Source: Methanolinea sp.
Lineage (GTDB): Archaea > Halobacteriota > Methanomicrobia > Methanomicrobiales > Methanospirillaceae
Reading direction: 5' to 3'
Length of the DNA: 64,000 nucleotides
NCBI GenBank assembly: GCA_018262855.1
Contig: JADFDO010000007.1
Span: 62,001-126,000, forward strand
The notes below the pieces were generated by a model that worked only from the letters and a program-made list of their open reading frames with translations, searched no databases and had not been told where the DNA came from. Position 1 is the stretch's first letter; every line of letters starts with the position of its first letter. The position numbers and the translations under genes are program-made. Below, in pieces: positions 1-64,000 of this stretch.

Positions 1-1784
1 ATACCAGGCCTCAGGCAACAGATTCCCCGTACCTGGAGTATCACCCGGACTCCGGCACGTGATGCACGGTAGAGTGCCATGATGCAGTCACGGTCGACGA
101 GGGCATTCATCTTGAAGATGATGCACCCGCCTCCCCCTTCCCTGTGCCTGGTGATCTCACGTTCGATCCGGGCAAGGATCTCTTCCCTCATCGACCCTGG
201 TGCGACCAGCAGAGCCCGGTATCCGGGTACTCTGGCATACCCTGTCAGACTGTTGAAGAGATCGGAGGCATCCTCCGCAAGGACGGAATCTGAGGAAAAA
301 AAACCAATATCTGTGTAGATGCGGCTGCTGGCCGCATTGTAATTCCCCGTGCTGAGGTGAACGTACCGGACCATCCCGTCCTTCTCCTTCCTGACGACAA
401 GACAGATCTTGGCGTGAACCTTGAGGCCTGAAACACCGTACACGACGTGAACCCCTGCCCTCTCAAGAGCCCGCGCCCACCCGATATTGTTCTCTTCGTC
501 AAACCTGGCTTTGAGCTCGATCAGTGCGGCAACCGCCTTCCCATGCTCTCTCGCTTCAAGGAGCGCACTCACCACCGGCGAGTTTGCGCCGACACGATAC
601 AGGGTCATCTTGATGGCAAGCACCTGCGGATCCCTTGCGGCCTGACGCAGGAACGCCACGACAGGGGTGAAACTCTCGTAGGGATGAAAGACCATCGTGT
701 CCTTTCTCCTGATGCTCTGGAAGATGACCTCCTCGTTCTGGAGAGATCGCGGAACTGATGGCAGGAATGGAGGATCTTTAAGGTCAGGCCTGTCAAGTGA
801 GCAGAGTTGCATCAGGTCAGCCACCCCGAGAGGGGCAGTCTGGGAGAAGAACATGTGCTGGGGGATCCCCAGTTTGCGGCCCAGGATAGCCATTGTCTTT
901 TCTGAGATCTCCGGTACGACCTCGATTCTTACCGGTGATCCTGTCCTTCGCATCTCGACCCCCTCCTCAACTGCGGTAAGGAGGTCGGATGCCTCGTCCT
1001 CCTCGATCTCGAGATCCGCATCCCTTGTTACCCTGAAGGGATACGCTTCTCCCGTATGGAACCCGGGGAACAGGATGCCCAGATGAGCCCCAATCACATC
1101 CTCCAGGAAGACCAGGTCCACCGTCTCATGCGAGGTTCCGGGAGTTTCGAGTCCTGGAATCCGGATGAGCCGCGGGAAGTGGTGAGTGGGGATCTTGATC
1201 CGGGCAAACCCCTCCTCACCGGTTGCCGGATCTTCCACCTCCACGGCAAGCGAGATTGAGAGGTTCGAAATGAACGGGAAGGGGTGTGACCGGTCGAATG
1301 CAAGGGGTGTCAGGACAGGGAAAAGTTCCCGCCGGAAATACTCTTCCAGGTACTTTTTTGCTTTTGAGTCAAGTTCTTCATACCGGTGGATGTGGATGCC
1401 TTCCGAACGGAGGGCAGGGAGGAGATCGTGATTCCAGATATCCATTTGCCGGGCGATCAGCGGGACCAGCGCCTTGTGGATCTCCTGGAGCTGTCTTGAT
1501 GGACTCATTCCATCGGGCGGTGAGGCGAGTTGCCCCATCTCCACCTGGCGTTCCAGCCCTGCAACCCTGATCATGAAAAATTCGTCGAGGTTGTTTGCGA
1601 ATATAGATATGAACTTCACACGTTCAAGAAGAGGATTTCCGGGATCTGCCGCTTCCTCGAGCACTCTCCTGTTGAACTCGATCCATGAAAGCTCGCGGTT
1701 GATGAAAAAACCAGGATCCTCCATGATATCCGGAAGATTTCCCTTATCGGTCTTTTGCATTCCCGAAGAAGGCAGATCTGTCAT
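1..1784 (-). CDS. ppk1: Polyphosphate kinase 1 (3' end outside window)
   Basis: PPK1 transfers the gamma phosphate of ATP onto inorganic polyphosphate and can run in reverse. About 594 N-terminal residues are visible and the frame is open at base 1, so the C-terminal part lies outside. Hallmarks in order: the N-domain stretch RVKFISIFANNLDEFFMIRV, and near residue 475 YVHLSTGNYN, which carries the His of the kind autophosphorylated in this family. The last visible residues, VRGICCLRPG, are typical of the C1 domain. The ATG at 1784 is preceded in frame by GTG codons at 1823 and 1829, so the start is not settled. It is divergent from the unknown gene at 1953. Identification is firm from motifs. 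Confidence 0.95.
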   Translation of the reverse strand, partial: MTDLPSSGMQKTDKGNLPDIMEDPGFFINRELSWIEFNRRVLEEAADPGNPLLERVKFISIFANNLDEFFMIRVAGLERQVEMGQLASPPDGMSPSRQLQEIHKALVPLIARQMDIWNHDLLPALRSEGIHIHRYEELDSKAKKYLEEYFRRELFPVLTPLAFDRSHPFPFISNLSISLAVEVEDPATGEEGFARIKIPTHHFPRLIRIPGLETPGTSHETVDLVFLEDVIGAHLGILFPGFHTGEAYPFRVTRDADLEIEEDEASDLLTAVEEGVEMRRTGSPVRIEVVPEISEKTMAILGRKLGIPQHMFFSQTAPLGVADLMQLCSLDRPDLKDPPFLPSVPRSLQNEEVIFQSIRRKDTMVFHPYESFTPVVAFLRQAARDPQVLAIKMTLYRVGANSPVVSALLEAREHGKAVAALIELKARFDEENNIGWARALERAGVHVVYGVSGLKVHAKICLVVRKEKDGMVRYVHLSTGNYNAASSRIYTDIGFFSSDSVLAEDASDLFNSLTGYARVPGYRALLVAPGSMREEILARIEREITRHREGGGGCIIFKMNALVDRDCIMALYRASRAGVRVILQVRGICCLRPG

Positions 1785-1952
1785 TATGGATCCATTCCCG
1801 GCTACTGTATCACTGGGTTTCACCTTCACATAAGCGTGGCTGTACGGGGGCGGTTGATTCAGGGATCAATCCGCCGCAATCATCGCTCTCCATTCCCGTT
1901 TCACAACTGTTTTACATTACCAGTGTATACCTATCTCATGCTGTGATTCGCC

Positions 1953-2369
1953 ATGGGATCAAACGAAGACATCATGCATGATTTTGTACGGAGAGAGCTC
2001 AAGCGGTTTTACCCGAGCGTGGATGGCTGGCAGATCAGGGACGCACCAAAAAACGCGGCAGGTGCGGGATTCATCATCTCCCGAAGGCTGCTCGGCCGTT
2101 TCCAGGGTGCACATGTACTTGTCAGATTTGACAGGAATGTAACCGCCGAGGAGGCCAAAGCACTGAAAGACATGGCTGTATCAAACCCGCTCCCAGGAGT
2201 GAAGGCATCCAGCCTGATCCTGATGGTTCCCCGGGGAGCGGAGGCTTCAGGCATCCCTGATGAAGTCAAGATACTTCCGATGCAGAGCTTTGGGTATGAC
2301 GGGAAGGTGCTCGTCTGGCTCAAGCGCCGGGCACAGATGAGCGAAAAGGCAACAGTAAAAACCCCTTAA
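1953..2369 (+). CDS. Conserved hypothetical protein, 138 aa
   Basis: I do not recognise a named family. The protein is soluble, mixed alpha/beta and basic, with no signal peptide or membrane segment. It begins MGSNEDIMHDFVRRELKR and contains a run resembling a strand-helix fold (GAHVLVRFDRNVTAEEAKAL). Codon use and GC content match the neighbours. Its stop codon overlaps the stop of the convergent Mut7-C gene by two bases, so both ends are compact. Function cannot be assigned. Confidence 0.75.
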   Translation: MGSNEDIMHDFVRRELKRFYPSVDGWQIRDAPKNAAGAGFIISRRLLGRFQGAHVLVRFDRNVTAEEAKALKDMAVSNPLPGVKASSLILMVPRGAEASGIPDEVKILPMQSFGYDGKVLVWLKRRAQMSEKATVKTP

Positions 2370-2869
2370 TCCTGCAACACCAACTCTTTCATTCTATTTT
2401 CGAGATCTTTCCCGTGAGTACCCTGCCAGTAGAGTTTTCTGCATTGCGGGCACCAGAAGTATTTCCTTCCAGGCAGATCACCGGGTGCATAGGATGCCCG
2501 CCTGACCTCATCGGCACGTGCATGACGGAGAGGGGAGTTGCAGAGAGAGCACCGGGTAAGCCTGATCTCGGGGACGATGAGCCCCATCCTGGCAAGGCCG
2601 CGAACCTGATCCATCACATCGCGTTCCTCCACGAGGATTGTATGACCCTGTCCTCTCCTGGCAAGTTCGCGGTCCATGGTGAGCAGGATCCTCCCCTCTC
2701 CCTTCGACCGCTTCAGGAGGAGGGTGTCCTCCCTCGTGTTTCCCTCCTGGTAATCAGACGCACTCTCCGTGTCGTAGCCCATGAAACGGAGGTATCGGCA
2801 CAGAGTCCCGAGCATCCGGTCGACGAGGAACCGGGTACCCGCGGCTGGATCATCCGGGGGTATCGACAT
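2366..2869 (-). CDS. Mut7-C RNase-domain protein with C-terminal zinc ribbon
   Basis: A 167-residue protein of the Mut7-C (former DUF82) family. This is a PIN-like fold predicted to be a ribonuclease, followed by a Cys4 zinc ribbon. Visible features: FLVDRMLGTLCRYLRFMGYDT near the N-terminus with the family's first acidic residue, ILLTMDRELARR with the second acidic site, and C-terminal CSLCNSPL and CPQCRKLYW as the two zinc knuckles. The chosen ATG (MSIPPDDPAAG) lies inside the 3' end of the upstream radical-SAM gene, an overlap of 20 bases in another frame. That is a sign of translational coupling. The substrate is unknown. Confidence 0.85.
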   Translation of the reverse strand: MSIPPDDPAAGTRFLVDRMLGTLCRYLRFMGYDTESASDYQEGNTREDTLLLKRSKGEGRILLTMDRELARRGQGHTILVEERDVMDQVRGLARMGLIVPEIRLTRCSLCNSPLRHARADEVRRASYAPGDLPGRKYFWCPQCRKLYWQGTHGKDLENRMKELVLQD

Positions 2870-3875
2870 ACTCGATCGTCTCCCCGCACTGGGTGCAGGA
2901 ATGCCCGGAAAGGTTCCGGAATGCCGCTGAAAATCCACGCCTCTCGATGCAGAGCGCCCCGCAGCGGGGACAGTACGTGTTTTCAAAAGGATGCGGAAAC
3001 ACATTGCCGAGGAAGGGGTACCGGAGTCCTCCTTCCCGGGCTTTCCTGTAGATCTGCTCAAGCAGGGGGAGAGGAGTTGCCCCCCTGTCCTGCATATGGT
3101 AATCCGGGTGGAAGCGGGTGAAATGGACGGGGGTGCTCTCCCCGAGGTTCTCGACAATCCATTGTACGAGGGCCCCCGTCTCCTCCGGGCTGTCATTCAA
3201 TCCCGGGATGACGAGGTGTACTACCTCGACATGCATCCCAAGTTCTTTCGCGAGCACGGCAGAATCCAGAACAGGCTGGAGGCGGGCACCACAGACCTTT
3301 TTATAAAAGTCCTCGCTGAATGCTTTGATGTCCACCCTGTATGCCTGGAGCATTGGCGAGAGTTCACGCAGCGCCTCCTCGGTGATATACCCGTTCGTCA
3401 CATAGATCGTGGAAAGGCCTGCCTTTCTTGCGAGGTTTCCCATATCGAGCGGGTACTCGTGCCAGATTGTTGGCTCGTTGTAGGTCCACGATATGCTTGC
3501 GCATCCCGATGCCCGTGCACGGCGGACCCCCTCTTCGGGAGTAAGCTCCGGGAGTCTTTCTGGATCTCCCTTTGACCTTGAGATGTGCCAGTTCTGGCAG
3601 TGCTCGCACCGGAAGTTACAGCCGATACTCCCGAGTGAATAGGAGAGTGTGCCGGGCAGGAAGTGATACAGCGGCTTCTTCTCGATCGGATCGACCGCTT
3701 CCGCACTCACCCGGCCATACGTGGTCGCGTAGAGTACTCCTTCCCGGTTCTCCCTGACCCCGCAAATTCCCGTCTTTCCCTTCCCTATCGCGCAGCGGTG
3801 GTTGCAGAGAGAGCACCTGGCGGAACCATCGCCTTCGGGAGACCACTGGAGAGCCCTGTGCATGTTGTGACTCAC
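2850..3875 (-). CDS. amrS: AmmeMemoRadiSam-system radical SAM enzyme (AmrS-type)
   Basis: A radical SAM protein of 341 residues. The iron-sulfur motif CNFRCEHC is at residues 86-93. A Cys-rich N-terminal element lies around residues 21-38 (CSLCNHRC...GICGVR), and two CxxC pairs at the C-terminus (CPRCG, CTQCG) look like a zinc ribbon. This layout, with KKPLYHFLPGT upstream of the cluster and SWTYNEPTIWHEY downstream, is that of AmrS, formerly annotated as a pyruvate-formate-lyase activating enzyme. Its genomic partners elsewhere are Memo and AMMECR1 homologues; neither is in this window. The start is GTG at 3875 or ATG at 3863. The reaction is unknown for the family. Confidence 0.9.
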   Translation of the reverse strand: MSHNMHRALQWSPEGDGSARCSLCNHRCAIGKGKTGICGVRENREGVLYATTYGRVSAEAVDPIEKKPLYHFLPGTLSYSLGSIGCNFRCEHCQNWHISRSKGDPERLPELTPEEGVRRARASGCASISWTYNEPTIWHEYPLDMGNLARKAGLSTIYVTNGYITEEALRELSPMLQAYRVDIKAFSEDFYKKVCGARLQPVLDSAVLAKELGMHVEVVHLVIPGLNDSPEETGALVQWIVENLGESTPVHFTRFHPDYHMQDRGATPLPLLEQIYRKAREGGLRYPFLGNVFPHPFENTYCPRCGALCIERRGFSAAFRNLSGHSCTQCGETIEYVDTPG

Positions 3876-3908
3876 GAAGGCTATGGATATAAACCTGATG
3901 CCATGGAT

Positions 3909-4073
3909 TCAATCCCCGGGATCCTTACTATCCTTATTCTGGTCCTGCGGCAATTCGCACTCCATGATCAAAGACCCGCGGTACCCGCATGACTTGCAGC
4001 GGTAGATCTGGCCTATGTATCCCCCAGCCAGCTGGTATACATTCCTGCTCCCGCACTGTGGACAGCGAAGCAT
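3909..4073 (-). CDS. Small zinc-ribbon protein, 54 aa
   Basis: Two CxxC knuckles form a probable zinc ribbon: MLRCPQCGSRNVYQL at the N-terminus and YRCKSCGYRGSL about 20 residues later. An acidic, polar tail follows. The frame stays open further upstream, but the ATG at 4073 puts the first knuckle at the very N-terminus, as in other mini zinc ribbons. Upstream of it lies the intergenic spacer shared with the divergent pyrH, which contains a 12-base palindrome, CACATATATGTG, at 4082-4093. The role is unknown; nucleic-acid or protein binding is a guess from the fold. Confidence 0.75.
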   Translation of the reverse strand: MLRCPQCGSRNVYQLAGGYIGQIYRCKSCGYRGSLIMECELPQDQNKDSKDPGD

Positions 4074-4109
4074 ATCTTCAACACATATATGTGGAGCATG
4101 GAGAAATGA

Positions 4110-4841
4110 ATGATTGGCATGACACGCGTGGTCCTTTCCCTCGGGGGTTCGATCCTCTTCCCCACCCTCGAGACGCACACCCTTCGCACGTACGCCCCTG
4201 TGCTTACGAAACTTTCGGAGTCGGTTGATCTCTTCGTTGTGGTCGGCGGGGGCGGGGAAGCCCGCCGGTATATCCAGGCTGCCAGGAGTACCGGTGCAGA
4301 CGAGGCATTCTGCGACGAGATCGGGATCCTGGTGACCCGGCTGAATGCGATGCTTCTTGCAGGTGCACTCGGCGAGGCCGCAATCCCCCGCGTGGCACTC
4401 TCTCCCGGAGAAGCCATGGAATATGCCGGCCGGGGAAAGATCGTCGTGATGGGAGGAGTGACTCCTGCACAGACCACGGATGCTGTCGCTGCGGTCCTCG
4501 CGGAACGTGCCAGGGCTGACCTTCTCGTGAATCTCACCTCAGTGGATGGAATCTACTCCGCAGACCCGAAGAAAGATCCCGGTGCCCGTCGTTACTCCCG
4601 GCTCACGCCGCAGGAACTCCTTGATATCGTCGGGTGCGGGGGGATGGAAGCCGGGTCAAACACGGTGGTGGATATGGTCGCGGCGAAGGTGGTGCAGAGA
4701 AGCAGGATTCCCCTCCTGGTGCTTGACGGCCGCGATCCGGGGATTCTCGAGGACGCGCTTTTTTCAGGCAGGGAACTCGGGACCATCGTCACAGGGGACA
4801 AAAAATCCCCCTTACCTTTCAGGAAGATCCGTTCACCATAA
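4110..4841 (+). CDS. pyrH: UMP kinase, archaeal type
   Basis: UMP kinase phosphorylates UMP to UDP with ATP, in pyrimidine nucleotide synthesis. The 243-residue protein shows the amino-acid-kinase fold: SLGGSI at residues 10-15, VVGGGGEARRYI near 44-55, and NLTSVDGIYSADPKKDPGA in the ATP/uridylate region. The C-terminal GGMEAGSNTVVDMVAAKVVQRS is also typical. The length fits the archaeal enzyme, which is shorter than acetylglutamate kinase. GGAG lies about six bases before the ATG at 4110; an in-frame ATG at 4119 is an alternative. An AT-rich CACATATATGTG (4082-4093) may be its TATA element. Confidence 0.93.
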   Translation: MIGMTRVVLSLGGSILFPTLETHTLRTYAPVLTKLSESVDLFVVVGGGGEARRYIQAARSTGADEAFCDEIGILVTRLNAMLLAGALGEAAIPRVALSPGEAMEYAGRGKIVVMGGVTPAQTTDAVAAVLAERARADLLVNLTSVDGIYSADPKKDPGARRYSRLTPQELLDIVGCGGMEAGSNTVVDMVAAKVVQRSRIPLLVLDGRDPGILEDALFSGRELGTIVTGDKKSPLPFRKIRSP

Positions 4842-4879
4842 CTTATTTGCCGGGCCCTGACCAATATTTGATCTTGCCC

Positions 4880-4954
4880 GGGGTAGTAGGGTAGCCTGGT
4901 CCATCCTAGAGCGTTTGGGACGCTTTGACGGCAGTTCGAATCTGCCCTACCCCA
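4880..4954 (+). tRNA. tRNA-Pro (anticodon TGG)
   Basis: Full cloverleaf. The acceptor GGGGTAG (4880-4886) pairs with CTACCCC (4947-4953), and the discriminator is A4954. The anticodon stem GAGCG/CGCTT encloses the loop TTTGGGA with anticodon TGG. The T arm GGCAG-TTCGAAT-CTGCC is perfect. No CCA is encoded and no intron is seen. The nth start codon follows only five bases after the discriminator, so the two are probably co-transcribed. Confidence 0.96.
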
Positions 4955-4959
4955 TTGTT

Positions 4960-5622
4960 ATGGACAGGGAGCATGCCTGCAGGGTGTATTCATTGCTCCG
5001 GGAGATGTATGACGATCCTGCCTCCCCGGGGTCCTTTCTCCGGTTTGAAAATTCTTACCAGATCCTTGTTCTCACGATCCTCTCGGCCCAGACGACTGAC
5101 AGGAACGTGAATGCAATCCGGGACGAGCTCTTCTCCCGATACCCCGGTCCCTCCGAACTCGCGTCAGCAAGGCAGGTAGAGGTGGAGGAGATCATCCGGA
5201 GCCTCGGTTTTTTTCACTCGAAGGCCACCCATATCATCGAAGCTGCGCGATCTCTTGTGGACAATTACCAGGGATGCGTGCCCCGTACAATGGAGCAACT
5301 CCTCACGCTTCCGGGAGTGGGAAGGAAGACCGCCAACATCGTGCTCAACCATGCGTATGGGATTGACGAGGGAATCGCGGTTGATACCCATGTCAGGCGG
5401 CTTTCCATCCGTCTCGGGTTTTCAGCGCAGAAAGATCCTGACAGGATAGAGAGGGATCTCCAGGCTCTCTTTCCCCGACGTGTGTGGGGGCGTCTCAATT
5501 ATCTCCTCATCCGGCACGGCAGGGCAGTCTGCACTGCAAGAGCTCCGAAATGCAGCGAATGCACTCTTTCATCGTACTGCCACTATTACCAGCGCTTACC
5601 CGATATGAAAAAAGCGCAATAA
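4960..5622 (+). CDS. nth: Endonuclease III (DNA glycosylase/AP lyase)
   Basis: A base-excision-repair enzyme that removes oxidised pyrimidines and cleaves the abasic site. The 220-residue protein has the helix-hairpin-helix LPGVGRKTANIV (residues 117-128) with the catalytic Lys at 123. VDTHV holds the catalytic Asp at 142. A C-terminal [4Fe-4S] motif C-x6-C-x2-C-x5-C has Cys 191, 198, 201 and 207. FENSYQILVLTILSAQTTD is the conserved N-terminal core. ATG 4960 lies five bases after tRNA-Pro. The frame is open through the tRNA, but translating the tRNA makes no sense. The mRNA 5' end is probably produced by tRNA 3' processing. Confidence 0.93.
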   Translation: MDREHACRVYSLLREMYDDPASPGSFLRFENSYQILVLTILSAQTTDRNVNAIRDELFSRYPGPSELASARQVEVEEIIRSLGFFHSKATHIIEAARSLVDNYQGCVPRTMEQLLTLPGVGRKTANIVLNHAYGIDEGIAVDTHVRRLSIRLGFSAQKDPDRIERDLQALFPRRVWGRLNYLLIRHGRAVCTARAPKCSECTLSSYCHYYQRLPDMKKAQ

Positions 5623-5758
5623 CGGTATCCCTTTCAGCCACCTGCACGCCTCATCAGATTCCATGGAAAATACTGAAAGGAGGCGGCATTCTACAATCAA
5701 TACCTGCTATTCTGCGAGGGCATTCCCTCTTTCCCGACCCCTGCGGTCTGGCCTGTGA

Positions 5759-6793
5759 TCACACGAGGTTTGCGCAGTAGAGAATGCCGGAAAAGAAGAG
5801 AAATCCCATGATTGCCGACGCAGGGATAGTCAGGATCCATGCCCACACGATACGGCGTGCAACATTCCACCGGACCTGTCCGGCTCCCTGGGTTGCTCCA
5901 ACGCCCATGATCGACGAAGAGATGACATGCGTGGTGCTGACCGGTATGCCTGCCATTGATGCCCCGATAATTGTTGCCGATCCCGCTGTCTCTGCAGCGA
6001 ACCCATCCACGGGACGCAGCCTTGTGATCCCGAATCCCATGGTCCTGACAATTCTCCATCCGCCAGAGAGGGTCCCCAGTGCAATCGCGCCGTGTGCTGC
6101 GAGGATTACCCATAACGGGACAGGGAGATGGTTCGGATCGACCGTGGCACCAAAGTAACCGATACTGAAGAGGAGGGGTGTTATGATCCCCATGGTCTTC
6201 TGGGCATCATTGGTACCATGGCTGAAACTGTAGGCCGCAGCAGACAGGAGCTGGAGGCTCCTGAAATACCGCTCTGCCGTCATTCGCTGTATCCCCCGGG
6301 ATATGCGGACGACAAGGGCCATGACAAAGAATGCCATGATGAAACCGATGATGGGGGAGAGGACCATGAAAAGCACTACGAGGTTTACGGTCGCTATCTT
6401 GATCGCAGCCAACCCCCCTGCCGAGAGACCTGCTCCCGCAAGCCCACCAATGAGGGCATGAGACGAAGAAGTGGGGAGACCTGAGTACCAGGTGATGAGA
6501 TTCCAGCAGATCGCCCCGAGAAGGGCAGCGAGGATGACAAAAGGGACAATGTTCGTGTCCACGATGCCGAGATTGATGATCTTGCTGATGGTGCTCGCCA
6601 CTGCGACCCCGAACCCGAACGCCGCAACAAAGTTGAAAAATGCGGCGAAGGCAATCGCCTTCTGTGGGGAAAGGACTTTTGTGGAGATGATCGTGGAGAC
6701 CGAGTTTGCCGCGTCATGGAACCCGTTGGTGAAATCGAAGAGGAGGGCTATGAAGATGATCAGGGCGATAAAATCAACGCTGGGTATGTACAT
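5759..6793 (-). CDS. pit: Low-affinity inorganic phosphate transporter, Pit family
   Basis: A membrane transporter of 344 residues that moves phosphate, usually as a metal-phosphate complex, with cations. It carries the duplicated Pit signatures: DFTNGFHDAANSVSTII near the N-terminus and SHGTNDAQKTMGIITPLLF in the second half. About ten hydrophobic segments are visible. The C-terminal GASMAGIPVSTTHVISSSIMG is also typical. It lies 64 bases downstream of the DUF47 gene on the same strand, the usual Pit-accessory arrangement, so the two probably form a phosphate-uptake operon. Confidence 0.94.
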   Translation of the reverse strand: MYIPSVDFIALIIFIALLFDFTNGFHDAANSVSTIISTKVLSPQKAIAFAAFFNFVAAFGFGVAVASTISKIINLGIVDTNIVPFVILAALLGAICWNLITWYSGLPTSSSHALIGGLAGAGLSAGGLAAIKIATVNLVVLFMVLSPIIGFIMAFFVMALVVRISRGIQRMTAERYFRSLQLLSAAAYSFSHGTNDAQKTMGIITPLLFSIGYFGATVDPNHLPVPLWVILAAHGAIALGTLSGGWRIVRTMGFGITRLRPVDGFAAETAGSATIIGASMAGIPVSTTHVISSSIMGVGATQGAGQVRWNVARRIVWAWILTIPASAIMGFLFFSGILYCANLV

Positions 6794-6857
6794 CCACTCA
6801 GTACCTCGGCCTCATTGTCCGCTTCAGCCAGACCGTGAAGATGGAAAAGCGGGTCAT

Positions 6858-7487
6858 TCAGGAGTGCCGGATCGCAATATCTGAGAGTACATTCGCAACA
6901 TCCTCGCATTTATCGGTGGCAATCTCGAGGTATTCATACACATCCTTGTATTTGATGATGTCCACTGCGTTCTTCGTCTTGAAAAGGTCCCGGGTCGCCT
7001 GGGCCAGCAGGTCATCAGCCACGTTCTCCAGCCGGTTCACTTCGATGCATCGCTGTTCGATGACCTGGGGATCCTTGATCTTCCTGATGCACTTGACCGC
7101 GACCTCGATCTCCACCGCAGACTGCTGGATCAGCTTTGCCAGCTCGACCATGTAACAGTCTGAGGCGGGGATCTCGTAATAATGGAGTTTCCTCGTGGTC
7201 GAATCGATATAATCGAGCACATCATCAAGTGACGCCGCAAGATAGGATATCTCGTCGGGTTGGAGGGGAGTGATGAAACTCTTGTTCAGCTGCTCGTAGA
7301 TCTCATGGGTTATCTTGTCGCCTTCGTGTTCGAGCTGCTTGATCTGTGTGACGCGTTCCCTGATATCATTGAAATTATCCATCAGGTCAACGAGACGGTA
7401 GGATGCAAGCACCACTACCGCCGCGAGTCTCTCGAAGAGATCAAAAAAGACATGATCCTGGGGGATAAGCCACTCTTTCAGTCCCAC
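6858..7487 (-). CDS. DUF47 (PhoU-like) Pit accessory protein
   Basis: An all-helical protein of 209 residues from the DUF47/PhoU-like family, which regulates or assists Pit phosphate transporters. Features: FFDLFERLAAVVVLASYRLVDLMDN at the N-terminus, HEGDKITHEIYEQLNKSFITPLQPDEI with the conserved E-D/E-x-H type metal-binding helix, and a second repeat half ending in DLFKTKNAVDIIKYKDVYEYLE. Translation appears to start at GTG 7487. It sits directly upstream of pit on the same strand. No DNA-binding domain is present, unlike the PhoU/AbrB protein near 59.3 kb. Confidence 0.93.
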   Translation of the reverse strand: MGLKEWLIPQDHVFFDLFERLAAVVVLASYRLVDLMDNFNDIRERVTQIKQLEHEGDKITHEIYEQLNKSFITPLQPDEISYLAASLDDVLDYIDSTTRKLHYYEIPASDCYMVELAKLIQQSAVEIEVAVKCIRKIKDPQVIEQRCIEVNRLENVADDLLAQATRDLFKTKNAVDIIKYKDVYEYLEIATDKCEDVANVLSDIAIRHS

Positions 7488-7563
7488 AACGTATCACTGT
7501 GACTACAACTGCCTCGGGTAAAAACGCATTGATTTGCACGCCGGGGAAAAATGTCTAGAAGGA

Positions 7564-7635
7564 TGGACCGAGCGGGAATTGAACCCGCGGCCTCTTCCAT
7601 GCCAAGGAAGCGATCTTCCTCTGATCTATCGGCCC
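7564..7635 (-). tRNA. tRNA-Ala (anticodon GGC)
   Basis: On the minus strand the acceptor GGGCCGA pairs with TCGGTCC, including a G3-T70 pair, the alanine identity element. The anticodon stem CTTCC/GGAAG encloses TTGGCAT with anticodon GGC. The T arm GCGGG-TTCAATT-CCCGC is intact. No CCA is encoded and no intron is seen. It stands between the NAPRTase gene and the DUF47-pit operon, all on the same strand. Confidence 0.96.
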
Positions 7636-7718
7636 GTTCCTACAATGTATGATGCAGGGGGTTAAAAGAATTGTTTCCTGCCTCCCGGGGATCAGGAGCC
7701 GGAAACCGGTTTTCTGCA

Positions 7719-8879
7719 CTAATTCGCGGATTCCCTGCCTTCCGCGCGGTGCAGCACGAATCCACGGACAAGCGAGAGCCGGTCCAGGACCCGCTTCCTG
7801 GCATCCTCCATCGTCTGCCGTCGAACAACCTTACCATCCCTGATTGCAGGCTGGATGAGCGGGCAAGCCCCGGACGGTCCTGCCATCTCTCCAGGAAGGG
7901 TGGCATGCTGCCCGCCCGGGGATTCCCAGACCTGTTTGATCCCGCTCCGTTTTCCCCTTTTCGCACATTTTTCTCCTTCCTTCTCTACCATGTCAAGGGC
8001 AAAATCGATCACCGGGGCGTTCGCAATCGCACCGCCCACTCCGAACGAATCAACGATATCACGATACCGGGCAACATCGTCGATGGTCACCCCTCCCGAG
8101 AGGAAGATCTTCACGTCGCAGTGCCCGGCAGCATCCAGCTCCCACCGCACTTCTTCCAGGATCGCCCTCATGTCACCCCGCCGTGAACGCGGGGTGTCGA
8201 GCCTGACCCCGGAAGCGCCACAGCGGGCTCCGGTGAGGGATTCGCGCTTCTCATCGCAATAGGTGTCACAGAGCATGATCCGGGGGATCTCTGGCGGTGA
8301 GAACCGGTCGAAGGCAAGGAATGCCTCCCCCGGCGAGGAATAACACATCACAAACGCGTGGGGCATGGTGCCGGCAAGGGGGATTCCTTCAGGAGCACAG
8401 GTATTGCTCGCCCCGTCAGCCCCCCCTATCCAGGCGGAGCGCTCGATCATCTGGGCAATCGCTGGATGCTGACGCCGCGACCCGAACGAGAAGACCGACC
8501 TGTCCCCGGCAAGGGCTTTTATGCCCGCAGTCGCGGTGGCAATACCCGATGCATGGCACAGGAAGCCGAGGATGGACGTCTCATACTGTGCGAAATCGCG
8601 GTACCTGCCCCTGATTCGCAGTACCGGTTCGCGGGGAAAGAAGAGCGATCCTTCCGGCATGGCATCCAGGTCGACGGGAACTCCTTCAAGGAGGGAGATC
8701 ACGTCCTCCATCCCGCAGAGTATCCCGAACCCTCCCGGCAGGGAAGACGCCGTGCATTCCATGGTAACCAATGGGTTTATTCCCGATTTCTCCAGGACTG
8801 CCTTACTCCTGATAAAATAGATATCAGTGCATTCCCCGTTTCTTATCCGGTCCTCGCCAACAATTGCGAACCTGCCCAT
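7719..8879 (-). CDS. pncB: Nicotinate phosphoribosyltransferase
   Basis: Converts nicotinate and PRPP to nicotinate mononucleotide in NAD salvage. The 386-residue protein belongs to the shorter archaeal type with the quinolinate-PRTase-like barrel. Motifs: GECTDIYFIRS near the N-terminus, FSFGSRRQHPAIAQMIERSAWIGGADGASN with the catalytic-region basic residues, and KIFLSGGVTIDDVARYRD with the phosphate-binding Gly loop. The frame extends 15 residues upstream, but the ATG at 8879 (MGRFAIVGEDRIRNG) better matches the family N-terminus. It is divergent from the phosphorylase gene at 9016. An acidic or basic-rich tail after residue 300 carries CxH-type residues of uncertain role. Confidence 0.9.
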   Translation of the reverse strand: MGRFAIVGEDRIRNGECTDIYFIRSKAVLEKSGINPLVTMECTASSLPGGFGILCGMEDVISLLEGVPVDLDAMPEGSLFFPREPVLRIRGRYRDFAQYETSILGFLCHASGIATATAGIKALAGDRSVFSFGSRRQHPAIAQMIERSAWIGGADGASNTCAPEGIPLAGTMPHAFVMCYSSPGEAFLAFDRFSPPEIPRIMLCDTYCDEKRESLTGARCGASGVRLDTPRSRRGDMRAILEEVRWELDAAGHCDVKIFLSGGVTIDDVARYRDIVDSFGVGGAIANAPVIDFALDMVEKEGEKCAKRGKRSGIKQVWESPGGQHATLPGEMAGPSGACPLIQPAIRDGKVVRRQTMEDARKRVLDRLSLVRGFVLHRAEGRESAN

Positions 8880-9015
8880 GCGAGTAGGATGGGGGCGCCA
8901 GGGTGATACAGGTATTGAATGCAATCCGGGCCATCCACCGAAAATCAGAACATGGCTCCACTCGAATACTACCTGCAGGCATTATGGCGAGAATCATGCC
9001 CGTGGATGGGTGCAT

Positions 9016-9687
9016 ATGCTGGGGATAATCGGGGGCACAAGCCTCCTTTTTGCGGAGCTTCCCGCACTCGAGAAGCGGATTGTCCACACCCCGTACGGGA
9101 ACAGCGAGGTGCTGGTCGGAGAGATTGCGATTCTCCTCCGTCACCAGCATTCAACTCCCCCTCACAAGATCAATTACAGGTCCCACCTTTCCGCCCTGGC
9201 ACTCCTTGGCGTGGACCGCCTGGTCGGATTTGCGTCGTCGGGGTCGCTTAAAAAGGAGATCACCCCGGGTTCCATGGTAATCCCAACCGATTACTTCTCC
9301 AGCACCACCATCCCGTCGATCCACGACCATGCCATCTGCCATGTGCATCCCGGATTCTCGGAGGAACTCTCAAAAAGGCTCAAGGCACTCGTCCCGGAGG
9401 CAATCCTCGGCGGGACCTATATCCAGACGAGAGGGCCGCGAATCGAGACCATCGCTGAGGTGAGAACCCTTGCTCGTTCGGGTGATATTGTCGGGATGAC
9501 GCTTGCGAGCGAGGCGACCCTGGCAGTGGAGCTCGGGATGGAGGTTGCTGCGCTCTGCACCATCGACAACTATGCGAACGGCCTCTCCGACGAACTGCTC
9601 ACCTACGAGCACATCGTCGAATCGGCTGCCCGTTACAAGGAGAGGACTGAAGAGATAGTATCCCGGATCGTGAAGGGGCTCTCGTAG
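9016..9687 (+). CDS. MTA/methylthioinosine phosphorylase family protein
   Basis: A purine nucleoside phosphorylase of the MTAP family, 223 residues, slightly short for the family. Motifs: GIIGGTSLL (phosphate-binding N-terminus), HQHSTPPHKINYRSHLSAL, GTYIQTRGPRIETIAEVR and GMTLASEATLAVELGMEVAALCTIDNYANG, with the substrate-binding Met-Thr and Asp regions. Because it is followed 12 bases later by a 5'-deoxyadenosine/MTA deaminase gene, the natural substrate may be 5'-methylthioinosine, as known for the methanogen route, rather than MTA itself; that is inference. An in-frame GTG two codons upstream is an alternative start. Confidence 0.88.
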   Translation: MLGIIGGTSLLFAELPALEKRIVHTPYGNSEVLVGEIAILLRHQHSTPPHKINYRSHLSALALLGVDRLVGFASSGSLKKEITPGSMVIPTDYFSSTTIPSIHDHAICHVHPGFSEELSKRLKALVPEAILGGTYIQTRGPRIETIAEVRTLARSGDIVGMTLASEATLAVELGMEVAALCTIDNYANGLSDELLTYEHIVESAARYKERTEEIVSRIVKGLS

Positions 9688-9699
9688 GGGACATACCAC

Positions 9700-11016
9700 A
9701 TGAAAGAGAAGAACGCATCAAAGGATACGCTCCTCATCAAGAATGTACTTGTTGAGGGGAAAACGACCGACATCTACGTCGATGAGACAGGAACCATCGC
9801 GGAAATCGGGGAGGCTATATCCCGCTCCCGCCGTAAAGAGGCAGACATTACAATCGACGGAAATGGCGACCTTGCGCTGCCCGGCATGGTGAACACCCAC
9901 ACCCATGCCGCAATGACCCTTCTCCGGGGATATGCCGACGATATGCCCCTCCAGGCATGGCTCTCGGAGAAGATCTGGCCTCTCGAAGCCCACCTTACCG
10001 GGGACGATGTCTACTGGGGAACGAAACTAGCCTGCCTTGAGATGATAAAGTCGGGGACCGTCGCGTTCAACGATATGTACTTCTTCATGGAGGACGCTGC
10101 CCGGGCAGTGGATGAGATGGGTCTCTGTGCAATGCTCTCGTACGGGTTTATCGACCTTTTCTCCGAAGAAAAGAGGGAAGCGGAATGCAGGGCGACCGAA
10201 CGCCTTGTGAAAGCCCTTTCTGGCATGCGGAATCCCCGAATCAAAGCTGCCGTCGGACCACACGCCGTGTATACTGTATCTCCTGAAGGACTCAGGTGGC
10301 TCGCGGAATTTTCAGAGAACGAGGAGATTGGGATCCACATACATCTGAGCGAGACGGAGAAAGAAGTCACTGACTCAGTCTCCCAGTGGAAAAAGAAGCC
10401 GGTCGCGATCCTCGATGAATGCGGGATTTTAACCCCCCGGACCGTCGCGGCCCATTGCTGCTGGCTTGACAGGGCAGAGTGCCAGATCCTTGCAAAGAAG
10501 GGTGTCCATGTGTCTCACAATCCGGCAAGCAACATGAAGCTCGCTACCGGCCGGGCCATGCCCTACCACTGGCTCAAGGAGGCCGGGGTATCAGTCACAC
10601 TCGGGACCGATGGCTGCGCATCCAATAACAACCTCGATCTCTTCGAGGAGATGAAAACGGCCGCACTCCTCCAGAAGCATGCCTGGAATTCCCAGACCCT
10701 GCTCCCTGCAGAAGAGGCGCTCGCGATGGCGACCGCCGCTGGTGCAAGGGCGCTCGGGTTCGGTACGGGAACCCTTGCCGTGGGAGAGCCTGCACACATC
10801 ATCCTGGTCGACTCCCGGGCCGTGTGCAACACTCCTCTCCACAACCCCGCCTCTAACCTTGTCTATTCCTGCCAGGGGAGTGCCGTCAAGACCACGATAG
10901 TCCAGGGCAGGGTATTGATGAGAGACCGGGTTGTTCCAGGCGAGGAGGAAATTCTCAAGGGGGCAACCCGTGCTGCTACAAATCTCGTGAAGAGGGCAAG
11001 GGACAACACAGGATAA
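9700..11016 (+). CDS. dadD: 5'-deoxyadenosine / MTA / SAH deaminase
   Basis: A 438-residue amidohydrolase that deaminates the adenine ring of 5'-deoxyadenosine (a radical-SAM by-product), methylthioadenosine and S-adenosylhomocysteine. Metal ligands are visible: NTHTHA (His 67, 69), HIHLSE (His 213, 215; Glu 218), AAHCCWLD (His 252) and LGTDGCASNN (Asp 304). The length matches the family. It follows the phosphorylase gene at 12 bases, so the pair likely form one salvage route: deaminate, then phosphorolyse. A chlorohydrolase-type assignment is excluded by the SNNNLDLFEEMKTAALLQK region typical of MTA/SAH deaminases. Confidence 0.92.
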   Translation: MKEKNASKDTLLIKNVLVEGKTTDIYVDETGTIAEIGEAISRSRRKEADITIDGNGDLALPGMVNTHTHAAMTLLRGYADDMPLQAWLSEKIWPLEAHLTGDDVYWGTKLACLEMIKSGTVAFNDMYFFMEDAARAVDEMGLCAMLSYGFIDLFSEEKREAECRATERLVKALSGMRNPRIKAAVGPHAVYTVSPEGLRWLAEFSENEEIGIHIHLSETEKEVTDSVSQWKKKPVAILDECGILTPRTVAAHCCWLDRAECQILAKKGVHVSHNPASNMKLATGRAMPYHWLKEAGVSVTLGTDGCASNNNLDLFEEMKTAALLQKHAWNSQTLLPAEEALAMATAAGARALGFGTGTLAVGEPAHIILVDSRAVCNTPLHNPASNLVYSCQGSAVKTTIVQGRVLMRDRVVPGEEEILKGATRAATNLVKRARDNTG

Positions 11017-11630
11017 TTGAGTTGTCCGTTCTGTAAGATACAACAAGAACGATCCTATCACGGGATGATTCTTGTGGGGCATTTGTCAATAGTTGCCTCA
11101 CGTAAACCTGTTTCCGGAGTATCGCATATCAGGGGGAGGTACGAAGGGGGATTCTCCCCCTCCGGTCATAAATACCTTTGAACTCTTTTTCGGACTTTAC
11201 CCCCCCTCCTCACACGACGACGCTCCTGGGGCTGGCGCCCGCAAATTTGCTGACACCCCAAAACGCGAAAAGGCTAGTGCTGGAATGTTCCGTTGATCCT
11301 AACTCCACGCAACCCTGCACACAGGCTATCGCATATCAGGGGGAGGTCCGGAGGGGGATTCTCCCCCTCTGATCACAGGTAAAACCGCACTCATCACGTA
11401 ATGACGCTCTTGGGGCTCCGCCCTGCCGCTGTGGCATCCTCTTAACAGGATAAGCCCAGTGCTGGGAAGTTGTATTGGATTCTGGTGTGTCTTCATACAA
11501 CCCTTCCCATGGGGTATCGCATATCTGGGGGAGGTCCGGGGGGATTCTCCCCCTCCGGTCACAGGTAAAACCGCACTCATGACGTGTTACCGCAAATCAG
11601 GGGAAAGGCGACGCCCCCGCATCGCCCCTC
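11017..11630. repeat. Intergenic region with three imperfect tandem repeats (about 190-207 bp)
   Basis: No gene is supported here. Three copies begin with TATCGCATATC(A/T)GGGGGAGGT at 11120, 11327 and 11515. Each contains a hairpin of the type GGGGGA-TTC-TCCCCC followed by TC(C/T)GGTCA-like sequence. Copies two and three share a longer stretch (ACAGGTAAAACCGCACTCAT), and copies one and two share a GCT(C/G)GGGGCT...GTGCTGG(A/G)A region. Short reading frames in it are not conserved between copies. The block separates the convergent dadD and acyl-CoA synthetase genes and may contain their terminators. Confidence 0.75.
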
Positions 11631-13367
11631 TCATGCCGTCTCGATCTTTGAGGCTTCCTCGAGCCCGAGCGTCTTTATGGATGCCTCTCGCATCTTGAAT
11701 TTCTGGATCTTTCCCGAGATGCTCATCGGGAACTCTGACACGAACATGACATATCTCGGGATCTTGTAATGGGCGATCTTTCCGCGGCAGAACTCCTTGA
11801 CCTCGTCCTCCGTGAGGGTCTGCCCGTTCTCCACTTTTACCCAGGCGCAGAGCTCTTCCCCGTACTTGATATCCGGAACCCCTACGACATACACATCGGC
11901 AATCTTCGAGTGATGGTGAAGGAACTCCTCGATCTCCCTCGGGTAGATGTTCTCCCCTCCGCGAATGACCATATCCTTCAACCGACCCACGATCTTCACA
12001 TACCCTTCCTCGTCAATGGTGCCGAGATCCCCGGTATGGTTCCAGTGATTCTCGTCGAGCGTGGCATGCGTGGCGCTGGGATTATGGTAATAGCATTTCA
12101 TGACGCAGTATCCCCTGGCGCAGATCTCGCCTATCTCGCCACAGGGCACGATCTTTCCGCTCTTGGGATCGATGATCTTGATCTCGGTGTGAGGGAACAC
12201 CCGTCCCACTGTAGTTACACGTCGCTCGAGCGGATCCCTGGTGGTGGTCATGGTGACCCCGGGAGCAGTCTCGGTCTGGCCGTAGACAATGACGATCTCG
12301 GACATGTTCATCTTCCGGTTGACCTCTTTCATCACCTCGACCGGACATGGAGATCCTGCCATGATCCCGGTCCGGAGGGTCTTCATCGAGTACTTCGAAA
12401 AATCAGGATGGCTGAGTTCTGCGATGAACATGGTGGGGACGCCGTGCAGGGCAGTACATCGCTCCTCCTGGACCGTTTTCAACACGTCTTCCGCATTAAA
12501 GGTCGGTGAAGGGAGGACCATGGTGCTGCCATGGGTCATGCAGGCCATGTTTGAGAGCACCATCCCGAAGCAGTGGTAGAACGGGACCGGGATGCAGAGG
12601 CGGTCCTTTTCCGTGAAGTTCATTCCTTCGCCGATAATATACCCGTTGTTGAGAATGCTGTGGTGAGAGAGGACGACCCCCTTGGGAAACCCTGTCGTCC
12701 CACTGGTGTACATGATGTTGATGGGATCGTCAAAATCAAGGGACTCCTCCCGTGCCACGAGCTCGTCCATGCTCACTTCGCGTCCTCTTTCTATAATCTC
12801 GGACCACCTGAACATACCGGGGTGACGTTCCTCCCCCATGAAGATGGCATTCTTGAGGAACGGAAATTTATCGCATTCATGGTGCCCGGGGCGCGAGGTG
12901 CTGACTTCCGGACATGCTTCGCGGAACATGCCGATGTAATCGGAGGTCTTGAACGATCCCTGGACGATGATGGTCTGGACCTCTGCCTGCTTCAATACAT
13001 ACTCGAGCTCGTAGGTGCGGTAGGCCGGGTTGATATTCACCATGATGGCTCCAATCTTGGCAGTGGCGCACTGAGTCAGCACCCATTCAGCGTGGTTCAT
13101 CGCCCAGATTCCAACCCTATCGCCCTTCTCCACACCGATTGCCATCAGTCCCCTCGCAAGGTCGTTCACCCTGTCGAGAAATTCCCCATAGGTATAGCGG
13201 ATCCCCTGGTGCACCGAGACCAGCGCCTCTGATGTGGGATACGTACGGGCAATCGTGTTCAGCATCTCGCCAATAGTATTCCCGAGAAGAGGGAAAGAAG
13301 AGGTCCCGCAATCGTAGCTGCCTGCATCCATCCCATCCACGTGGATCACAAAGTCATATATCCCCAC
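11631..13367 (-). CDS. AMP-dependent acyl-CoA synthetase (fatty/medium-chain type)
   Basis: A 578-residue ANL-superfamily enzyme that would activate a carboxylic acid as acyl-AMP and pass it to CoA. Motifs: [11 protein letters not shown] (residues 220-230), VYGQTE (361-366), [33 protein letters not shown] in the hinge region, and [12 protein letters not shown] with the C-terminal catalytic Lys. The sequence resembles FadD-like and AcsF-like medium-chain enzymes more than acetyl-CoA synthetase. The substrate cannot be read from sequence; branched or aromatic acids are possible in methanogens. It is monocistronic, convergent with dadD across the repeat block. Confidence 0.92.
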
Positions 13368-13436
13368 CGGAATATTTCCAGATGGATCGCCCCAGCATAA
13401 CCATTAAATCGGCACAAAGCGACCTTGTAGAGTCGC

Positions 13437-13594
13437 GGGGTCGTGGCCTAGTCCGGAATGGCGACGGGCTCCAGCGGTCTTTCGCGTCGTGTGAATGATG
13501 AACAATGGGTCTCCTGATCTGATGATGATCCGTTGGAGCACTGACGCATGTCGGAGAGACCCGTCGATCGTGAGTTCAAATCTCACCGACCCCA
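13437..13594 (+). tRNA. tRNA-Trp (anticodon CCA) with 84-nt intron
   Basis: The acceptor GGGGTCG (13437-13443) pairs with CGACCCC (13587-13593). The anticodon stem ACGGG pairs with CCCGT across the intron, and the T arm GTGAG-TTCAAAT-CTCAC is perfect. The loop reads C-T-CCA-G37, then an intron at 13475-13558, then A38. Insertion after position 37 is the canonical archaeal intron site. The identity Trp follows from anticodon CCA (13471-13473). A TTAAAT element near 13403 is a plausible promoter TATA. Confidence 0.95.
13475..13558 (+). ncRNA. Box C/D guide RNA within the tRNA-Trp intron
   Basis: Box C ATGATGA (13495-13501), box D' CTGA (13514-13517), a C' TGATGA (from 13520) and box D CTGA (13541-13544) are all present and correctly ordered. 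The guide before D (TTGGAGCA) pairs with GCTCCA of the tRNA anticodon loop so that the fifth base upstream of D faces C34. The guide before D' (GGGTCTC) pairs with GAGACCC-type sequence across positions 35-41 so that its fifth base faces C39. Known euryarchaeal tRNA-Trp introns guide 2'-O-methylation at 34 and 39; this copy keeps both. Confidence 0.9.
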
Positions 13595-13669
13595 CATTTT
13601 CTGAGAGAACATTTCGGATCTTTTCGGCCGCATGGCCTTTTGTGATCAGGAGTCAATACACTCCATGGC

Positions 13670-14461
13670 ATGAGTGCGGAAATCCACATCGTCGATTCCT
13701 TTACATCAACACCCTTCTGTGGCAACCCTGCAGCGGTCTGCATCACCGATGAAGAGAAGGAGAGCACCTGGATGCAGAGCGTTGCCGCCGAGATGAACCA
13801 TTCCGAGACCGCCTTCCTCCACAGACTCGAGGAGGGGTGGAGCCTGCGCTGGTTTACACCCGAGGCCGAGATTGACCTGTGCGGTCATGCGACACTTGCT
13901 GCGGCATTTGTCATATGGAGCACGGGGAAGGAGGATGAGGGCTCCATGATCCGGTTCCGGACACGGTCAGGTATCCTGACAGCCGCCAGGGATTCATCGG
14001 GAATCGCGCTTGATTTTCCTGCGGTCCCGGTGACAGTGTGCGACCCGCCAGGCGGGATCGAGGCTGCCTTCAGATGTCCCGTGGTATTCTCGGGAAGGAC
14101 GAAATTCGATCTCTTCTTCGAACTTGCCTCCGCAACAGACGTATGCACCCTTGACCCTGACATGGGATCACTTGCAGCGCTTCCTGCGAGAGGGATTATC
14201 GTGACTGCTCGATCAGATATGCCGGCATACGACTTCGTATCCCGGTTCTTCGCACCTTCAGTCGGAATCCCTGAAGACCCGGTGACAGGATCAGCCCACT
14301 GTTCCCTCGGCCCCTTCTGGGGAGAGCGGCTTGGAAAGGACAGCCTTGCCGGGTTCCAGTGCTCGCAACGTGGCGGTGCTGTCAGGATGAAACTGAAAGG
14401 GGACAGGGTCATCCTGACCGGAAACGCGGTGCCAATCCTTTCAGGCCGCCTTCTGGCCTGA
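13670..14461 (+). CDS. PhzF-family isomerase-like protein
   Basis: A 263-residue member of the PhzF/diaminopimelate-epimerase-like superfamily. Motifs: IVDSFTSTPFCGNPAAVC at the N-terminus, AAEMNHSETAFL with the family's conserved Glu, RWFTPEAEIDLCGHATLAAAF, and the C-terminal FFAPSVGIPEDPVTGSAHCSLGPFWGERLGK. The family folds as two similar barrels with the active site between them. The only well-known reaction is in phenazine synthesis; here no phenazine genes are present, so the substrate is unknown. It stands alone between tRNA-Trp and fae-hps. Confidence 0.92.
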   Translation: MSAEIHIVDSFTSTPFCGNPAAVCITDEEKESTWMQSVAAEMNHSETAFLHRLEEGWSLRWFTPEAEIDLCGHATLAAAFVIWSTGKEDEGSMIRFRTRSGILTAARDSSGIALDFPAVPVTVCDPPGGIEAAFRCPVVFSGRTKFDLFFELASATDVCTLDPDMGSLAALPARGIIVTARSDMPAYDFVSRFFAPSVGIPEDPVTGSAHCSLGPFWGERLGKDSLAGFQCSQRGGAVRMKLKGDRVILTGNAVPILSGRLLA

Positions 14462-14531
14462 TGAACCCCGGATTTCTCATATCTTTATCATATATTCCGG
14501 TGAAATTTATACAGGGAGAACGAGTCTTTTT

Positions 14532-15713
14532 ATGTATCTGATAGGTGAAGCACTGGTGGGTGACGGGCCTGAACTGGCCCATGTAGACCTGGTTCTGGGA
14601 GACAAGGAGGGCCCCGTGGGAGCCGCGTTTGCACACGCCCTTTCCCAGCTCTCTGCCGGGCACACCCCACTCCTGGCGGTTGTCCGGCCAAACCTCCTTA
14701 CCAAGCCGGCTACGCTGGTCATCCCCAAGGTAACCCTGCGCAAGGGGGCGCAGATCCAGGAGATGTTCGGCCCGGTGCAGGCAGCGGTCGCAAAGGCCGT
14801 TGCGGACTGCGTGGAGGAGGGGCTCTTTGGCACGCAGGATCTCGAATCGCTGGTCATCCTGGCAAGCATCTACCTCGATCCGGCAGCCGCCGATTACAAC
14901 AGGATATACCGCTATAACTACGGGGCAACGAAACTGGCGCTCTCAAGGGCCATGGAGAAGTTCCCCGACCGGAAGACCCTCCTGTACGAGAAGGACAGGG
15001 CCGCCCATGCTGTCATGGGCTTCAAGGTGCAGCGCCTCTGGGATCCCCCCTACCTCCAGGTGGCACTCGATCTCGTCGAGATGCAGAAAGTGCACTCCGT
15101 GCTTGCCGAGCTGCCCAAAAACGATCACCTGATCATCGAGGCCGGGACCCCTCTCATCAAGCGTTTCGGCCTCTCGATCATCTCCGAGATCAGGAAGATC
15201 CGTCCCAATGCCTTCATCATCGCCGACATGAAGATCCTCGACACAGGGAACCTCGAAGCGAGGATGGCGGCAGATGCGTCTGCCGATGCGGTCGTAATCT
15301 CGGGTCTGGCGCCCCAACCAACCCTCGAGAAAGCAATTGCTGAGGCAAGGAAGACCGGCATCTATTCCGTGATCGATATGCTCAACGTTGCCGAACCCCT
15401 GAAGGTGTTAAAAAGCCTCAAGGTCAAACCCGATGTCGTCGAGCTGCACAGGGCGATCGATGCGGAGAGCACCGCCCATGCCTGGGGCGATATCCCCGCG
15501 ATGAAGAAGGCAGCGGGCGGAAAACTCCTTGTGGCAACGGCCGGTGGCATCCGGGTCGACGGTGTGAAAAAGGCGCTTGCATCCGGTGCTGATATCATCG
15601 TGGTTGGGAGAGCAATCACTGCCAGCAAGGATGTCCACACCGCTGCCGATCTCTTCCTTGAGCAGATGAACAAGGAAGAGATCGACCAGTTCCGGGTGAT
15701 GACAGACTTTTAA
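14532..15713 (+). CDS. fae-hps: Bifunctional formaldehyde-activating enzyme / 3-hexulose-6-phosphate synthase
   Basis: A 393-residue fusion. Residues 1 to about 165 are Fae, which condenses formaldehyde with tetrahydromethanopterin; the catalytic-type His is at position 17 (PELAHVDL). Residues from about 170 on are Hps, an orotidine-decarboxylase-fold enzyme that joins formaldehyde and ribulose 5-phosphate, or runs in reverse. Hps motifs: DLVEMQKVHSVLAEL, IIEAGTPLIKRFG, IIADMKILDTG and LLVATAGGIRVDGVKKALASGADIIVVGRAIT. In methanogens lacking the oxidative pentose route the reverse direction supplies ribulose 5-phosphate, with Fae trapping formaldehyde. rpiA at 48 kb would take the product on. 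The start is the first ATG after a short AT-rich leader. Confidence 0.96.
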   Translation: MYLIGEALVGDGPELAHVDLVLGDKEGPVGAAFAHALSQLSAGHTPLLAVVRPNLLTKPATLVIPKVTLRKGAQIQEMFGPVQAAVAKAVADCVEEGLFGTQDLESLVILASIYLDPAAADYNRIYRYNYGATKLALSRAMEKFPDRKTLLYEKDRAAHAVMGFKVQRLWDPPYLQVALDLVEMQKVHSVLAELPKNDHLIIEAGTPLIKRFGLSIISEIRKIRPNAFIIADMKILDTGNLEARMAADASADAVVISGLAPQPTLEKAIAEARKTGIYSVIDMLNVAEPLKVLKSLKVKPDVVELHRAIDAESTAHAWGDIPAMKKAAGGKLLVATAGGIRVDGVKKALASGADIIVVGRAITASKDVHTAADLFLEQMNKEEIDQFRVMTDF

Positions 15714-15846
15714 TCCATTTTTTCAGATATTCAATCCGGAATACCCTGGTTTTCTTTTTTATACGATGTTTATGAACCTGGTATCAACAATGTTGATCCG
15801 ATTGCAGGTTTTTTTCTGCAAAAAGAGGATTCAAAAAAAATTCATC

Positions 15847-16431
15847 CTATTTCTTATTCCAGTAGGTAATCCTCACCTCTGCAACGTCCCTTAAGAAATT
15901 GATATTCTGGATCTCAACGTCGGTCACTGCAAGCCCTGTCCTCTGGCTCAGGTCGGCGATCATCTCGTCGCGTTTCTCCCTCTTGATGAGGTCGATCTTC
16001 TCGTACACCACGTTCATCTGAGACTGTTCACGGTTGAACCCCCATTCCCTGTCAAGGAACCACATAACAGCAAGCACAAGGATATCGACAATCAGAATCC
16101 TGTCGAACTGGCCCGATGTCCAGAATATCGAGTTCAGGATAGGGAGTGCGGCCATGACGAAGAGATACGTCATTTCGCGGATAGGCACGGTCTCTGTCCT
16201 GTAACGGAGTATTGAGAACAGGGCAAAGAGACCGAAGCCCGCCCCGATCGAGATCTCGATGCTGGTGAACAATCCCATGATGAAATAAATCACGGTGTTG
16301 AACGCAAGGAACGTGAATACGTAGTTGTTGCACCGTCCCCTCGGATAATACACGAAGCGGACGATGATGAACGCCGCAAGGAAGTTCAGGATGAATCCTG
16401 CAATAAAGAGGCCGAGATTCCCGGTCAGCAT
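15847..16431 (-). CDS. DUF4956 membrane protein
   Basis: A 194-residue protein with about four membrane helices in the first 130 residues and a soluble C-terminal alpha/beta tail of about 65 residues, the DUF4956 layout. The motif GFGLFALFSILRYRTETVPIREMTYLFVM is the conserved loop of the family. Its start overlaps the end of the VTC gene by seven bases, so it is translated as part of the cotH-VTC-DUF4956 operon. The function is unknown; by association it may anchor, or provide a channel for, the polyphosphate polymerase. The 3' flank has T-rich stretches that may terminate the operon. Confidence 0.9.
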   Translation of the reverse strand: MLTGNLGLFIAGFILNFLAAFIIVRFVYYPRGRCNNYVFTFLAFNTVIYFIMGLFTSIEISIGAGFGLFALFSILRYRTETVPIREMTYLFVMAALPILNSIFWTSGQFDRILIVDILVLAVMWFLDREWGFNREQSQMNVVYEKIDLIKREKRDEMIADLSQRTGLAVTDVEIQNINFLRDVAEVRITYWNKK

Positions 16432-17264
16432 GAGATCCCTCCCCGGGAAGAGAGCCCCGAAAGGAAGAGCAGGTTCGGTTTGAACCGGTTATGCTTGAGC
16501 CAGCTGAAGAGGAGAGAGACGCCGATGCAGTACTTGGAAAAACCCCTCTTTCTGATTCCCATCGCGTGGAGTGCAAGGAGTGCGGGAGAGTTCCGCACAC
16601 CCTTCTCGTACTTGATCTCCGCGATCACGAATTCGGGGAAAGAACATTCGCCATCGACGGTCCTGAACGAAATATTCGTGTCGAAGGTGATCCGTTCGGG
16701 GGATACATTTGAGACGAGCGTGAGCCTGTCATACACGGTTCTCACCATCGGGAAGAACTCGCGGTAATCATAAGGGAATGACGATCGGAGGAATTCTTCC
16801 TGGTCGGGCTGGAATCCTTCCCGCGGCCAGCTCGTCCTGATCCGGCTTTTCTCGGTCGCCCCCTTGTTGTTCTTCTTTTTCACCTCGAGATAGATATCCC
16901 CGGTGGATTCATACCGTCTTACCCTGAGCTTATAGCGGTTGCCCTTCCCGTTATGATGCTGGATATAGGTAAAGAAGGTGTTCGTATCGTAATACAGGGT
17001 ATCATACCGGGAAATCCTGGAGTTATTCACTTCGAGCACACTGTAATCATCACCAAGCGTCTCCAGGAGATCTGTGCACTGCCCGCTTGTCATCAGGTGC
17101 TTGCTTTCCACCCGTGTCAGGAGCTGGGCTTTTGCATCCTCAAGCTCTTTTAGGGTGATACTCCTGTAATTCCTTGAGACTTCACCGATCTGTCCTGCCT
17201 GGGTAATCCGTTCATCCGGATACTGCTGCATGGTGATTCCTCCTGTGTCAACTCCGCGTGTCAT
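16425..17264 (-). CDS. VTC-domain polyphosphate polymerase
   Basis: A 279-residue VTC-domain protein related to the catalytic tunnel domain of the yeast vacuolar transporter chaperone, which makes polyphosphate from ATP. Family features: RVESKHLMTSGQCTDLL, RYDTLYYDTNTFFTYIQHHNGKGNRYKLRVRRYESTGDIYLEVKKK with alternating basic residues in the tunnel strands, and EFVIAEIKYEKG with the metal-binding Glu. Its ATG overlaps the cotH stop as ATGA. No membrane segment is obvious; the C-terminus is moderately hydrophobic. The activity is inferred from the fold and not proven for archaeal members. Confidence 0.9.
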   Translation of the reverse strand: MTRGVDTGGITMQQYPDERITQAGQIGEVSRNYRSITLKELEDAKAQLLTRVESKHLMTSGQCTDLLETLGDDYSVLEVNNSRISRYDTLYYDTNTFFTYIQHHNGKGNRYKLRVRRYESTGDIYLEVKKKNNKGATEKSRIRTSWPREGFQPDQEEFLRSSFPYDYREFFPMVRTVYDRLTLVSNVSPERITFDTNISFRTVDGECSFPEFVIAEIKYEKGVRNSPALLALHAMGIRKRGFSKYCIGVSLLFSWLKHNRFKPNLLFLSGLSSRGGISC

Positions 17265-19696
17265 ACCGTCGTACTCCTGGAGAACCCGGGACCCCTGAAC
17301 CTGCTCACTGCTTCATCCGGATCTGATATGATCGAGGGAATGGCAACGACTGAGGCACCTTGTGAGGAATCTCCTGCAGATGTGCAGTCCCTGATCGACG
17401 ATGGAACATCGATCGAATCCCTGATTGCGGTACTATTCACTGTTCTTCCGAATGACCCGGACACGGATGACGACACCCTCAGGATCCGGCTTGCAGAACC
17501 GGAATTTCCGGCAGCATCCTCCGCACTTACCCTGACAGTCAATAATGACCCGGAATAATCGGGTACTGTCCATGTGAAGGTGCCAACCGCGGGAAGATTA
17601 CTGGCAATCTGTGTCCAGGTCGCACCACGATTACCGGACCAGGCAAGAGATACCGATTCCACCCGGACATTATCCGTGGCCGACCATGCAACCACGATAT
17701 CCCTGCCAGGTGCTGCGATACTATACGATGATGGGGATGTCATTCCGACAGTGGGAGCGATGGTGTCTTTCACCATAACTGGCGTTGGAGTGGGTGTGAC
17801 GACAGGGGTTGTGGAAAGAAACTCCATCACCGCTTCGTACCTGCTGTTCACATGGGTTATCAGCTCATCAAGCGCAGTGTTAAAATCCGAAGGGTTGTCC
17901 AGGTGCGTATACCCTGCCTGTTCACCCTCGGGCCCGGTCACGTAAGGCTCGATAAGGGAATGGTAATACCGGTATATCTCCTCCATTTTTGCAGGTTCGA
18001 ACGACGTGGTTGCAACGACCCCAAGATATTCCTGGTACTTCGCATAGTATACCGGATCATCGGCGATGTACCGGATCAGCGGCCAGTTATCGCCGACCTC
18101 GTCAAGGCTGAGCGAGAGTGTTCTGCCCATTCCTCCCCCCGGGGTGTTGTTCTGACTTCCCGGTGTCATGTTCCCGGGTGGCATATTCCCCGGTGTCATA
18201 TTGCCAGGAGGCATATTCCCCGGCGTCATGTTCCCCGGAGACATCCCGCCTTGCGGTACATTGGCTGATATCAGAGTTCCGGGAGTGGTGGACTCTCCTG
18301 ACAGCCCTCCCCCTTCCGCATCTGTCCAGCCCGCATTCCCGGAATCCAGGGAAAATTGCTGTACAGAATTCCTGGAAAACCTCGCAAGAGACCTGGTAGT
18401 ATTCATTGCGGCAATTCCCATGCGGGATGAACCGGATTTTTGCGAGGATGACCCTGTCACTTCCTCAACTCCCCCGGTCGCCTGCACTCCACTCAGATCC
18501 GCTGATGGAAAACCTCCACCACCACCCATTCCGCCATTGAGGGCATAGTTGTTGTCCCACGGGATCCAGGTGATTGTTCCGCTGGATGGATCGGTATACA
18601 GGTAAAAATTCCTACAGTTTCCACCGTAGGTATCCCAGTTCTGGATGATGATATTTGTCGCAAGCCAGCGGAGGAACACATCGATGTCAAATATGGATTC
18701 GAGATCGGATCTCCACTGCTCCGGGTCCGTGATGCGTGAATCAGAATTCAGGATAGTATACAGGGCTTCCACATCGCTGTAATCTGCCTCGTCCTCGTTG
18801 GTCTTCTTCTCAAAACTGCCCTTGTCAAACGTCCCCTCTGCAAAGGATGCACCGTTACCCTCCGGCTTGTATAAATTCCCGGAATCATCCTCGAACTGGG
18901 TCTCAATGACCGTATCCTCGATCGCTTCGACCATCGTATAAAGACCGAAGTACACCGGGCCTTCTCCGTAATCCACATAGAGGCGGTAGAATGCGGTATA
19001 CGGTGCAGGAACGCCGGACTCCCTGAATATCGATGGGACAACCATGTCCCGCACCAGGGAATCATCGTTATAGTTCCCCTGGAGGTTGAGCTCACCGAAC
19101 CCGTAGAAATGCTGGTTCTTGATCTCGGGATACACGTCTTCGTATTTATCGAAGTTGAGTTTCAAGGAGATCTTGTAAGATCCTTCATTCCAGGCGCCCT
19201 GGAGCGAGTTGAAGCCCTTGAACCGTATCCCGACACTGGGCCATTCCATTCCATTGAACGTGATGTCGGCCGGAACATACACGGGATCGGTCTCGCTGAA
19301 CATCCCTCCCGCCCCGGGGGATTCACCCTGGTTCATACCTGCATCTCCAGCCTGGGCTCCGGGTGCCCCAAAAGACCCTCCTCCGAACTCGCCATAGAGC
19401 TCGGTCATGTTGTCGAGCATGATCTTCCAGTTCGCAGGCGAGATCGTGATCGTCATCATGTTGACCTGATCACCCGGAAAGACTGCTGCATAGTCCGGTT
19501 CTGCCTTGCTGCTGTGTGCGGCATCCGACATATTTGCGCTGATACCCTGTTCCTCGTCCCCGCTTCCAGTTGCATCCGCCACTGCAATCATGCAATTGCA
19601 GAACCCTATGATTGCAAACACGAGCACGATAGAGGGAATAAGAGAAAAACCCCGTCCCGTGCCCATGGGAGAATACGTATCTGTTCTCTTGTGCAT
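17261..19696 (-). CDS. Secreted CotH-family kinase-like protein
   Basis: An 811-residue protein with an N-terminal hydrophobic signal or anchor (residues 18-40). A CotH domain follows (about 80-640), with motifs VGIRFKGFNSL, YVDYGEGPVYFGLYTMVEAIED, NLYKPEG, NCRNFYLYTDP and TWIPWDNNYALNGG, the last holding the metal-binding Asp of CotH kinases. A low-complexity segment sits inside the domain (GMGGGG and PGNM repeats at 483-512), and an Ig-like domain begins after residue 665. CotH proteins in spore-formers phosphorylate coat proteins with ATP. Here the protein would act on the cell surface or envelope. It heads a three-gene operon with VTC and DUF4956. Its ATG is about 30 bases after a TATA box, so the mRNA is probably near-leaderless. 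Confidence 0.9.
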   Translation of the reverse strand: MHKRTDTYSPMGTGRGFSLIPSIVLVFAIIGFCNCMIAVADATGSGDEEQGISANMSDAAHSSKAEPDYAAVFPGDQVNMMTITISPANWKIMLDNMTELYGEFGGGSFGAPGAQAGDAGMNQGESPGAGGMFSETDPVYVPADITFNGMEWPSVGIRFKGFNSLQGAWNEGSYKISLKLNFDKYEDVYPEIKNQHFYGFGELNLQGNYNDDSLVRDMVVPSIFRESGVPAPYTAFYRLYVDYGEGPVYFGLYTMVEAIEDTVIETQFEDDSGNLYKPEGNGASFAEGTFDKGSFEKKTNEDEADYSDVEALYTILNSDSRITDPEQWRSDLESIFDIDVFLRWLATNIIIQNWDTYGGNCRNFYLYTDPSSGTITWIPWDNNYALNGGMGGGGGFPSADLSGVQATGGVEEVTGSSSQKSGSSRMGIAAMNTTRSLARFSRNSVQQFSLDSGNAGWTDAEGGGLSGESTTPGTLISANVPQGGMSPGNMTPGNMPPGNMTPGNMPPGNMTPGSQNNTPGGGMGRTLSLSLDEVGDNWPLIRYIADDPVYYAKYQEYLGVVATTSFEPAKMEEIYRYYHSLIEPYVTGPEGEQAGYTHLDNPSDFNTALDELITHVNSRYEAVMEFLSTTPVVTPTPTPVMVKDTIAPTVGMTSPSSYSIAAPGRDIVVAWSATDNVRVESVSLAWSGNRGATWTQIASNLPAVGTFTWTVPDYSGSLLTVRVSAEDAAGNSGSASRILRVSSSVSGSFGRTVNSTAIRDSIDVPSSIRDCTSAGDSSQGASVVAIPSIISDPDEAVSRFRGPGFSRSTTV
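18160..18249 (-). repeat. 15-bp tandem repeat inside the CotH gene
   Basis: Six units of 15 bases encode alternating P-G-N-M-T / P-G-N-M-P pentapeptides. The units differ at several third positions, so the array is not brand new. It likely forms an extended flexible linker between conserved CotH blocks. Confidence 0.85.
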
Positions 19697-19707
19697 ATGC
19701 TCATGAA

Positions 19708-19731
19708 ATTTAACATATTGTTAAATATACT
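19708..19731. promoter_or_regulatory. TATA box and 8-bp-arm palindrome before the CotH operon
   Basis: The perfect inverted repeat ATTTAACA-TAT-TGTTAAAT (19708-19726) overlaps a TATA element on the minus strand, AGTATATTTAAC (19720-19731). The element is about 30 bases before the cotH ATG. Overlap with TATA would allow a repressor to block TBP binding. The regulator is unknown. Confidence 0.6.
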
Positions 19732-19895
19732 TTACTATTAGTTGGTATATGCTTACATATCTGGCCTTGACATTTCTATTTCTGGGATGAACGGAGATAC
19801 GTCCTTCGGGAATCTACCAATTAAAGGTATGATTGCCACTGTGAAAGCCACCATGGCAGGGAACAAATCGGAAAATTGCGTCGAACAAAAATTAA

Positions 19896-21251
19896 TTATT
19901 TTTTCTTGTATTTCAGCGGAAGCTTGTCGATGTTGTTTGTCGCCATGGAATAGGGGCTGTCGCAGATCCCGTCACCATCGGAGTCGGGTGTGACCTGTGA
20001 GAAGCCCTGCCCGTTCGGCTGTCCCCAGGAATTCCCGCCAGAGTACTTGCCGCCAGTGATGCTCTTCACATTCCCATAGGTGAGGTTCCACGTGTTAGCA
20101 CTGGTGGTCACGAACTTCGTGTTGTTCGTGTTGTAGAAGTAGTTGTTAAAGATAACGTTGTTCTGTGAACTCCCGGCAATCCAGGCTCCCTGAACCTGAT
20201 TTTCACGGATAATATTGCTATAGATTATGTTCTTGTCCGAACCATCTAAAGCCAATCCAGTTGCTAAATTCTTCTTCACGGTATTCCCGCTAATCACATT
20301 ATAATTCGCGTCATTCCTGAGAACGATGCCATCAATCGTGCAATTCTGGATTGTATTGCCGGAAATTGCATTGTTGTCACTTTCAGTGTGAATATAGATT
20401 CCATTATGGCAATCCTGAATAGTATTTGCTGATATCGTGTTATAATCCGACTTAAACGAATAGAGACCAGCACCATTGAACTGTTTGGTTATGGTATTTT
20501 TTGTAATGGTGTTGAAATTACAATCCTGGTATAATTTTATACCGTCAATGAGGTTTCCAGTGATTGTATTCTGGGTGATTGTATTGTAATTCGCACCATC
20601 ATGGAGGTAAATCCCATGATTCAAGTTGTTAAGGAATTTGGATTTCTGGATTATATTTCCGTTTGATGCCTTGACACGTACACCACTCCATCCGTTGTTT
20701 TGAGACAAACTGTTGGATATTGTGTTGAGATTACTGGATCCATAGAGCAGGATTCCATCATATCCATTGTCTGCCAGCGTAAGTTTATCGAAAGTATTTC
20801 CAGAACTACCCCCAACTAATACACCATAATAGGTATTGCTCTTTGCAGTAATCTTCTCGAATACACTGTTTTTTACATCAGAAAGGACCACCCCACTCTC
20901 CCAATCCATACAAATCACGTTCTTGACGACGACATTCACCAAGGTCATGGCAGCGTTGTATATCTTGATTCCCACGCTACCAGCTTGATCTGTCCCGTCA
21001 ATGGTCTTCGCTTTCCCATCCAGAACCACGTTCGAGCACTGGATAAGGATGGCCACAGGTTCAGTGCTGTTTACGATGCTATTGGCCAGGTAGTAGGTTC
21101 CCGGTTGTGTGATGACAGTCGGTCCGTATATAGGAGTCGAAGCTGCGGTTGCTGTCGTTGCAAGTAAGAAGCCACATAGGACAATGGCACATGCAACAAT
21201 CCATACATTCAGTATACTGTTACACCGTCGTTGAATTGACATGATAAACAC
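19896..21251 (-). CDS. Secreted right-handed parallel beta-helix (NosD-like) protein
   Basis: A 451-residue exported protein. The N-terminal signal peptide (VWIVACAIVLCGFLLATTATAA) is followed by many short repeats of the type N-x-I-x-x-N-T-I/ N-x-x-G-I-x-L, which form a right-handed beta-helix as in NosD/CASH domains. A C-terminal block has the conserved GGNSWGQPNGQGFSQVTPDSDGDGICDSPY, typical of surface proteins from these methanogens. No PGF-type sorting signal is seen; it ends in KLPLKYKKK. The gene is visibly more AT-rich than its neighbours, as often seen for surface proteins or transferred genes. Carbohydrate binding or cell-surface structure is likely, but no enzymatic residue set is apparent. 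Confidence 0.9.
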   Translation of the reverse strand: MFIMSIQRRCNSILNVWIVACAIVLCGFLLATTATAASTPIYGPTVITQPGTYYLANSIVNSTEPVAILIQCSNVVLDGKAKTIDGTDQAGSVGIKIYNAAMTLVNVVVKNVICMDWESGVVLSDVKNSVFEKITAKSNTYYGVLVGGSSGNTFDKLTLADNGYDGILLYGSSNLNTISNSLSQNNGWSGVRVKASNGNIIQKSKFLNNLNHGIYLHDGANYNTITQNTITGNLIDGIKLYQDCNFNTITKNTITKQFNGAGLYSFKSDYNTISANTIQDCHNGIYIHTESDNNAISGNTIQNCTIDGIVLRNDANYNVISGNTVKKNLATGLALDGSDKNIIYSNIIRENQVQGAWIAGSSQNNVIFNNYFYNTNNTKFVTTSANTWNLTYGNVKSITGGKYSGGNSWGQPNGQGFSQVTPDSDGDGICDSPYSMATNNIDKLPLKYKKK

Positions 21252-21547
21252 ACACCTAAATGCTTTGAGGTCATCTCAATAAATGAACTCCACCCCCCTG
21301 GCGGAGTCCAATCAGGGACAACAACTGTTCCTTGTTTTTCCATTCAATAAACATGTGGATAATACCAAACCCGGAAAAATATCAGGGCAATTTAAAAGCA
21401 TTATCCAATTTTAAAATCATTCACGAGCGAATCTGGGATACGGTAATTTTTCAATGGAGGAAGAAAATGTTGCAGGAATCCCATTTCCAATCGGATACCG
21501 GAAAACCGGATTCCTGGAAGATTAGTGGTTTTCGGAACTGGTATGAT
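21252..21547. other. AT-rich spacer with no supported gene
   Basis: A spacer of about 300 bases upstream of the beta-helix gene. It must contain that gene's promoter. A reading frame on the plus strand from 21332 has unusual composition and overlaps the small membrane-peptide gene on the other strand, so I do not accept it. Confidence 0.5.
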
Positions 21548-21634
21548 TCACCTGATGAACATGTACCATATTCCAACGACAACAATAAAGAGAACAATAC
21601 CCGCACCAATCACCGTCTTTCCGTCAAGTTCCAT
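21548..21634 (-). CDS. 28-residue single-span membrane peptide
   Basis: A frame of 28 codons reads MELDGKTVIGAG, then a hydrophobic run (IVLFIVVVGIWYMFI), then a terminal Arg and stop. It begins with an ATG after a GTGAG-like element. A strong TATA box, CTTATATAG, lies about 40 bases before the ATG (21674-21682), placing the transcript start some 18 bases upstream of translation. The combination of an acidic/basic head, a clean transmembrane span and a dedicated promoter argues for a real small protein. No homology is known to me. Confidence 0.5.
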   Translation of the reverse strand: MELDGKTVIGAGIVLFIVVVGIWYMFIR

Positions 21635-21673
21635 GGTTACACACTCACTCTCAAGTCTTTCATTTGTGTAGAA

Positions 21674-21682
21674 CTATATAAG
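21674..21682 (-). promoter_or_regulatory. TATA box for the small membrane peptide
   Basis: CTTATATAG on the minus strand, about 40 bases upstream of the 28-codon frame's ATG, leaving a leader of about 18 bases. It is among the best TATA matches in the window. Confidence 0.55.
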
Positions 21683-21812
21683 GGTAGCTGAAGATGCAGA
21701 CCGGATTGCAGAAAACTCTGCCTTGTCCGGCGATCAATCGGAAAAAGTGTCGCAAATACCGGTAAAATGGGGAAAGAGCCGGGAAAGACTCCCAGGGCTC
21801 ATTCCTGCCATT

Positions 21813-22598
21813 TTAGGCCCTTCTTACACCGGAATCGTAGGTGAATCTCTTGTAGAAGAGATTAATCGTTCCAGCAGCGTCCGTCCATTCGTTGTAGGTG
21901 ATATCAGCAGAGGGCAGGGTGTTATTACCACGCCCCTCCATAAGGTGGGCGTTCATCCATGCTGCTGCTCTTCCTTCCGCGTCACGGACCGTGAACTCGT
22001 ACCCGAGTCCGACCGGGACGTCAGCGCTTGCGGCAACATGACGCTCGTCTACTTCGCTGATCAGGATGACCTTGCTTCCGGAGAACGATCCTCCCATCTC
22101 AATGACATTGCAGAATGCCGGGATGGTATTCACGCTCGAAGCACCGAACGGGCAGATCAGTGAATCAGAGCCCGACGAAGAGGTTCCTGCTCCATCGAGG
22201 AGAGTACTCTCTTCGTAGTCCACGTATCCCGTTGGACCTCCAATGAAGTCCAGCATGGTGGTGGATTCGAAGTTGTTCTGGTTGGCGACCTTTGCTGCAG
22301 TGTCGAGCACCTTCTGATCAGTGAACTCAACGTATCCCTGATCGGCGATCATATCCTGGTTATAGGACATGACGTAGTTGCTCTCTGCTGCATTGAGTGG
22401 TGCACCATCCAGCTGTTCACTCGACTGCTGCCATACCGCCTCGACGCTCTGGGTGACTGTACCCTGACAGATGACCATCGTGGTGGTGGTGATCCCCTGA
22501 GTTTCCGGGGTCTGGTTGACAGCCCTGTCAGCCAGTGCATACCCGCAGAACACTGTGCTCAGGAGAAGCACAATGGCAAGCGTTCCGGTTTTTCTCAT
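21813..22598 (-). CDS. Secreted protein of unknown function, 261 aa
   Basis: A clear signal peptide (GTLAIVLLLSTVFCGYALA) precedes a mature, Ser/Thr/Asn-rich protein with no recognisable enzyme motif. Segments such as ESNYVMSYNQDMIADQGYVEFTDQKVLDTAAKVANQNNFESTTML and a C-terminal TINLFYKRFTYDSGVRRA suggest a beta-rich extracellular fold. Three Cys are present (CQG, CPFG, CNV). GGAGG is five bases before the ATG, and a TATA box lies at 22654-22665. I recall similar proteins in Methanomicrobiales surface gene sets but can name no family. It is likely well expressed, given the strong start signals. Confidence 0.85.
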   Translation of the reverse strand: MRKTGTLAIVLLLSTVFCGYALADRAVNQTPETQGITTTTMVICQGTVTQSVEAVWQQSSEQLDGAPLNAAESNYVMSYNQDMIADQGYVEFTDQKVLDTAAKVANQNNFESTTMLDFIGGPTGYVDYEESTLLDGAGTSSSGSDSLICPFGASSVNTIPAFCNVIEMGGSFSGSKVILISEVDERHVAASADVPVGLGYEFTVRDAEGRAAAWMNAHLMEGRGNNTLPSADITYNEWTDAAGTINLFYKRFTYDSGVRRA

Positions 22599-22653
22599 TA
22601 ATTCCTCCTTCGTTTTGTGCTGATACTCACAGCACCTCCATAAAATCGGGGCT

Positions 22654-22665
22654 GATATTATAAGT
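22654..22665 (-). promoter_or_regulatory. TATA box of the unknown secreted-protein gene
   Basis: ACTTATAATATC on the minus strand, about 56 bases before the ATG. A ribosome-binding GGAGG at 22604-22608 is five bases from that ATG. The leader would be about 30 bases. Confidence 0.5.
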
Positions 22666-22822
22666 AGTTTTGTAAAGGACTATTTACACCCGCGGAACGA
22701 TGAACGAACCTCGAACTGGAACGGTTTATCCTTCTCAGAAACACTCTGAACCGGCGGGTTCAATGGGGCGAGAACGGCTGCAATGTCCGCTGCACCGGAG
22801 GAAATTGAAAGAGGAGATGAGA

Positions 22823-23476
22823 TCAGATGCGTGCAGTCTCCCCGGGCTCCAAGATCAGGACCTTGCAGTCGGTAGTCCTCTCGAGAGCCTTTTTGAACTC
22901 GCGAGGGTCCTGAACAATGGGGGGCCACGTGTTGTAATGAATGGGGATGACACGCGGTGCCCCGATCATGCGTGCCGCGATCATTGCCTCCTCCGGCCCC
23001 ATGGTGAACCGGCCACCAATCGGGAGGAGGGCCACAGACGGGTGATAGAGTTCACCGATCAGCGACATGTCAGAAAAGAGTGCAGTATCTCCTGCATGGT
23101 AGACTGCTGTCCCATCCATCCGGATCACGAATCCTGCGGCTCCTCCACCGTTACACCCTATCCCTGCTTCTTCAATCCACGATGAATGCAATGCCGGAGT
23201 CATGGTGAACCGGACACCGTCAACCGTGATCGTGCCACCGATGTTCATGTCTTCTGCCTCTACCCCCTTTGAACGCAGGTACTTTGCCACTTCGTTGATG
23301 GCAACCACCGGCACCCCGAATTCTGCCGCCACCCCCATGTGATCGTCATGCCCGTGGGTCACCGCGACGATGTCCGGGGATGCATCAACTTTCCCCGCCG
23401 GGAAAAATGGATCGATGAGTACCTTTTTGCTCCCTTTTAAAAGGACGCAGGAATGTCCAAACCATGTGAGTTCCAT
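22823..23476 (-). CDS. UPF0173 metal-dependent hydrolase (metallo-beta-lactamase fold)
   Basis: A 217-residue metallo-beta-lactamase-fold hydrolase of the UPF0173 family. It has MELTWFGHSC at the N-terminus, the metal motif THGHDDH (residues 40-46), ALHSSW, YHAGDTALFSDM with the third ligand set, and RVIPIHYNTWPPI at the C-terminus with the final His. The frame extends 28 residues upstream, but MELTWFGHSC is the family's true N-terminus, so ATG 23476 is chosen; GGAG precedes it by about ten bases. The substrate is unknown. Confidence 0.92.
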   Translation of the reverse strand: MELTWFGHSCVLLKGSKKVLIDPFFPAGKVDASPDIVAVTHGHDDHMGVAAEFGVPVVAINEVAKYLRSKGVEAEDMNIGGTITVDGVRFTMTPALHSSWIEEAGIGCNGGGAAGFVIRMDGTAVYHAGDTALFSDMSLIGELYHPSVALLPIGGRFTMGPEEAMIAARMIGAPRVIPIHYNTWPPIVQDPREFKKALERTTDCKVLILEPGETARI

Positions 23477-23702
23477 AGGAGGTTTCTCCGATGTTTCTGG
23501 TAGGTTTAGGTATGAGCCCTGTAAAATACTTGCGCGTTCTCCAGGTCCGCGGCTCGGCACATCCCCACTCTGATAAACACTCCTTGAGTATCTGAGGGAT
23601 CCTGTGATACTCTTCGTCCTGATGACGATTGGAACGACAATACCAGGAATATTCCCCGGAAAAAGAAATCCGCGATCTGCCGGGATCGGGGCACCGTGAT
23701 AC

Positions 23703-24311
23703 TCAGGTGACGTCGATTAATTCCGCTTCGGTGATATCGATCGCTTCTCCAAGGCTGTCCCTTGTTGCGCTCCTTGTCATCTGCTCGGAGAGGTCCCGGT
23801 CTTCCATAACGTCCTTGATCCTTTCAAGGAAAGGATTGATGGTGATATCGTCCCGCTGCTCGATTACGTGGCGGTATTCCCGAAGGGTTGAGGGGCTCAC
23901 CCCGAGATCATCGCTCACTTCCTTCATGGTCTTTCCGGAGATGAGGAGATCCTCCATCCTGTCCTGGTCAAAAGGCATCTTGAAATCGAGATCCCTGAAG
24001 AGCTTGAGCCTCACCCGGGCGCGTGCAACCGTCTTTGACAGTTTCTCATCCCCGAGTTCCCTGGCAATCTCGGTATCATTCTTCCCTGAATAATAGGATG
24101 AGACCAGCCGTGCCAGCTGGATGGGTTTTAATTTTGTTTTGAAGAAGCCCTGTTCCAGGATCTCCCGCATGACCAGTGCGATCTCGCGTTCCACGGCGTC
24201 CCGGTCCCTGAGGGTCCCGTGTATCTTCTTCATTGGTTCCACGATCTTTGTTTTCCCTGATATATTGGTGAACAACTGGAGCAGTTCTTTCTTTCTCGTG
24301 TCGTCCTGCAT
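23703..24311 (-). CDS. Archaeal HTH protein resembling conditioned-medium-induced protein 4
   Basis: A 202-residue basic, helical protein. Two putative helix-turn-helix segments are visible: KNDTEIARELGDEKLSKTVARARVRLKLFRD near residues 75-107, and GKTMKEVSDDLGVSPSTLREYRHVIEQ near 125-151. The second closely resembles sigma-4-like or MerR-like recognition helices. From memory, euryarchaeal proteins of this layout are annotated as conditioned-medium-induced protein 4; the match is not verified here. A DNA-binding regulatory role is inferred. It is divergent from glyS across about 200 bases of AT-rich DNA. Confidence 0.8.
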   Translation of the reverse strand: MQDDTRKKELLQLFTNISGKTKIVEPMKKIHGTLRDRDAVEREIALVMREILEQGFFKTKLKPIQLARLVSSYYSGKNDTEIARELGDEKLSKTVARARVRLKLFRDLDFKMPFDQDRMEDLLISGKTMKEVSDDLGVSPSTLREYRHVIEQRDDITINPFLERIKDVMEDRDLSEQMTRSATRDSLGEAIDITEAELIDVT

Positions 24312-24525
24312 GAAACCTCGCTCGTGAATTATCGAATAAGATGCCCAGCAATATATTTAACATTATCCTTATGCCTCATCGTGTTCATCAAAAAGCGTTC
24401 TTGGGATTTACCAGATGGTCCATCCCTATCCTGGATTACCCGCTGATACCTCTACGATCTGTCCTTTGTACCCCCGCACAGTTTTTCTGGGCGCAGCGCC
24501 AGATATAAGAGAGAGAGTTCCTCCC

Positions 24526-26250
24526 ATGAGCGATATCTACGAGAATATCATGGAACTGGCCAGGAGGAGGGGATTTATCTGGCCTGCGTCTGAATGTTAC
24601 GGGTCGGTTGCAGGTTTCATAGACTACGGGCCCCTCGGCTCGATGATGAAGAGAAGGATCGAGGATACCTGGCGGGAGTTCTACGTGGTCAGGGAGGGAT
24701 ATTACGAGATCGAGTGCCCCACGATCGGGCAGGAGGATATTTTCATCGCTTCAGGGCACCTGAAGGGCTTCTCCGACAAAATGTGCCAGTGCCCCCACTG
24801 CAGCGAATACCTTCGTGCAGATCACATCGCCGAAGGAAACGGGGTGAAAGGGGCTTCATCGCTTGATTGTGAAGGTCTTGGCCAGGCACTCTGCACACTC
24901 CCCTGCCCTGCATGTGGAGAAGTGCTCGGGGATGTCCAGGTTTATACCTTCAACCTGATGTTCCAGACCACCATCGGGCCTGGCTCCCAGAGAAAGGGGT
25001 ACCTCCGCCCCGAGACCGCGCAGGGTATGTTCACGGACTTCCAGCGACTTCTCCGGTTCTACCGCGACACCCTTCCATTCGGCGCGGTGCAGATAGGCAA
25101 GTCATACCGGAACGAGATCTCACCGAGACAGGGAATGATTCGGCTCAGGGAGTTTACCCAGGCTGAGGCGGAGATCTTCGTGCATCCTGCAGAGAAGAAG
25201 CATCCCAATTTCTCCCGCTATGCCGGATACAGGATGCCACTCCTCGGGATAGAACAGCAGCAGGGGGAGACCGCAGCACTCGAGATCACGATGCGTGAGG
25301 CCGTCGACAGCGGGCTCGTTGCGAATGAATATGTGGCCTACTACCTGGCCCTTACCCACGACCTGCTCGTCACGGTGGGAGTGAATCCTGAAAAGTTGCG
25401 GTTCCGGCAGCATCTCCCCGATGAGCTTGCACACTACGCCGAAGACTGCTGGGATGCAGAGATCTTTTCCGAGCGTTTCGGGTGGGTCGAGACCGTGGGG
25501 ATCGCAGACCGGACCGACTACGACCTCAAAGCCCATGCCGCACAGAGCGGGGAGCGATTCACGGTCTTTATTCCCTACGAAACGCCCCGGAAGGAGCGCC
25601 GGGTGAGAGTGATTGCGAACATGGGGGCACTCGGCCCGCGGTTCAGGGGAAAGGCAAAGGAGGTGGCAGATGCCCTTGCGGAGGCTGTCCCAGGCAGGGA
25701 TGGCGTCACCATCAAGGTAGGCGGTGAAGATGTTTTCATCTCCCCTGACCTCTACCAGGTGAGGGAAGAAGAGGTCGACATACCGGGAGAAGAGATCACG
25801 CCTCACGTGATCGAGCCCAGCTATGGGATAGACCGCATGATCTACGCAGTCCTCGAGCACAATTACTCGGAAGAGACGGTCAACGAGGAGGAGCGCCGCG
25901 TTCTCCGGCTGCCTCCCGGCGTATCGCCCATCCAGGTGGCGGTCTTCCCGCTGATGAACCGCGACGGGCTCCCTGAGATCGCCAGTGAGATCACTGCACG
26001 GCTCAAGGCACACAGGATAATGGCAGAGTATGACGACTCGGGTGCTATCGGGCGCCGATACAGGAGACAGGATGAGATAGGGACCCCCTTTGCGCTCACC
26101 GTGGATTATGAGACGCCTGATTCCGGGACCGTGACCCTTCGCGACCGCGACAGCATGCAGCAGGTCCGGGTAAAGGTTGAATCACTCCCCAATCTCCTTC
26201 GCTCGCTCCTCAATGGGTCCTCCTCCTTTGCAAGCCTGAAGAGTGTATGA
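24526..26250 (+). CDS. glyS: Glycyl-tRNA synthetase, archaeal/eukaryal type
   Basis: Charges tRNA-Gly. A 574-residue class II synthetase: motif 1 region GSVAGFIDYGPLGSMMKRRIEDTWREF, motif 2 GKSYRNEISPRQGMIRLREFTQAEAEIF, motif 3 EPSYGIDRMIYAVLEHNYSEE, then the anticodon-binding domain PIQVAVFPLMNRDGLPEIA. A Cys4 insert (CQCPHC...CPACGE) near residues 87-134 may bind zinc. The frame is open upstream to 24415, but ATG 24526 (MSDIYENIMELARRRGF) matches the family start. A TATA-like GATATAAG at 24501 suggests a leaderless mRNA. The stop overlaps the hef start. Confidence 0.96.
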   Translation: MSDIYENIMELARRRGFIWPASECYGSVAGFIDYGPLGSMMKRRIEDTWREFYVVREGYYEIECPTIGQEDIFIASGHLKGFSDKMCQCPHCSEYLRADHIAEGNGVKGASSLDCEGLGQALCTLPCPACGEVLGDVQVYTFNLMFQTTIGPGSQRKGYLRPETAQGMFTDFQRLLRFYRDTLPFGAVQIGKSYRNEISPRQGMIRLREFTQAEAEIFVHPAEKKHPNFSRYAGYRMPLLGIEQQQGETAALEITMREAVDSGLVANEYVAYYLALTHDLLVTVGVNPEKLRFRQHLPDELAHYAEDCWDAEIFSERFGWVETVGIADRTDYDLKAHAAQSGERFTVFIPYETPRKERRVRVIANMGALGPRFRGKAKEVADALAEAVPGRDGVTIKVGGEDVFISPDLYQVREEEVDIPGEEITPHVIEPSYGIDRMIYAVLEHNYSEETVNEEERRVLRLPPGVSPIQVAVFPLMNRDGLPEIASEITARLKAHRIMAEYDDSGAIGRRYRRQDEIGTPFALTVDYETPDSGTVTLRDRDSMQQVRVKVESLPNLLRSLLNGSSSFASLKSV

Positions 26251-28481
26251 CCACTATCACCCACCCCTTTATCAGACCGGGATCGCTGGATTCCCGGACT
26301 TACCAGCTCTCGATCGCGATGAAAGCCCTCGAAGGGCATACCATGGTCGTGCTCCCGACAGGCCTTGGTAAGACCGCGATCGCGCTGCTCGTGGCTGCAT
26401 CCCGGCTCTACAACAACGGGGGCAAGGTGCTGATGATGGCTCCCACAAAACCCCTCGTCGAGCAGCATCTCAGGTTCTTCCGCCAGTTCCTCTCGATCCC
26501 CGGTCAGGATGAGAATACCCTTGTCATGTTTACCGGCGAGACCCCGGTAGACGAGCGAGCCTCTGCGTGGAGCGCCGCCCGTGCTGTCTTTGCCACACCC
26601 CAGGTGATCAAGAATGACGTCCTCTCCGGGAGTTACGATCTCACCGATGTTACCCTGATGATCATCGATGAATGCCACAGGGGTGTGGGGAACTATGCTT
26701 ATGTGTTTCTGGCGCAGCGTTACCTTGCCAGCGGGAAATCCCCCCTTATCCTCGGAATGACCGCCTCCCCCGGAGGCTACGTGGAGAAGGTGGAAGAGGT
26801 ATGCGCAAACCTTGGTATCGAGAAGGTTGAGAGCAGGACAGACCAGGACAGGGACGTTGCCCCCTATATCCATGAAAGGGAGATCGAGGTGAGGGAAGTT
26901 GACCTCCCGCCAGAACTGAAGCATGCTGTGGGGGACCTATCCACCCTGATCGACTCACGGCTTACGTATATTAGGAAACTAGGATTTGCCGTTCCTCCAC
27001 GACAACAGCTCTCGATGAAAGCCCTCCAGGCGATCAACGCCCAGGTTCAGGAGCTGATCCAGGCCCGGGACGCCACGGGATTCTCGGCGGCCTCGATCTA
27101 TGCAGAACTCATGAAACTCCGGCATGCCCTCTCTCTCGCCGAATCCCAGGGAAGCCGGGTGTTCGCGGCATATATCAACAGGCTCTTTGCGGAAGGGTCC
27201 GGGGGGTCAGCCTCGAAAGCCACTGCGAGACTCGCCCGGGACCCTGTCTTCATTCGCCTCCATGAACGGTGCATCTCGTGGAAGGAGGAACTCCACCCGA
27301 AGATGGCGATACTCTCCAGGGTGGTTGAAAAACAGCTGGAATCCTCGCCCGACAGCCGCATCATCATCTTTGCTACCTACCGGGACATGGTCCAGCAGAT
27401 CGTCGATCACCTGAACAGTATGGGGATTGCATGCCAGAGGTTTGTCGGCCAGGCAACAAAGGATAGCGAGAAAGGTCTCTCCCAGAAACGCCAGATCGAG
27501 GCACTGCAGAGATTCCGGGAGGGCGCGTTCAAAGTCCTGGTTGCGACATCAGTGGGCGAGGAGGGCCTTGATATCCCCTCAACAGACCTCGTCGTCTTTT
27601 ATGAGGCGGTTCCCTCTGAGATCAGGAGCATCCAGCGGAAAGGACGGACGGGGAGGAGTGGGAAAGGGAGAATCGTGGTCCTTGTCACCAAGGGGACTTC
27701 CGACGAAGTCTTCAGGTACGTGAGCCAGAACCGGGAGCGCTCCATGCTCTCCGGGATCAGGAGCATCTCCTCATCCTCGGGGATCCCTGCATCCGCGAGA
27801 TCGCATGCTCCCCCACAGTCAAGTATCGAACAGTTCATGGAAAAAGGTCCAGTAATAAGGGTGGATGACCGCGAGACCTCCTCACGCGTGGTCGAGATCC
27901 TCTCAAATATGGGTGTCTCGCTGCAGCTCGGGCGGCTCCCCTCGGGGGACTACGCGATCGGCGATCGGATCATCATTGAGAGGAAGACCGCGAGGGATTT
28001 TGTGGATACGCTTGTCGAGAGGGATCTTCTCGGCCAGCTCAGGGTGCTCGCCGGCAGCGCTCCCCGTCCCGTGTTGATCATCGAGGGAGGGGATCTTTAT
28101 TCCATGCGGGATATCCACCCGAACGCGATCCGCGGCACCCTTGCGGCGGTCGCAGTCGACCTCGGCATAAGCATCCTCTTTACAAGAGATGAGGAAGACA
28201 CCGCCCAGATGATCCTGGTGCTGACAAAAAGGGAGGAGGGCGGAGACCGAGAACGTTCCCTCCCGGCAAAAAGGGCAGGCCACTCACCACGGGAGCAGCA
28301 GGAACTCGTTATCGCCTCATTCCCCGATATAGGCCTTAAAAACGCCCGGTTCCTTCTGGATCACTTCGGGTCGATCAGGGCGGTGGTCAATGCACCCGGA
28401 GACGAACTCCTTAAAGTCAAGGGTATCGGCGAGCGGCGGTCAAAAACGATTCATGATCTCTGCAACCGCGAGTACCGGTGA
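26247..28481 (+). CDS. hef: Hef-type helicase/nuclease
   Basis: An archaeal stalled-fork repair enzyme: an SF2 helicase fused to an XPF/ERCC4-like nuclease. The 744-residue protein shows Walker A PTGLGKT (residues 37-43), DECH (141-144), helicase motif VI QRKGRTGR, nuclease motif GDRIIIERKTARDF near 571-584, and a C-terminal tandem helix-hairpin-helix (FPDIGLKNARFLLDHFG, LKVKGIGERRSKTI). It overlaps glyS by four bases (ATGA), so the pair are co-translated. Both helicase and nuclease motifs look intact. Confidence 0.95.
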   Translation: MTTITHPFIRPGSLDSRTYQLSIAMKALEGHTMVVLPTGLGKTAIALLVAASRLYNNGGKVLMMAPTKPLVEQHLRFFRQFLSIPGQDENTLVMFTGETPVDERASAWSAARAVFATPQVIKNDVLSGSYDLTDVTLMIIDECHRGVGNYAYVFLAQRYLASGKSPLILGMTASPGGYVEKVEEVCANLGIEKVESRTDQDRDVAPYIHEREIEVREVDLPPELKHAVGDLSTLIDSRLTYIRKLGFAVPPRQQLSMKALQAINAQVQELIQARDATGFSAASIYAELMKLRHALSLAESQGSRVFAAYINRLFAEGSGGSASKATARLARDPVFIRLHERCISWKEELHPKMAILSRVVEKQLESSPDSRIIIFATYRDMVQQIVDHLNSMGIACQRFVGQATKDSEKGLSQKRQIEALQRFREGAFKVLVATSVGEEGLDIPSTDLVVFYEAVPSEIRSIQRKGRTGRSGKGRIVVLVTKGTSDEVFRYVSQNRERSMLSGIRSISSSSGIPASARSHAPPQSSIEQFMEKGPVIRVDDRETSSRVVEILSNMGVSLQLGRLPSGDYAIGDRIIIERKTARDFVDTLVERDLLGQLRVLAGSAPRPVLIIEGGDLYSMRDIHPNAIRGTLAAVAVDLGISILFTRDEEDTAQMILVLTKREEGGDRERSLPAKRAGHSPREQQELVIASFPDIGLKNARFLLDHFGSIRAVVNAPGDELLKVKGIGERRSKTIHDLCNREYR

Positions 28482-28483
28482 AA

Positions 28484-28855
28484 TCACCGCGATCGGAGTG
28501 CGCTCAACCCCTCGATACCGAGAGTAAGTGCTTCCATCAGCGCCGAGACGCACCTTGGATCCTTCTCGTTCCTGATCCTTTCGCACAGTCCGATAAGAGT
28601 CTCTTCCAGGGTTTTTTCGAGCGGGGAGGCGTCATCTCCTTTTGAGAGGTGTTGCTGCGTACCAGGTTCCACCTGTGCCTGATCGGATTTGCCTGGTGCC
28701 CGGGATCCTTTCTCCCCCTGTCTCTCGGCGCAGACCACGCAGAGTGTCTTTCCCTTCACTTCGAAGAGGGGGCATCCGCACGAAGGGCATGATGTTGAGA
28801 GCATCTTTCCCCCTTTCAGGAGATACCCCGCCATTATTTCATCTTCACGTGTCAT
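28484..28855 (-). CDS. ZNRD2/SSSCA1-type zinc-ribbon protein
   Basis: A 123-residue protein. The N-terminal [32 protein letters not shown] is the Sjogren/scleroderma-autoantigen-1 (ZNRD2) zinc ribbon with two CxxC pairs. A Gln/Lys/Ser-rich linker and a C-terminal helix ([35 protein letters not shown]) follow. The frame extends upstream, but ATG 28855 gives the normal family N-terminus; an ATG seven codons later is possible. It ends two bases from the convergent hef stop. The molecular role in archaea is unknown. Confidence 0.85.
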
Positions 28856-29040
28856 CCCGGCACCACCACATGGTTGATCACTTCTGTGTGCCAAGTCATA
28901 TCGAGCTTCCGGAGATATGGCCCGGGTCCCGTGCATACCCATGTCGGATGGTTTATATTACTTGCTCTCGATATAAATACTGGACCGAAAATGACTCGAT
29001 ATTGAGGAGTTTTTCGAGGAAAATACACGAGGGGATTGCA

Positions 29041-29304
29041 ATGACCAACCCTGATAAGACAATTGAAAGTTGTATCCAGATGCTTCAGCACATCATGGAT
29101 GACAGCACTATCCCAAGGAATATCCGAAGGGTCGCGGACGAGACGCGCCAGCTGCTGATGAACAATAACAAAAAATCCGGGCTCCGGGCCGCAGAGGCGA
29201 TCTCAAAGATCGACGAGATCAGCAATGACCCGAATATGCCCGTCCATGCAAGGACCCGTATCTGGGAACTGGTCTCTCAACTGGAGACGATCCCCCTGGA
29301 CTGA
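29041..29304 (+). CDS. UPF0147 family protein
   Basis: An 87-residue all-helical protein of the archaeal UPF0147 family. Recognised from [34 protein letters not shown] and the second half [39 protein letters not shown] longer open frame upstream (from 28642) covers the antisense of the zinc-ribbon gene and is not credible. TATATTA and GATATAAATA elements near 28950-28977 are probable promoter parts. No biochemical function is known. Confidence 0.92.
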
Positions 29305-29360
29305 ACCAAAGTCACCTGTTTTTTCAAACACCCGGAATAGTATTTCATCTCCTGGCTGTT

Positions 29361-29774
29361 TCAGGGCATAACTGTGATTACAATGCTCCGGGTGCGACCT
29401 TTCCTTACATCGAGTTCCAGCAGCACAATCTGCTGCCATGTTCCGAGCATCACCTCTCCCCCGCCAACCGGAATTGAGAGCGAGGGGCCTACGAGAGATG
29501 CCCTCACATGGGACCTGCCATTCCCATCACCCCAGCGGCTGTCATGGGCATAAGGTATGTCATCAGGGGCAATCCTCGCGAGCGCTCCGCTAAGATCGTT
29601 CAAGACTCCATTTTCGAACTCTATGGTAGTGACCGCTGCGGTTGATCCGGTGATAAAAACATTCACCATACCCTCGCGGATACCACTTTCCCTTACCGCG
29701 TTTCGCACTTCACCGGTAATATCCCTGATATCACCTTCACCTTTCGTCGAGATCTGGATCGAACTTCGGTACAT
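29361..29774 (-). CDS. YjbQ/UPF0047 family protein
   Basis: A 137-residue YjbQ-family protein. Motifs: GMVNVFITGSTAAVTTIEFENGVLND, PYAHDSRWGDGNGRSHVRASLVGPSLSIPV with the two His that line the family's pocket, and GTWQQIVLLELDVRKGRTRSIVITV at the end. Some YjbQ proteins can replace thiamine-phosphate synthase in genetic tests, but the natural role is unresolved. ATG 29774 is preferred to a TTG at 29813. Confidence 0.9.
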   Translation of the reverse strand: MYRSSIQISTKGEGDIRDITGEVRNAVRESGIREGMVNVFITGSTAAVTTIEFENGVLNDLSGALARIAPDDIPYAHDSRWGDGNGRSHVRASLVGPSLSIPVGGGEVMLGTWQQIVLLELDVRKGRTRSIVITVMP

Positions 29775-29815
29775 TGATGAGAGAGAGACCTGGAACGGGA
29801 TGAACGTATGCAAGA

Positions 29816-30113
29816 GCAGTTCAGTGGCCGAAGGCCATCAATTGCGGGGGAGCAGGAGTGGTCCTGGACCACTCCTGCGGGGAAACAACGGGTGGGTCGG
29901 GAGGGGGAGCAGTTGAGTGGCCAAAGGCCACCAACTGCGGGGAACCAAGGAGAGGTCTGGAGGGGGAATCCCTCCTGTCTGCTGATTCCCTGTTCAACTT
30001 GATAGTACTGTCTAACTGGTCCAAAGGGGTTGGCCTGTTCACGGCCAAAGGCCACCAACTGTGGGGAACCAAGGAGAGGTCTGGAGGGGAAATCCCTCCG
30101 GTCAGAAGATCCC
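29816..30113. repeat. Dispersed non-coding repeat block (family B, three partial copies)
   Basis: Units start near 29816, 29909 and 30043 with GCAGTT(C/G)AGTGGCC(G/A)AAGGCCA(T/C)CAA or its truncated form. The first contains a perfect palindrome at 29852-29878 (13-bp arms, GCAGGAGTGGTCC / GGACCACTCCTGC, one-base loop). The second and third share GGGGAACCAAGGAGAGGTCTGGAGG and a GGGAATCCCTCC-type hairpin. The same family recurs at 39523-39750, including the identical palindrome arms. No conserved reading frame is seen. Confidence 0.8.
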
Positions 30114-30547
30114 CGGGTTTGTTGTGTACTCTTCTCTTTTCCGTGTCATGGAACATGAATAAAGGGTATAGTGTCATTGTTACCAACAATCTCGCTCACA
30201 AATCATGACGAGGAATTACGGAAAATCCGTGGGAAAGACATTCGGGTTTTATGTCTCACTTCACAAATGCGATTGACCCCGCCGCCCCCGAAAATACCGC
30301 GGGACTTCCGCCCTCGACCCGGGGAGACCTGCGGTCACCTCCATATCTTCAGAAATTGCTGAATAATTCTGGTAGGAGTGATGTGAAGAAGTACGGCGGC
30401 GGTTCAAATTAAATTTTCATTAGCCTATCGGAACTAAATAGTCATTTGAAATTCGACAACCAAGGAAACCACCTAAAACACAGATTTATTCACACCATTC
30501 AATAAATATTTTTAGTGACTAGTGTGCCACTATACTCAAAATATGAA
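30114..30547. other. Gene-free, increasingly AT-rich spacer
   Basis: Between repeat block B and the gyrA stop there is no supported gene. The last 150 bases are AT-rich with several T runs on the minus strand that could terminate gyrBA transcription. A GC-rich patch (CCCCGCCGCCCCCG) near 30276 is unexplained. Confidence 0.5.
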
Positions 30548-35506
<4,959 letters not shown>

Positions 35507-35560
35507 GCACTAGCCTTTCCTGCCTTCCATAATAATATACCGGAAGAGAGTGGCACCGAC

Positions 35561-36388
35561 TTAAAAAAGCGAGAATTGCATCAGCCAGACACAAAGCGGC
35601 ATCACGATAATGAACACAAGACCCGCGATGAGCAGGCTCCACTCTCCTCTCCGCAGGGGCTTTTTATTCAAAAACAGATGCGAACGTGTTCCATGCCCGC
35701 GGCAGAGCATACTGATATACACACGCTCTCCCTGTTCATACGACCTGATAAACATGGTCCCGATGGTATAGCCCAATTGACGAAGCCTGTACCGGTATGG
35801 GAGGCGTGAATCGAAAGGATTAAAACAGCGGGTTTTCAGGGACTCCTGGATTTTGCGGTACATATAGCCGAAGACGAACAGGTATCGGATCATCATGCCG
35901 AGGGCCAGGGCAAACTCCTCGGGAAGGCCAATCCGGCTTGCACCATCAAGAAGATCCTGCATCTTCGTAGTGGATGACAGAAGGATGATGAACGAGATGG
36001 TGAGCATGAATTTGATGCACAGTATGAAGGCAAACTCAATGGATTCGGTATAAATATGGATCCCGAATGGCAGGGATACAAGGGAGTGATATTCAGAATA
36101 ATACTTGTTTTTCAAAAAGATCTGGAAAAAAATAATGATCCCCCATACAGGCACGATTACTGCAAGACGTTTCAAATAGCCGGCAAACGGGAGCCGTGTT
36201 GCTACCCAGAAGGCAAGGAAAAAAATGAAGAAAATCGCTCCGACCGTATATAACATCGTTGAATAGGGGACTGCGACGAGTGCCACGATCGCTGCAAAAC
36301 AGAGAATGATCTTCACCCGGGCATCCACACGGTGGACCCAACTGTCCCGGTATGCATCACGCTCTATCTGGAAGAGTTCTTCTATCAT
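35561..36388 (-). CDS. cbiQ: Ni/Co ECF transporter transmembrane (T) component
   Basis: A 275-residue membrane protein with about five helices and the energy-coupling-factor T signature. A conserved basic helix near the C-terminal half (SLKTRCFNPFDSRLPYRYRLRQLGYTIGTMFIRSYEQGERVYISMLCRGHG) contains the two Ala/Ser-Arg-Gly type coupling motifs. The N-terminal WVHRVDARVKIILCFAAI is also typical. It overlaps cbiO by four bases and is the last gene of cbiMNOQ. The metal is probably nickel, judging from the operator upstream. Confidence 0.93.
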   Translation of the reverse strand: MIEELFQIERDAYRDSWVHRVDARVKIILCFAAIVALVAVPYSTMLYTVGAIFFIFFLAFWVATRLPFAGYLKRLAVIVPVWGIIIFFQIFLKNKYYSEYHSLVSLPFGIHIYTESIEFAFILCIKFMLTISFIILLSSTTKMQDLLDGASRIGLPEEFALALGMMIRYLFVFGYMYRKIQESLKTRCFNPFDSRLPYRYRLRQLGYTIGTMFIRSYEQGERVYISMLCRGHGTRSHLFLNKKPLRRGEWSLLIAGLVFIIVMPLCVWLMQFSLF

Positions 36389-37218
36389 GGTTGTTTTCCA
36401 AACGCGGAAAGAAACGAGCGTTCTGCATCCGCATAGGAGTAGGCCGGCGATATGCTGATCCCGTGTTTTTGCAGCGTTGAGATGAGTTTCGGCAGGACAG
36501 GAACTCCCAGGCGGACAGAATTCAGCATCTCCTCATTGATGAAGATCTCCTCAACAGTGCCGGTCCCTACCACCTGACCTTTATTCATCACATACACATA
36601 ATCGGCCACTTCCGGGACCAGCGAGACATCGTGAGTTGAGAAGATCACCGTCATTCCGTATTTCGAAGAGAGTGAGTTGATGAATCCCACGAGGTCTCTT
36701 ACCCCCTGGGGATCCAGACCCGCAGTGGGTTCGTCCAGGACAAGCACCTGAGGCTCCATGGCGATCACCCCTGCAATGGCCACTCTCTTCTTCTCACCCC
36801 CGCTCAAATGGTGTGGCACACGATCCCTCAGATGTTCGATCCCGACAACTCCCAATGCCTCTGTGACCCGGTGTTGTACTGTCTCTTCATCGAGACCCAG
36901 GTTCATGGGTCCGAATGCGACATCCTGTTCCACGGTGGGAGAGAAGATCTGGTCATCGGGGTTCTGGAACACGAGCCCCACGAACTTTCTCACTTCACGG
37001 AGGTTCTCTTTGCTGATAGGTTCGCCTCTGATGAGAACACTTCCTGATGTGGGCTTGAAAATTCCGTTGAATTGTTTGAAGAGGGTACTCTTCCCTGCCC
37101 CGTTCGCACCGATTACCGCAATCCTTGCATTCCTGGGAGCAATGAAATGAATGTGATCAAGGGCTTTGACATTCCCTGGATACGTATAACAGAGATCTCG
37201 GGTCTCGATCAGGTGCAT
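36385..37218 (-). CDS. cbiO: Ni/Co ECF transporter ATPase (A) component
   Basis: A 277-residue ABC ATPase. Walker A GANGAGKST (residues 37-45), Q-loop VFQNPDDQIFSPTVEQDVAFGP as in ECF ATPases, signature LSGGEKKRVAIAGV, Walker B VLVLDEPTAGLDP and switch His in IFSTHDVSLVPE are all intact. It powers uptake with CbiQ and the CbiM/N substrate module. It follows cbiN by 46 bases. Confidence 0.95.
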   Translation of the reverse strand: MHLIETRDLCYTYPGNVKALDHIHFIAPRNARIAVIGANGAGKSTLFKQFNGIFKPTSGSVLIRGEPISKENLREVRKFVGLVFQNPDDQIFSPTVEQDVAFGPMNLGLDEETVQHRVTEALGVVGIEHLRDRVPHHLSGGEKKRVAIAGVIAMEPQVLVLDEPTAGLDPQGVRDLVGFINSLSSKYGMTVIFSTHDVSLVPEVADYVYVMNKGQVVGTGTVEEIFINEEMLNSVRLGVPVLPKLISTLQKHGISISPAYSYADAERSFLSAFGKQP

Positions 37219-37264
37219 GAATATGACCTGGTATTGAGGATACCATATTGGTTCATTGGTCTGA

Positions 37265-37606
37265 TTACACTGACTTCCCCGGTGCCTTCATCACGTAAAC
37301 AAGTCCCAGGACCGCAAGGAATGCCAGGATCGTCCCGGCAAGAATCGCAACCAGCCCTCCCGCGGATCCCATCTCCTCACCCAGTGCGTAGTCCGGCATG
37401 GGTGATTCGTATGAAAACCGGCCTTCAGTCACTTCGTGAATCTCGGCATCTTCGTGAGCCGCGCCCGTAAGGGTTTTATCTCCCTGAACTACGAGAGCGG
37501 TGCTCTCCAGACCGTCGGGATCCGATGACGCCATGAAGACCGCGATGCATCCCACGAGGAGCGAGATCACGAGCCCGACTATGAGGAAGGTCCTGTTGTC
37601 CATCAT
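37265..37606 (-). CDS. cbiN: Ni/Co transporter accessory subunit CbiN
   Basis: A 113-residue protein with two membrane helices separated by an extracellular loop (about residues 28-80) that is acidic and His-poor, the CbiN/PDGLE-like arrangement: SSDPDGLESTAL is the recognisable motif. The C-terminal helix is GGLVAILAGTILAFLAVLGLVYVM. It overlaps cbiM by four bases. It assists metal loading of CbiM in this transporter class. Confidence 0.9.
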   Translation of the reverse strand: MMDNRTFLIVGLVISLLVGCIAVFMASSDPDGLESTALVVQGDKTLTGAAHEDAEIHEVTEGRFSYESPMPDYALGEEMGSAGGLVAILAGTILAFLAVLGLVYVMKAPGKSV

Positions 37607-38256
37607 ACCGCGCTCACCTTCTTCACCGGTTTCACTCCATTGTCCACAAGGTCAGGCCGAACATTCATGATAAGGTATATGGCTGCGACCGTGATCACAC
37701 CCTCAATGACACCGATGATCGCATGGTAAATACCCATCGCCACCAGACCTTCCATCAAGGGGAATGTTCCCGCAATGAACATCTCCACTGCACACGCGAG
37801 TGCGGGGATCAGGCAGGCAAGCCATGCAGCGATGAACGCTGAAACAGGCATACTTTTCGTGGCTGCTTTGATCCCCTTGTAGGAATAAAAGCCTACAAAA
37901 CCACCGATTACTCCCATATTGATGATGTTCGCACCCATGGTGGTAATTCCACCGTCTCCAAAAAGAACTCCCTGCACGATCAGGACCATGGTGAGGATGA
38001 ACACCGCCGCAAACGGGGAGCCGAGAATGATTGCCGCAAGGGCACCCCCGACGAGATGCCCGCTTGTCCCCATCGAGACCGGGAGGTTGAAAGACTGGAT
38101 TGCAAAGATTGCTGCCGCGAGTACCGCAACAAGGGGAAGTTTCTCCTCGTTCATCTCGTTTTTCGCCCATCTTACTGCAAGGAAGACAAAAACAAGGGCA
38201 ATTACCCAGTATATGGCACCCTGGTAGATTGGAATGAAGGCATCGGGAATGTGCAT
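37603..38256 (-). CDS. cbiM: Ni/Co ECF transporter substrate-binding subunit CbiM
   Basis: A 217-residue membrane protein. The N-terminal MHIPDAFIP contains the His-2 metal ligand, and further ligands lie in GTSGHLVGGALAAIILGSPFAAVFILTMVLIVQ and the GDGGITTMGANIINMGVIGG stretch. About six to seven helices are visible. It is first in the operon cbiM-cbiN-cbiO-cbiQ. The operator-like dyad at 38291-38318 upstream suggests nickel control. Nickel is needed for F430 and hydrogenases in methanogens. Confidence 0.95.
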   Translation of the reverse strand: MHIPDAFIPIYQGAIYWVIALVFVFLAVRWAKNEMNEEKLPLVAVLAAAIFAIQSFNLPVSMGTSGHLVGGALAAIILGSPFAAVFILTMVLIVQGVLFGDGGITTMGANIINMGVIGGFVGFYSYKGIKAATKSMPVSAFIAAWLACLIPALACAVEMFIAGTFPLMEGLVAMGIYHAIIGVIEGVITVAAIYLIMNVRPDLVDNGVKPVKKVSAV

Positions 38257-38290
38257 TAAATCACCTGTAATAATACGTTTGTGTAATATC

Positions 38291-38318
38291 GTAATAAGGA
38301 ATAGTTAAAAAATATTAC
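38291..38318. promoter_or_regulatory. NikR-like operator (GTAATA-N16-TATTAC) upstream of cbiM
   Basis: A dyad of two 6-base half-sites with exactly 16 bases between them, centred about 48 bases before the cbiM start codon. NikR repressors bind half-sites separated by N16. Two more GTAATA copies lie at 38267-38272 and 38283-38288. The sequence also overlaps the T/A-rich promoter of the operon. No nikR gene is in this window. Confidence 0.6.
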
Positions 38319-39484
38319 TCTTTGTAAATTCGACATACTTCCGTTTTGATCAGTATGCCTAAAAGGTGAAAGAGCGAGGGCCTCATAAGGAGCCGCCGTA
38401 TAAGCTTTCCCGGCCTGTCCATGTCACCCAGCATGACGATATCCTCGAGTATGGCAGGGTCACCGAGTACTGTGATCACCCTGGACATGTCGGCGGGGGA
38501 TATCCCCTGCCTGATGCGGAAGAGCTGCATCCCGAGATCAAGTTCCCGCCCGAAATCATTCTTCCAGGCTTTTTGGTATTCGGAGAGGCTGGTATCACCA
38601 GAGTCATTTTCTGACAGCGCTTCTCCGATCACCCGGGCAGCATGGCGGGCGGCACGAACCCCTGTGTAAACGCCGCCGCCGGAAGTGGGCTTTGCCATCC
38701 CTGCTGCATCGCCAATAAAGAGCACATGGTTCCCGAAGGTCCTTGACCTGGTCCCAAGCGGAATCGTCCCGCTCACGAGATGCACCTGTGCGGACCGGGT
38801 CTCCTTCCCGAACATCCCGAGAAAACGCGTGAACCGACCCTTGACATCACTCCTTCCCGCAAGCCCAACCCTCGCTCTCCCGGGCCCGAGCGGGATTGCC
38901 CAGCCAAAGAACTCGGGCGATGCATCAGGATGGATCTCGACCTTTGACTGATCCATATCGTAAAGGATGTCAGCCTGGAGTCCCGCGAGAAAGACCTTCG
39001 GCCTTGGCATCTTCTCAATCCTTGCAACCCTGCTCCTTGCTCCGTCAGCGGCAACAAGGATACGGAACGGGATCTCGCATCTCCCGTCTGCACCCCGCGT
39101 GATGATGCAATCGCCTTTCCGGGTCAGGTAGGAGGTCTTCATCCTGATGTCGGCCCCTGCCTTGGCCGCTCTCCAGAGCATCTCCTGGTCGAGGACCGCA
39201 CGATCGACTACGTGAGCCTTGGGGTTGCCCGCATCGAACTCAAGTTCCGGCCCCAGGCTCGATACAACCCTGGCACCGCGGACGGTCGAGAGGATGCAGC
39301 GATTCGAGACCTCGCATTCCCTGAACGCATTCATCGACAGGAGCCCGGCACACTGGACCGGGACTCCTGCAGTCCCGTGCTCCTCAACCAGGCACACGGA
39401 GAGCCCCTGCTCTGCACAGAGCCGGGCGCAGGAGCTTCCGGCCGGACCGCCCCCCACCACCACCACATCATAGCACTGGCTCAT
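38315..39484 (-). CDS. Geranylgeranyl-reductase-family FAD oxidoreductase
   Basis: A 389-residue flavoprotein. The N-terminal dinucleotide fold is MSQCYDVVVVGGGPAGSSCA (GxGxxG at 11-16). The FAD motif VLFIGDAAGMAKPTSGGGVYTGVRAA is near residue 255, with the family motif VPVQCAGLLSMNAFRECEVS after the first helix. Enzymes of this family reduce geranylgeranyl chains of archaeal lipids or related isoprenoids. ATG 39484 is chosen because the fold begins there; the frame runs 30 residues further upstream through repeat DNA. It could also be another GGR paralogue with a non-lipid substrate. Confidence 0.88.
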   Translation of the reverse strand: MSQCYDVVVVGGGPAGSSCARLCAEQGLSVCLVEEHGTAGVPVQCAGLLSMNAFRECEVSNRCILSTVRGARVVSSLGPELEFDAGNPKAHVVDRAVLDQEMLWRAAKAGADIRMKTSYLTRKGDCIITRGADGRCEIPFRILVAADGARSRVARIEKMPRPKVFLAGLQADILYDMDQSKVEIHPDASPEFFGWAIPLGPGRARVGLAGRSDVKGRFTRFLGMFGKETRSAQVHLVSGTIPLGTRSRTFGNHVLFIGDAAGMAKPTSGGGVYTGVRAARHAARVIGEALSENDSGDTSLSEYQKAWKNDFGRELDLGMQLFRIRQGISPADMSRVITVLGDPAILEDIVMLGDMDRPGKLIRRLLMRPSLFHLLGILIKTEVCRIYKE

Positions 39485-39522
39485 TCCCGTACCAGGATCT
39501 GTGTTGAAACGGGATGAAGGGA

Positions 39523-39750
39523 GCAGTTGAATGGCCGGAAGGCCACAAACTGAAGGGGCGCAGAGGGGGGTCAAAAACCCCCCTGCGGGGGCACAACGGG
39601 GAGCAGGAGTGGTCCAAGACCACTCCTGCGGGGAACCAACCGGGGTGGGCCGGGAGGGGTACTATCCCCTCCCGTCTCCTGATTCCCTGTTCATCTGGAT
39701 GGTATCGTCCAACCGGGTTCGTCTGTTCCCGTCTCCTGATTCCCTTCACA
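39523..39750. repeat. Dispersed non-coding repeat, family B copy four
   Basis: It starts with GCAGTTGAATGGCCGGAAGGCCAC, like the copies near 29.8-30.1 kb. It contains GCAGGAGTGGTC...GACCACTCCTGC (39603-39629), the same palindrome arms as at 29852-29878, plus a GGGGGGT-CAAAA-ACCCCCC hairpin and two copies of CGTCTCCTGATTCCCT. It occupies most of the gap between the GGR-like gene and pth2. Confidence 0.8.
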
Positions 39751-39775
39751 CCTATTTTCTCCTCGCCGGGACAAT

Positions 39776-40150
39776 ATGAGAGCACAGATGGAGAAAGAAC
39801 CCCTGTTCGAATGGAAACAATGCCTCATAATCCGCAGCGATGTGAAGATGAGCCGCGGGAAGACCTGTGCCCAGGCTGCCCACGCGGCAGTGATTGCCTA
39901 TGACCGAGCGGATGCTACGACAAAGAAGAAATGGCTGCAGGAAGGTCAGAAGAAAGTGGTCCTGAAGGTCTCCTCCGAGAGAACCCTTCTTGAATTAAAG
40001 ACGCTTGCCGAACATGCCGGCCTCTCCACAGGCCTCGTCCAGGATGCTGGCCTCACCGAGATCCCTCCCGGCACCGTGACCGCACTCGGTATCGGCCCGG
40101 GAAAGAGCGAGGATCTCGACCGGATCACAAGCGACCTCCCCCTGCTCTAG
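39776..40150 (+). CDS. pth2: Peptidyl-tRNA hydrolase, archaeal type
   Basis: Releases peptides from peptidyl-tRNA. The 124-residue protein has the Pth2 motifs KQCLIIRSDVKMSRGKTCAQAAHAAVIAY, VVLKVSSERTLLELKTLAEHAGLSTGLVQDAGLTEIPPGTVTALGIGPG and a short hydrophobic C-terminus. The length matches the family of about 120 residues. The ATG at 39776 lies just past repeat B; an in-frame ATG at 39788 is an alternative start. truD follows on the same strand. Confidence 0.95.
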   Translation: MRAQMEKEPLFEWKQCLIIRSDVKMSRGKTCAQAAHAAVIAYDRADATTKKKWLQEGQKKVVLKVSSERTLLELKTLAEHAGLSTGLVQDAGLTEIPPGTVTALGIGPGKSEDLDRITSDLPLL

Positions 40151-40200
40151 CGGCCACGCTGGAACATGGGACCACTATCGCCATTCCCTGATACACCCTG

Positions 40201-41469
40201 ATGAGAGAGAGTCCATATACCCTTGAACAGGCCCTTGGCATGTGCTGGTATGCCAGCGATACGCCCGGGACCGGTGGAAGGCTCCGGGAATCTGCCGAAG
40301 ACTTTGTTGTTGACGAGATCTCTCCTGCTCCGGGAAACGAGGGTGCCCATGTCATCTGCCGTCTTACCAAGAAGGACTGGGAACTCCAGAGAGCGGTCCG
40401 CGAGATCGCAAAACAGCTCTCCATCTCTCACAGGAGAATTGGATGGACAGGAACCAAGGACAAGCATGCGGTGACCACCCAGCTCATCTCGATCTATGGA
40501 ATCCAGGAAGAAGACCTGTCCCGGGTTCGGTTAAAAGACCTTGAGGTTGTCCCTGTCGGGAGGTCGACCTCACCACTCACACTCGGAGCCCACCAGGCGA
40601 ACCAGTTCTCCATCATGATCCGGAAGACCACCTGCCCGGACCTCGCCAGGGTCGCTGCAGAAGTGTCAGGAACCTGCGCACAGGGCTTACCCAACTATTT
40701 CGGGATCCAGAGGTTTGGCGTGATCAGGCCGATAACCCATCTTGTCGGGGAGCAGATACTCAGAGGGGACCTTGAGGGGGCGGTTGACTGCTACGTCGGT
40801 GCGGCCTGCCCCGATGAACCTGTTGATGTCCGGCAGGCAAGGACTGCATACTCAGAGGATGGAGATCCTCTCCGGGCCCTCAGATCATTGCCGGTCCCCC
40901 TCACTTACGAGAGAGCGATGCTCCACCACCTTGTCTCAAGTCCCGGGGATTACAGTGGGGCATTGCTCTCACTGCCACCGCGGCTCCTTTCCATGTTTGT
41001 CAGCGCCTTCCAGTCACACCTCTTCAACATGGCGCTGTCCGCGAGGATGGAAAGGGATCCGGAATTCTTTCTCCCATATCCTGGTGACCGCCTTCTCTTT
41101 GCCAACGGAAAGGAGGATACCGTGACCGAAAGCACCCTGAATGCAGCAAGGATGCAGGTTGAGAGGGGACGCTGCCGCGTTGCGATCATGATGCCTGGAT
41201 CGAGATGTTCTCATGAAAAAGGAGACGATGATCGCACCATATCCCTGCTCATCGACTCGAAGGGAATTGACCATGAATCATTCTCCCGGGCGTCAACGCT
41301 CGTCGGGACAAGGTATGACGGGGCCCTTCGTCCGGTCTCCCTCAATACCGACATACATTCTGTGATAGAGGGGCCCGATCTCAAAATCTCCTTTTCACTC
41401 CCACCAGGCCAGTATGCAACCACGGTCTGCAGGGAGTTCATGAAGGCTGATCCACGGGATATGATATGA
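40201..41469 (+). CDS. truD: tRNA pseudouridine synthase D
   Basis: Makes pseudouridine 13 in tRNA. A 422-residue TruD: FVVDEISPAPGNEGAHVICRLTKKDW, the catalytic loop GWTGTKDKHAVTTQ with Asp at 87, PNYFGIQRFGVIRPITHLVGEQIL, and the inserted TRUD domain around residues 170-300. It sits 50 bases downstream of pth2 on the same strand, a tRNA-related pair. The C-terminal YATTVCREFMKADP is typical. No frameshift or missing motif. Confidence 0.95.
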   Translation: MRESPYTLEQALGMCWYASDTPGTGGRLRESAEDFVVDEISPAPGNEGAHVICRLTKKDWELQRAVREIAKQLSISHRRIGWTGTKDKHAVTTQLISIYGIQEEDLSRVRLKDLEVVPVGRSTSPLTLGAHQANQFSIMIRKTTCPDLARVAAEVSGTCAQGLPNYFGIQRFGVIRPITHLVGEQILRGDLEGAVDCYVGAACPDEPVDVRQARTAYSEDGDPLRALRSLPVPLTYERAMLHHLVSSPGDYSGALLSLPPRLLSMFVSAFQSHLFNMALSARMERDPEFFLPYPGDRLLFANGKEDTVTESTLNAARMQVERGRCRVAIMMPGSRCSHEKGDDDRTISLLIDSKGIDHESFSRASTLVGTRYDGALRPVSLNTDIHSVIEGPDLKISFSLPPGQYATTVCREFMKADPRDMI

Positions 41470-41506
41470 CGATACCCCTCCGGGTGCACTGTCCAGGGAA
41501 TTTCCA

Positions 41507-42223
41507 TCAGGACTTGATCTCTGACGGATACCCGGGGCCCTCCCCCTCGTAGCAGACCCGGTACTCGGTGACGAGGTTGCTCCCGCAGAGATAGTGGTTC
41601 TTGAGGATCAGACGGATCATCTGGCTCTCGTCCTCGATGTGCATTCCCCCGACCAGTGAGGGTGTATCAGCGCCACCAACAATAAAGGGAAGGTGTATCA
41701 GGCGTATCTCATCGACGAGACAATGGTGGAGCATGTGCCAGTTCAGCGTGGGACCACCTTCGATCATCATGGTACGGACAGAGAACTGATCGTACAGTTG
41801 CTCCATGAGAAGGGGCAGATGCACCCGGTCATCTCCCGACACCAGAACTTGTACACCTCGATTCCTTATGGCGTCGACTTTCCCTCTGGGCGCCTTTTTT
41901 GCAACCGCAACCACCGTCGGTGCGTCGGGCCCGAGCACGTTGGCATCGATGGGGATATCGGCCATGCTGCTCGGAATGACACGAAGAGGGCTCTTTCCTT
42001 CCACGTATCGTACGGTGAGGAATGAATTGTCGATCTTGATTGTATTCGAGCCAACCATGATAGCATCGCACTTTGCCCGGGTCTGATGTAAGAGGATTTC
42101 CGTCGCATGATCCATGTACTTCATGAGGATCTTGCTGGATGCTCCCTTTTTCAGGGTAAGCTTCCCATCCACAGTAATTTCAGACATCATCAGGACATGC
42201 GGTCTTCTCTGTTGTTCCTGCAC
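41507..42223 (-). CDS. arfC: Diaminohydroxyphosphoribosyl-pyrimidine reductase (riboflavin/F420 pathway)
   Basis: A RibD C-terminal-domain reductase of 238 residues. It reduces the ribosyl group of 2,5-diamino-6-ribosylamino-pyrimidinone 5'-phosphate, an early step towards riboflavin and F420 precursors in archaea. Motifs: RPHVLMMSEITVDGKLTL, CDAIMVGSNTIKIDNSFLTVR and MMIEGGPTLNWHML, followed by DEIRLIHLPFIVGG. The archaeal pathway order (reduction before deamination) is established knowledge. It is convergent with truD (37-base gap). Confidence 0.93.
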   Translation of the reverse strand: MQEQQRRPHVLMMSEITVDGKLTLKKGASSKILMKYMDHATEILLHQTRAKCDAIMVGSNTIKIDNSFLTVRYVEGKSPLRVIPSSMADIPIDANVLGPDAPTVVAVAKKAPRGKVDAIRNRGVQVLVSGDDRVHLPLLMEQLYDQFSVRTMMIEGGPTLNWHMLHHCLVDEIRLIHLPFIVGGADTPSLVGGMHIEDESQMIRLILKNHYLCGSNLVTEYRVCYEGEGPGYPSEIKS

Positions 42224-42403
42224 AGCTGTTCCTTTCTCCTTGCCAGAGATATCGTATTCCTTTCATATAGAAGTTGTCAGGTTTTTCTCCGCTCTTTTTA
42301 TCAGATGGGTCCACCTGCCTATCCGGGATCCTACATATCCCCCCTGCACGGAATTACGCGCTGATGGCAATCATTATTGGCCTAACCGGCGTGGTACTTA
42401 GGC

Positions 42404-43036
42404 ATGAATATTACTGCCCTCCGGCCACGGTTTACGCGATACCTCGAGCCGGTGGCAGCGTTTTTCTGCCGTATCGGAGCCACCCCCAACCAGGTATCAC
42501 TCCTGGCCCTCTTTTTCGGACTTCTCTCTGCCTATCTTTTCTTCCGGCAGATGTTCCCGGCCGGGAGCGTGGCCCTCCTCCTCTCCGCAGTCCTTGACCT
42601 CGTGGACGGGGCTGTCGCCCGGCAGACCTCGAAACAGACCAGGTTTGGCGCCGTGTTTGACTGGATCGTGGACAAATATGTTGACGCACTGGTCCTGCTC
42701 GGCATAGGTCTGTCGGGGATAGCCATCATCACGAGGCTTCTGCCACTGCCACCGCTGGCTGATTTTGCGGTGGTGGCATTCGCTATCACAGGGTCACTGA
42801 TGAATACCTTCATCAAGCCCGTGGTGTATGCCGAAATAGGGTATCAGGAACGGGTTGACGGGAAGATCGAGGATCCGCTTGAAGGGGTCGGGTTCTTCGG
42901 CCGCCCCGAGACATTCCTTGTCCTTCTCGTCGGAGGCCTGACCGGGTTCATATGGATCTCGGTGCTGATCATCGCGATATGTACGAACCTCTCGGCGCTT
43001 GAGAGGATTATGTATCTCTACCGAAGGCTCTCCTGA
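42404..43036 (+). CDS. CDP-alcohol phosphatidyltransferase (archaetidylinositol-phosphate-synthase-like)
   Basis: A 210-residue membrane enzyme that transfers a CDP-linked lipid headgroup precursor. It has the motif D65-x2-D-G-x2-A-R-x8-G-x3-D-x3-D90 and about five to six hydrophobic helices. The N-terminal soluble part is short. From length and motif context I favour archaetidylinositol phosphate synthase, but archaetidylserine or glycerol-phosphate synthase cannot be excluded. Its 3' end overlaps the 3' end of the archaeosortase gene by 29 bases in opposite orientation. Confidence 0.85.
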   Translation: MNITALRPRFTRYLEPVAAFFCRIGATPNQVSLLALFFGLLSAYLFFRQMFPAGSVALLLSAVLDLVDGAVARQTSKQTRFGAVFDWIVDKYVDALVLLGIGLSGIAIITRLLPLPPLADFAVVAFAITGSLMNTFIKPVVYAEIGYQERVDGKIEDPLEGVGFFGRPETFLVLLVGGLTGFIWISVLIIAICTNLSALERIMYLYRRLS

Positions 43037-43835
43037 TATCCCCGACATAGAGCTGGACCAGCCTGACAGCAAAATCTGCAAGGCCGGGAATGATCCGGAA
43101 GAGCCCCCATGCAATCCCGATCAGCAACAGGAGTGCGAGTCCCTCTGCAATGATATTGTGAGCCCAGAAGAAGCTCTCGTATCCAAATTCGCCATTCCCC
43201 GCAATCTCGGGGAGGAAGGGGAACCATTGCTCGGTATAGGCGATGATCACCGAGGTGTTTCGAAGAATATTCAGGATATAGATCGTCGGGACCACAAGGA
43301 GAAACGAAAGGAGTTTCTGCCGCGATGTGGTCTTCACGGCACTGATGACGCCGAGCATGATGGCGATTGCCTGGATACCGGTGCAGGCGAGGATGATCTC
43401 CACCCTGAAATTATTCCTGGATATCATGTTCCATGCCTCGTGGATGGCGGGATACCCGAACGCCTGGAGCATCCATTCGGTCTGGCCGACCACGATCGAG
43501 ATGAGCCAGTCGCCAAGTGGAGTGTACGCAAAAGGGGCGTAGAGAAGAAAAGCGACTGCTGCAGCGGTGGAGAGCTGGAGTACGAGCATCTCCCTCGCAA
43601 GGAGATGCTTTGCGGTGATCAGGAGGAACGGAACCGATATGATCGCCATTGCAGGGTAAAGCCAGTTATTGATTGAGAGGTAATAAGGGACCTCGGCAAA
43701 CAGAAAGAGCACGATGAAGGTCCAGCCGAGGATCGCACAGTAATGGCGTAATCGCCAGGGGACCAGGAAGGCCAGGAAAAACAGGCAGGAAAAGAGGACC
43801 AGGAGTTCCTTCATTGCTCTTCTATTGGATCGCAT
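43008..43835 (-). CDS. artA: Archaeosortase A
   Basis: An eight-helix membrane transpeptidase-like enzyme that cleaves PGF-CTERM surface proteins and attaches them to lipid. Catalytic-type residues are present: Cys151 in ILACTGIQ, Arg192 in NILRNTSV and His226 in FFWAHNIIAEG. The 275-residue length fits the family. The start may be at 43835 or at ATG 43814 (MKELLVLFS). No PGF-CTERM substrate was seen in this window. The neighbouring CDP-alcohol lipid synthase is of interest because lipid synthesis enzymes cooperate with ArtA in haloarchaea. Confidence 0.92.
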   Translation of the reverse strand: MRSNRRAMKELLVLFSCLFFLAFLVPWRLRHYCAILGWTFIVLFLFAEVPYYLSINNWLYPAMAIISVPFLLITAKHLLAREMLVLQLSTAAAVAFLLYAPFAYTPLGDWLISIVVGQTEWMLQAFGYPAIHEAWNMISRNNFRVEIILACTGIQAIAIMLGVISAVKTTSRQKLLSFLLVVPTIYILNILRNTSVIIAYTEQWFPFLPEIAGNGEFGYESFFWAHNIIAEGLALLLLIGIAWGLFRIIPGLADFAVRLVQLYVGDIRRAFGRDT

Positions 43836-43949
43836 CGGAGAAAAAGAGTGCGTTTACACCCTCCCTGCCCCAACGGGCGTAAATTCCGGGATTTTTGCCT
43901 GGCAATGAACCAAGACTTAATCTTGCATCGGTGCGAATAATAGTGCATC

Positions 43950-44264
43950 ATGTTCTGTCCTGAGTGCAAGAGCCTCATGATCTCGTCTGCAGGTCAGCTG
44001 AAATGCCGCAAATGCGGGTACATTCGCAAGATCGGCAAGGATGACCAGATGCTGATCAGGAAGGAACGGCGCGAGAGGGAGATCGTGATTGTGGAAGAGG
44101 AGGGCGGGCAGATACGTACCCTTCCAACAATCGCAACCAAATGCCCGAAATGCGAGCATAACCTTGCATTCTGGTGGCTCAGGCAGCTTCGTGCTGCGGA
44201 CGAGAGCGAGGTCCGCTTCTTCCGATGCTGCGAGTGCGGGCATACCTGGCGTGAATACGACTGA
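43950..44264 (+). CDS. tfs: Transcription elongation factor TFS
   Basis: The archaeal TFIIS/RpoM-like factor that stimulates transcript cleavage by RNA polymerase. The 104-residue protein has an N-terminal zinc ribbon (Cys 3, 6, 19, 22: FCPECKSLM...LKCRKCGY) and a C-terminal zinc ribbon (CPKC...CCECGHTW). The acidic cleavage-hairpin motif RAADESE lies between them. The length is exactly typical. It reads towards a palindrome-rich 3' flank. Confidence 0.95.
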   Translation: MFCPECKSLMISSAGQLKCRKCGYIRKIGKDDQMLIRKERREREIVIVEEEGGQIRTLPTIATKCPKCEHNLAFWWLRQLRAADESEVRFFRCCECGHTWREYD

Positions 44265-44463
44265 ACAGGTTTTATCTTCCCTTTTCCCGGTTTTCTGATT
44301 TTTATTCCAGTGTCGGCGACCGTACGGTCGCCCCGGGGTCGAGGGGCGGTAGCCCCCGCCCTGCAAACCTTGCATTCTTGCAGATTTGGAAACTTCCTCC
44401 GGCAGGTTCATCATGGGGGTTGCTTTATCCTCATCCATATGAAGGCATGCACGCCCGGACAGC
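44265..44463. other. Spacer with strong palindromes after tfs
   Basis: It contains the perfect 18-bp palindrome GGCGACCGTACGGTCGCC (44315-44332) and a second hairpin of the type GGGCGG-TAGCCC-CCGCCC just downstream. Either may act as terminator or belong to a GC-rich dispersed element. No gene is supported. Confidence 0.6.
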
Positions 44464-44487
44464 GTGTCCCATGAGGTGATGGTTCGA

Positions 44488-45138
44488 ATGGACGTATCCT
44501 ATTTCTTTACCCAGTTTGCCGCCTACAATACCGATTGGCCTGTCGCCAACGCGATTCTCTGGTTGCTGCTTGTGGTCGCCACCGTATTAGTCTTCCTGAG
44601 GCCCGGTGACGAGCGTCTCCAAACGCTCGTCAAGAGCGTGCTGGCGCTGGTCTTTTTCTGGAATGGAATCGTGTTCTTCTTCTTTTACATGACCATATCA
44701 TCGGTCGCAGGAGGGATACCCATGGTTATCGCAGGGGTGCTGTTCGCAGCCGACATATCTCGAAAAAAGATCCGGATTGGAATTCCTGATTCGGGCTGGC
44801 TGCGGTTCGCAACCCTTGCATGGGCTGCCTGGGCACTGGGACTTTACACTATTGCCGGGTGGCTCACGGGTCATACCTACCCTTGGGGACCGCTGCCGCC
44901 TGCACCCTGTCCCACGACTATCCTTGCAATAGCTCTCCTCATGACATCACTGGCAACGCTGAAAAATGACCGTCTTCCCTTCACTTTACTATGTGCCTTC
45001 CTCCTCTGGTGGGCATTCTTTGCAGGGATTTTCGCTCCTGCCCTCTATGGCTTCTTCCTTGACCTCACGCTGCTTGCAGCAGGTGTGTACGGTCTTGCTT
45101 TAATAGCAATGAACTGGGGGCCGTGCCAATCCTCTTAA
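44488..45138 (+). CDS. DUF6064-like membrane protein, 216 aa
   Basis: A protein of about seven membrane helices and short loops. FWNGIVFFFFYMTISSVAGGIPMVIAGVLFAADIS and TYPWGPLPPAPCPTTILAIALLM (a Pro-rich loop) are recognisable features of DUF6064-type proteins. GAGGTG nine bases before ATG 44488 supports this start over the upstream GTG at 44464. No operon partner: palindromes upstream, AT-rich DNA downstream. Function unknown. Confidence 0.82.
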   Translation: MDVSYFFTQFAAYNTDWPVANAILWLLLVVATVLVFLRPGDERLQTLVKSVLALVFFWNGIVFFFFYMTISSVAGGIPMVIAGVLFAADISRKKIRIGIPDSGWLRFATLAWAAWALGLYTIAGWLTGHTYPWGPLPPAPCPTTILAIALLMTSLATLKNDRLPFTLLCAFLLWWAFFAGIFAPALYGFFLDLTLLAAGVYGLALIAMNWGPCQSS

Positions 45139-45297
45139 GTAGCGATTCGTGAGTGAAAAAAGAAGGCCTTTTCCCAGTATTTTTAATTTTAGCAATAATA
45201 AAGCAATAAAATGTCTTCTTTTTAACAAGGATTGATCATTATGAAATAATTTTTGAATGCAAAAAAAACGCGGTGAATCTTATTTATCCACAAATAG
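45139..45297. other. AT-rich spacer without gene
   Basis: Strongly AT-rich, with T/A runs suited to terminating both the membrane-protein gene and the convergent pilin gene. No coding frame or structured RNA was recognised. Confidence 0.5.
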
Positions 45298-46119
45298 TTA
45301 TGGGATTGTATTAATACCATTCAATTGAAGTCTCGATTGAGTACTTCCACCAGGCTTTGATTCATCTTTATTCGGAAACACGCATAATGCTGATCCCGAT
45401 CCTCTTACTTCTGATTCCGCTGTTTCAATTGTAGTTAGATTCGCTTGATATGGGGGCATAACATTAAACCAGACATATCTCCAGGTTTTCGCAGGTATTG
45501 AACTTGCTGGAGACAGTACCTGTCCTCCGGGTTCTACTTTTAGGATATAGGTATGTGTGATAGTATCTTGGTTCCATATCCGCCACCCAGTGCCCAACGT
45601 ACACGTCGGTGTCGGACTCACCGTCCCTCCCCCCGAAATAGTCATCCCCTGGTTGTATACCAGCAGCCTCGCATTCTCGTCTACGATGCGTAGTGTCATT
45701 GATCCTGCGGGGAGTGGCAGTATCTGTTTTCCCGTCAAATCGTCGGTGATTCGATACCCGGAAGTGGAGTAATACAAATACAGCGTCTGACCGGGATTGA
45801 AGGTGCCCGCATCATCCTCGACCTTAGCACGGAATGAACCCTCGGATCTGTCGACATAAACCCCGAGAGCATACTGCACATTGTCGCCTTTGTCAAGGTA
45901 TGCGGTATCCCCTCCTCTCGAATAGAGACTGATCGCTTGCAGTGTCCCATTCGTGTAGCTGACCACTTTCACTTCAGGAGGAATGTAGGCGGATTTCGGC
46001 TGGATCACGATCAAACCAAAGACGATACCCCCGATAATAACCGCAAGCGCGATGACCAGCGCCACGATGAGGATCGATGCGATCACTTCGTTGACGGCAG
46101 AAGTCTGCTGCCTTTGCAT
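45298..46119 (-). CDS. Type IV pilin-like protein
   Basis: A 273-residue protein with a class III-like pilin N-terminus: a short basic leader (MQRQQTSA) and a hydrophobic helix NEVIASILIVALVIALAVIIGGIVFGLIVI, as in archaeal pilin/DUF1628 proteins processed by a PibD-like peptidase. The mature part is beta-rich, Ser/Thr-rich and contains two Cys near the middle and one near the end. Its AT content is above that of neighbours. It is divergent from tbp. No assembly ATPase is in this window. Confidence 0.88.
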   Translation of the reverse strand: MQRQQTSAVNEVIASILIVALVIALAVIIGGIVFGLIVIQPKSAYIPPEVKVVSYTNGTLQAISLYSRGGDTAYLDKGDNVQYALGVYVDRSEGSFRAKVEDDAGTFNPGQTLYLYYSTSGYRITDDLTGKQILPLPAGSMTLRIVDENARLLVYNQGMTISGGGTVSPTPTCTLGTGWRIWNQDTITHTYILKVEPGGQVLSPASSIPAKTWRYVWFNVMPPYQANLTTIETAESEVRGSGSALCVFPNKDESKPGGSTQSRLQLNGINTIP

Positions 46120-46220
46120 ACATACACCTGCTGCGGGGAGGAGATAAATGTCCCTTTGTTCCCATCCTTTCTGAACCGAGGGGGATTCAGGGTCGTTCGG
46201 AATTATTCCCCACCCAACTG

Positions 46221-46228
46221 TTTATATA
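46221..46228 (+). promoter_or_regulatory. TATA box of tbp
   Basis: TTTATATA, about 25-30 bases before the tbp ATG, implying a nearly leaderless mRNA. A second ATTTATAAAC adjoins the ATG. Confidence 0.55.
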
Positions 46229-46250
46229 CTGTCCTGAGGCATTTATAAAC

Positions 46251-46811
46251 ATGAAGGTCAAGCCAGAGGACTCTCTCAAGATTGAAAATATCGTCGCCTC
46301 AGCCAAGGTGACCGATTACCTGGATCTTCCCGCCCTGGCCTCCCAGATCAAAGACGCCGAATACAATAAGAAGCGTTTCCCTGGCGTCGTTATCAGGATG
46401 CAGGAGCCGAAGATCGCAGCGCTTGTCTTTGGATCGGGAAAAGTGGTGCTGACCGGTGCAAAGAGCATCGAGAGCCTCTCCGAGGGGCTCGAGATCCTCG
46501 GAAACCTCCTGCGGGGGCTCAAGATTGATATCCCGAAGAAGCTGAGTTACAAGATCCAGAACATCGTCACATCCGCGGACCTTGGTTCCGGCATCAACCT
46601 GAACAAGATCGCCGTGGGATTCAACCTTGACCGGATCGAGTACGAACCGGAGCAGTTCCCGGGCCTCGTGTACAGGCTGGAGAATCCAAAGGTGGTGGTC
46701 CTGCTCTTCGGTTCAGGGAAGCTCATCATCACCGGCGGCAAGGAGCCGGAGGACGCCAGGAAAGCGGTCCAGAAAATCTTGAACGATCTCAAGAACCTCG
46801 GCCTTCTCTGA
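46251..46811 (+). CDS. tbp: TATA-box-binding protein
   Basis: The archaeal promoter recognition factor, 186 residues, built as two direct repeats. Repeat one: KIENIVASAKVTDYLDLPALASQIKDAEYNKKRFPGVVIRMQEPKIAALVFGSGKVVLTGAKS. Repeat two: KIQNIVTSADLGSGINLNKIAVGFNLDRIEYEPEQFPGLVYRLENPKVVVLLFGSGKLIITGGK. The DNA-intercalating Phe/Leu positions are in the expected strand ends. No acidic tail. The pilin gene upstream is divergent. Confidence 0.97.
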   Translation: MKVKPEDSLKIENIVASAKVTDYLDLPALASQIKDAEYNKKRFPGVVIRMQEPKIAALVFGSGKVVLTGAKSIESLSEGLEILGNLLRGLKIDIPKKLSYKIQNIVTSADLGSGINLNKIAVGFNLDRIEYEPEQFPGLVYRLENPKVVVLLFGSGKLIITGGKEPEDARKAVQKILNDLKNLGLL

Positions 46812-46871
46812 GAAGGCTGGAAGTCCCTCTTTTCCTTTCTTATATTTAATAGTATATATAATAATAATAAT

Positions 46872-46883
46872 CTTTTTATATAC
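46872..46883 (+). promoter_or_regulatory. TATA box of the HTH regulator
   Basis: CTTTTTATATAC, 18-29 bases before the ATG at 46901, suggesting a leaderless mRNA. Confidence 0.55.
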
Positions 46884-46900
46884 TATTCACTAATGACATA

Positions 46901-47302
46901 ATGGCATACTATGAAGCGGTGCAGACCATGAAGTCCAGAAAAGTCATGTATTTTACACCAAGGGAAGAGGAATTCGCCGACCTTCTGGTACGGATCGGGA
47001 TGAAGAAGAACGTCGCGAAAGTACTTGTGTACCTGGCCCATACCGCAGAGGCTACCTCACGGGACATTGAGCGCGGTACCGATCTCAGGCAGCCGGAAGT
47101 GAGTATCGCAATGGCGAACATGATGGAGCAGCGCTGGGTGGAAAACAGGGAAACCAAGGCTGAAAACAAGGGTAGGCCCGTCAAGATCTACAAGCTCTCC
47201 CAGCCGATCGGGGAGATCATGGATGGGATCGAGAGGGAGAAGCGGGCTGAAGCGACCAACCAGCTGAATCTTATCCAGCAGTTGCGGGATTATATCTCCT
47301 GA
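46901..47302 (+). CDS. Winged-helix transcriptional regulator
   Basis: A 133-residue regulator. The winged HTH spans roughly residues 25-90: EEEFADLLVRIGMKKNVAKVLVYLAHTAEATSRDIERGTDLRQPEVSIAMANMMEQRWVENRETKAENKGRPVKIYKLSQ. This resembles the TrmB/MarR-like predicted regulators common in methanogens. The C-terminal helix (IEREKRAEATNQLNLIQQLRDYI) likely dimerises. The target is unknown; it stands alone next to tbp. Confidence 0.88.
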   Translation: MAYYEAVQTMKSRKVMYFTPREEEFADLLVRIGMKKNVAKVLVYLAHTAEATSRDIERGTDLRQPEVSIAMANMMEQRWVENRETKAENKGRPVKIYKLSQPIGEIMDGIEREKRAEATNQLNLIQQLRDYIS

Positions 47303-48003
47303 TTCTTCCTTCCGTCAACAACCCGGCAACCCTTTTCTCCACCGATTATCACGGTCGTTTTCCCAGTATAATTGCAGAAGAGGCCGCATTCCACGACTCC
47401 GGGGATCGCTGTGATCGTGTCCTCGAGTTCACCGGGATTCACTATTCCGCTGAAACTGCAATCGAGGATATAATTCCCGTTATCGGTGATCACCGGCCCG
47501 TCTTTCGCATTTCCCTCACGGATGAGCGGATCGGCCCCCATCCCGGTTATTCTCTTCATGACCGGGGTGATGGCAAAAGGGATCACTTCGACAGGGACCA
47601 CTCCGGTGAGGTTCGTCACCAGTTTTCCCTCATCAACGACGATGACCAGACGGCCGGCGGCCTCTGCGACCACCTTCTCTCTCGTGAGCGCCGCTCCCCG
47701 TCCCTTGATCAGACGCAGGATGGGGTCGACCTGATCTGCCCCGTCGATCGCCATATCAATGGTCGGGTGATCGTCAAGGGTTGTTAAGGGTATTCCCAGA
47801 TCTCGCGCCCTTATTGCAGTCTGGAGCGAGGTGGGGACACCGGCTATGGAGAGATGTTCCTCTTTTCTCCTCGCGGAGAGCCTGACCATCGCGTGGTATG
47901 TCGTCGATCCGGTACCGAGCCCGAGGATCATGCCGTCCTTCACGAGATTTGCAGCGTGGAACCCAGCATCCTTCTTCGCCTTCTCTGCGGGAGCGGAGAT
48001 CAT
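47290..48003 (-). CDS. rpiA: Ribose-5-phosphate isomerase A
   Basis: Interconverts ribose 5-phosphate and ribulose 5-phosphate. A 237-residue RpiA: GLGTGSTTYHAM phosphate loop, LTTLDDHPTIDMAIDGADQVDPILRLIKGRGAALTREKVVAEAA with active-site Asp/Lys, and VVDEGKLVTNLTG. It begins by ATGA overlap with surE. It would take ribulose 5-phosphate from the Hps reaction (fae-hps) into nucleotide sugars. Its 3' end overlaps the HTH gene's 3' end by 13 bases. Confidence 0.95.
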   Translation of the reverse strand: MISAPAEKAKKDAGFHAANLVKDGMILGLGTGSTTYHAMVRLSARRKEEHLSIAGVPTSLQTAIRARDLGIPLTTLDDHPTIDMAIDGADQVDPILRLIKGRGAALTREKVVAEAAGRLVIVVDEGKLVTNLTGVVPVEVIPFAITPVMKRITGMGADPLIREGNAKDGPVITDNGNYILDCSFSGIVNPGELEDTITAIPGVVECGLFCNYTGKTTVIIGGEKGCRVVDGRKNQEI

Positions 48004-48803
48004 GAATTCCCTCTTTCTCTCTTGTTCCCGAAGAGGTCCCGGAGCGCCTGGCATGCCCCCGGTGCGGTGCAGTCGAGCGTGATCGGGGTGATTGATATGT
48101 TCCCTTTTCTTATTGCATGAACATCCGTCCCCTCCCCGGCATCCTGGATGAGGGGGCCATTGATCCAGAAGTAAGGCCTCCCTCTCGGATCGAGCCTCTT
48201 CTCCACGCCTGTCGCAAAGAGTTTCTCTCCAAGCCTTGTCACCTCGTAGCCTCCGGTGACAACCGACGGGATATTCACATTGATGACATCAGCCCCGGAG
48301 GGGAACGGACGGTCAAGGAAGGTCGAGCATACCTCCCTGATAATCCGCTTGGACTCCTCGAAACTCTGGCCGTGGTTCCGCGGGTCGTCGAACTTGTCGC
48401 CCTGGTCCTTCACCTGGAGCGAGAAGGCGATGGCAGGAGTTCCCTGGTTGGCAGCCTCCAGCGCCGCTCCGACGGTCCCGGAGGTCATGATGGACTCGAA
48501 CGAGAGGTTTTCACCGATATTGACACCGCTCACCACCATTGCCGGCTGGAGATCGAGGGCATAGAGGCCGATGATGACGGCATCAGTCGGCTTGCCCCCG
48601 ACCGCCCATGCCCTGACTCCGTTCATCTCCACCTCGTTCGCCCGGATGGGTTCAAATATTGAGATCGAGCGTCCGACCGCGCTCTGCTGGGTCGCAGGAG
48701 CGACAACCGTTACCCTTGCGATTGGGGAAAGGGCTTCATAGGCAGCCCACAATCCCGCAGAGTTGATGCCATCGTCATTGGTGAGCAGGATCCGGGGTTT
48801 CAT
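48000..48803 (-). CDS. surE: 5'/3'-nucleotidase SurE
   Basis: A metal-dependent nucleoside-monophosphate phosphatase. The 267-residue protein has ILLTNDDGINSAGLWAAYEAL with the metal-binding Asp pair, VAPATQQSAVGRSISI, SGVNIGENLSFESIMTSGTVGAALEAANQGTPAIAFS and a C-terminal lysine/arginine-rich tail. The length is typical. The frame runs eight residues further upstream, but MKPRILLTNDDG is the family start. Co-translated with rpiA (ATGA). Confidence 0.95.
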   Translation of the reverse strand: MKPRILLTNDDGINSAGLWAAYEALSPIARVTVVAPATQQSAVGRSISIFEPIRANEVEMNGVRAWAVGGKPTDAVIIGLYALDLQPAMVVSGVNIGENLSFESIMTSGTVGAALEAANQGTPAIAFSLQVKDQGDKFDDPRNHGQSFEESKRIIREVCSTFLDRPFPSGADVINVNIPSVVTGGYEVTRLGEKLFATGVEKRLDPRGRPYFWINGPLIQDAGEGTDVHAIRKGNISITPITLDCTAPGACQALRDLFGNKRERGNS

Positions 48804-48880
48804 GGTTACCATCCATTGGTAAACCAATGAGAAATAGCTGTCCGATCGTCAGGCTCATCTGGCCTCATGATCCATGCTGT

Positions 48881-49771
48881 ATGATGAAGGCGTTCCTCGC
48901 GGAGTATACCGTGTTCCATGATCCCCTTCTTGCCCCTGAAGGCGAGGCAATGCTCAGGGTGCTCAGGGATAGTTTCTCGCGGTGCGGGTACGAGGTCGTA
49001 ACCCCTGAAAGAGGGGACTTTTCAGAAGAGATCAGACGACTTGCTCCCGAATGCGATGTCGGGCTTGTCATCGCCCCGGATCACCTTCTCTTCAAGTATA
49101 CTTACATGCTCGAGAGCATGACCCATAACGTGGGTTGCGGGAGCATGAATGTCGCGGTGTGTGCCGATAAAATTCAATGCGGCCGGATTCTTTCCCGCCA
49201 TGGGATTGCGGTGCCGGCACAGGATACCGGCGGGAGAAGAGTGGTAAAACCGATCAGGGGGTGCGGATCAGTTGGGGTCCGGCTGACAGATGGACCGGCC
49301 GGGACAGGCGAATATTCCCAGGAATATATCGAAGGTGAGCACATCAGTGTGAGCCTTGTCGGGAACCGGGTTGTTGGCGACGCATGCTCTTTTTATACAG
49401 GCAAGCCCCCCCTCCTGCTGGCCTTAAACCGCCAGGATATCTCGATTGGAGAAGACGGATCATTCCACTACCTTGGAGGCGAGACCCCGGTATCGCATCC
49501 GCGCTCAGCCGAGATTATTGAGACCGCAACGAAGGCGCTCCAGGTACTCGGCTGCCAGGGATACGTCGGGATAGATATGGTCGTTGCCGACAAATGCTAC
49601 GTTGTGGATGTGAACCCGAGGATCACCACGAGCATCGTCGGGATAGCCACATGCATGGAGGAAGAGATCGCCGATATCCTTGTCCAGGCATCGAAGGGTG
49701 GCGGCCCTGACAGGGTGCATTTCAGGGGAAGTGTCCGTTTCGATTGCCACGGCAAGGTGGAGCGGTTGTGA
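48881..49771 (+). CDS. mfnD: Tyramine-L-glutamate ligase (methanofuran biosynthesis)
   Basis: An ATP-grasp enzyme that joins glutamate to tyramine, a step in methanofuran synthesis. The 296-residue protein has the ATP-grasp pattern: ADKIQCGRILSRHGIAVPAQ, RRVVKPIRGCGSVGVRL, YSQEYIEGEHISVSLVG, and QGYVGIDMVVADKCYVVDVNPRITTS with metal-binding Asp/Asn. The next gene, which overlaps it, is mfnF, confirming the role by context. ATG 48881 (ATG ATG) is chosen over the upstream frame start because the family begins with MKAFLAEYTVFHDP-like sequence. Confidence 0.92.
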   Translation: MMKAFLAEYTVFHDPLLAPEGEAMLRVLRDSFSRCGYEVVTPERGDFSEEIRRLAPECDVGLVIAPDHLLFKYTYMLESMTHNVGCGSMNVAVCADKIQCGRILSRHGIAVPAQDTGGRRVVKPIRGCGSVGVRLTDGPAGTGEYSQEYIEGEHISVSLVGNRVVGDACSFYTGKPPLLLALNRQDISIGEDGSFHYLGGETPVSHPRSAEIIETATKALQVLGCQGYVGIDMVVADKCYVVDVNPRITTSIVGIATCMEEEIADILVQASKGGGPDRVHFRGSVRFDCHGKVERL

Positions 49772-50700
49772 TCGGTATCGATGTTGGCGGAGCCAACGTA
49801 AAAGTAGTATACGGAGACCGTGCTGATACCATCTACTGCCCGCTCTGGCAGGAGGCGCCCCTCCATGATATCCTCTCGCGCTATGACACCGGTGAAGGGG
49901 TGGGGGTAGCAGTCGTCATGAGCGGGGAACTTGCCGATTGTTTTCTGAACAAGATGGAGGGGATTAGGTGGATCGTTGACACCGTGAAGGAGGTCTTCCC
50001 CGGCGCTGTCTTTTATGGGACTGACGGGAAGTTCCATGATTCCCCAGTACCGGCGCTCGCGGCAGCAAACTGGCTTGCATCTGCTACATACCTCCACACC
50101 CTTTACCCTGACGGCATTCTGGTGGATATGGGAAGTACCACCACCGACATCATCCCGCTCACGAATCCCCCTTCCCTTCACGGGCTCACCGATCTCGCAA
50201 GACTTCAGAAGGGGTATCTCCTGTATACAGGGCTCCTGCGCACCACCCTGCCCGCGATTCTGCGGAGCGTCTGCCTAGACAATATCCCAACGCCTGTGAG
50301 TGCTGAGTATTTTGCTGCAAGCGCTGATGCCCACCTGGTACTGGGACACATCACTCTCGCGGACTACACCTGTGATACTCCCGACGGTAAAGGAAAGGAC
50401 CGGGAATCCTGCCTCCGGAGACTGGCCCGGGTCGTCTGCTCAGACCTGGAAGAGATCGGCGAAGTGGGTGCGATGCAGGTTGCGGGTGAATTCTGGAGAG
50501 TTCAGGGTGCGATGATACGGGAGGCCGTGTCAGACGCACAGAAGAGATCCGGTGCCCGGACGATCCTCACTGCGGGAATCGGGGCGGGCCTTCTCGCTCC
50601 TTATCTCGGGGCTCTGGATCTCTCGAGGGAACTTGGACCGGTCGCCGATGCCCTCCCTGCCTTTGCCGTAATGGAGGTGTTTAAACGAAGCCGTGGGTGA
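49768..50700 (+). CDS. mfnF: MfnF-type synthase of methanofuran assembly
   Basis: The hydantoinase/oxoprolinase-related enzyme that joins the phosphofuran amine with gamma-glutamyl-tyramine. A 310-residue protein with IGIDVGGANVKVVYG (actin-like ATPase phosphate loop), ILVDMGSTTTDIIPL (second phosphate loop) and GAGLLAPYLGALDLS (adenosine motif). It starts with GTG overlapping the mfnD stop as GTGA, with AGGTGGAG upstream. The assignment is from family membership plus linkage. Confidence 0.9.
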   Translation: MIGIDVGGANVKVVYGDRADTIYCPLWQEAPLHDILSRYDTGEGVGVAVVMSGELADCFLNKMEGIRWIVDTVKEVFPGAVFYGTDGKFHDSPVPALAAANWLASATYLHTLYPDGILVDMGSTTTDIIPLTNPPSLHGLTDLARLQKGYLLYTGLLRTTLPAILRSVCLDNIPTPVSAEYFAASADAHLVLGHITLADYTCDTPDGKGKDRESCLRRLARVVCSDLEEIGEVGAMQVAGEFWRVQGAMIREAVSDAQKRSGARTILTAGIGAGLLAPYLGALDLSRELGPVADALPAFAVMEVFKRSRG

Positions 50701-50921
50701 TCAGCGCACTCCTCCTCGCCGTATCGATACTTGCGAGCGCGGTCCTCTATCTCGCGGGACTGCCGTTCTTCTTTCTCTTCCTCTTCATACCTCTCATCCC
50801 CTTCCTGCGTGGCAGGAAGGATGAAAAGACATGCCCCGTATGCGGCTTCAGGACCACGGATCCCCGGATCGCATTCTGCCCTTATGACGGATCGCCGCTT
50901 ATGGGACCTGCATCACCATGA
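50697..50921 (+). CDS. Small membrane protein with zinc ribbon, 74 aa
   Basis: One or two hydrophobic helices (residues 2-37) precede KTCPVCGFRTTDPRIAFCPYDGSPL, a Cys4-type zinc ribbon with CxxC and CPYDG knuckles. It starts with GTG overlapping the mfnF stop by four bases, making it the third gene of the methanofuran operon. No function known; it may be an unrelated passenger. Confidence 0.75.
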   Translation: MISALLLAVSILASAVLYLAGLPFFFLFLFIPLIPFLRGRKDEKTCPVCGFRTTDPRIAFCPYDGSPLMGPASP

Positions 50922-51169
50922 GTGGAGAGGTCACCAGTGATTGCTGGGTGTTAAATCTTTTCACTTCATTGACTGGAATCATACCGGAATACCACGGTCA
51001 AAAATACCTTGCAGTCCCCCTGTCAAGGACAAGGGATAGGTCATCCCCCATCTTTCGTGCATGGGAACCGTGCCATTCCGGGTGAGCATAGAGCATAAGA
51101 ATCCCACCAGGCTCAGCAATTCCCCAACATCAGGGCATGATCATGAGAGCCTGGCCCGGATGGAAAAAC

Positions 51170-51811
51170 CTAATGGTCGCCGGTATCCCTGCCTGCCGGC
51201 ATGTTCCATGGTTCTTTTAACGATTCCCCCTCCTCAAAAACCCGGTTACGTGAAGGGTACCCACACGCGGCAAGCACATCTGGACCTTTGATCTGATTTC
51301 CTACCTCAAGTTCGAGCGCAAGCCCTGACAGCGATAAAATAGAGCGGGGCATGTGGACACCGAACATATTGTTTGCTTCCATGTTACGGGCGCTGTTCCT
51401 CATGGAATTGTTGCTGCTGTTCCTGATATAGAGGCGGCAGCTCATGCGATGTACGAGGATGCCCATTGCCTCGAGATATGCGGCAACACGGTTTGCAGGC
51501 ATTGTCATCGAGAGGGCAATGCAGAGATCGATGACCACAGAACCGATCCTGGTATTGGGATAGAATGGCTCGTCCGCGTAACAAATTCTGGAACACTGCC
51601 TGCAATAAAACCGTTTAACCGATACGAATACCACACTCTGTCCATGTTCAGTGATCATCCGTGCAAACTGTTTCTTTTTTGTATCATACCCGGAGAGCTG
51701 CCCCCCGCATGCCGGGCATGTGGTGTGGTCTGTAAAGACAACTCCTTCGACTGCAGAGATACCGGTCTGGACAATTTCGGTCATGAGCGGAGGGATGCAT
51801 AGTGGTTTCAT
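51170..51811 (-). CDS. Unknown protein with transposase-like zinc-finger N-terminus
   Basis: 213 residues. The N-terminal part has CPACGGQLSGYDTKKKQFARMITEHGQSVVFVSVKRFYCRQCSRICYADEPFYPNTRIG, a two-knuckle zinc ribbon reminiscent of the DNA-binding head of some transposases and of methanogen orphan proteins I have seen but cannot name. A helical segment (LCIALSMTMPANRVAAYLEAMGILVHR) follows. No DDE-type catalytic triad is visible, and no inverted repeats flank it. It may be a domesticated or truncated element, or an unrelated regulator. Confidence 0.6.
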   Translation of the reverse strand: MKPLCIPPLMTEIVQTGISAVEGVVFTDHTTCPACGGQLSGYDTKKKQFARMITEHGQSVVFVSVKRFYCRQCSRICYADEPFYPNTRIGSVVIDLCIALSMTMPANRVAAYLEAMGILVHRMSCRLYIRNSSNNSMRNSARNMEANNMFGVHMPRSILSLSGLALELEVGNQIKGPDVLAACGYPSRNRVFEEGESLKEPWNMPAGRDTGDH

Positions 51812-51963
51812 AGCATATGCGCGCTCGCGAAATCTCTTATTTCCCGAAATAACATGCCTGATTGACTTTTTGCTGCGGTTAATTGATCCATATTATCCAA
51901 AATCTGCCTGAGAGTTCTACGAACCCACTGTTATTAATCATTTTTATCAATGGATTCGATTCA

Positions 51964-51972
51964 CTTAAATAA
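51964..51972 (+). promoter_or_regulatory. TATA-like element before fdhA
   Basis: CTTAAATAA, about 36-44 bases before the fdhA ATG. The leader would include AAGGTGAG just ahead of the start codon as ribosome binding site. Confidence 0.5.
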
Positions 51973-52007
51973 CGATACACTGACCCTCCCTTATCCAAGG
52001 TGAGACC

Positions 52008-54068
52008 ATGGAATTCAAGTATGTACCAACCACGTGTCCATATTGCGGAACCGGGTGCGGCTTCAACCTCGTTGTCAGAGACAAGAAGGTTGTCGGCGTC
52101 AAGCCCTGGCAGCGCAATCCCGTCAACGAGGGCAAGCTCTGCCCCAAGGGCATTTATGCCTGGCAGTTTATCAACAGCCCCGACCGGCTCACGAAGCCGC
52201 TCATCAAGAGAGATGGCAAATTTGAAGAGGCGTCATGGGACGAGGCCTACAAGCTGATCGCCGAGAACTTCAAGAAGTACCAGGGCGAGCAGAGTGCCTG
52301 CCTTGCGTCTGCCAGGGTCTCGAACGAGGAGAACTACCTAATGCAGAAGTTTGCCCGGGCGGTCATGAAGACCCCCAACATCGACCACTGCGCGAGGCTC
52401 TGCCATGCGTCGACCGTCGTCGGCCTTGCCGGGGCATTCGGCTCCGGTGCGATGACCCAGTCTATCGCAGACATTGCCGAATCAAAGTGCCTTCTCGTCA
52501 TCGGGACCAACACCTTCGAGCAGCACCCGCTGATCGGGCGCCGTATCATGCAGGCGAAGAAGAATGGCGCCAAGATCATCTACGCTGATCCCCGGCTCAC
52601 CCCGACAGGAAAGATTGCAGACCTGCACCTGCAGTTCTACTCGGGTACCGATGTGGCACTTTTCAACTGCATGATGCAACAGGTTCTCAAGAACGGCTGG
52701 GAGAACAAGGACTTCATCAAGAACCGTACCAAGGACTTCGAGAAGGTCAAAGAAGTCGTGATGAAGGACAGCTACAGCCCTGAGAACGTCTCGAAGATCA
52801 CTGGTGTTCCTGCAAAAGACATCATTACAGCAGCCGAATGGTTTGGTACATCAGGCAAATCTGCGATCCTCTACTCGATGGGTATCACCCAGCACACCAC
52901 CGGTGTTGACAACGTCAAGTCAACCGCGAACCTCCAGATGATGACCGGCAATCTCGGGAGACCCGGGACCGGCATCTGTGCCCTGCGTGGCCAGAACAAC
53001 GTGCAGGGCGCCTGCGACATGGGAGCCCTCGCAAACGTATACTCCGGGTACCAGTCAGTGCTCGTCCCCGAGATGAAGAAGAAGATGGAAGACGCATGGG
53101 GCTGCGACATTGCAGAGGGTAAAGTGGGCCTCACGGTGACCACGTTGATCAATACCCTCGCTGATGAGCCCGGAAAGGTCAAGTGCGTCTACATCATGGG
53201 TGAGAACCCGATGCTCTCCGACCCCGACCTCCACCACGTTGAGAAGGGACTCCGGAACGTCGAATTCATGGTTGTCCAGGATATCTTCCTGACCGAGACC
53301 GCCCAGCTTGCCAATGTGGTGCTGCCGGCCGCCTGTTTCGCCGAAAAGGACGGCACCCAGACCTCGACCGAGCGCCGCGTCCAGATGTGGAGGAAGGCCC
53401 AGGACCCGCCGGGAGAAGCAAAGACTGACTGGCAGATCTTCTGCGAACTCGCCAAATACATGGGATACGAGAAACAGTTCCCGTACAAGAGTGCCGAAGA
53501 TATCTTCACCGAGATCTCGAAAGTCACACCATCCTATGGTGGCATGGACTACACCCGCCTAGCAAAGCCAGAAGCTCTCCACTGGCCGTGCCCGACCAAG
53601 GAGCACCCGGGGACACCTATCCTGCACAAGGAGAAGTTCTCCCACCCCGACGGGCTCGGCATCTTCACCCCCATTGAGTGGAAACCCCCCGCAGAAGTCC
53701 CGGACAACGAGTACCCGCTCCTCCTGACTACCGGACGCTGTATATGGCACTGGCACACCGGCACGATGACCCGCCGGTCTGTTGACCTGGAACGCGAAGA
53801 GCCCACGGGATGGGTTGAAATCAACCCGGAGGACGCAAAGGCACTGAACATCAAGGACAAGGAGATGGTGAAGGCAATCACCCGCAGGGGCGAGATCACC
53901 ATCGGTGCGAGGGTTGTCGATACCATCAAGAAGGGGGTTATCTTCATCCCGTTCCACTTCGTGGAATGTGCCGCCAACATCCTCACCAACAATGCACTGG
54001 ACCCGACCGCAAAGATCCCCGAATTCAAGGCCTGTGCCTGTAAGATCGAGAAGATAAAGGAGGCCTGA
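52008..54068 (+). CDS. fdhA: Formate dehydrogenase alpha subunit, F420-dependent
   Basis: The molybdopterin/tungstopterin catalytic subunit that oxidises formate and feeds electrons to F420 via FdhB. 686 residues. [4Fe-4S] Cys 10, 13, 17 and 45 (TTCPYCGTGC, EGKLCPKG). The metal ligand is Cys132 in HCARLCHAST, replacing selenocysteine. FdhA-type pterin-binding segments include GTNTFEQHPLIGRRI and RCIWHWHTGTMTRRS. The ATG has AAGGTGAG just upstream. fdhB follows two bases after the stop. In Methanomicrobiales this enzyme can also associate with heterodisulfide reductase. Confidence 0.97.
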   Translation: MEFKYVPTTCPYCGTGCGFNLVVRDKKVVGVKPWQRNPVNEGKLCPKGIYAWQFINSPDRLTKPLIKRDGKFEEASWDEAYKLIAENFKKYQGEQSACLASARVSNEENYLMQKFARAVMKTPNIDHCARLCHASTVVGLAGAFGSGAMTQSIADIAESKCLLVIGTNTFEQHPLIGRRIMQAKKNGAKIIYADPRLTPTGKIADLHLQFYSGTDVALFNCMMQQVLKNGWENKDFIKNRTKDFEKVKEVVMKDSYSPENVSKITGVPAKDIITAAEWFGTSGKSAILYSMGITQHTTGVDNVKSTANLQMMTGNLGRPGTGICALRGQNNVQGACDMGALANVYSGYQSVLVPEMKKKMEDAWGCDIAEGKVGLTVTTLINTLADEPGKVKCVYIMGENPMLSDPDLHHVEKGLRNVEFMVVQDIFLTETAQLANVVLPAACFAEKDGTQTSTERRVQMWRKAQDPPGEAKTDWQIFCELAKYMGYEKQFPYKSAEDIFTEISKVTPSYGGMDYTRLAKPEALHWPCPTKEHPGTPILHKEKFSHPDGLGIFTPIEWKPPAEVPDNEYPLLLTTGRCIWHWHTGTMTRRSVDLEREEPTGWVEINPEDAKALNIKDKEMVKAITRRGEITIGARVVDTIKKGVIFIPFHFVECAANILTNNALDPTAKIPEFKACACKIEKIKEA

Positions 54069-54070
54069 AC

Positions 54071-55318
54071 ATGGCAAAGAAAGGCGATATGCTCTATGCG
54101 TGGACCAGCGACGAGGAGATCAAGAAGAAGGCAGAACTCGGGGGTGCGGTCACCGCGCTGTGGAAGTATGCACTCGAGTCAAAGACCGTCGATGCCGTCC
54201 TTGCCATCACCAAGGGGACCGATCTCTACGATGCTCAGCCGGTGCTTATCACCGACCCGAAAGAGATCGCAAGTACGGCTGGATCGCTCCACTGTGGAAC
54301 CCTCCTCCTTCCGAAGCTTGTCAAGAAATTCCTTGATGGCGCCGAGACCATGAAACTCGGTGTCACGGTGAAGGGCTGCGATGCGATGGCGTTCTACGAA
54401 CTTGCCAAGCGCCAGCAGATCAACCTCGACAACGTCATCATGATCGGCGTCAACTGTGGAGGATCAGTGAGCCCAGTCCTCGCCCGCAGGATGATCGCCG
54501 ACAAGTTTGGTGTTGACCCCGACACGGTCCACAAGGAAGAGATCGACAAGGGCCAGTTCATCATCGAGTACGAAGGCGGACACAAGGGAATCTCGGTCGA
54601 CGAGCTCGAAGAGCAGGGGTATGGCCGGCGCAGCAACTGCCGCCGCTGCAAGATGAAGATCCCCCGGCAGGCAGATCTCGCCTGCGGGAACTGGGGAGTC
54701 ATCGGCGACAAGGCCGGAAAGGCAACCTTTATCGAGGTCTGTTCCGAGAAGGGCGCGAATCTCCTCAATGGCGCCGTGAAAAAAGGTATCCTTGCCACCG
54801 AGGCAGCGAACCCCAAGGGTCTTGAGATTCGCGCAAAAGTCGAGAATGCAATGTTCAAGCTCGCGGACAAGTGGCGCAAGCACGACTTTAACTCACTTGG
54901 TGAGGGGAAGGAGCGGCTCAAGAAGATCGTCTCCGAGACCTCACGCTGCATCAAGTGCTACTCGTGTATCGACAACTGCCCTATCTGCTACTGCGTCGAC
55001 TGTACGACCAAGAACCCCGTGTATGTGACCCCGGGGCAGCTCCCGCCAAGCTTCATGTTCCAGCTGATCCGGTTCGCCCATATTGCGGATTCCTGCGTGA
55101 ACTGCGGCCAGTGCGAGGAACTCTGTCCTGCGGAGATACCAAACGCCCTGTTCATGCACGCACAACAGGTCGAACTTGAGAAGATGTTCGGCCACGTCCC
55201 GGGCGTCGACATGGAGCTCCCGCTTCTCGCATATGTCGAGGAGAGGGCAGAGCGTGCAAGGCTTGCCAACACGGGAAGCGACATGATCTACGAGAACGTG
55301 TTCAACCCGGTCAAGTAA
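54071..55318 (+). CDS. fdhB: Formate dehydrogenase beta subunit (F420-reducing)
   Basis: 415 residues. The N-terminal part is the FAD- and F420-binding FrhB-like domain (LGGAVTALWKYALESKTVDAVLAI, CDAMAFYELAKRQQINLDNVIMIGVNCGGSVSP, CRRCKMKIPRQADLACGNWG). Two ferredoxin-type [4Fe-4S] motifs follow: CIKCYSCIDNCPICYC near residues 296-311 and CVNCGQCEELCPAEIP near 341-356. It carries electrons from FdhA to F420. The stop is followed directly by a run of eight T, a likely terminator. Confidence 0.97.
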   Translation: MAKKGDMLYAWTSDEEIKKKAELGGAVTALWKYALESKTVDAVLAITKGTDLYDAQPVLITDPKEIASTAGSLHCGTLLLPKLVKKFLDGAETMKLGVTVKGCDAMAFYELAKRQQINLDNVIMIGVNCGGSVSPVLARRMIADKFGVDPDTVHKEEIDKGQFIIEYEGGHKGISVDELEEQGYGRRSNCRRCKMKIPRQADLACGNWGVIGDKAGKATFIEVCSEKGANLLNGAVKKGILATEAANPKGLEIRAKVENAMFKLADKWRKHDFNSLGEGKERLKKIVSETSRCIKCYSCIDNCPICYCVDCTTKNPVYVTPGQLPPSFMFQLIRFAHIADSCVNCGQCEELCPAEIPNALFMHAQQVELEKMFGHVPGVDMELPLLAYVEERAERARLANTGSDMIYENVFNPVK

Positions 55319-55330
55319 CTTTTTTTTCTT
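55318..55330 (+). terminator. Poly-T terminator after fdhB
   Basis: Eight consecutive T immediately after the fdhB stop (CTTTTTTTTCTTTG), the usual archaeal intrinsic terminator signature. The hairpin-bearing repeats follow it. Confidence 0.6.
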
Positions 55331-55560
55331 TGAAAATCGCATCCGCGATTTTCAACCTTTATGGTTCACAACATGCCTGTTGCTGGCGCTTATAATGCAA
55401 ATGGCACCGCCATTTTCAAACTTTATGGTTCACAACATGCCTGTTGCTGGCGCTTATAGCGCAAATGGCTCGGCCATTTTTATCCTTTATGGTTGACGGT
55501 CCGGCCGTTATTCGCAGTTAAAGTAAAGTTGGCCTCGCCATTTCCTTTGTCCAGGGTTGT
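55331..55560. repeat. 64-bp tandem repeat array with hairpins, downstream of fdhB
   Basis: Three consensus linkers begin CTTTATGGTT at 55357, 55421 and 55485, spacing 64 bases. The first two share TTTATGGTTCACAACATGCC and TGTTGCTGGCGCTTATA. Between linkers are stem-loops: GAAAATCGC-ATCC-GCGATTTTC (55332 on), AAATGGC-ACC-GCCATTT (55399 on), AAATGGC-TCG-GCCATTT (55463 on), and a weaker TTGGC-CTC-GCCA near 55530. The stem changes sequence while staying paired. No reading frame is conserved across the units. Confidence 0.75.
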
Positions 55561-55806
55561 GCCCTGATCCGGAATAGAATATTTTTTTAGGGTTTAGTGG
55601 CAATCCGTCCACTCACTCTTTTCAAAAAAATGTTCATAGTGTAAAAGAGGTATTTCCCTGCCGTTTTTCAGATTGGCAGAGGATCCCTGGTGTACAAAGG
55701 ACCAGGTAAAAAAAGGGTTTCACCTCATCCGTGACTGGAGATGTGGGAGCTCTTACTGGAACAAGGACACTCCAAAACTTACCCGCAAGGGTCAAAAAAA
55801 GGGATC
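55561..55806. other. Spacer without supported gene
   Basis: It holds long A/T runs (for example near 55581 and 55626) and the 3' flank of the mini zinc-finger gene on the minus strand. No RNA structure or coding frame is evident. Confidence 0.45.
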
Positions 55807-55989
55807 TCAGGAGTCGACTGTATCGAATCGTTCGAAGTAACAGTAATCGTATGCCTGCTTTTCACCGGGTTTAAGCGCGAGAAGGTGACTGTCGGCATGG
55901 TCCCGGCAGACCAAGGAAACGCAGGTCCCGAGGGACTGGATACCTATCGCGTCCTTCTCACAATATTCGCATCTGGGTTTTTTATCCAT
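55807..55989 (-). CDS. Mini zinc-finger protein, paralogue 1 (60 aa)
   Basis: Sequence pattern: K-K-x-x-C-E-Y-C-x-K-x-A-I-G-x-Q-S-L, then V-C-x-D-H-A-D-S-x-L-L-A-L-K-P-G-E-K. CxxC plus CxxH are probable zinc ligands. It is about half identical to the next gene by eye and equal in length, so the pair is a tandem duplication. No annotation known. Initiation at the ATG 55989 gives a start immediately before the first knuckle. Confidence 0.7.
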   Translation of the reverse strand: MDKKPRCEYCEKDAIGIQSLGTCVSLVCRDHADSHLLALKPGEKQAYDYCYFERFDTVDS

Positions 55990-56074
55990 GGTACGCGTAT
56001 CTCCAGGGTCTTTTCAACGATATGTTTTTTCAATCCGGGATTCTCAACACATTACCCCTGATCAAATGAAAGGT

Positions 56075-56263
56075 TCAGGAATCCTCGTCGGGATAGCGTT
56101 CGAGCACGCACACGCCGAATACCTTTTTTTCACCGGGTTTAAGCGCGAGGAGGAGGCTGTCAGCATGGTCGGGACAGACATATGCAAAACTGCCCTCCAG
56201 GGACTGGAGCCCGATGGCCTCCTTCCCGCAATATTCGCACTTCTTCTTCTCAACCATAATCAT
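56075..56263 (-). CDS. Mini zinc-finger protein, paralogue 2 (62 aa)
   Basis: Pattern as for its neighbour: EKKKCEYCGKEAIGLQSLEG, then YVCPDHADSLLLALKPGEKK. Conservation of CEYC, the CxDHADS block and LALKPGEK between the copies shows which residues matter. The middle and C-terminus (VFGVCVLERYPDEDS versus AYDYCYFERFDTVDS) are looser but keep length and an ER motif. It may start at either of two close ATG codons (56263 or 56257). Function unknown. Confidence 0.7.
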   Translation of the reverse strand: MIMVEKKKCEYCGKEAIGLQSLEGSFAYVCPDHADSLLLALKPGEKKVFGVCVLERYPDEDS

Positions 56264-56605
56264 GTACTTTCGATTTTTTCATAGATAGGTCTTCTTCATT
56301 TGAGGGGTCCATCGTGATACCTCCGGGTTCACCGAGTGATCCGGAAAAAACCGTGGTGCAGAATGCACTGCAGAGCACTGCATCATTGATCGCAGCCTCG
56401 GGTGTAAAGTGGATATGAAAAACCCGTGTCAACCATGATATCGCAGTATCTCTTTCTTTTCACCAAAAAATACCAGGAATCATGGTTTTCCGGATCTGCC
56501 GGGACAAGGTGCAGTTTATCGTTTCCAGTGTACTTCTATATTCCTTACCAGCGCAGAATATGCGTTATTTTTTAAAAACATCACATACGTGGCAAGAACC
56601 GCGAA
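56264..56605. other. Spacer without convincing gene
   Basis: Upstream of the zinc-finger gene pair (minus) and of the rubrerythrin gene (plus). A minus-strand frame at 56250-56432 overlaps the zinc-finger gene's start, carries several Cys but no conserved pattern, and is not accepted. The remainder is AT-rich promoter DNA. Confidence 0.45.
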
Positions 56606-56642
56606 CTTATATAATGTGATGGATCAATCTAGTGACTGGAGG
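56606..56642 (+). promoter_or_regulatory. TATA box and ribosome binding site of the rubrerythrin-like gene
   Basis: TATA CTTATATAA at 56606-56614; GGAGG at 56638-56642, eleven bases before ATG 56654. These suggest a strong, leadered promoter. Confidence 0.6.
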
Positions 56643-56653
56643 ATACGATTTGA

Positions 56654-57109
56654 ATGACTCCAGAAGAGTACAGGAAGATCATTTCGACAGCAATCGACCG
56701 TGAAGTGGAAGCGTATACATTCTACAAGACAGTATCGGGAAAGGTGAAGGATGCAAACTTAAAGAGCCTCTTCCTTGAGCTTGCCGGAGAAGAGACCAAG
56801 CACAGGGAGTTTCTCCAGGGACTGCTCTCAAAGGATGTAAAGGAACTCAAATTCTCTGCATCCAAGGACTACAAGGTCGGTGACAACATAGAGACCCCTG
56901 CCCTGACCCCAGATCTGACGCCAGTGGACGGTCTCGTCGTGGCAATCAAGAAAGAGCTCGAGGCCATGCAGATGTATACAGCCCTCGCACAGAATAGCAC
57001 TGGCGCCGAACAGAAGAAGATGTTCATGGAACTCGCAAGCATGGAGCGGGGCCACAAGAGCAGGCTTGAGGATATCTACGTGAACATGGCATTCGCAGAG
57101 AAGTGGTAA
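56654..57109 (+). CDS. Rubrerythrin-like ferritin-fold protein
   Basis: A 151-residue four-helix-bundle diiron protein. Iron ligand pattern: DREVEAYTFY (Glu17), GEETKHREF (Glu47, His50), KKELEAMQMY and MERGHKSRLEDIY (Glu, His). No rubredoxin domain is attached, so it is the erythrin-type ferritin-like class. It is likely a peroxide or oxygen defence or iron-handling protein of a strict anaerobe. It has its own TATA box and Shine-Dalgarno. Followed by about 215 bases of non-coding DNA. Confidence 0.88.
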   Translation: MTPEEYRKIISTAIDREVEAYTFYKTVSGKVKDANLKSLFLELAGEETKHREFLQGLLSKDVKELKFSASKDYKVGDNIETPALTPDLTPVDGLVVAIKKELEAMQMYTALAQNSTGAEQKKMFMELASMERGHKSRLEDIYVNMAFAEKW

Positions 57110-57324
57110 CACCTCCTCTCTCTTTCTTTTTTCCGGTTGTATTTCCTGATCCCTTCCTAAAATGCAGGTGCCGATGGTATACTGTGTGCCCGCAGGTCCG
57201 GGACAGCCAGCCACAGTTCCTTGCCGGAGGAATAGGAAAAAAAACCCTACCATCGCCTCGCGTGGAGGTTTGCATAGAGAGTTGAAAGAAAGGGAAAATT
57301 CCCTTTACTCCAGCGAGGGGAGGA

Positions 57325-58644
57325 TTATTCCTTCTTCCTGATGCCGCCTTTTTTCCTGGTATAGGCAAAATATCCTGCGCCAATCAGGACGGCTGCGATA
57401 ATCGTAAGATAGAGCGGATTTTTGAGTATCGCATCGATCCCGCTCCTCTCGACCACCCTGACCCTGATCTTCATTGGATCTGAGACGAGGCGGTTGTCAA
57501 GCGCATCGCGATACCGGACCTCAGCCTCGAGGCTGTAGTCTTTCACCGTTGCGGCCTTGTCGACTGAGATGACGAAGACTGCTTTTCCCTCTTCTCCAGG
57601 GTCAAGGTCTCCAAGCGATGCAATGTCCCTGGTCGAAGAGAATGGATCGACCGCACTGATGCGTGCCTGGGCACTTCGCACGGGCACGGGGCCCGTATTT
57701 CTGAAGGAGACCTCGATCTCCCCCGTATCGCCTCGTGGCATGGTGAAGTCATCCGAGAGTATCTTGAATTCTATCGATCCCTTCACCGGGACACCGATGG
57801 TGACCGGATCGGTGGTATCAAGGTCTCCCTGGGGGTCCAGGTACTCCACCACGACATCAAGGGGATAGGTCGATGCCTGCGCTGCGTCATTCACCTGTAT
57901 CTTGAACTGGGTTTTTACTGTATCTCCGGGGGCGAATACGCCTATATAAGAGGTTCCGACCACCGGGATGATTGGGCTTTCCTGGTGCCGGAAGATCCGT
58001 GTGATCGCCTCATTTCCTGAAAGCGACCCATCATTCACGAGTGTAAGGGTAATGACTCCCTCATTCCCTGATGTAAGCTCTTCCGCTTCAGTCCCGAGGA
58101 CCCGGATACTCACCCGCGGCGTCACCTCGACCCCGAGAGGAATGATTGCACTGCTGTTCGCGTATTGATAGGCCACGGTCTCCGACCCCCGCTGATCCGC
58201 GAACAGGAATGAACGATATTTCAGGGAGAGTGGAAGCGTGTAACTCCCTCCCGACGCATTCTCGAAAAATTTTACCTCGAAAGGTACCTTCACCCGTGAA
58301 TTTGCAGGCAGATCACCGACCATCTGGGGGTCGGTACGAAGAAAAAGGGGGGCGTCCCCTGTCCCAAGGTCCACGGTAAGCAGCCTGGCGGTCGTGGGAA
58401 CCTCGTCTGCAACGATTTTTCCTGAAGGGAACACCTCGAAGTCATTGGTTGCCCGATTTTCGATCACGACCACAAGGGTTGCGTCACTCCCTGGAAGGAA
58501 TTCGTGTGATCCTTCCAGCGAGGCGACAAGCACGGGTTCTCCCCCAAGGTACTCTCCCGCACCAAGCGCAGGAGCCGAGATGAGCGCAACCCAGAGGCAT
58601 ACCGAAAGGATGAGTGGGAAAAAATACCGGATATCTGTTGTCAT
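57325..58644 (-). CDS. COG1361-like secreted surface protein
   Basis: A 439-residue protein with a signal peptide (YFFPLILSVCLWVALISAPALGAG), several Ig-like beta-sandwich repeats (FRNTGPVPVRSAQARI is the typical NEW3/CARDB-like motif) and a C-terminal membrane anchor (LYLTIIAAVLIGAGYFAYT) with a basic tail. This is the layout of COG1361 S-layer-related proteins, often the periplasmic partner of exporters. No exporter gene is adjacent. The frame extends 29 residues upstream; ATG 58644 gives the best signal peptide. Confidence 0.88.
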   Translation of the reverse strand: MTTDIRYFFPLILSVCLWVALISAPALGAGEYLGGEPVLVASLEGSHEFLPGSDATLVVVIENRATNDFEVFPSGKIVADEVPTTARLLTVDLGTGDAPLFLRTDPQMVGDLPANSRVKVPFEVKFFENASGGSYTLPLSLKYRSFLFADQRGSETVAYQYANSSAIIPLGVEVTPRVSIRVLGTEAEELTSGNEGVITLTLVNDGSLSGNEAITRIFRHQESPIIPVVGTSYIGVFAPGDTVKTQFKIQVNDAAQASTYPLDVVVEYLDPQGDLDTTDPVTIGVPVKGSIEFKILSDDFTMPRGDTGEIEVSFRNTGPVPVRSAQARISAVDPFSSTRDIASLGDLDPGEEGKAVFVISVDKAATVKDYSLEAEVRYRDALDNRLVSDPMKIRVRVVERSGIDAILKNPLYLTIIAAVLIGAGYFAYTRKKGGIRKKE

Positions 58645-58785
58645 TCCAATAACAACAATTTGCCAATGAATTCTTATATAGCTATTGAGCTTGAAAGGGG
58701 TGGCAGAACAGGAATGGTTCAGCCTTCCCATTCACCGGAATATTGCGCGCACCGGAATATAGTCTCGATATGCTCAACGGGGTTG

Positions 58786-59178
58786 TCAGGCATACCCTGA
58801 AACATCGTAGTCTATGACGGATGAATGCTCCAGGCACTCGTGACCGTTTTTTATCCCCTCGTCTATCATCCTTTTGATTAGTGCCGGGTATACTGCCCCC
58901 ACCATGTCAGAGACTGGCTTGCCGTTGCAGAAGAACTTGAACGTCGGGGTGCTCATGACACCAAAACGCTCTGCCGTCCACTGGCTTGATGTGATATCCA
59001 CCTTCACAACGAGGACTATCCCTGTGTACTCCCTGGCAAACCCGCGAACATAGGGGTCCATGGTCCTGCAATGGGGGCAGGTCGGGCTGTAGAACATGAC
59101 CAGAACCGGCATCCGGCTCTTCTCGACGGTCTTCTCCCAGGTGATATCGGTCACTTCGACCGGCTCTACCTCTTCCAC
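58786..59178 (-). CDS. Thioredoxin-family protein
   Basis: A 130-residue thioredoxin fold. Active-site CPHC is at residues 34-37 (YSPTCPHCRTM), with the cis-Pro region MSTPTFKFFCNGK downstream. The atypical CPHC redox centre resembles DsbA-like oxidases, while the overall size matches thioredoxin. A C-terminal extension of about 20 residues has one more Cys. Likely cytosolic: no signal peptide. Stands between the surface protein and phoU. Confidence 0.88.
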   Translation of the reverse strand: MEEVEPVEVTDITWEKTVEKSRMPVLVMFYSPTCPHCRTMDPYVRGFAREYTGIVLVVKVDITSSQWTAERFGVMSTPTFKFFCNGKPVSDMVGAVYPALIKRMIDEGIKNGHECLEHSSVIDYDVSGYA

Positions 59179-59250
59179 ACTCTTCCTCCAGGGTGTGATG
59201 TTGCAGGAAGTTGGTATTATATGTTGGCCTTTCCCGGCCAGGGGATCAGG

Positions 59251-60258
59251 TCATACCTTTTCCTCGACGAGGAGGTTGATGACATTCTCGGAGATGTCCC
59301 CCGCGTATTCCCCTGCCCTCCTGATGCTTGCGACGATATACCGCAGGGGGACTGTAATCTCCGGGGTCTCATCGAGCGAGTTGGAAAAGATGATATTGCA
59401 CTCGTCTTCCAGGACTTTCACCTGCTCAATGTTCGCATGGGCTTCCCTGATGTCTGCCTTGAAGAACGAGAAGATGCTCCTGTCGAAGATGGACATCGAA
59501 TGCTGGGTGGCAGCCCGTATCGATGCCAGGCACTCCGGATCGATCCTCTCTCTCGGGACGCGCCCTGCCTCCTCCACGAAATGAACCGCATGGTCGCCTA
59601 TCCGCTCGATGATCCTGCTGATGATGTAGGTATTGACGACAACCGATGACGCCACGCCCATCTTTCTCGAGAGGCTGGCGTTCTTTAAGATAATATTGGT
59701 CTGCCGTGCGACGAGCCAGTGGAGGCGGTCAACATCATTGTCCCGCGCAACCACATCGCGTGCGAGGGCGGCATTCCCGGTCTCGAGCACCGCCAGGGCA
59801 TCCATGTACATATTCTTGACAATGACGTACATCCTCCTGATGGTATTTTCAAAGGGCATCTCGGCAGGATTGAGCAGGTCTTTTAAGAGGATCGAGGTAT
59901 CCGTCTCTTCAACCACCTCGGGCCCTATCGTCATCTGTGAAAAGTCACGGACTGCCATCCGTATCGACGCCGGAAGCCTGGTCTTGGAGGTCACCCCTAT
60001 GGTAGTATATCCCGCGATGTAAGATCCAATGAGAAGCCTGAAGAGGAAGGTCGGATCATTGATTGATGTCACGTCAAAGGTCCTGGAGCGCTGCGCAGGG
60101 GTCTCAGAGAGATCCCTCGTCACAAGAAGAGTCCCGTCAGGTTGTGCCACAAGACCCAGGGGGTCGTTCTTTTTTACACCCTGCTGCTCTGCCCATTCCT
60201 TCGGGAGGGTGATCACAAATGACGAACCCCCTGTAATCTGCACTTTCCTGATGTCCAT
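59251..60258 (-). CDS. phoU: Phosphate-uptake regulator: AbrB-like domain plus PhoU domains
   Basis: A 335-residue protein. The N-terminal SpoVT/AbrB DNA-binding domain (RKVQITGGSSFVITLPKEWAEQQGVKKND) is followed by two helical PhoU repeats (about residues 100-335). This archaeal arrangement differs from bacterial PhoU, and is usually read as a direct transcriptional repressor of phosphate genes. The Pit/DUF47 operon at 6-7 kb is a plausible target. A TATA element GGATATATATAC lies about 55-66 bases upstream. Confidence 0.92.
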   Translation of the reverse strand: MDIRKVQITGGSSFVITLPKEWAEQQGVKKNDPLGLVAQPDGTLLVTRDLSETPAQRSRTFDVTSINDPTFLFRLLIGSYIAGYTTIGVTSKTRLPASIRMAVRDFSQMTIGPEVVEETDTSILLKDLLNPAEMPFENTIRRMYVIVKNMYMDALAVLETGNAALARDVVARDNDVDRLHWLVARQTNIILKNASLSRKMGVASSVVVNTYIISRIIERIGDHAVHFVEEAGRVPRERIDPECLASIRAATQHSMSIFDRSIFSFFKADIREAHANIEQVKVLEDECNIIFSNSLDETPEITVPLRYIVASIRRAGEYAGDISENVINLLVEEKV

Positions 60259-60777
60259 GCCCGGGTATCCCTTTCAAATACTTTCTATGCCGCTCTATTC
60301 TGCACAATATTAGTATATATATCCATATAGTTCCGTTCGGGCAAGACCATCCCACCCCCTCATGCAACCTCCTCTTCCCCAACCTCATCGCACCTTCCAC
60401 GGGATCCAGTGCAGCCAGCCCCTGTGGGATATGCAGGGGTTACTACTTCACGAAACGAGCAGACATTCCCGGGATAGAACGGAATCGATATTTTTGAGAG
60501 CCACTTTTGATCTCCAGCTGAGATAATGGCGAGCACCGGAAAATTGAATCCCTTTTCCTTCCTTTTCCGGGAAAATTGGGCAGGATCGACCACAAACATT
60601 TAAACCAATTCTGTCACACCTTCTGAGTGATACCTCTCAGCTGCCAGAATGATGCGGCTCGTGGTTCCTCATGCCAGAACCTGAAAGCGAAAGTGATGAT
60701 GACCCCCATAATAGGGTCAATTCTGCCGGTTTTTCGATCTCTTCTTTCCCGGATAAGGGCCTTTTTCATGGCCGCCA
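60259..60777. other. Promoter region between phoU and the ATP-grasp operon
   Basis: It contains the phoU TATA (60313-60324) and a weaker AACATTTAAACC at 60595 that may serve the rightward operon. Two minus-strand frames of 70-80 codons lie here, but neither has a recognisable pattern or start signal. Nothing else is seen. Confidence 0.5.
60313..60324 (-). promoter_or_regulatory. TATA box of phoU
   Basis: GGATATATATAC on the minus strand, about 60 bases before the phoU ATG. Confidence 0.5.
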
Positions 60778-60785
60778 GGAGGTGA
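60778..60785 (+). promoter_or_regulatory. Perfect ribosome binding site deciding the start of the RimK N-domain gene
   Basis: GGAGGTGA, complementary to the full archaeal anti-Shine-Dalgarno core, ends seven bases before ATG 60793. It fixes this start although the first 30 codons look loosely conserved. Confidence 0.75.
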
Positions 60786-60792
60786 CACCCTG

Positions 60793-61524
60793 ATGCCCCA
60801 GGGGATCCTGATCCCGGAGGCACAGCCGTCTCCCGATCTCTTCACAGGAGTTCCGTCGCAATGGCGTGCATCCAGAGAAAAGGGAGATCCTAGTACCGCC
60901 CTCTCAAAAGACAGCATCCATATGGCTGAACGGGATGGCACGATATACCTGGTCTCGGAGAACTATTCGTATAAGAGCGAAGCGTACTACTCCATCCTCG
61001 AACGGGAGATCCGGGGCCAGCGCGTGGCACCTGACTCGTCATCAATCCTCGACGCCTTCGTGGTGCCCATATGCCTCGAGCGGGCCCACTCCTGCGGGAT
61101 CCCGGTGGCCGACTATGCCATCTCCCAGTCCTGCATCCCAGTCCCCGCGGTCATCTATGGCCTGAATTACTTTGCCTGTACTTCGCATTTCGAGGTGCTC
61201 CAGGAGAACGCCCAGGAGAGGGAGATGATCAGGCATGTCACCAACAACGGGAAATATCCCTTCTGCTCGCAGCGCCTTGATGTGGGGGTGCGTATCGAGC
61301 GAAAGACCTCGATCTTCGGGATGGTGGCCTCTCCCGGCAAGGGGATGGCTGACATGGCCGGCAGGATCTGGGAGTGTTTCAGGATACCTCTCGTTGAGAT
61401 CGTATGCCTGTCGGGCCCGGACGGCCTTCGCCTCTCCTCGCTCTGCCCGGTCCGCTACTCCCATCTCTCCAAGGTGGAGAAATCTATCGTCAGGGCCTGC
61501 CTTTCCGGCCAGGAATTCCTATGA
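60793..61524 (+). CDS. Stand-alone RimK-type N-terminal domain protein
   Basis: A 243-residue protein matching the RLAN (RimK-like ATP-grasp N-terminal) domain, without its own ATP-grasp catalytic part. Features: DGTIYLVSENYSYKSEAYYSILEREIRGQRVAPDSSSILDAF, and the C-terminal SIFGMVASPGKGMADMAGRIWECFRIPLVEIVCLSGPDGLRLSSLCPVRYSHL. In several bacteria the RLAN domain is fused in front of a RimK ligase; here the two are separate genes in the same order, overlapping by ATGA. The perfect ribosome binding site at 60778-60785 supports the start. The role is probably to shape the ligase's substrate pocket or partner it. Confidence 0.82.
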   Translation: MPQGILIPEAQPSPDLFTGVPSQWRASREKGDPSTALSKDSIHMAERDGTIYLVSENYSYKSEAYYSILEREIRGQRVAPDSSSILDAFVVPICLERAHSCGIPVADYAISQSCIPVPAVIYGLNYFACTSHFEVLQENAQEREMIRHVTNNGKYPFCSQRLDVGVRIERKTSIFGMVASPGKGMADMAGRIWECFRIPLVEIVCLSGPDGLRLSSLCPVRYSHLSKVEKSIVRACLSGQEFL

Positions 61525-62393
61525 GCCGGCTCGGGGTGTTCGTCGACCGGAAGACACTCTCGTCTGCCGAGCAGCTCAATGCCCTGATCCGGTGCAGGGA
61601 CACCGCGGAGGAGATGGGGCACGGTGTCGAGTTCATCTTCCCCGTCGACATCAGGAAGATCCCCCAGATGGACGGGCTCTTCATCCGGGCCAGGACCGAT
61701 CCCATGAACGTCACCTATGTCGCATCTCGTATGGCCTCGTTTGCACAAATACCTGTGATCGATGACCCCATGTCAATCCAGATCTGTTCCGACAAGGTGA
61801 ACATGTACTCCCGCCTGATGCAGCACGGAGTTATGATCCCCCGGACGCTCTTTGTCTCCCAGAGGGATCTCTGTCCTGCAAGGGCAAGGGAGATCTTCGA
61901 CGATCTCGGCTCGCCTTTGATCGTGAAGGAACCCTCAACCTCCTTCTCGCTCCGGGTGGAGAAGGTAACGGACCCTGCAGGGCTCCTCCAGGTCGCCCGC
62001 CGCTACTTCAAGATGTCGGACTGGATCGTTGCCCAGGAGTTCGTGGAGAGCACCTATGACTGGAGAGTGGGGGTGCTCGGTGGTGAGTTCCTGTATGCCT
62101 GCAAGTACATCATCCCCTCGCAGACGTTCAAGATCCAGGATTCGGTGAACGGCCATGTCGTCTACTGCGGGGTGCAGAGCGTGCCGCCCGACATGGTGCC
62201 TGCCGCGGTGCGCGAACTCGGGGTCAGGGCCGGGCGGGCAATAGGGAACGGGCTTTATGGGGTGGATATCAAGGAAGGACCCTCGGGCCCGTGTGTGATC
62301 GAGGTCAATGACAACCCGTCGCTCGAAGGCGGGGAAGATACCGCGTACCCGGACGTATACCGGGAGATCGTCCATACCCTCCTGGAGACGTGA
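61521..62393 (+). CDS. RimK-family ATP-grasp ligase
   Basis: A 290-residue ATP-grasp enzyme of the RimK/alpha-L-glutamate-ligase type. It has CSDKVNMYSRLMQHGVMIPRTLFVSQ, LGSPLIVKEPSTSFSLRVEKV for the ATP-grasp Lys, IVAQEFVESTYDWRVGVLGGEFLY, and NGLYGVDIKEGPSGPCVIEVNDNPSLEGGED with metal-binding Asp/Glu/Asn. It would form an amide bond between a carboxylate (as acyl phosphate) and an amine. It follows the RLAN gene by ATGA overlap and precedes a YkgJ-like gene by nine bases. The substrates are unknown. Confidence 0.9.
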   Translation: MSRLGVFVDRKTLSSAEQLNALIRCRDTAEEMGHGVEFIFPVDIRKIPQMDGLFIRARTDPMNVTYVASRMASFAQIPVIDDPMSIQICSDKVNMYSRLMQHGVMIPRTLFVSQRDLCPARAREIFDDLGSPLIVKEPSTSFSLRVEKVTDPAGLLQVARRYFKMSDWIVAQEFVESTYDWRVGVLGGEFLYACKYIIPSQTFKIQDSVNGHVVYCGVQSVPPDMVPAAVRELGVRAGRAIGNGLYGVDIKEGPSGPCVIEVNDNPSLEGGEDTAYPDVYREIVHTLLET

Positions 62394-62402
62394 ATATTTT
62401 CC

Positions 62403-62906
62403 ATGACAGTGTCTTTTGAGGCGATAGCAGAGGCCATCTGCGCGGCATGCGGGGGAAAGTGCTGCCACGAGGCTCATCCCCCCCTGAGCCCGGCAAGAAT
62501 TGCGATCCTGCACGGGAAAGGGGTGCTTCCATCAGCGTTCGAACGCAATGGATACACCAGGATGAAAGCGGGTCACGACGGAACGTGCATCATGTGCACG
62601 GACGGGCGGTGCAGGATCCACGCGGTGAAACCCGAGACCTGCGTGGCAGGGCCGTTCACGTTCGACGTTGCCGGGAATACTCTCCGGCTGTTCCTCAAGC
62701 GCGAATCGATCTGCCCGCTCGTGCCCTACCTGAAGGCAGACGACATGGCATACCAGACCCAGTGCAGGATGGCTGAAAAGAACCTTGCCGATCTCGTCCG
62801 ATCGCTTCCCCTCCACGAGCTGGATGTGATCAACGCCATCCCCGAACCTGAGACCGATCTCGTTGCAGAGATCCCTCTTGACATGGAAAAGGATCGTATC
62901 CCATGA
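62403..62906 (+). CDS. YkgJ-type Cys-cluster protein
   Basis: A 167-residue protein with the YkgJ/UPF0153 Cys pattern: Cys 13, 16, 20, 21 (CAACGGKCC) and 62, 65, 70, 80 (CIMCTDGRCRIHAVKPETC). The family probably binds zinc or an iron-sulfur cluster; activity unknown. The residue after the final cluster continues as FLKRESICPLVPYLKADDM. It ends in ATGA overlap with the following GCS2 gene. Coupling to a ligase operon is the only hint of role. Confidence 0.88.
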   Translation: MTVSFEAIAEAICAACGGKCCHEAHPPLSPARIAILHGKGVLPSAFERNGYTRMKAGHDGTCIMCTDGRCRIHAVKPETCVAGPFTFDVAGNTLRLFLKRESICPLVPYLKADDMAYQTQCRMAEKNLADLVRSLPLHELDVINAIPEPETDLVAEIPLDMEKDRIP

Positions 62907-64000
62907 AGACGGGAACCGAACACGAATATTCCCTCAACGGGCCGGGACTGGTCCCGCTCCCGGAATCCGACAGGGTACTTGAGGAAGTATCCGGCAGATG
63001 GGACGGCGAGATCCCTCTTGGGCGGTCGTTCATCTGTAAGGAGCTCCAGAAGACCGTGCTCGAGTTCGCCCCGGAACACCCTTCATTCCGGTTATCTGTA
63101 CTCGAGTCCTCGGTGCAGGACGGCATCAGGGAATTTTACCGCAGGTTCCAGAATCGGTACACCCTTCTGGGGCTCGGGATGCACCCGACCCTCTCGCTTG
63201 ACGAGACCCGGGTCTGGGACCACGACGAAGGCGAATATTACGAGGCCTACGACCGGCTCTTCTCCCTCCAGCAGCACGGCTGGCTGAACATCCAGGCGCT
63301 CCAGGTTAACCTTGAATACCGGAGCGAAGATGCGCTCGTGGAGATACATAACCGGGTCCGCTGCCTGATCCCGTTCCTGATCGCGGTCTCGGCCGCATCC
63401 CCATTCGTGGAAGGGAAGGTGCCCGGCCCGGTCGACAACCGCCTCATCTATTACCGGGAGAACCAGGCGCAGGTCCCGGCCATCTGCAACGGCATTGTCC
63501 CGGATCCGATCGCGTCGGTGGGAGATTACCGCAAGAGACTCGCGGGGATCTACAGGGAGCTCGAAGAACGTGGTGCGTCGATCCTCTGCGAGGAGTGGGT
63601 TGCCTCCGCAGGGGTGATCGTCCGGTTCTCCCGTCCCTGCGTGGAGATCAAGGTCCCCGACGAACAGGAATGTGTCCGCTCCGATATCGCCTTCTGTGCA
63701 TTCGTCAGGGCACTGCTCCGAGCCAGGGACCTCCCGCTCGAAGAAGACAGGGGAGCGCTCCTCGATATGACCGAAACAGCAATTCATACCGGGACGGCCG
63801 AACTGGAAGATGATCTGAAAACACTGTACCGGTATGCAGAAAAGTCAGCCACCCGTGAGGAACTCCGCTACCTTCCCTTAATTCGAAGAAGAATCGAGGA
63901 GGGGAGCCTCGGGCAGATCCTTCTTGAGAGGTACCGGGACACCGGAGATCTCCGGGGGATCATGCAGGATCTTGCGATGTGCCTGAAGGAGAACAGGCCA
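62903..64000 (+). CDS. GCS2-type carboxylate-amine ligase (3' end outside window)
   Basis: 366 visible residues of a glutamate-cysteine-ligase-like (GCS2) amidoligase, open to the window end. It has EHEYSLNGPG with the metal-binding Glu pair at the N-terminus, GMHPTLSLDETRVWD, QQHGWLNIQALQVNLEY, AVSAASPFVEGKVPGPVDNRL and QAQVPAICNGIVPDPI, all typical of the fold. It would ligate an amino acid to a carboxylate via an acyl phosphate. It starts inside the YkgJ stop codon (ATGA). Archaeal methanogens are not expected to make glutathione, so the substrate is likely different. Confidence 0.88.
   Translation, partial: MKTGTEHEYSLNGPGLVPLPESDRVLEEVSGRWDGEIPLGRSFICKELQKTVLEFAPEHPSFRLSVLESSVQDGIREFYRRFQNRYTLLGLGMHPTLSLDETRVWDHDEGEYYEAYDRLFSLQQHGWLNIQALQVNLEYRSEDALVEIHNRVRCLIPFLIAVSAASPFVEGKVPGPVDNRLIYYRENQAQVPAICNGIVPDPIASVGDYRKRLAGIYRELEERGASILCEEWVASAGVIVRFSRPCVEIKVPDEQECVRSDIAFCAFVRALLRARDLPLEEDRGALLDMTETAIHTGTAELEDDLKTLYRYAEKSATREELRYLPLIRRRIEEGSLGQILLERYRDTGDLRGIMQDLAMCLKENRP

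Follow-up and report, generated by a model that had tools for sequence, protein, structure and literature searches.

The window, by which we mean the whole analysed stretch of 64,000 nucleotides from Methanolinea sp., carries at its right end four genes on the plus strand. These encode an RLAN protein (60793–61524; 243 aa), a RimK-like ATP-grasp ligase (61521–62393; 290 aa), a YkgJ-type Cys-cluster protein (62403–62906; 167 aa) and a GCS2 carboxylate-amine ligase (62903–64000 and on past the window end; 373 aa). The positions assigned to these genes in the preliminary description are supported by the coordinates and by profile searches, in which all four proteins were recovered above the Pfam cut-off: RLAN with 33.8 bits (PF14401, cut-off 25), RimK with 37.3 bits (PF08443, cut-off 21), CxxCxxCC with 42.1 bits (PF03692, cut-off 23) and GCS2 with 107.7 bits (PF04107, cut-off 21). 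The close linkage that had been claimed also holds, the junctions being ATGA between RLAN and ATP-grasp, a 9-base gap between ATP-grasp and YkgJ, and ATGA between YkgJ and GCS2. The sequence AGGAGGTGA lies directly 5′ of the RLAN ATG. When the contig was read past position 64000, GCS2 was found to close after 24 bases; the next gene encodes an amino-acid permease and is convergent, with no further same-strand gene, and the four genes thus represent the end of the unit. RLAN is not the lead gene, as had been supposed: a small acidic ORF of 40 aa (MPEPESESDDDPHNRV...; 60671–60793, plus strand), missed in the preliminary description, precedes it, and its stop codon overlaps the RLAN start (TGATG). 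RLAN, ATP-grasp, YkgJ and GCS2, with the small acidic ORF as first gene, are one tight unit.

Upstream of the small ORF, a TATA-box-like promoter element, TTTAAA (60599–60604, plus strand), was located by eye 72 bases 5′ of the ATG. This element is conserved in the genus alignment, and in most of 41 genomes a like element lies, again as judged by eye, about 64–75 bases 5′ of the ATG. It is followed by a 5′-leader hairpin (60638–60660, plus strand), a conserved GTG-containing stretch and then the ATG. The hairpin arms pair in 39 genomes with a mean of 6.71 out of 7, compared to at most 5.89 when the arms were swapped between genomes; eight of nine pairs have changed on both sides, and pairing was lost when the partner was slid. 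This covariation appeared only in the wider set, RNAalifold having detected little of it in the genus alone. The hairpin model (R1) matches positions 60621–60673 at 29.1 bits. The stem in this window is among the weaker ones (5.5/7), and the window leader folded alone shows no excess stability (z 0.37). Searching Rfam with the leader yielded chance matches only (best E 0.3), and a search for the hairpin elsewhere in the genomes, as part of a regulon, gave matches at noise level only (E 0.02 or worse).

The small ORF ranges from 40 to 81 aa in length and includes, in its head, DDDP or DDDDE at about residues 7–13 followed by HR..FS. Within the genus, differences in the first 18 codons amount to 99/80/233 at codon positions 1/2/3, and the head is hence under coding constraint. 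The corresponding values for the tail are 203/197/215. The tail is therefore free of codon constraint, yet it remains open to the RLAN start, which argues for coupling rather than for a functional tail. A model of the ORF head matches 43 genomes, once in each and without exception immediately 5′ of RLAN, and the acidic ORF is confined to part of this family. The small acidic ORF overlapping the RLAN start, preceded by a covarying hairpin, is newly seen here, and this tiny gene and the RNA hairpin probably either control the operon or supply its substrate.

Co-occurrence of the genes in relatives, which the preliminary description had put forward as decisive, was confirmed by a count over 108 family genomes: 58 have both RLAN and GCS2, three have RLAN alone, one has GCS2 alone and 46 have neither (Fisher p ~1e-25, kinship uncorrected). 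The YkgJ subfamily is found in 50 of the 108 genomes, every one of them RLAN-positive. About 20 relatives and many named genomes show the same gene order and overlaps and, taken together with the co-occurrence of RLAN and GCS2, this recurrence shows that the arrangement is not due to chance. Within the family, the unit is passed on as a whole. All four parts are retained at two loci where the order has changed to RLAN–ATP-grasp–GCS2–YkgJ, and likewise in two genomes where GCS2 lies elsewhere. Two families and one further genome possess RLAN and ATP-grasp without any GCS2, hence both ligases need not share one pathway everywhere. A plasmid collection was searched for RLAN, and none was found.

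RLAN lacks here its usual fusion to the RimK-like ATP-grasp. The preliminary description had interpreted this as a split or pre-fusion state; the split itself stands, but it is not peculiar to one genome, since it defines a whole clade. Separate, overlapping RLAN and ATP-grasp genes occur throughout the split clade and in nearly all archaea sampled, and in the tree the split and fused forms are parted by a single branch with support 100. A fused RLAN-ATP-grasp gene followed by GCS2 was observed in 15 of 80 named loci, in bacteria, where C39 peptidase and FGase genes also accompany the pair. The archaeal GCS2 profile recovers bacterial GCS2 proteins at E ~1e-49 to 1e-68. The unit represents the 'split', archaeal branch of a family of amidoligases whose bacterial members have RLAN and ATP-grasp fused, often beside GCS2. 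The bacterial operons (C39 peptidase–RLAN-ATP-grasp–GCS2–FGase) resemble the archaeal unit in their RLAN, ATP-grasp and GCS2 families and in that GCS2 directly follows. They differ in having one fused protein, a shorter RLAN and peptidase and amidohydrolase partners, whereas the archaeal unit is split and has a longer RLAN and YkgJ; no YkgJ gene was found beside the bacterial fusion operons. Amidoligase neighbourhoods of this sort were reportedly surveyed by Iyer and colleagues in 2009. As the core is wider and older than described, has fused forms in bacteria and belongs to neighbourhoods of a kind already surveyed, the earlier view of this locus as the best candidate for an undescribed system is correct with respect to a co-inherited operon and too strong for the core. 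A literature search for this operon found nothing, and for no member of the family did a product, substrate or activity come to light.

Both ligase folds that had been recognized at the locus keep their catalytic motifs. Residues D249, E261 and N263 of the ATP-grasp protein are invariant in alignment A2 and align with the GVD...EVN motif of RimK, and GCS2 residues G4, E6, E8, E47, E54, H94 and E248, among others, are invariant in archaeal and bacterial members. Neither protein comes near any of the named NCBIfam equivalog cut-offs: GCS2 scores no more than 40 bits where 176–463 are required, the ATP-grasp protein obtains 34.8 bits with the RimK equivalog model, whose cut-off is 331, and no GshB equivalog is among the ATP-grasp matches. 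The ATP-grasp protein shares with the RimK, LysX, MptN and CofF alpha-glutamate ligases the RimK-family fold and metal motif; it differs from them, besides its scores, in its separate RLAN partner and a conserved KEPSTSFS stretch. In the tree it groups with RLAN-RimK proteins.

RLAN is predicted to fold like an ATP-grasp enzyme of shrunken size. The AlphaFold model is of high confidence (pLDDT 92.7, pTM 0.89). Foldseek relates it to the ATP-grasp superfamily at E 1e-8 and probability 1.00, and its top 50 matches are all ATP-grasp enzymes, the graspetide ligase PsnB being among the fold matches. Compared with ArgX, 195 of 208 residues were aligned (VIA Z 12.9, rmsd 4.2). At the sequence level, the similarity of RLAN to the ATP-grasp profile is not significant (hhalign probability 0.9–8%, E 0.004–0.06). 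Where strand order leads one to expect EVNDNP, RLAN has LSSLCPV, as placed by eye and not by coordinate alignment. It seems that RLAN lacks the metal-binding E.N motif and may form a dead/active pair with ATP-grasp; this shrunken fold, apparently missing its metal motif, is likewise newly seen.

YkgJ has eight invariant cysteines (13, 16, 20, 21, 62, 70, 80 and 104) and is presumed to bind metal. Its fold model is poor (pLDDT 67.3, Cys region mostly below 50). It has been lost from four loci with intact ligases and is decaying at a fifth; because intact ligases persist where it is lost, YkgJ is accessory. The unconserved C-terminus and these same losses led us to reject, as the main idea, a LysW-like role for YkgJ in which it would be an indispensable carrier or substrate.

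We propose, with a probability of roughly 0.45, that the unit is an archaeal split ATP-dependent amide-bond pathway, translationally switched by the acidic leader ORF. GCS2 would convert a carboxylate, most likely a glutamate side chain, to an acyl phosphate and couple this to an amine, and by the same chemistry the RimK-like ATP-grasp would attach a second amino acid to a carboxylate. RLAN, apparently catalytically dead, would be a partner that the ATP-grasp cannot do without, serving in substrate binding or regulation, and YkgJ would be a metal-binding accessory. Two such ligations would give a small peptide-like compound by a gshA plus gshB-like logic, not necessarily a thiol. In most family members the operon would be switched at translation: the mRNA opens with the hairpin and a short ORF that has an Asp/Glu run near its start, and ribosomes would have to read this leader to the stop overlapping the RLAN start, the operon being made only if the acidic stretch is translatable. 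Ribosome destabilization by acidic nascent chains is known from bacteria and eukaryotes. In MgtL and MgtQ, acidic residues near the start of the ORF destabilize ribosomes and control the gene that follows (PMC8092293, PMC11282234). The small ORF has the same feature, acidic residues near the start of a short ORF before a downstream gene; the start is Pro-acidic in this genus, and an RNA hairpin is nearby. It differs from MgtL and MgtQ in being archaeal, 40–81 aa long and overlapping the next start codon, with a conserved hairpin before and not after the ORF.

The acidic ORF could instead encode the substrate, a ribosomal peptide whose head carboxylates (in the Asp/Glu run, then HR..FS) are amidated or extended by the ligases, the tail being removed or idle. 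Carboxylate-amine ligases need carboxylates, the ORF occurs once per genome and always at this operon, its head is conserved and its tail variable, and PsnB resembles RLAN in fold. We nevertheless consider this unlikely: relatives whose ATP-grasp is 61–74% identical have quite different upstream ORFs or none, the tail lacks the constraint of a core peptide, although a graspetide core may lie in the head, and neither protease nor transporter genes are present in the archaeal unit. Of the two roles, that of a translated leader is the likelier one for the small gene.

Synthesis of a thiol, in which the product would be gamma-glutamylcysteine or a tripeptide resembling glutathione and YkgJ would deal with metal or redox, appears improbable. 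GCS2-type and ATP-grasp ligases in series do follow the logic of GshA and GshB, and gamma-glutamylcysteine is made by haloarchaea and has been suggested for methanogens (PMC7278568). However, five methanogens tested had neither GSH nor gamma-glutamylcysteine (PMC7278568), the proteins score well short of the equivalog cut-offs for glutamate-cysteine ligase and glutathione synthase, the ATP-grasp falls among RLAN-RimK proteins, and RLAN and YkgJ have no counterpart in glutathione synthesis. The absence of a resident thiol or glutathione pathway, already pointed out in the preliminary description, is also upheld: this GCS2 gene is the only one in the genome, and the sole glutathione-synthase-type match is a RimK/MptN-like ligase elsewhere. 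We attach similarly little credence to modification of a cellular protein, for instance a ribosomal one as by RimK, with the mark reversed in bacteria by the C39 peptidase or FGase. The RimK-like ATP-grasp would suit this role, and peptidases beside ligases, including a C39-type peptidase fused to a RimI-like GNAT that adjoins some split or fused members, suggest a reversible mark; the archaeal unit has no peptidase, and the protein falls far short of the RimK equivalog. Tailoring of methanofuran, tatiopterin or another coenzyme is disfavoured, since a patchy presence (61/108) and a distribution that includes bacteria would be unexpected for a coenzyme essential to methanogens.

We regard it as quite possible, if short of an even chance, that the acidic ORF and hairpin constitute an undescribed archaeal system, be it a ribosomally made acidic peptide of a new kind, amidated by RLAN/ATP-grasp and GCS2, or a new translation switch in which an acidic nascent chain gates the amidoligase operon. 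For RLAN, a domain of obscure role, the predicted fold offers a simple idea, namely that an inactive ATP-grasp works with an active one. The strictly co-inherited five-part set is a target in the search for new metabolites or protein marks of methanogens that contain an amide bond. If the acidic leader ORF and covarying hairpin work as proposed, they would represent bacterial-style nascent-chain control in archaea, which can be tested with a reporter.

The operon that the preliminary description placed at the right end of the window consists of RLAN (60793-61524), a RimK-like ATP-grasp (61521-62393), YkgJ (62403-62906) and GCS2 (from 62903), all on the + strand. Checking of the gene coordinates bore out these positions, as well as the tight junctions claimed for them (ATGA, a 9-base gap and ATGA, in that order), and each of the four proteins was assigned by Pfam above cut-off. 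The window ends inside GCS2; its last 24 bases were read from the genome right of 64000, where no same-strand gene directly follows, since a convergent amino-acid permease comes next. This convergent permease follows the operon in three genera (L002:6107-7405 (-), L040, L041, L045), and in Methanoregula and a neighbouring genus a same-strand ADP-forming acyl-CoA synthetase-like gene follows GCS2 (L086, L088, L089, L101, L103, L105), which may be an additional partner or mere synteny. Also to the right of the window, two adjoining small genes resemble by eye a HicA/HicB toxin-antitoxin pair (L002:7492-7955 (-)), and an HTH plus ImmA/IrrE-like metallopeptidase gene overlaps a small PIN-like gene (L002:8878-10417 (+)), by eye another toxin-antitoxin-like pair.

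The four genes also co-occur in relatives. RLAN is present in 61 and GCS2 in 59 of the 108 genomes surveyed in the family; both are found in 58, RLAN only in 3, GCS2 only in 1 (there at a contig end) and neither in 46, these being raw counts that ignore kinship. According to their coordinates, the two genes share a contig in 54 of these 58 genomes, spaced about 2 kb from each other; in the remaining 4 they are split over different contigs of fragmented assemblies. A profile of the operon-type YkgJ subfamily matches 50 of the 108 genomes, all of them RLAN-positive. RLAN, ATP-grasp, YkgJ, GCS2 is the commonest order. Distant relatives of the same phylum retain all four genes either in the order RLAN, ATP-grasp, GCS2, YkgJ (L169, L170) or with YkgJ convergent and GCS2 elsewhere in the genome (G202, G226). 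Only RLAN and ATP-grasp occur in families f14 and f36 and in genome G062, whose genomes contain no GCS2. As several lineages without YkgJ still carry intact ligases, YkgJ is accessory. In lineage g15 (L040, L084) a degraded YkgJ gene lacks CxxCGG and KPETC, and the GCS2 frame overlaps part of it. In a single lineage, g28 (L035, L046, L099), GCS2 has lost its GTEHE motif, its ELQK motif and a central stretch, next to intact RLAN and ATP-grasp genes; this copy is likely a pseudo-enzyme in an unchanged place. In the single-contig genome G130 (L176), RLAN and ATP-grasp are each split into two frames, through either decay or sequencing error.

The operon enzymes look like active ligases. The ATP-grasp retains D249, E261 and N263, aligned to the GVD and EVN of RimK, and the positions of GCS2 that are invariant in archaea and bacteria include G4, E6, E8, E47, E54, H94 and E248; neither protein reached a named NCBIfam equivalog. 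A genome-wide search showed GCS2 to be the sole member of its family. Three RimK-family matches were obtained: the operon ATP-grasp, one located within an ORF that, by its sequence, encodes a biotin-dependent carboxylase subunit, and a RimK/MptN-like ligase elsewhere in the genome, which also explains the sole glutathione-synthase-type match.

An AlphaFold model of RLAN from 46 homologues (pLDDT 92.7, pTM 0.89) was compared with solved structures by Foldseek. The best 50 are all ATP-grasp enzymes (E down to 1e-8), including ArgX, LysX, RimK, a graspetide ligase and D-Ala ligase; with ArgX (VIA), 195 of 208 residues align over ArgX residues 10-280 (Z 12.9, 4.2 A). This link is not visible in sequence-profile comparison. 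Following strand order by eye, the last hairpin of RLAN has LSSLCPV at the place of EVNDNP in the active ligase, so RLAN seems to have lost the ATP-grasp metal ligands. We infer that RLAN and its neighbour would act as a pair of one dead and one live ATP-grasp.

Alignment of relatives revealed conservation beyond a promoter in the region before RLAN. Here a 5′ hairpin and a small acidic ORF (60621-60793), absent from the preliminary description, were found. The ORF (60671-60793, +) encodes 40 aa, MPEPESESDDDPHNRVNSAGFSISSFPDKGLFHGRQEVTP, and its TGA overlaps the RLAN ATG. Within the genus, the ORF and an overlap of this kind are seen in ten genomes. In these, its first 18 codons show 99/80/233 differences at codon positions 1/2/3 and the rest is flat; the head is therefore under coding constraint. 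For the tail, compared over 16 close pairs, the differences number 203/197/215: its amino acids are unconstrained, and the frame is nonetheless open up to the RLAN start. In Methanoregula and a neighbouring genus the ORF is longer and carries a DDDDE run and HR..FS. A 24-residue head profile matches exactly once in each of 43 of the 108 genomes (E < 0.001), all 43 directly upstream of RLAN, and none in RLAN-negative genomes. At this position, other lineages carry unlike short ORFs (g15, some Methanothrix) or lack one altogether. The unlike ORFs, which overlap the RLAN start (L083, L087, L222, L223 and L097, L173, L090, L094), include the types MN..NY.E..ALF.DY..., M.HRYYKKHRSGVVIRPPEC... and MASDS..HRSLSKYRRVSYAKK....

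Directly before the ATG of the small ORF lies an inverted repeat (60638-60660), then a conserved GTG-containing stretch. Arm pairing averages 6.71 of 7 within genomes; exchanging arms between genomes gives at most 5.89, and shuffling the upstream bases gives 5.10. On the alignment, both sides change in 8 of 9 pairs and 77.5% of cells are paired, versus 64.8% in shuffles; sliding the partner gives far lower values. Partly misaligned rows of the window's genus depress these figures. Because the spacer varies between 5 and 13 bases, an RNA hairpin fits better than a two-half-site operator. The hairpin model (match at 60621-60673) recovers G030 (3.1e-7) and G052 (7.4e-6), two genomes left out of its building, and gives only noise-level matches elsewhere in the genomes. 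A TATA-like box stands about 64-75 bases before the ATG, so the hairpin would open the mRNA at its extreme 5′ end.

Given the stop/start overlap and the open, unconstrained tail, ribosomes would have to traverse the small ORF before reaching RLAN. Acidic residues near an ORF start destabilise ribosomes, and MgtL and MgtQ exploit this to control Mg2+ transporters (PMC8092293, PMC11282234). On these grounds together, we favour the small ORF as a putative translated leader gating the operon. A less likely reading, that the acidic head is instead a substrate of the operon ligases, is weakened by ATP-grasps more than 60% identical in lineages with an unlike small ORF or none.

A scan of named genomes found relatives in both archaea (among them Methanoregula, Methanolinea, Methanothrix, Methanomassiliicoccales and Methanofastidiosum) and bacteria. 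In archaea, RLAN is almost always its own gene, overlapping or abutting ATP-grasp, whereas most bacteria have a single fused protein of about 480-550 aa, whose RLAN part lacks about 50 residues of the archaeal one. GCS2 directly follows the fused gene in 15 of 80 loci, where a C39-type peptidase often precedes the pair and an N-formylglutamate-amidohydrolase-like gene comes after it; at other loci a GNAT plus C39-type (DUF3335) fusion adjoins. In the unrooted tree of the ATP-grasp domain, one branch (support 100) parts split from fused forms; the split side also holds a few bacteria (Calditrichota, Planctomycetota, Deinococcota) and the fused side one Thermoplasmatota MAG. Of the proposed "split or pre-fusion state", the split stands, and pre-fusion is not separable from later splitting because the tree lacks a root. 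Iyer and colleagues reportedly surveyed, in 2009, how RimK-like ligases are associated with further ligases and with peptidases, and may already have described part of the bacterial operon there.

The operon is real and conserved. Its core is of a known kind, so that calling it an undescribed system was too strong for that part. What is new, as far as checked, is the split form with YkgJ in archaea, together with the fold of RLAN and the acidic leader module.
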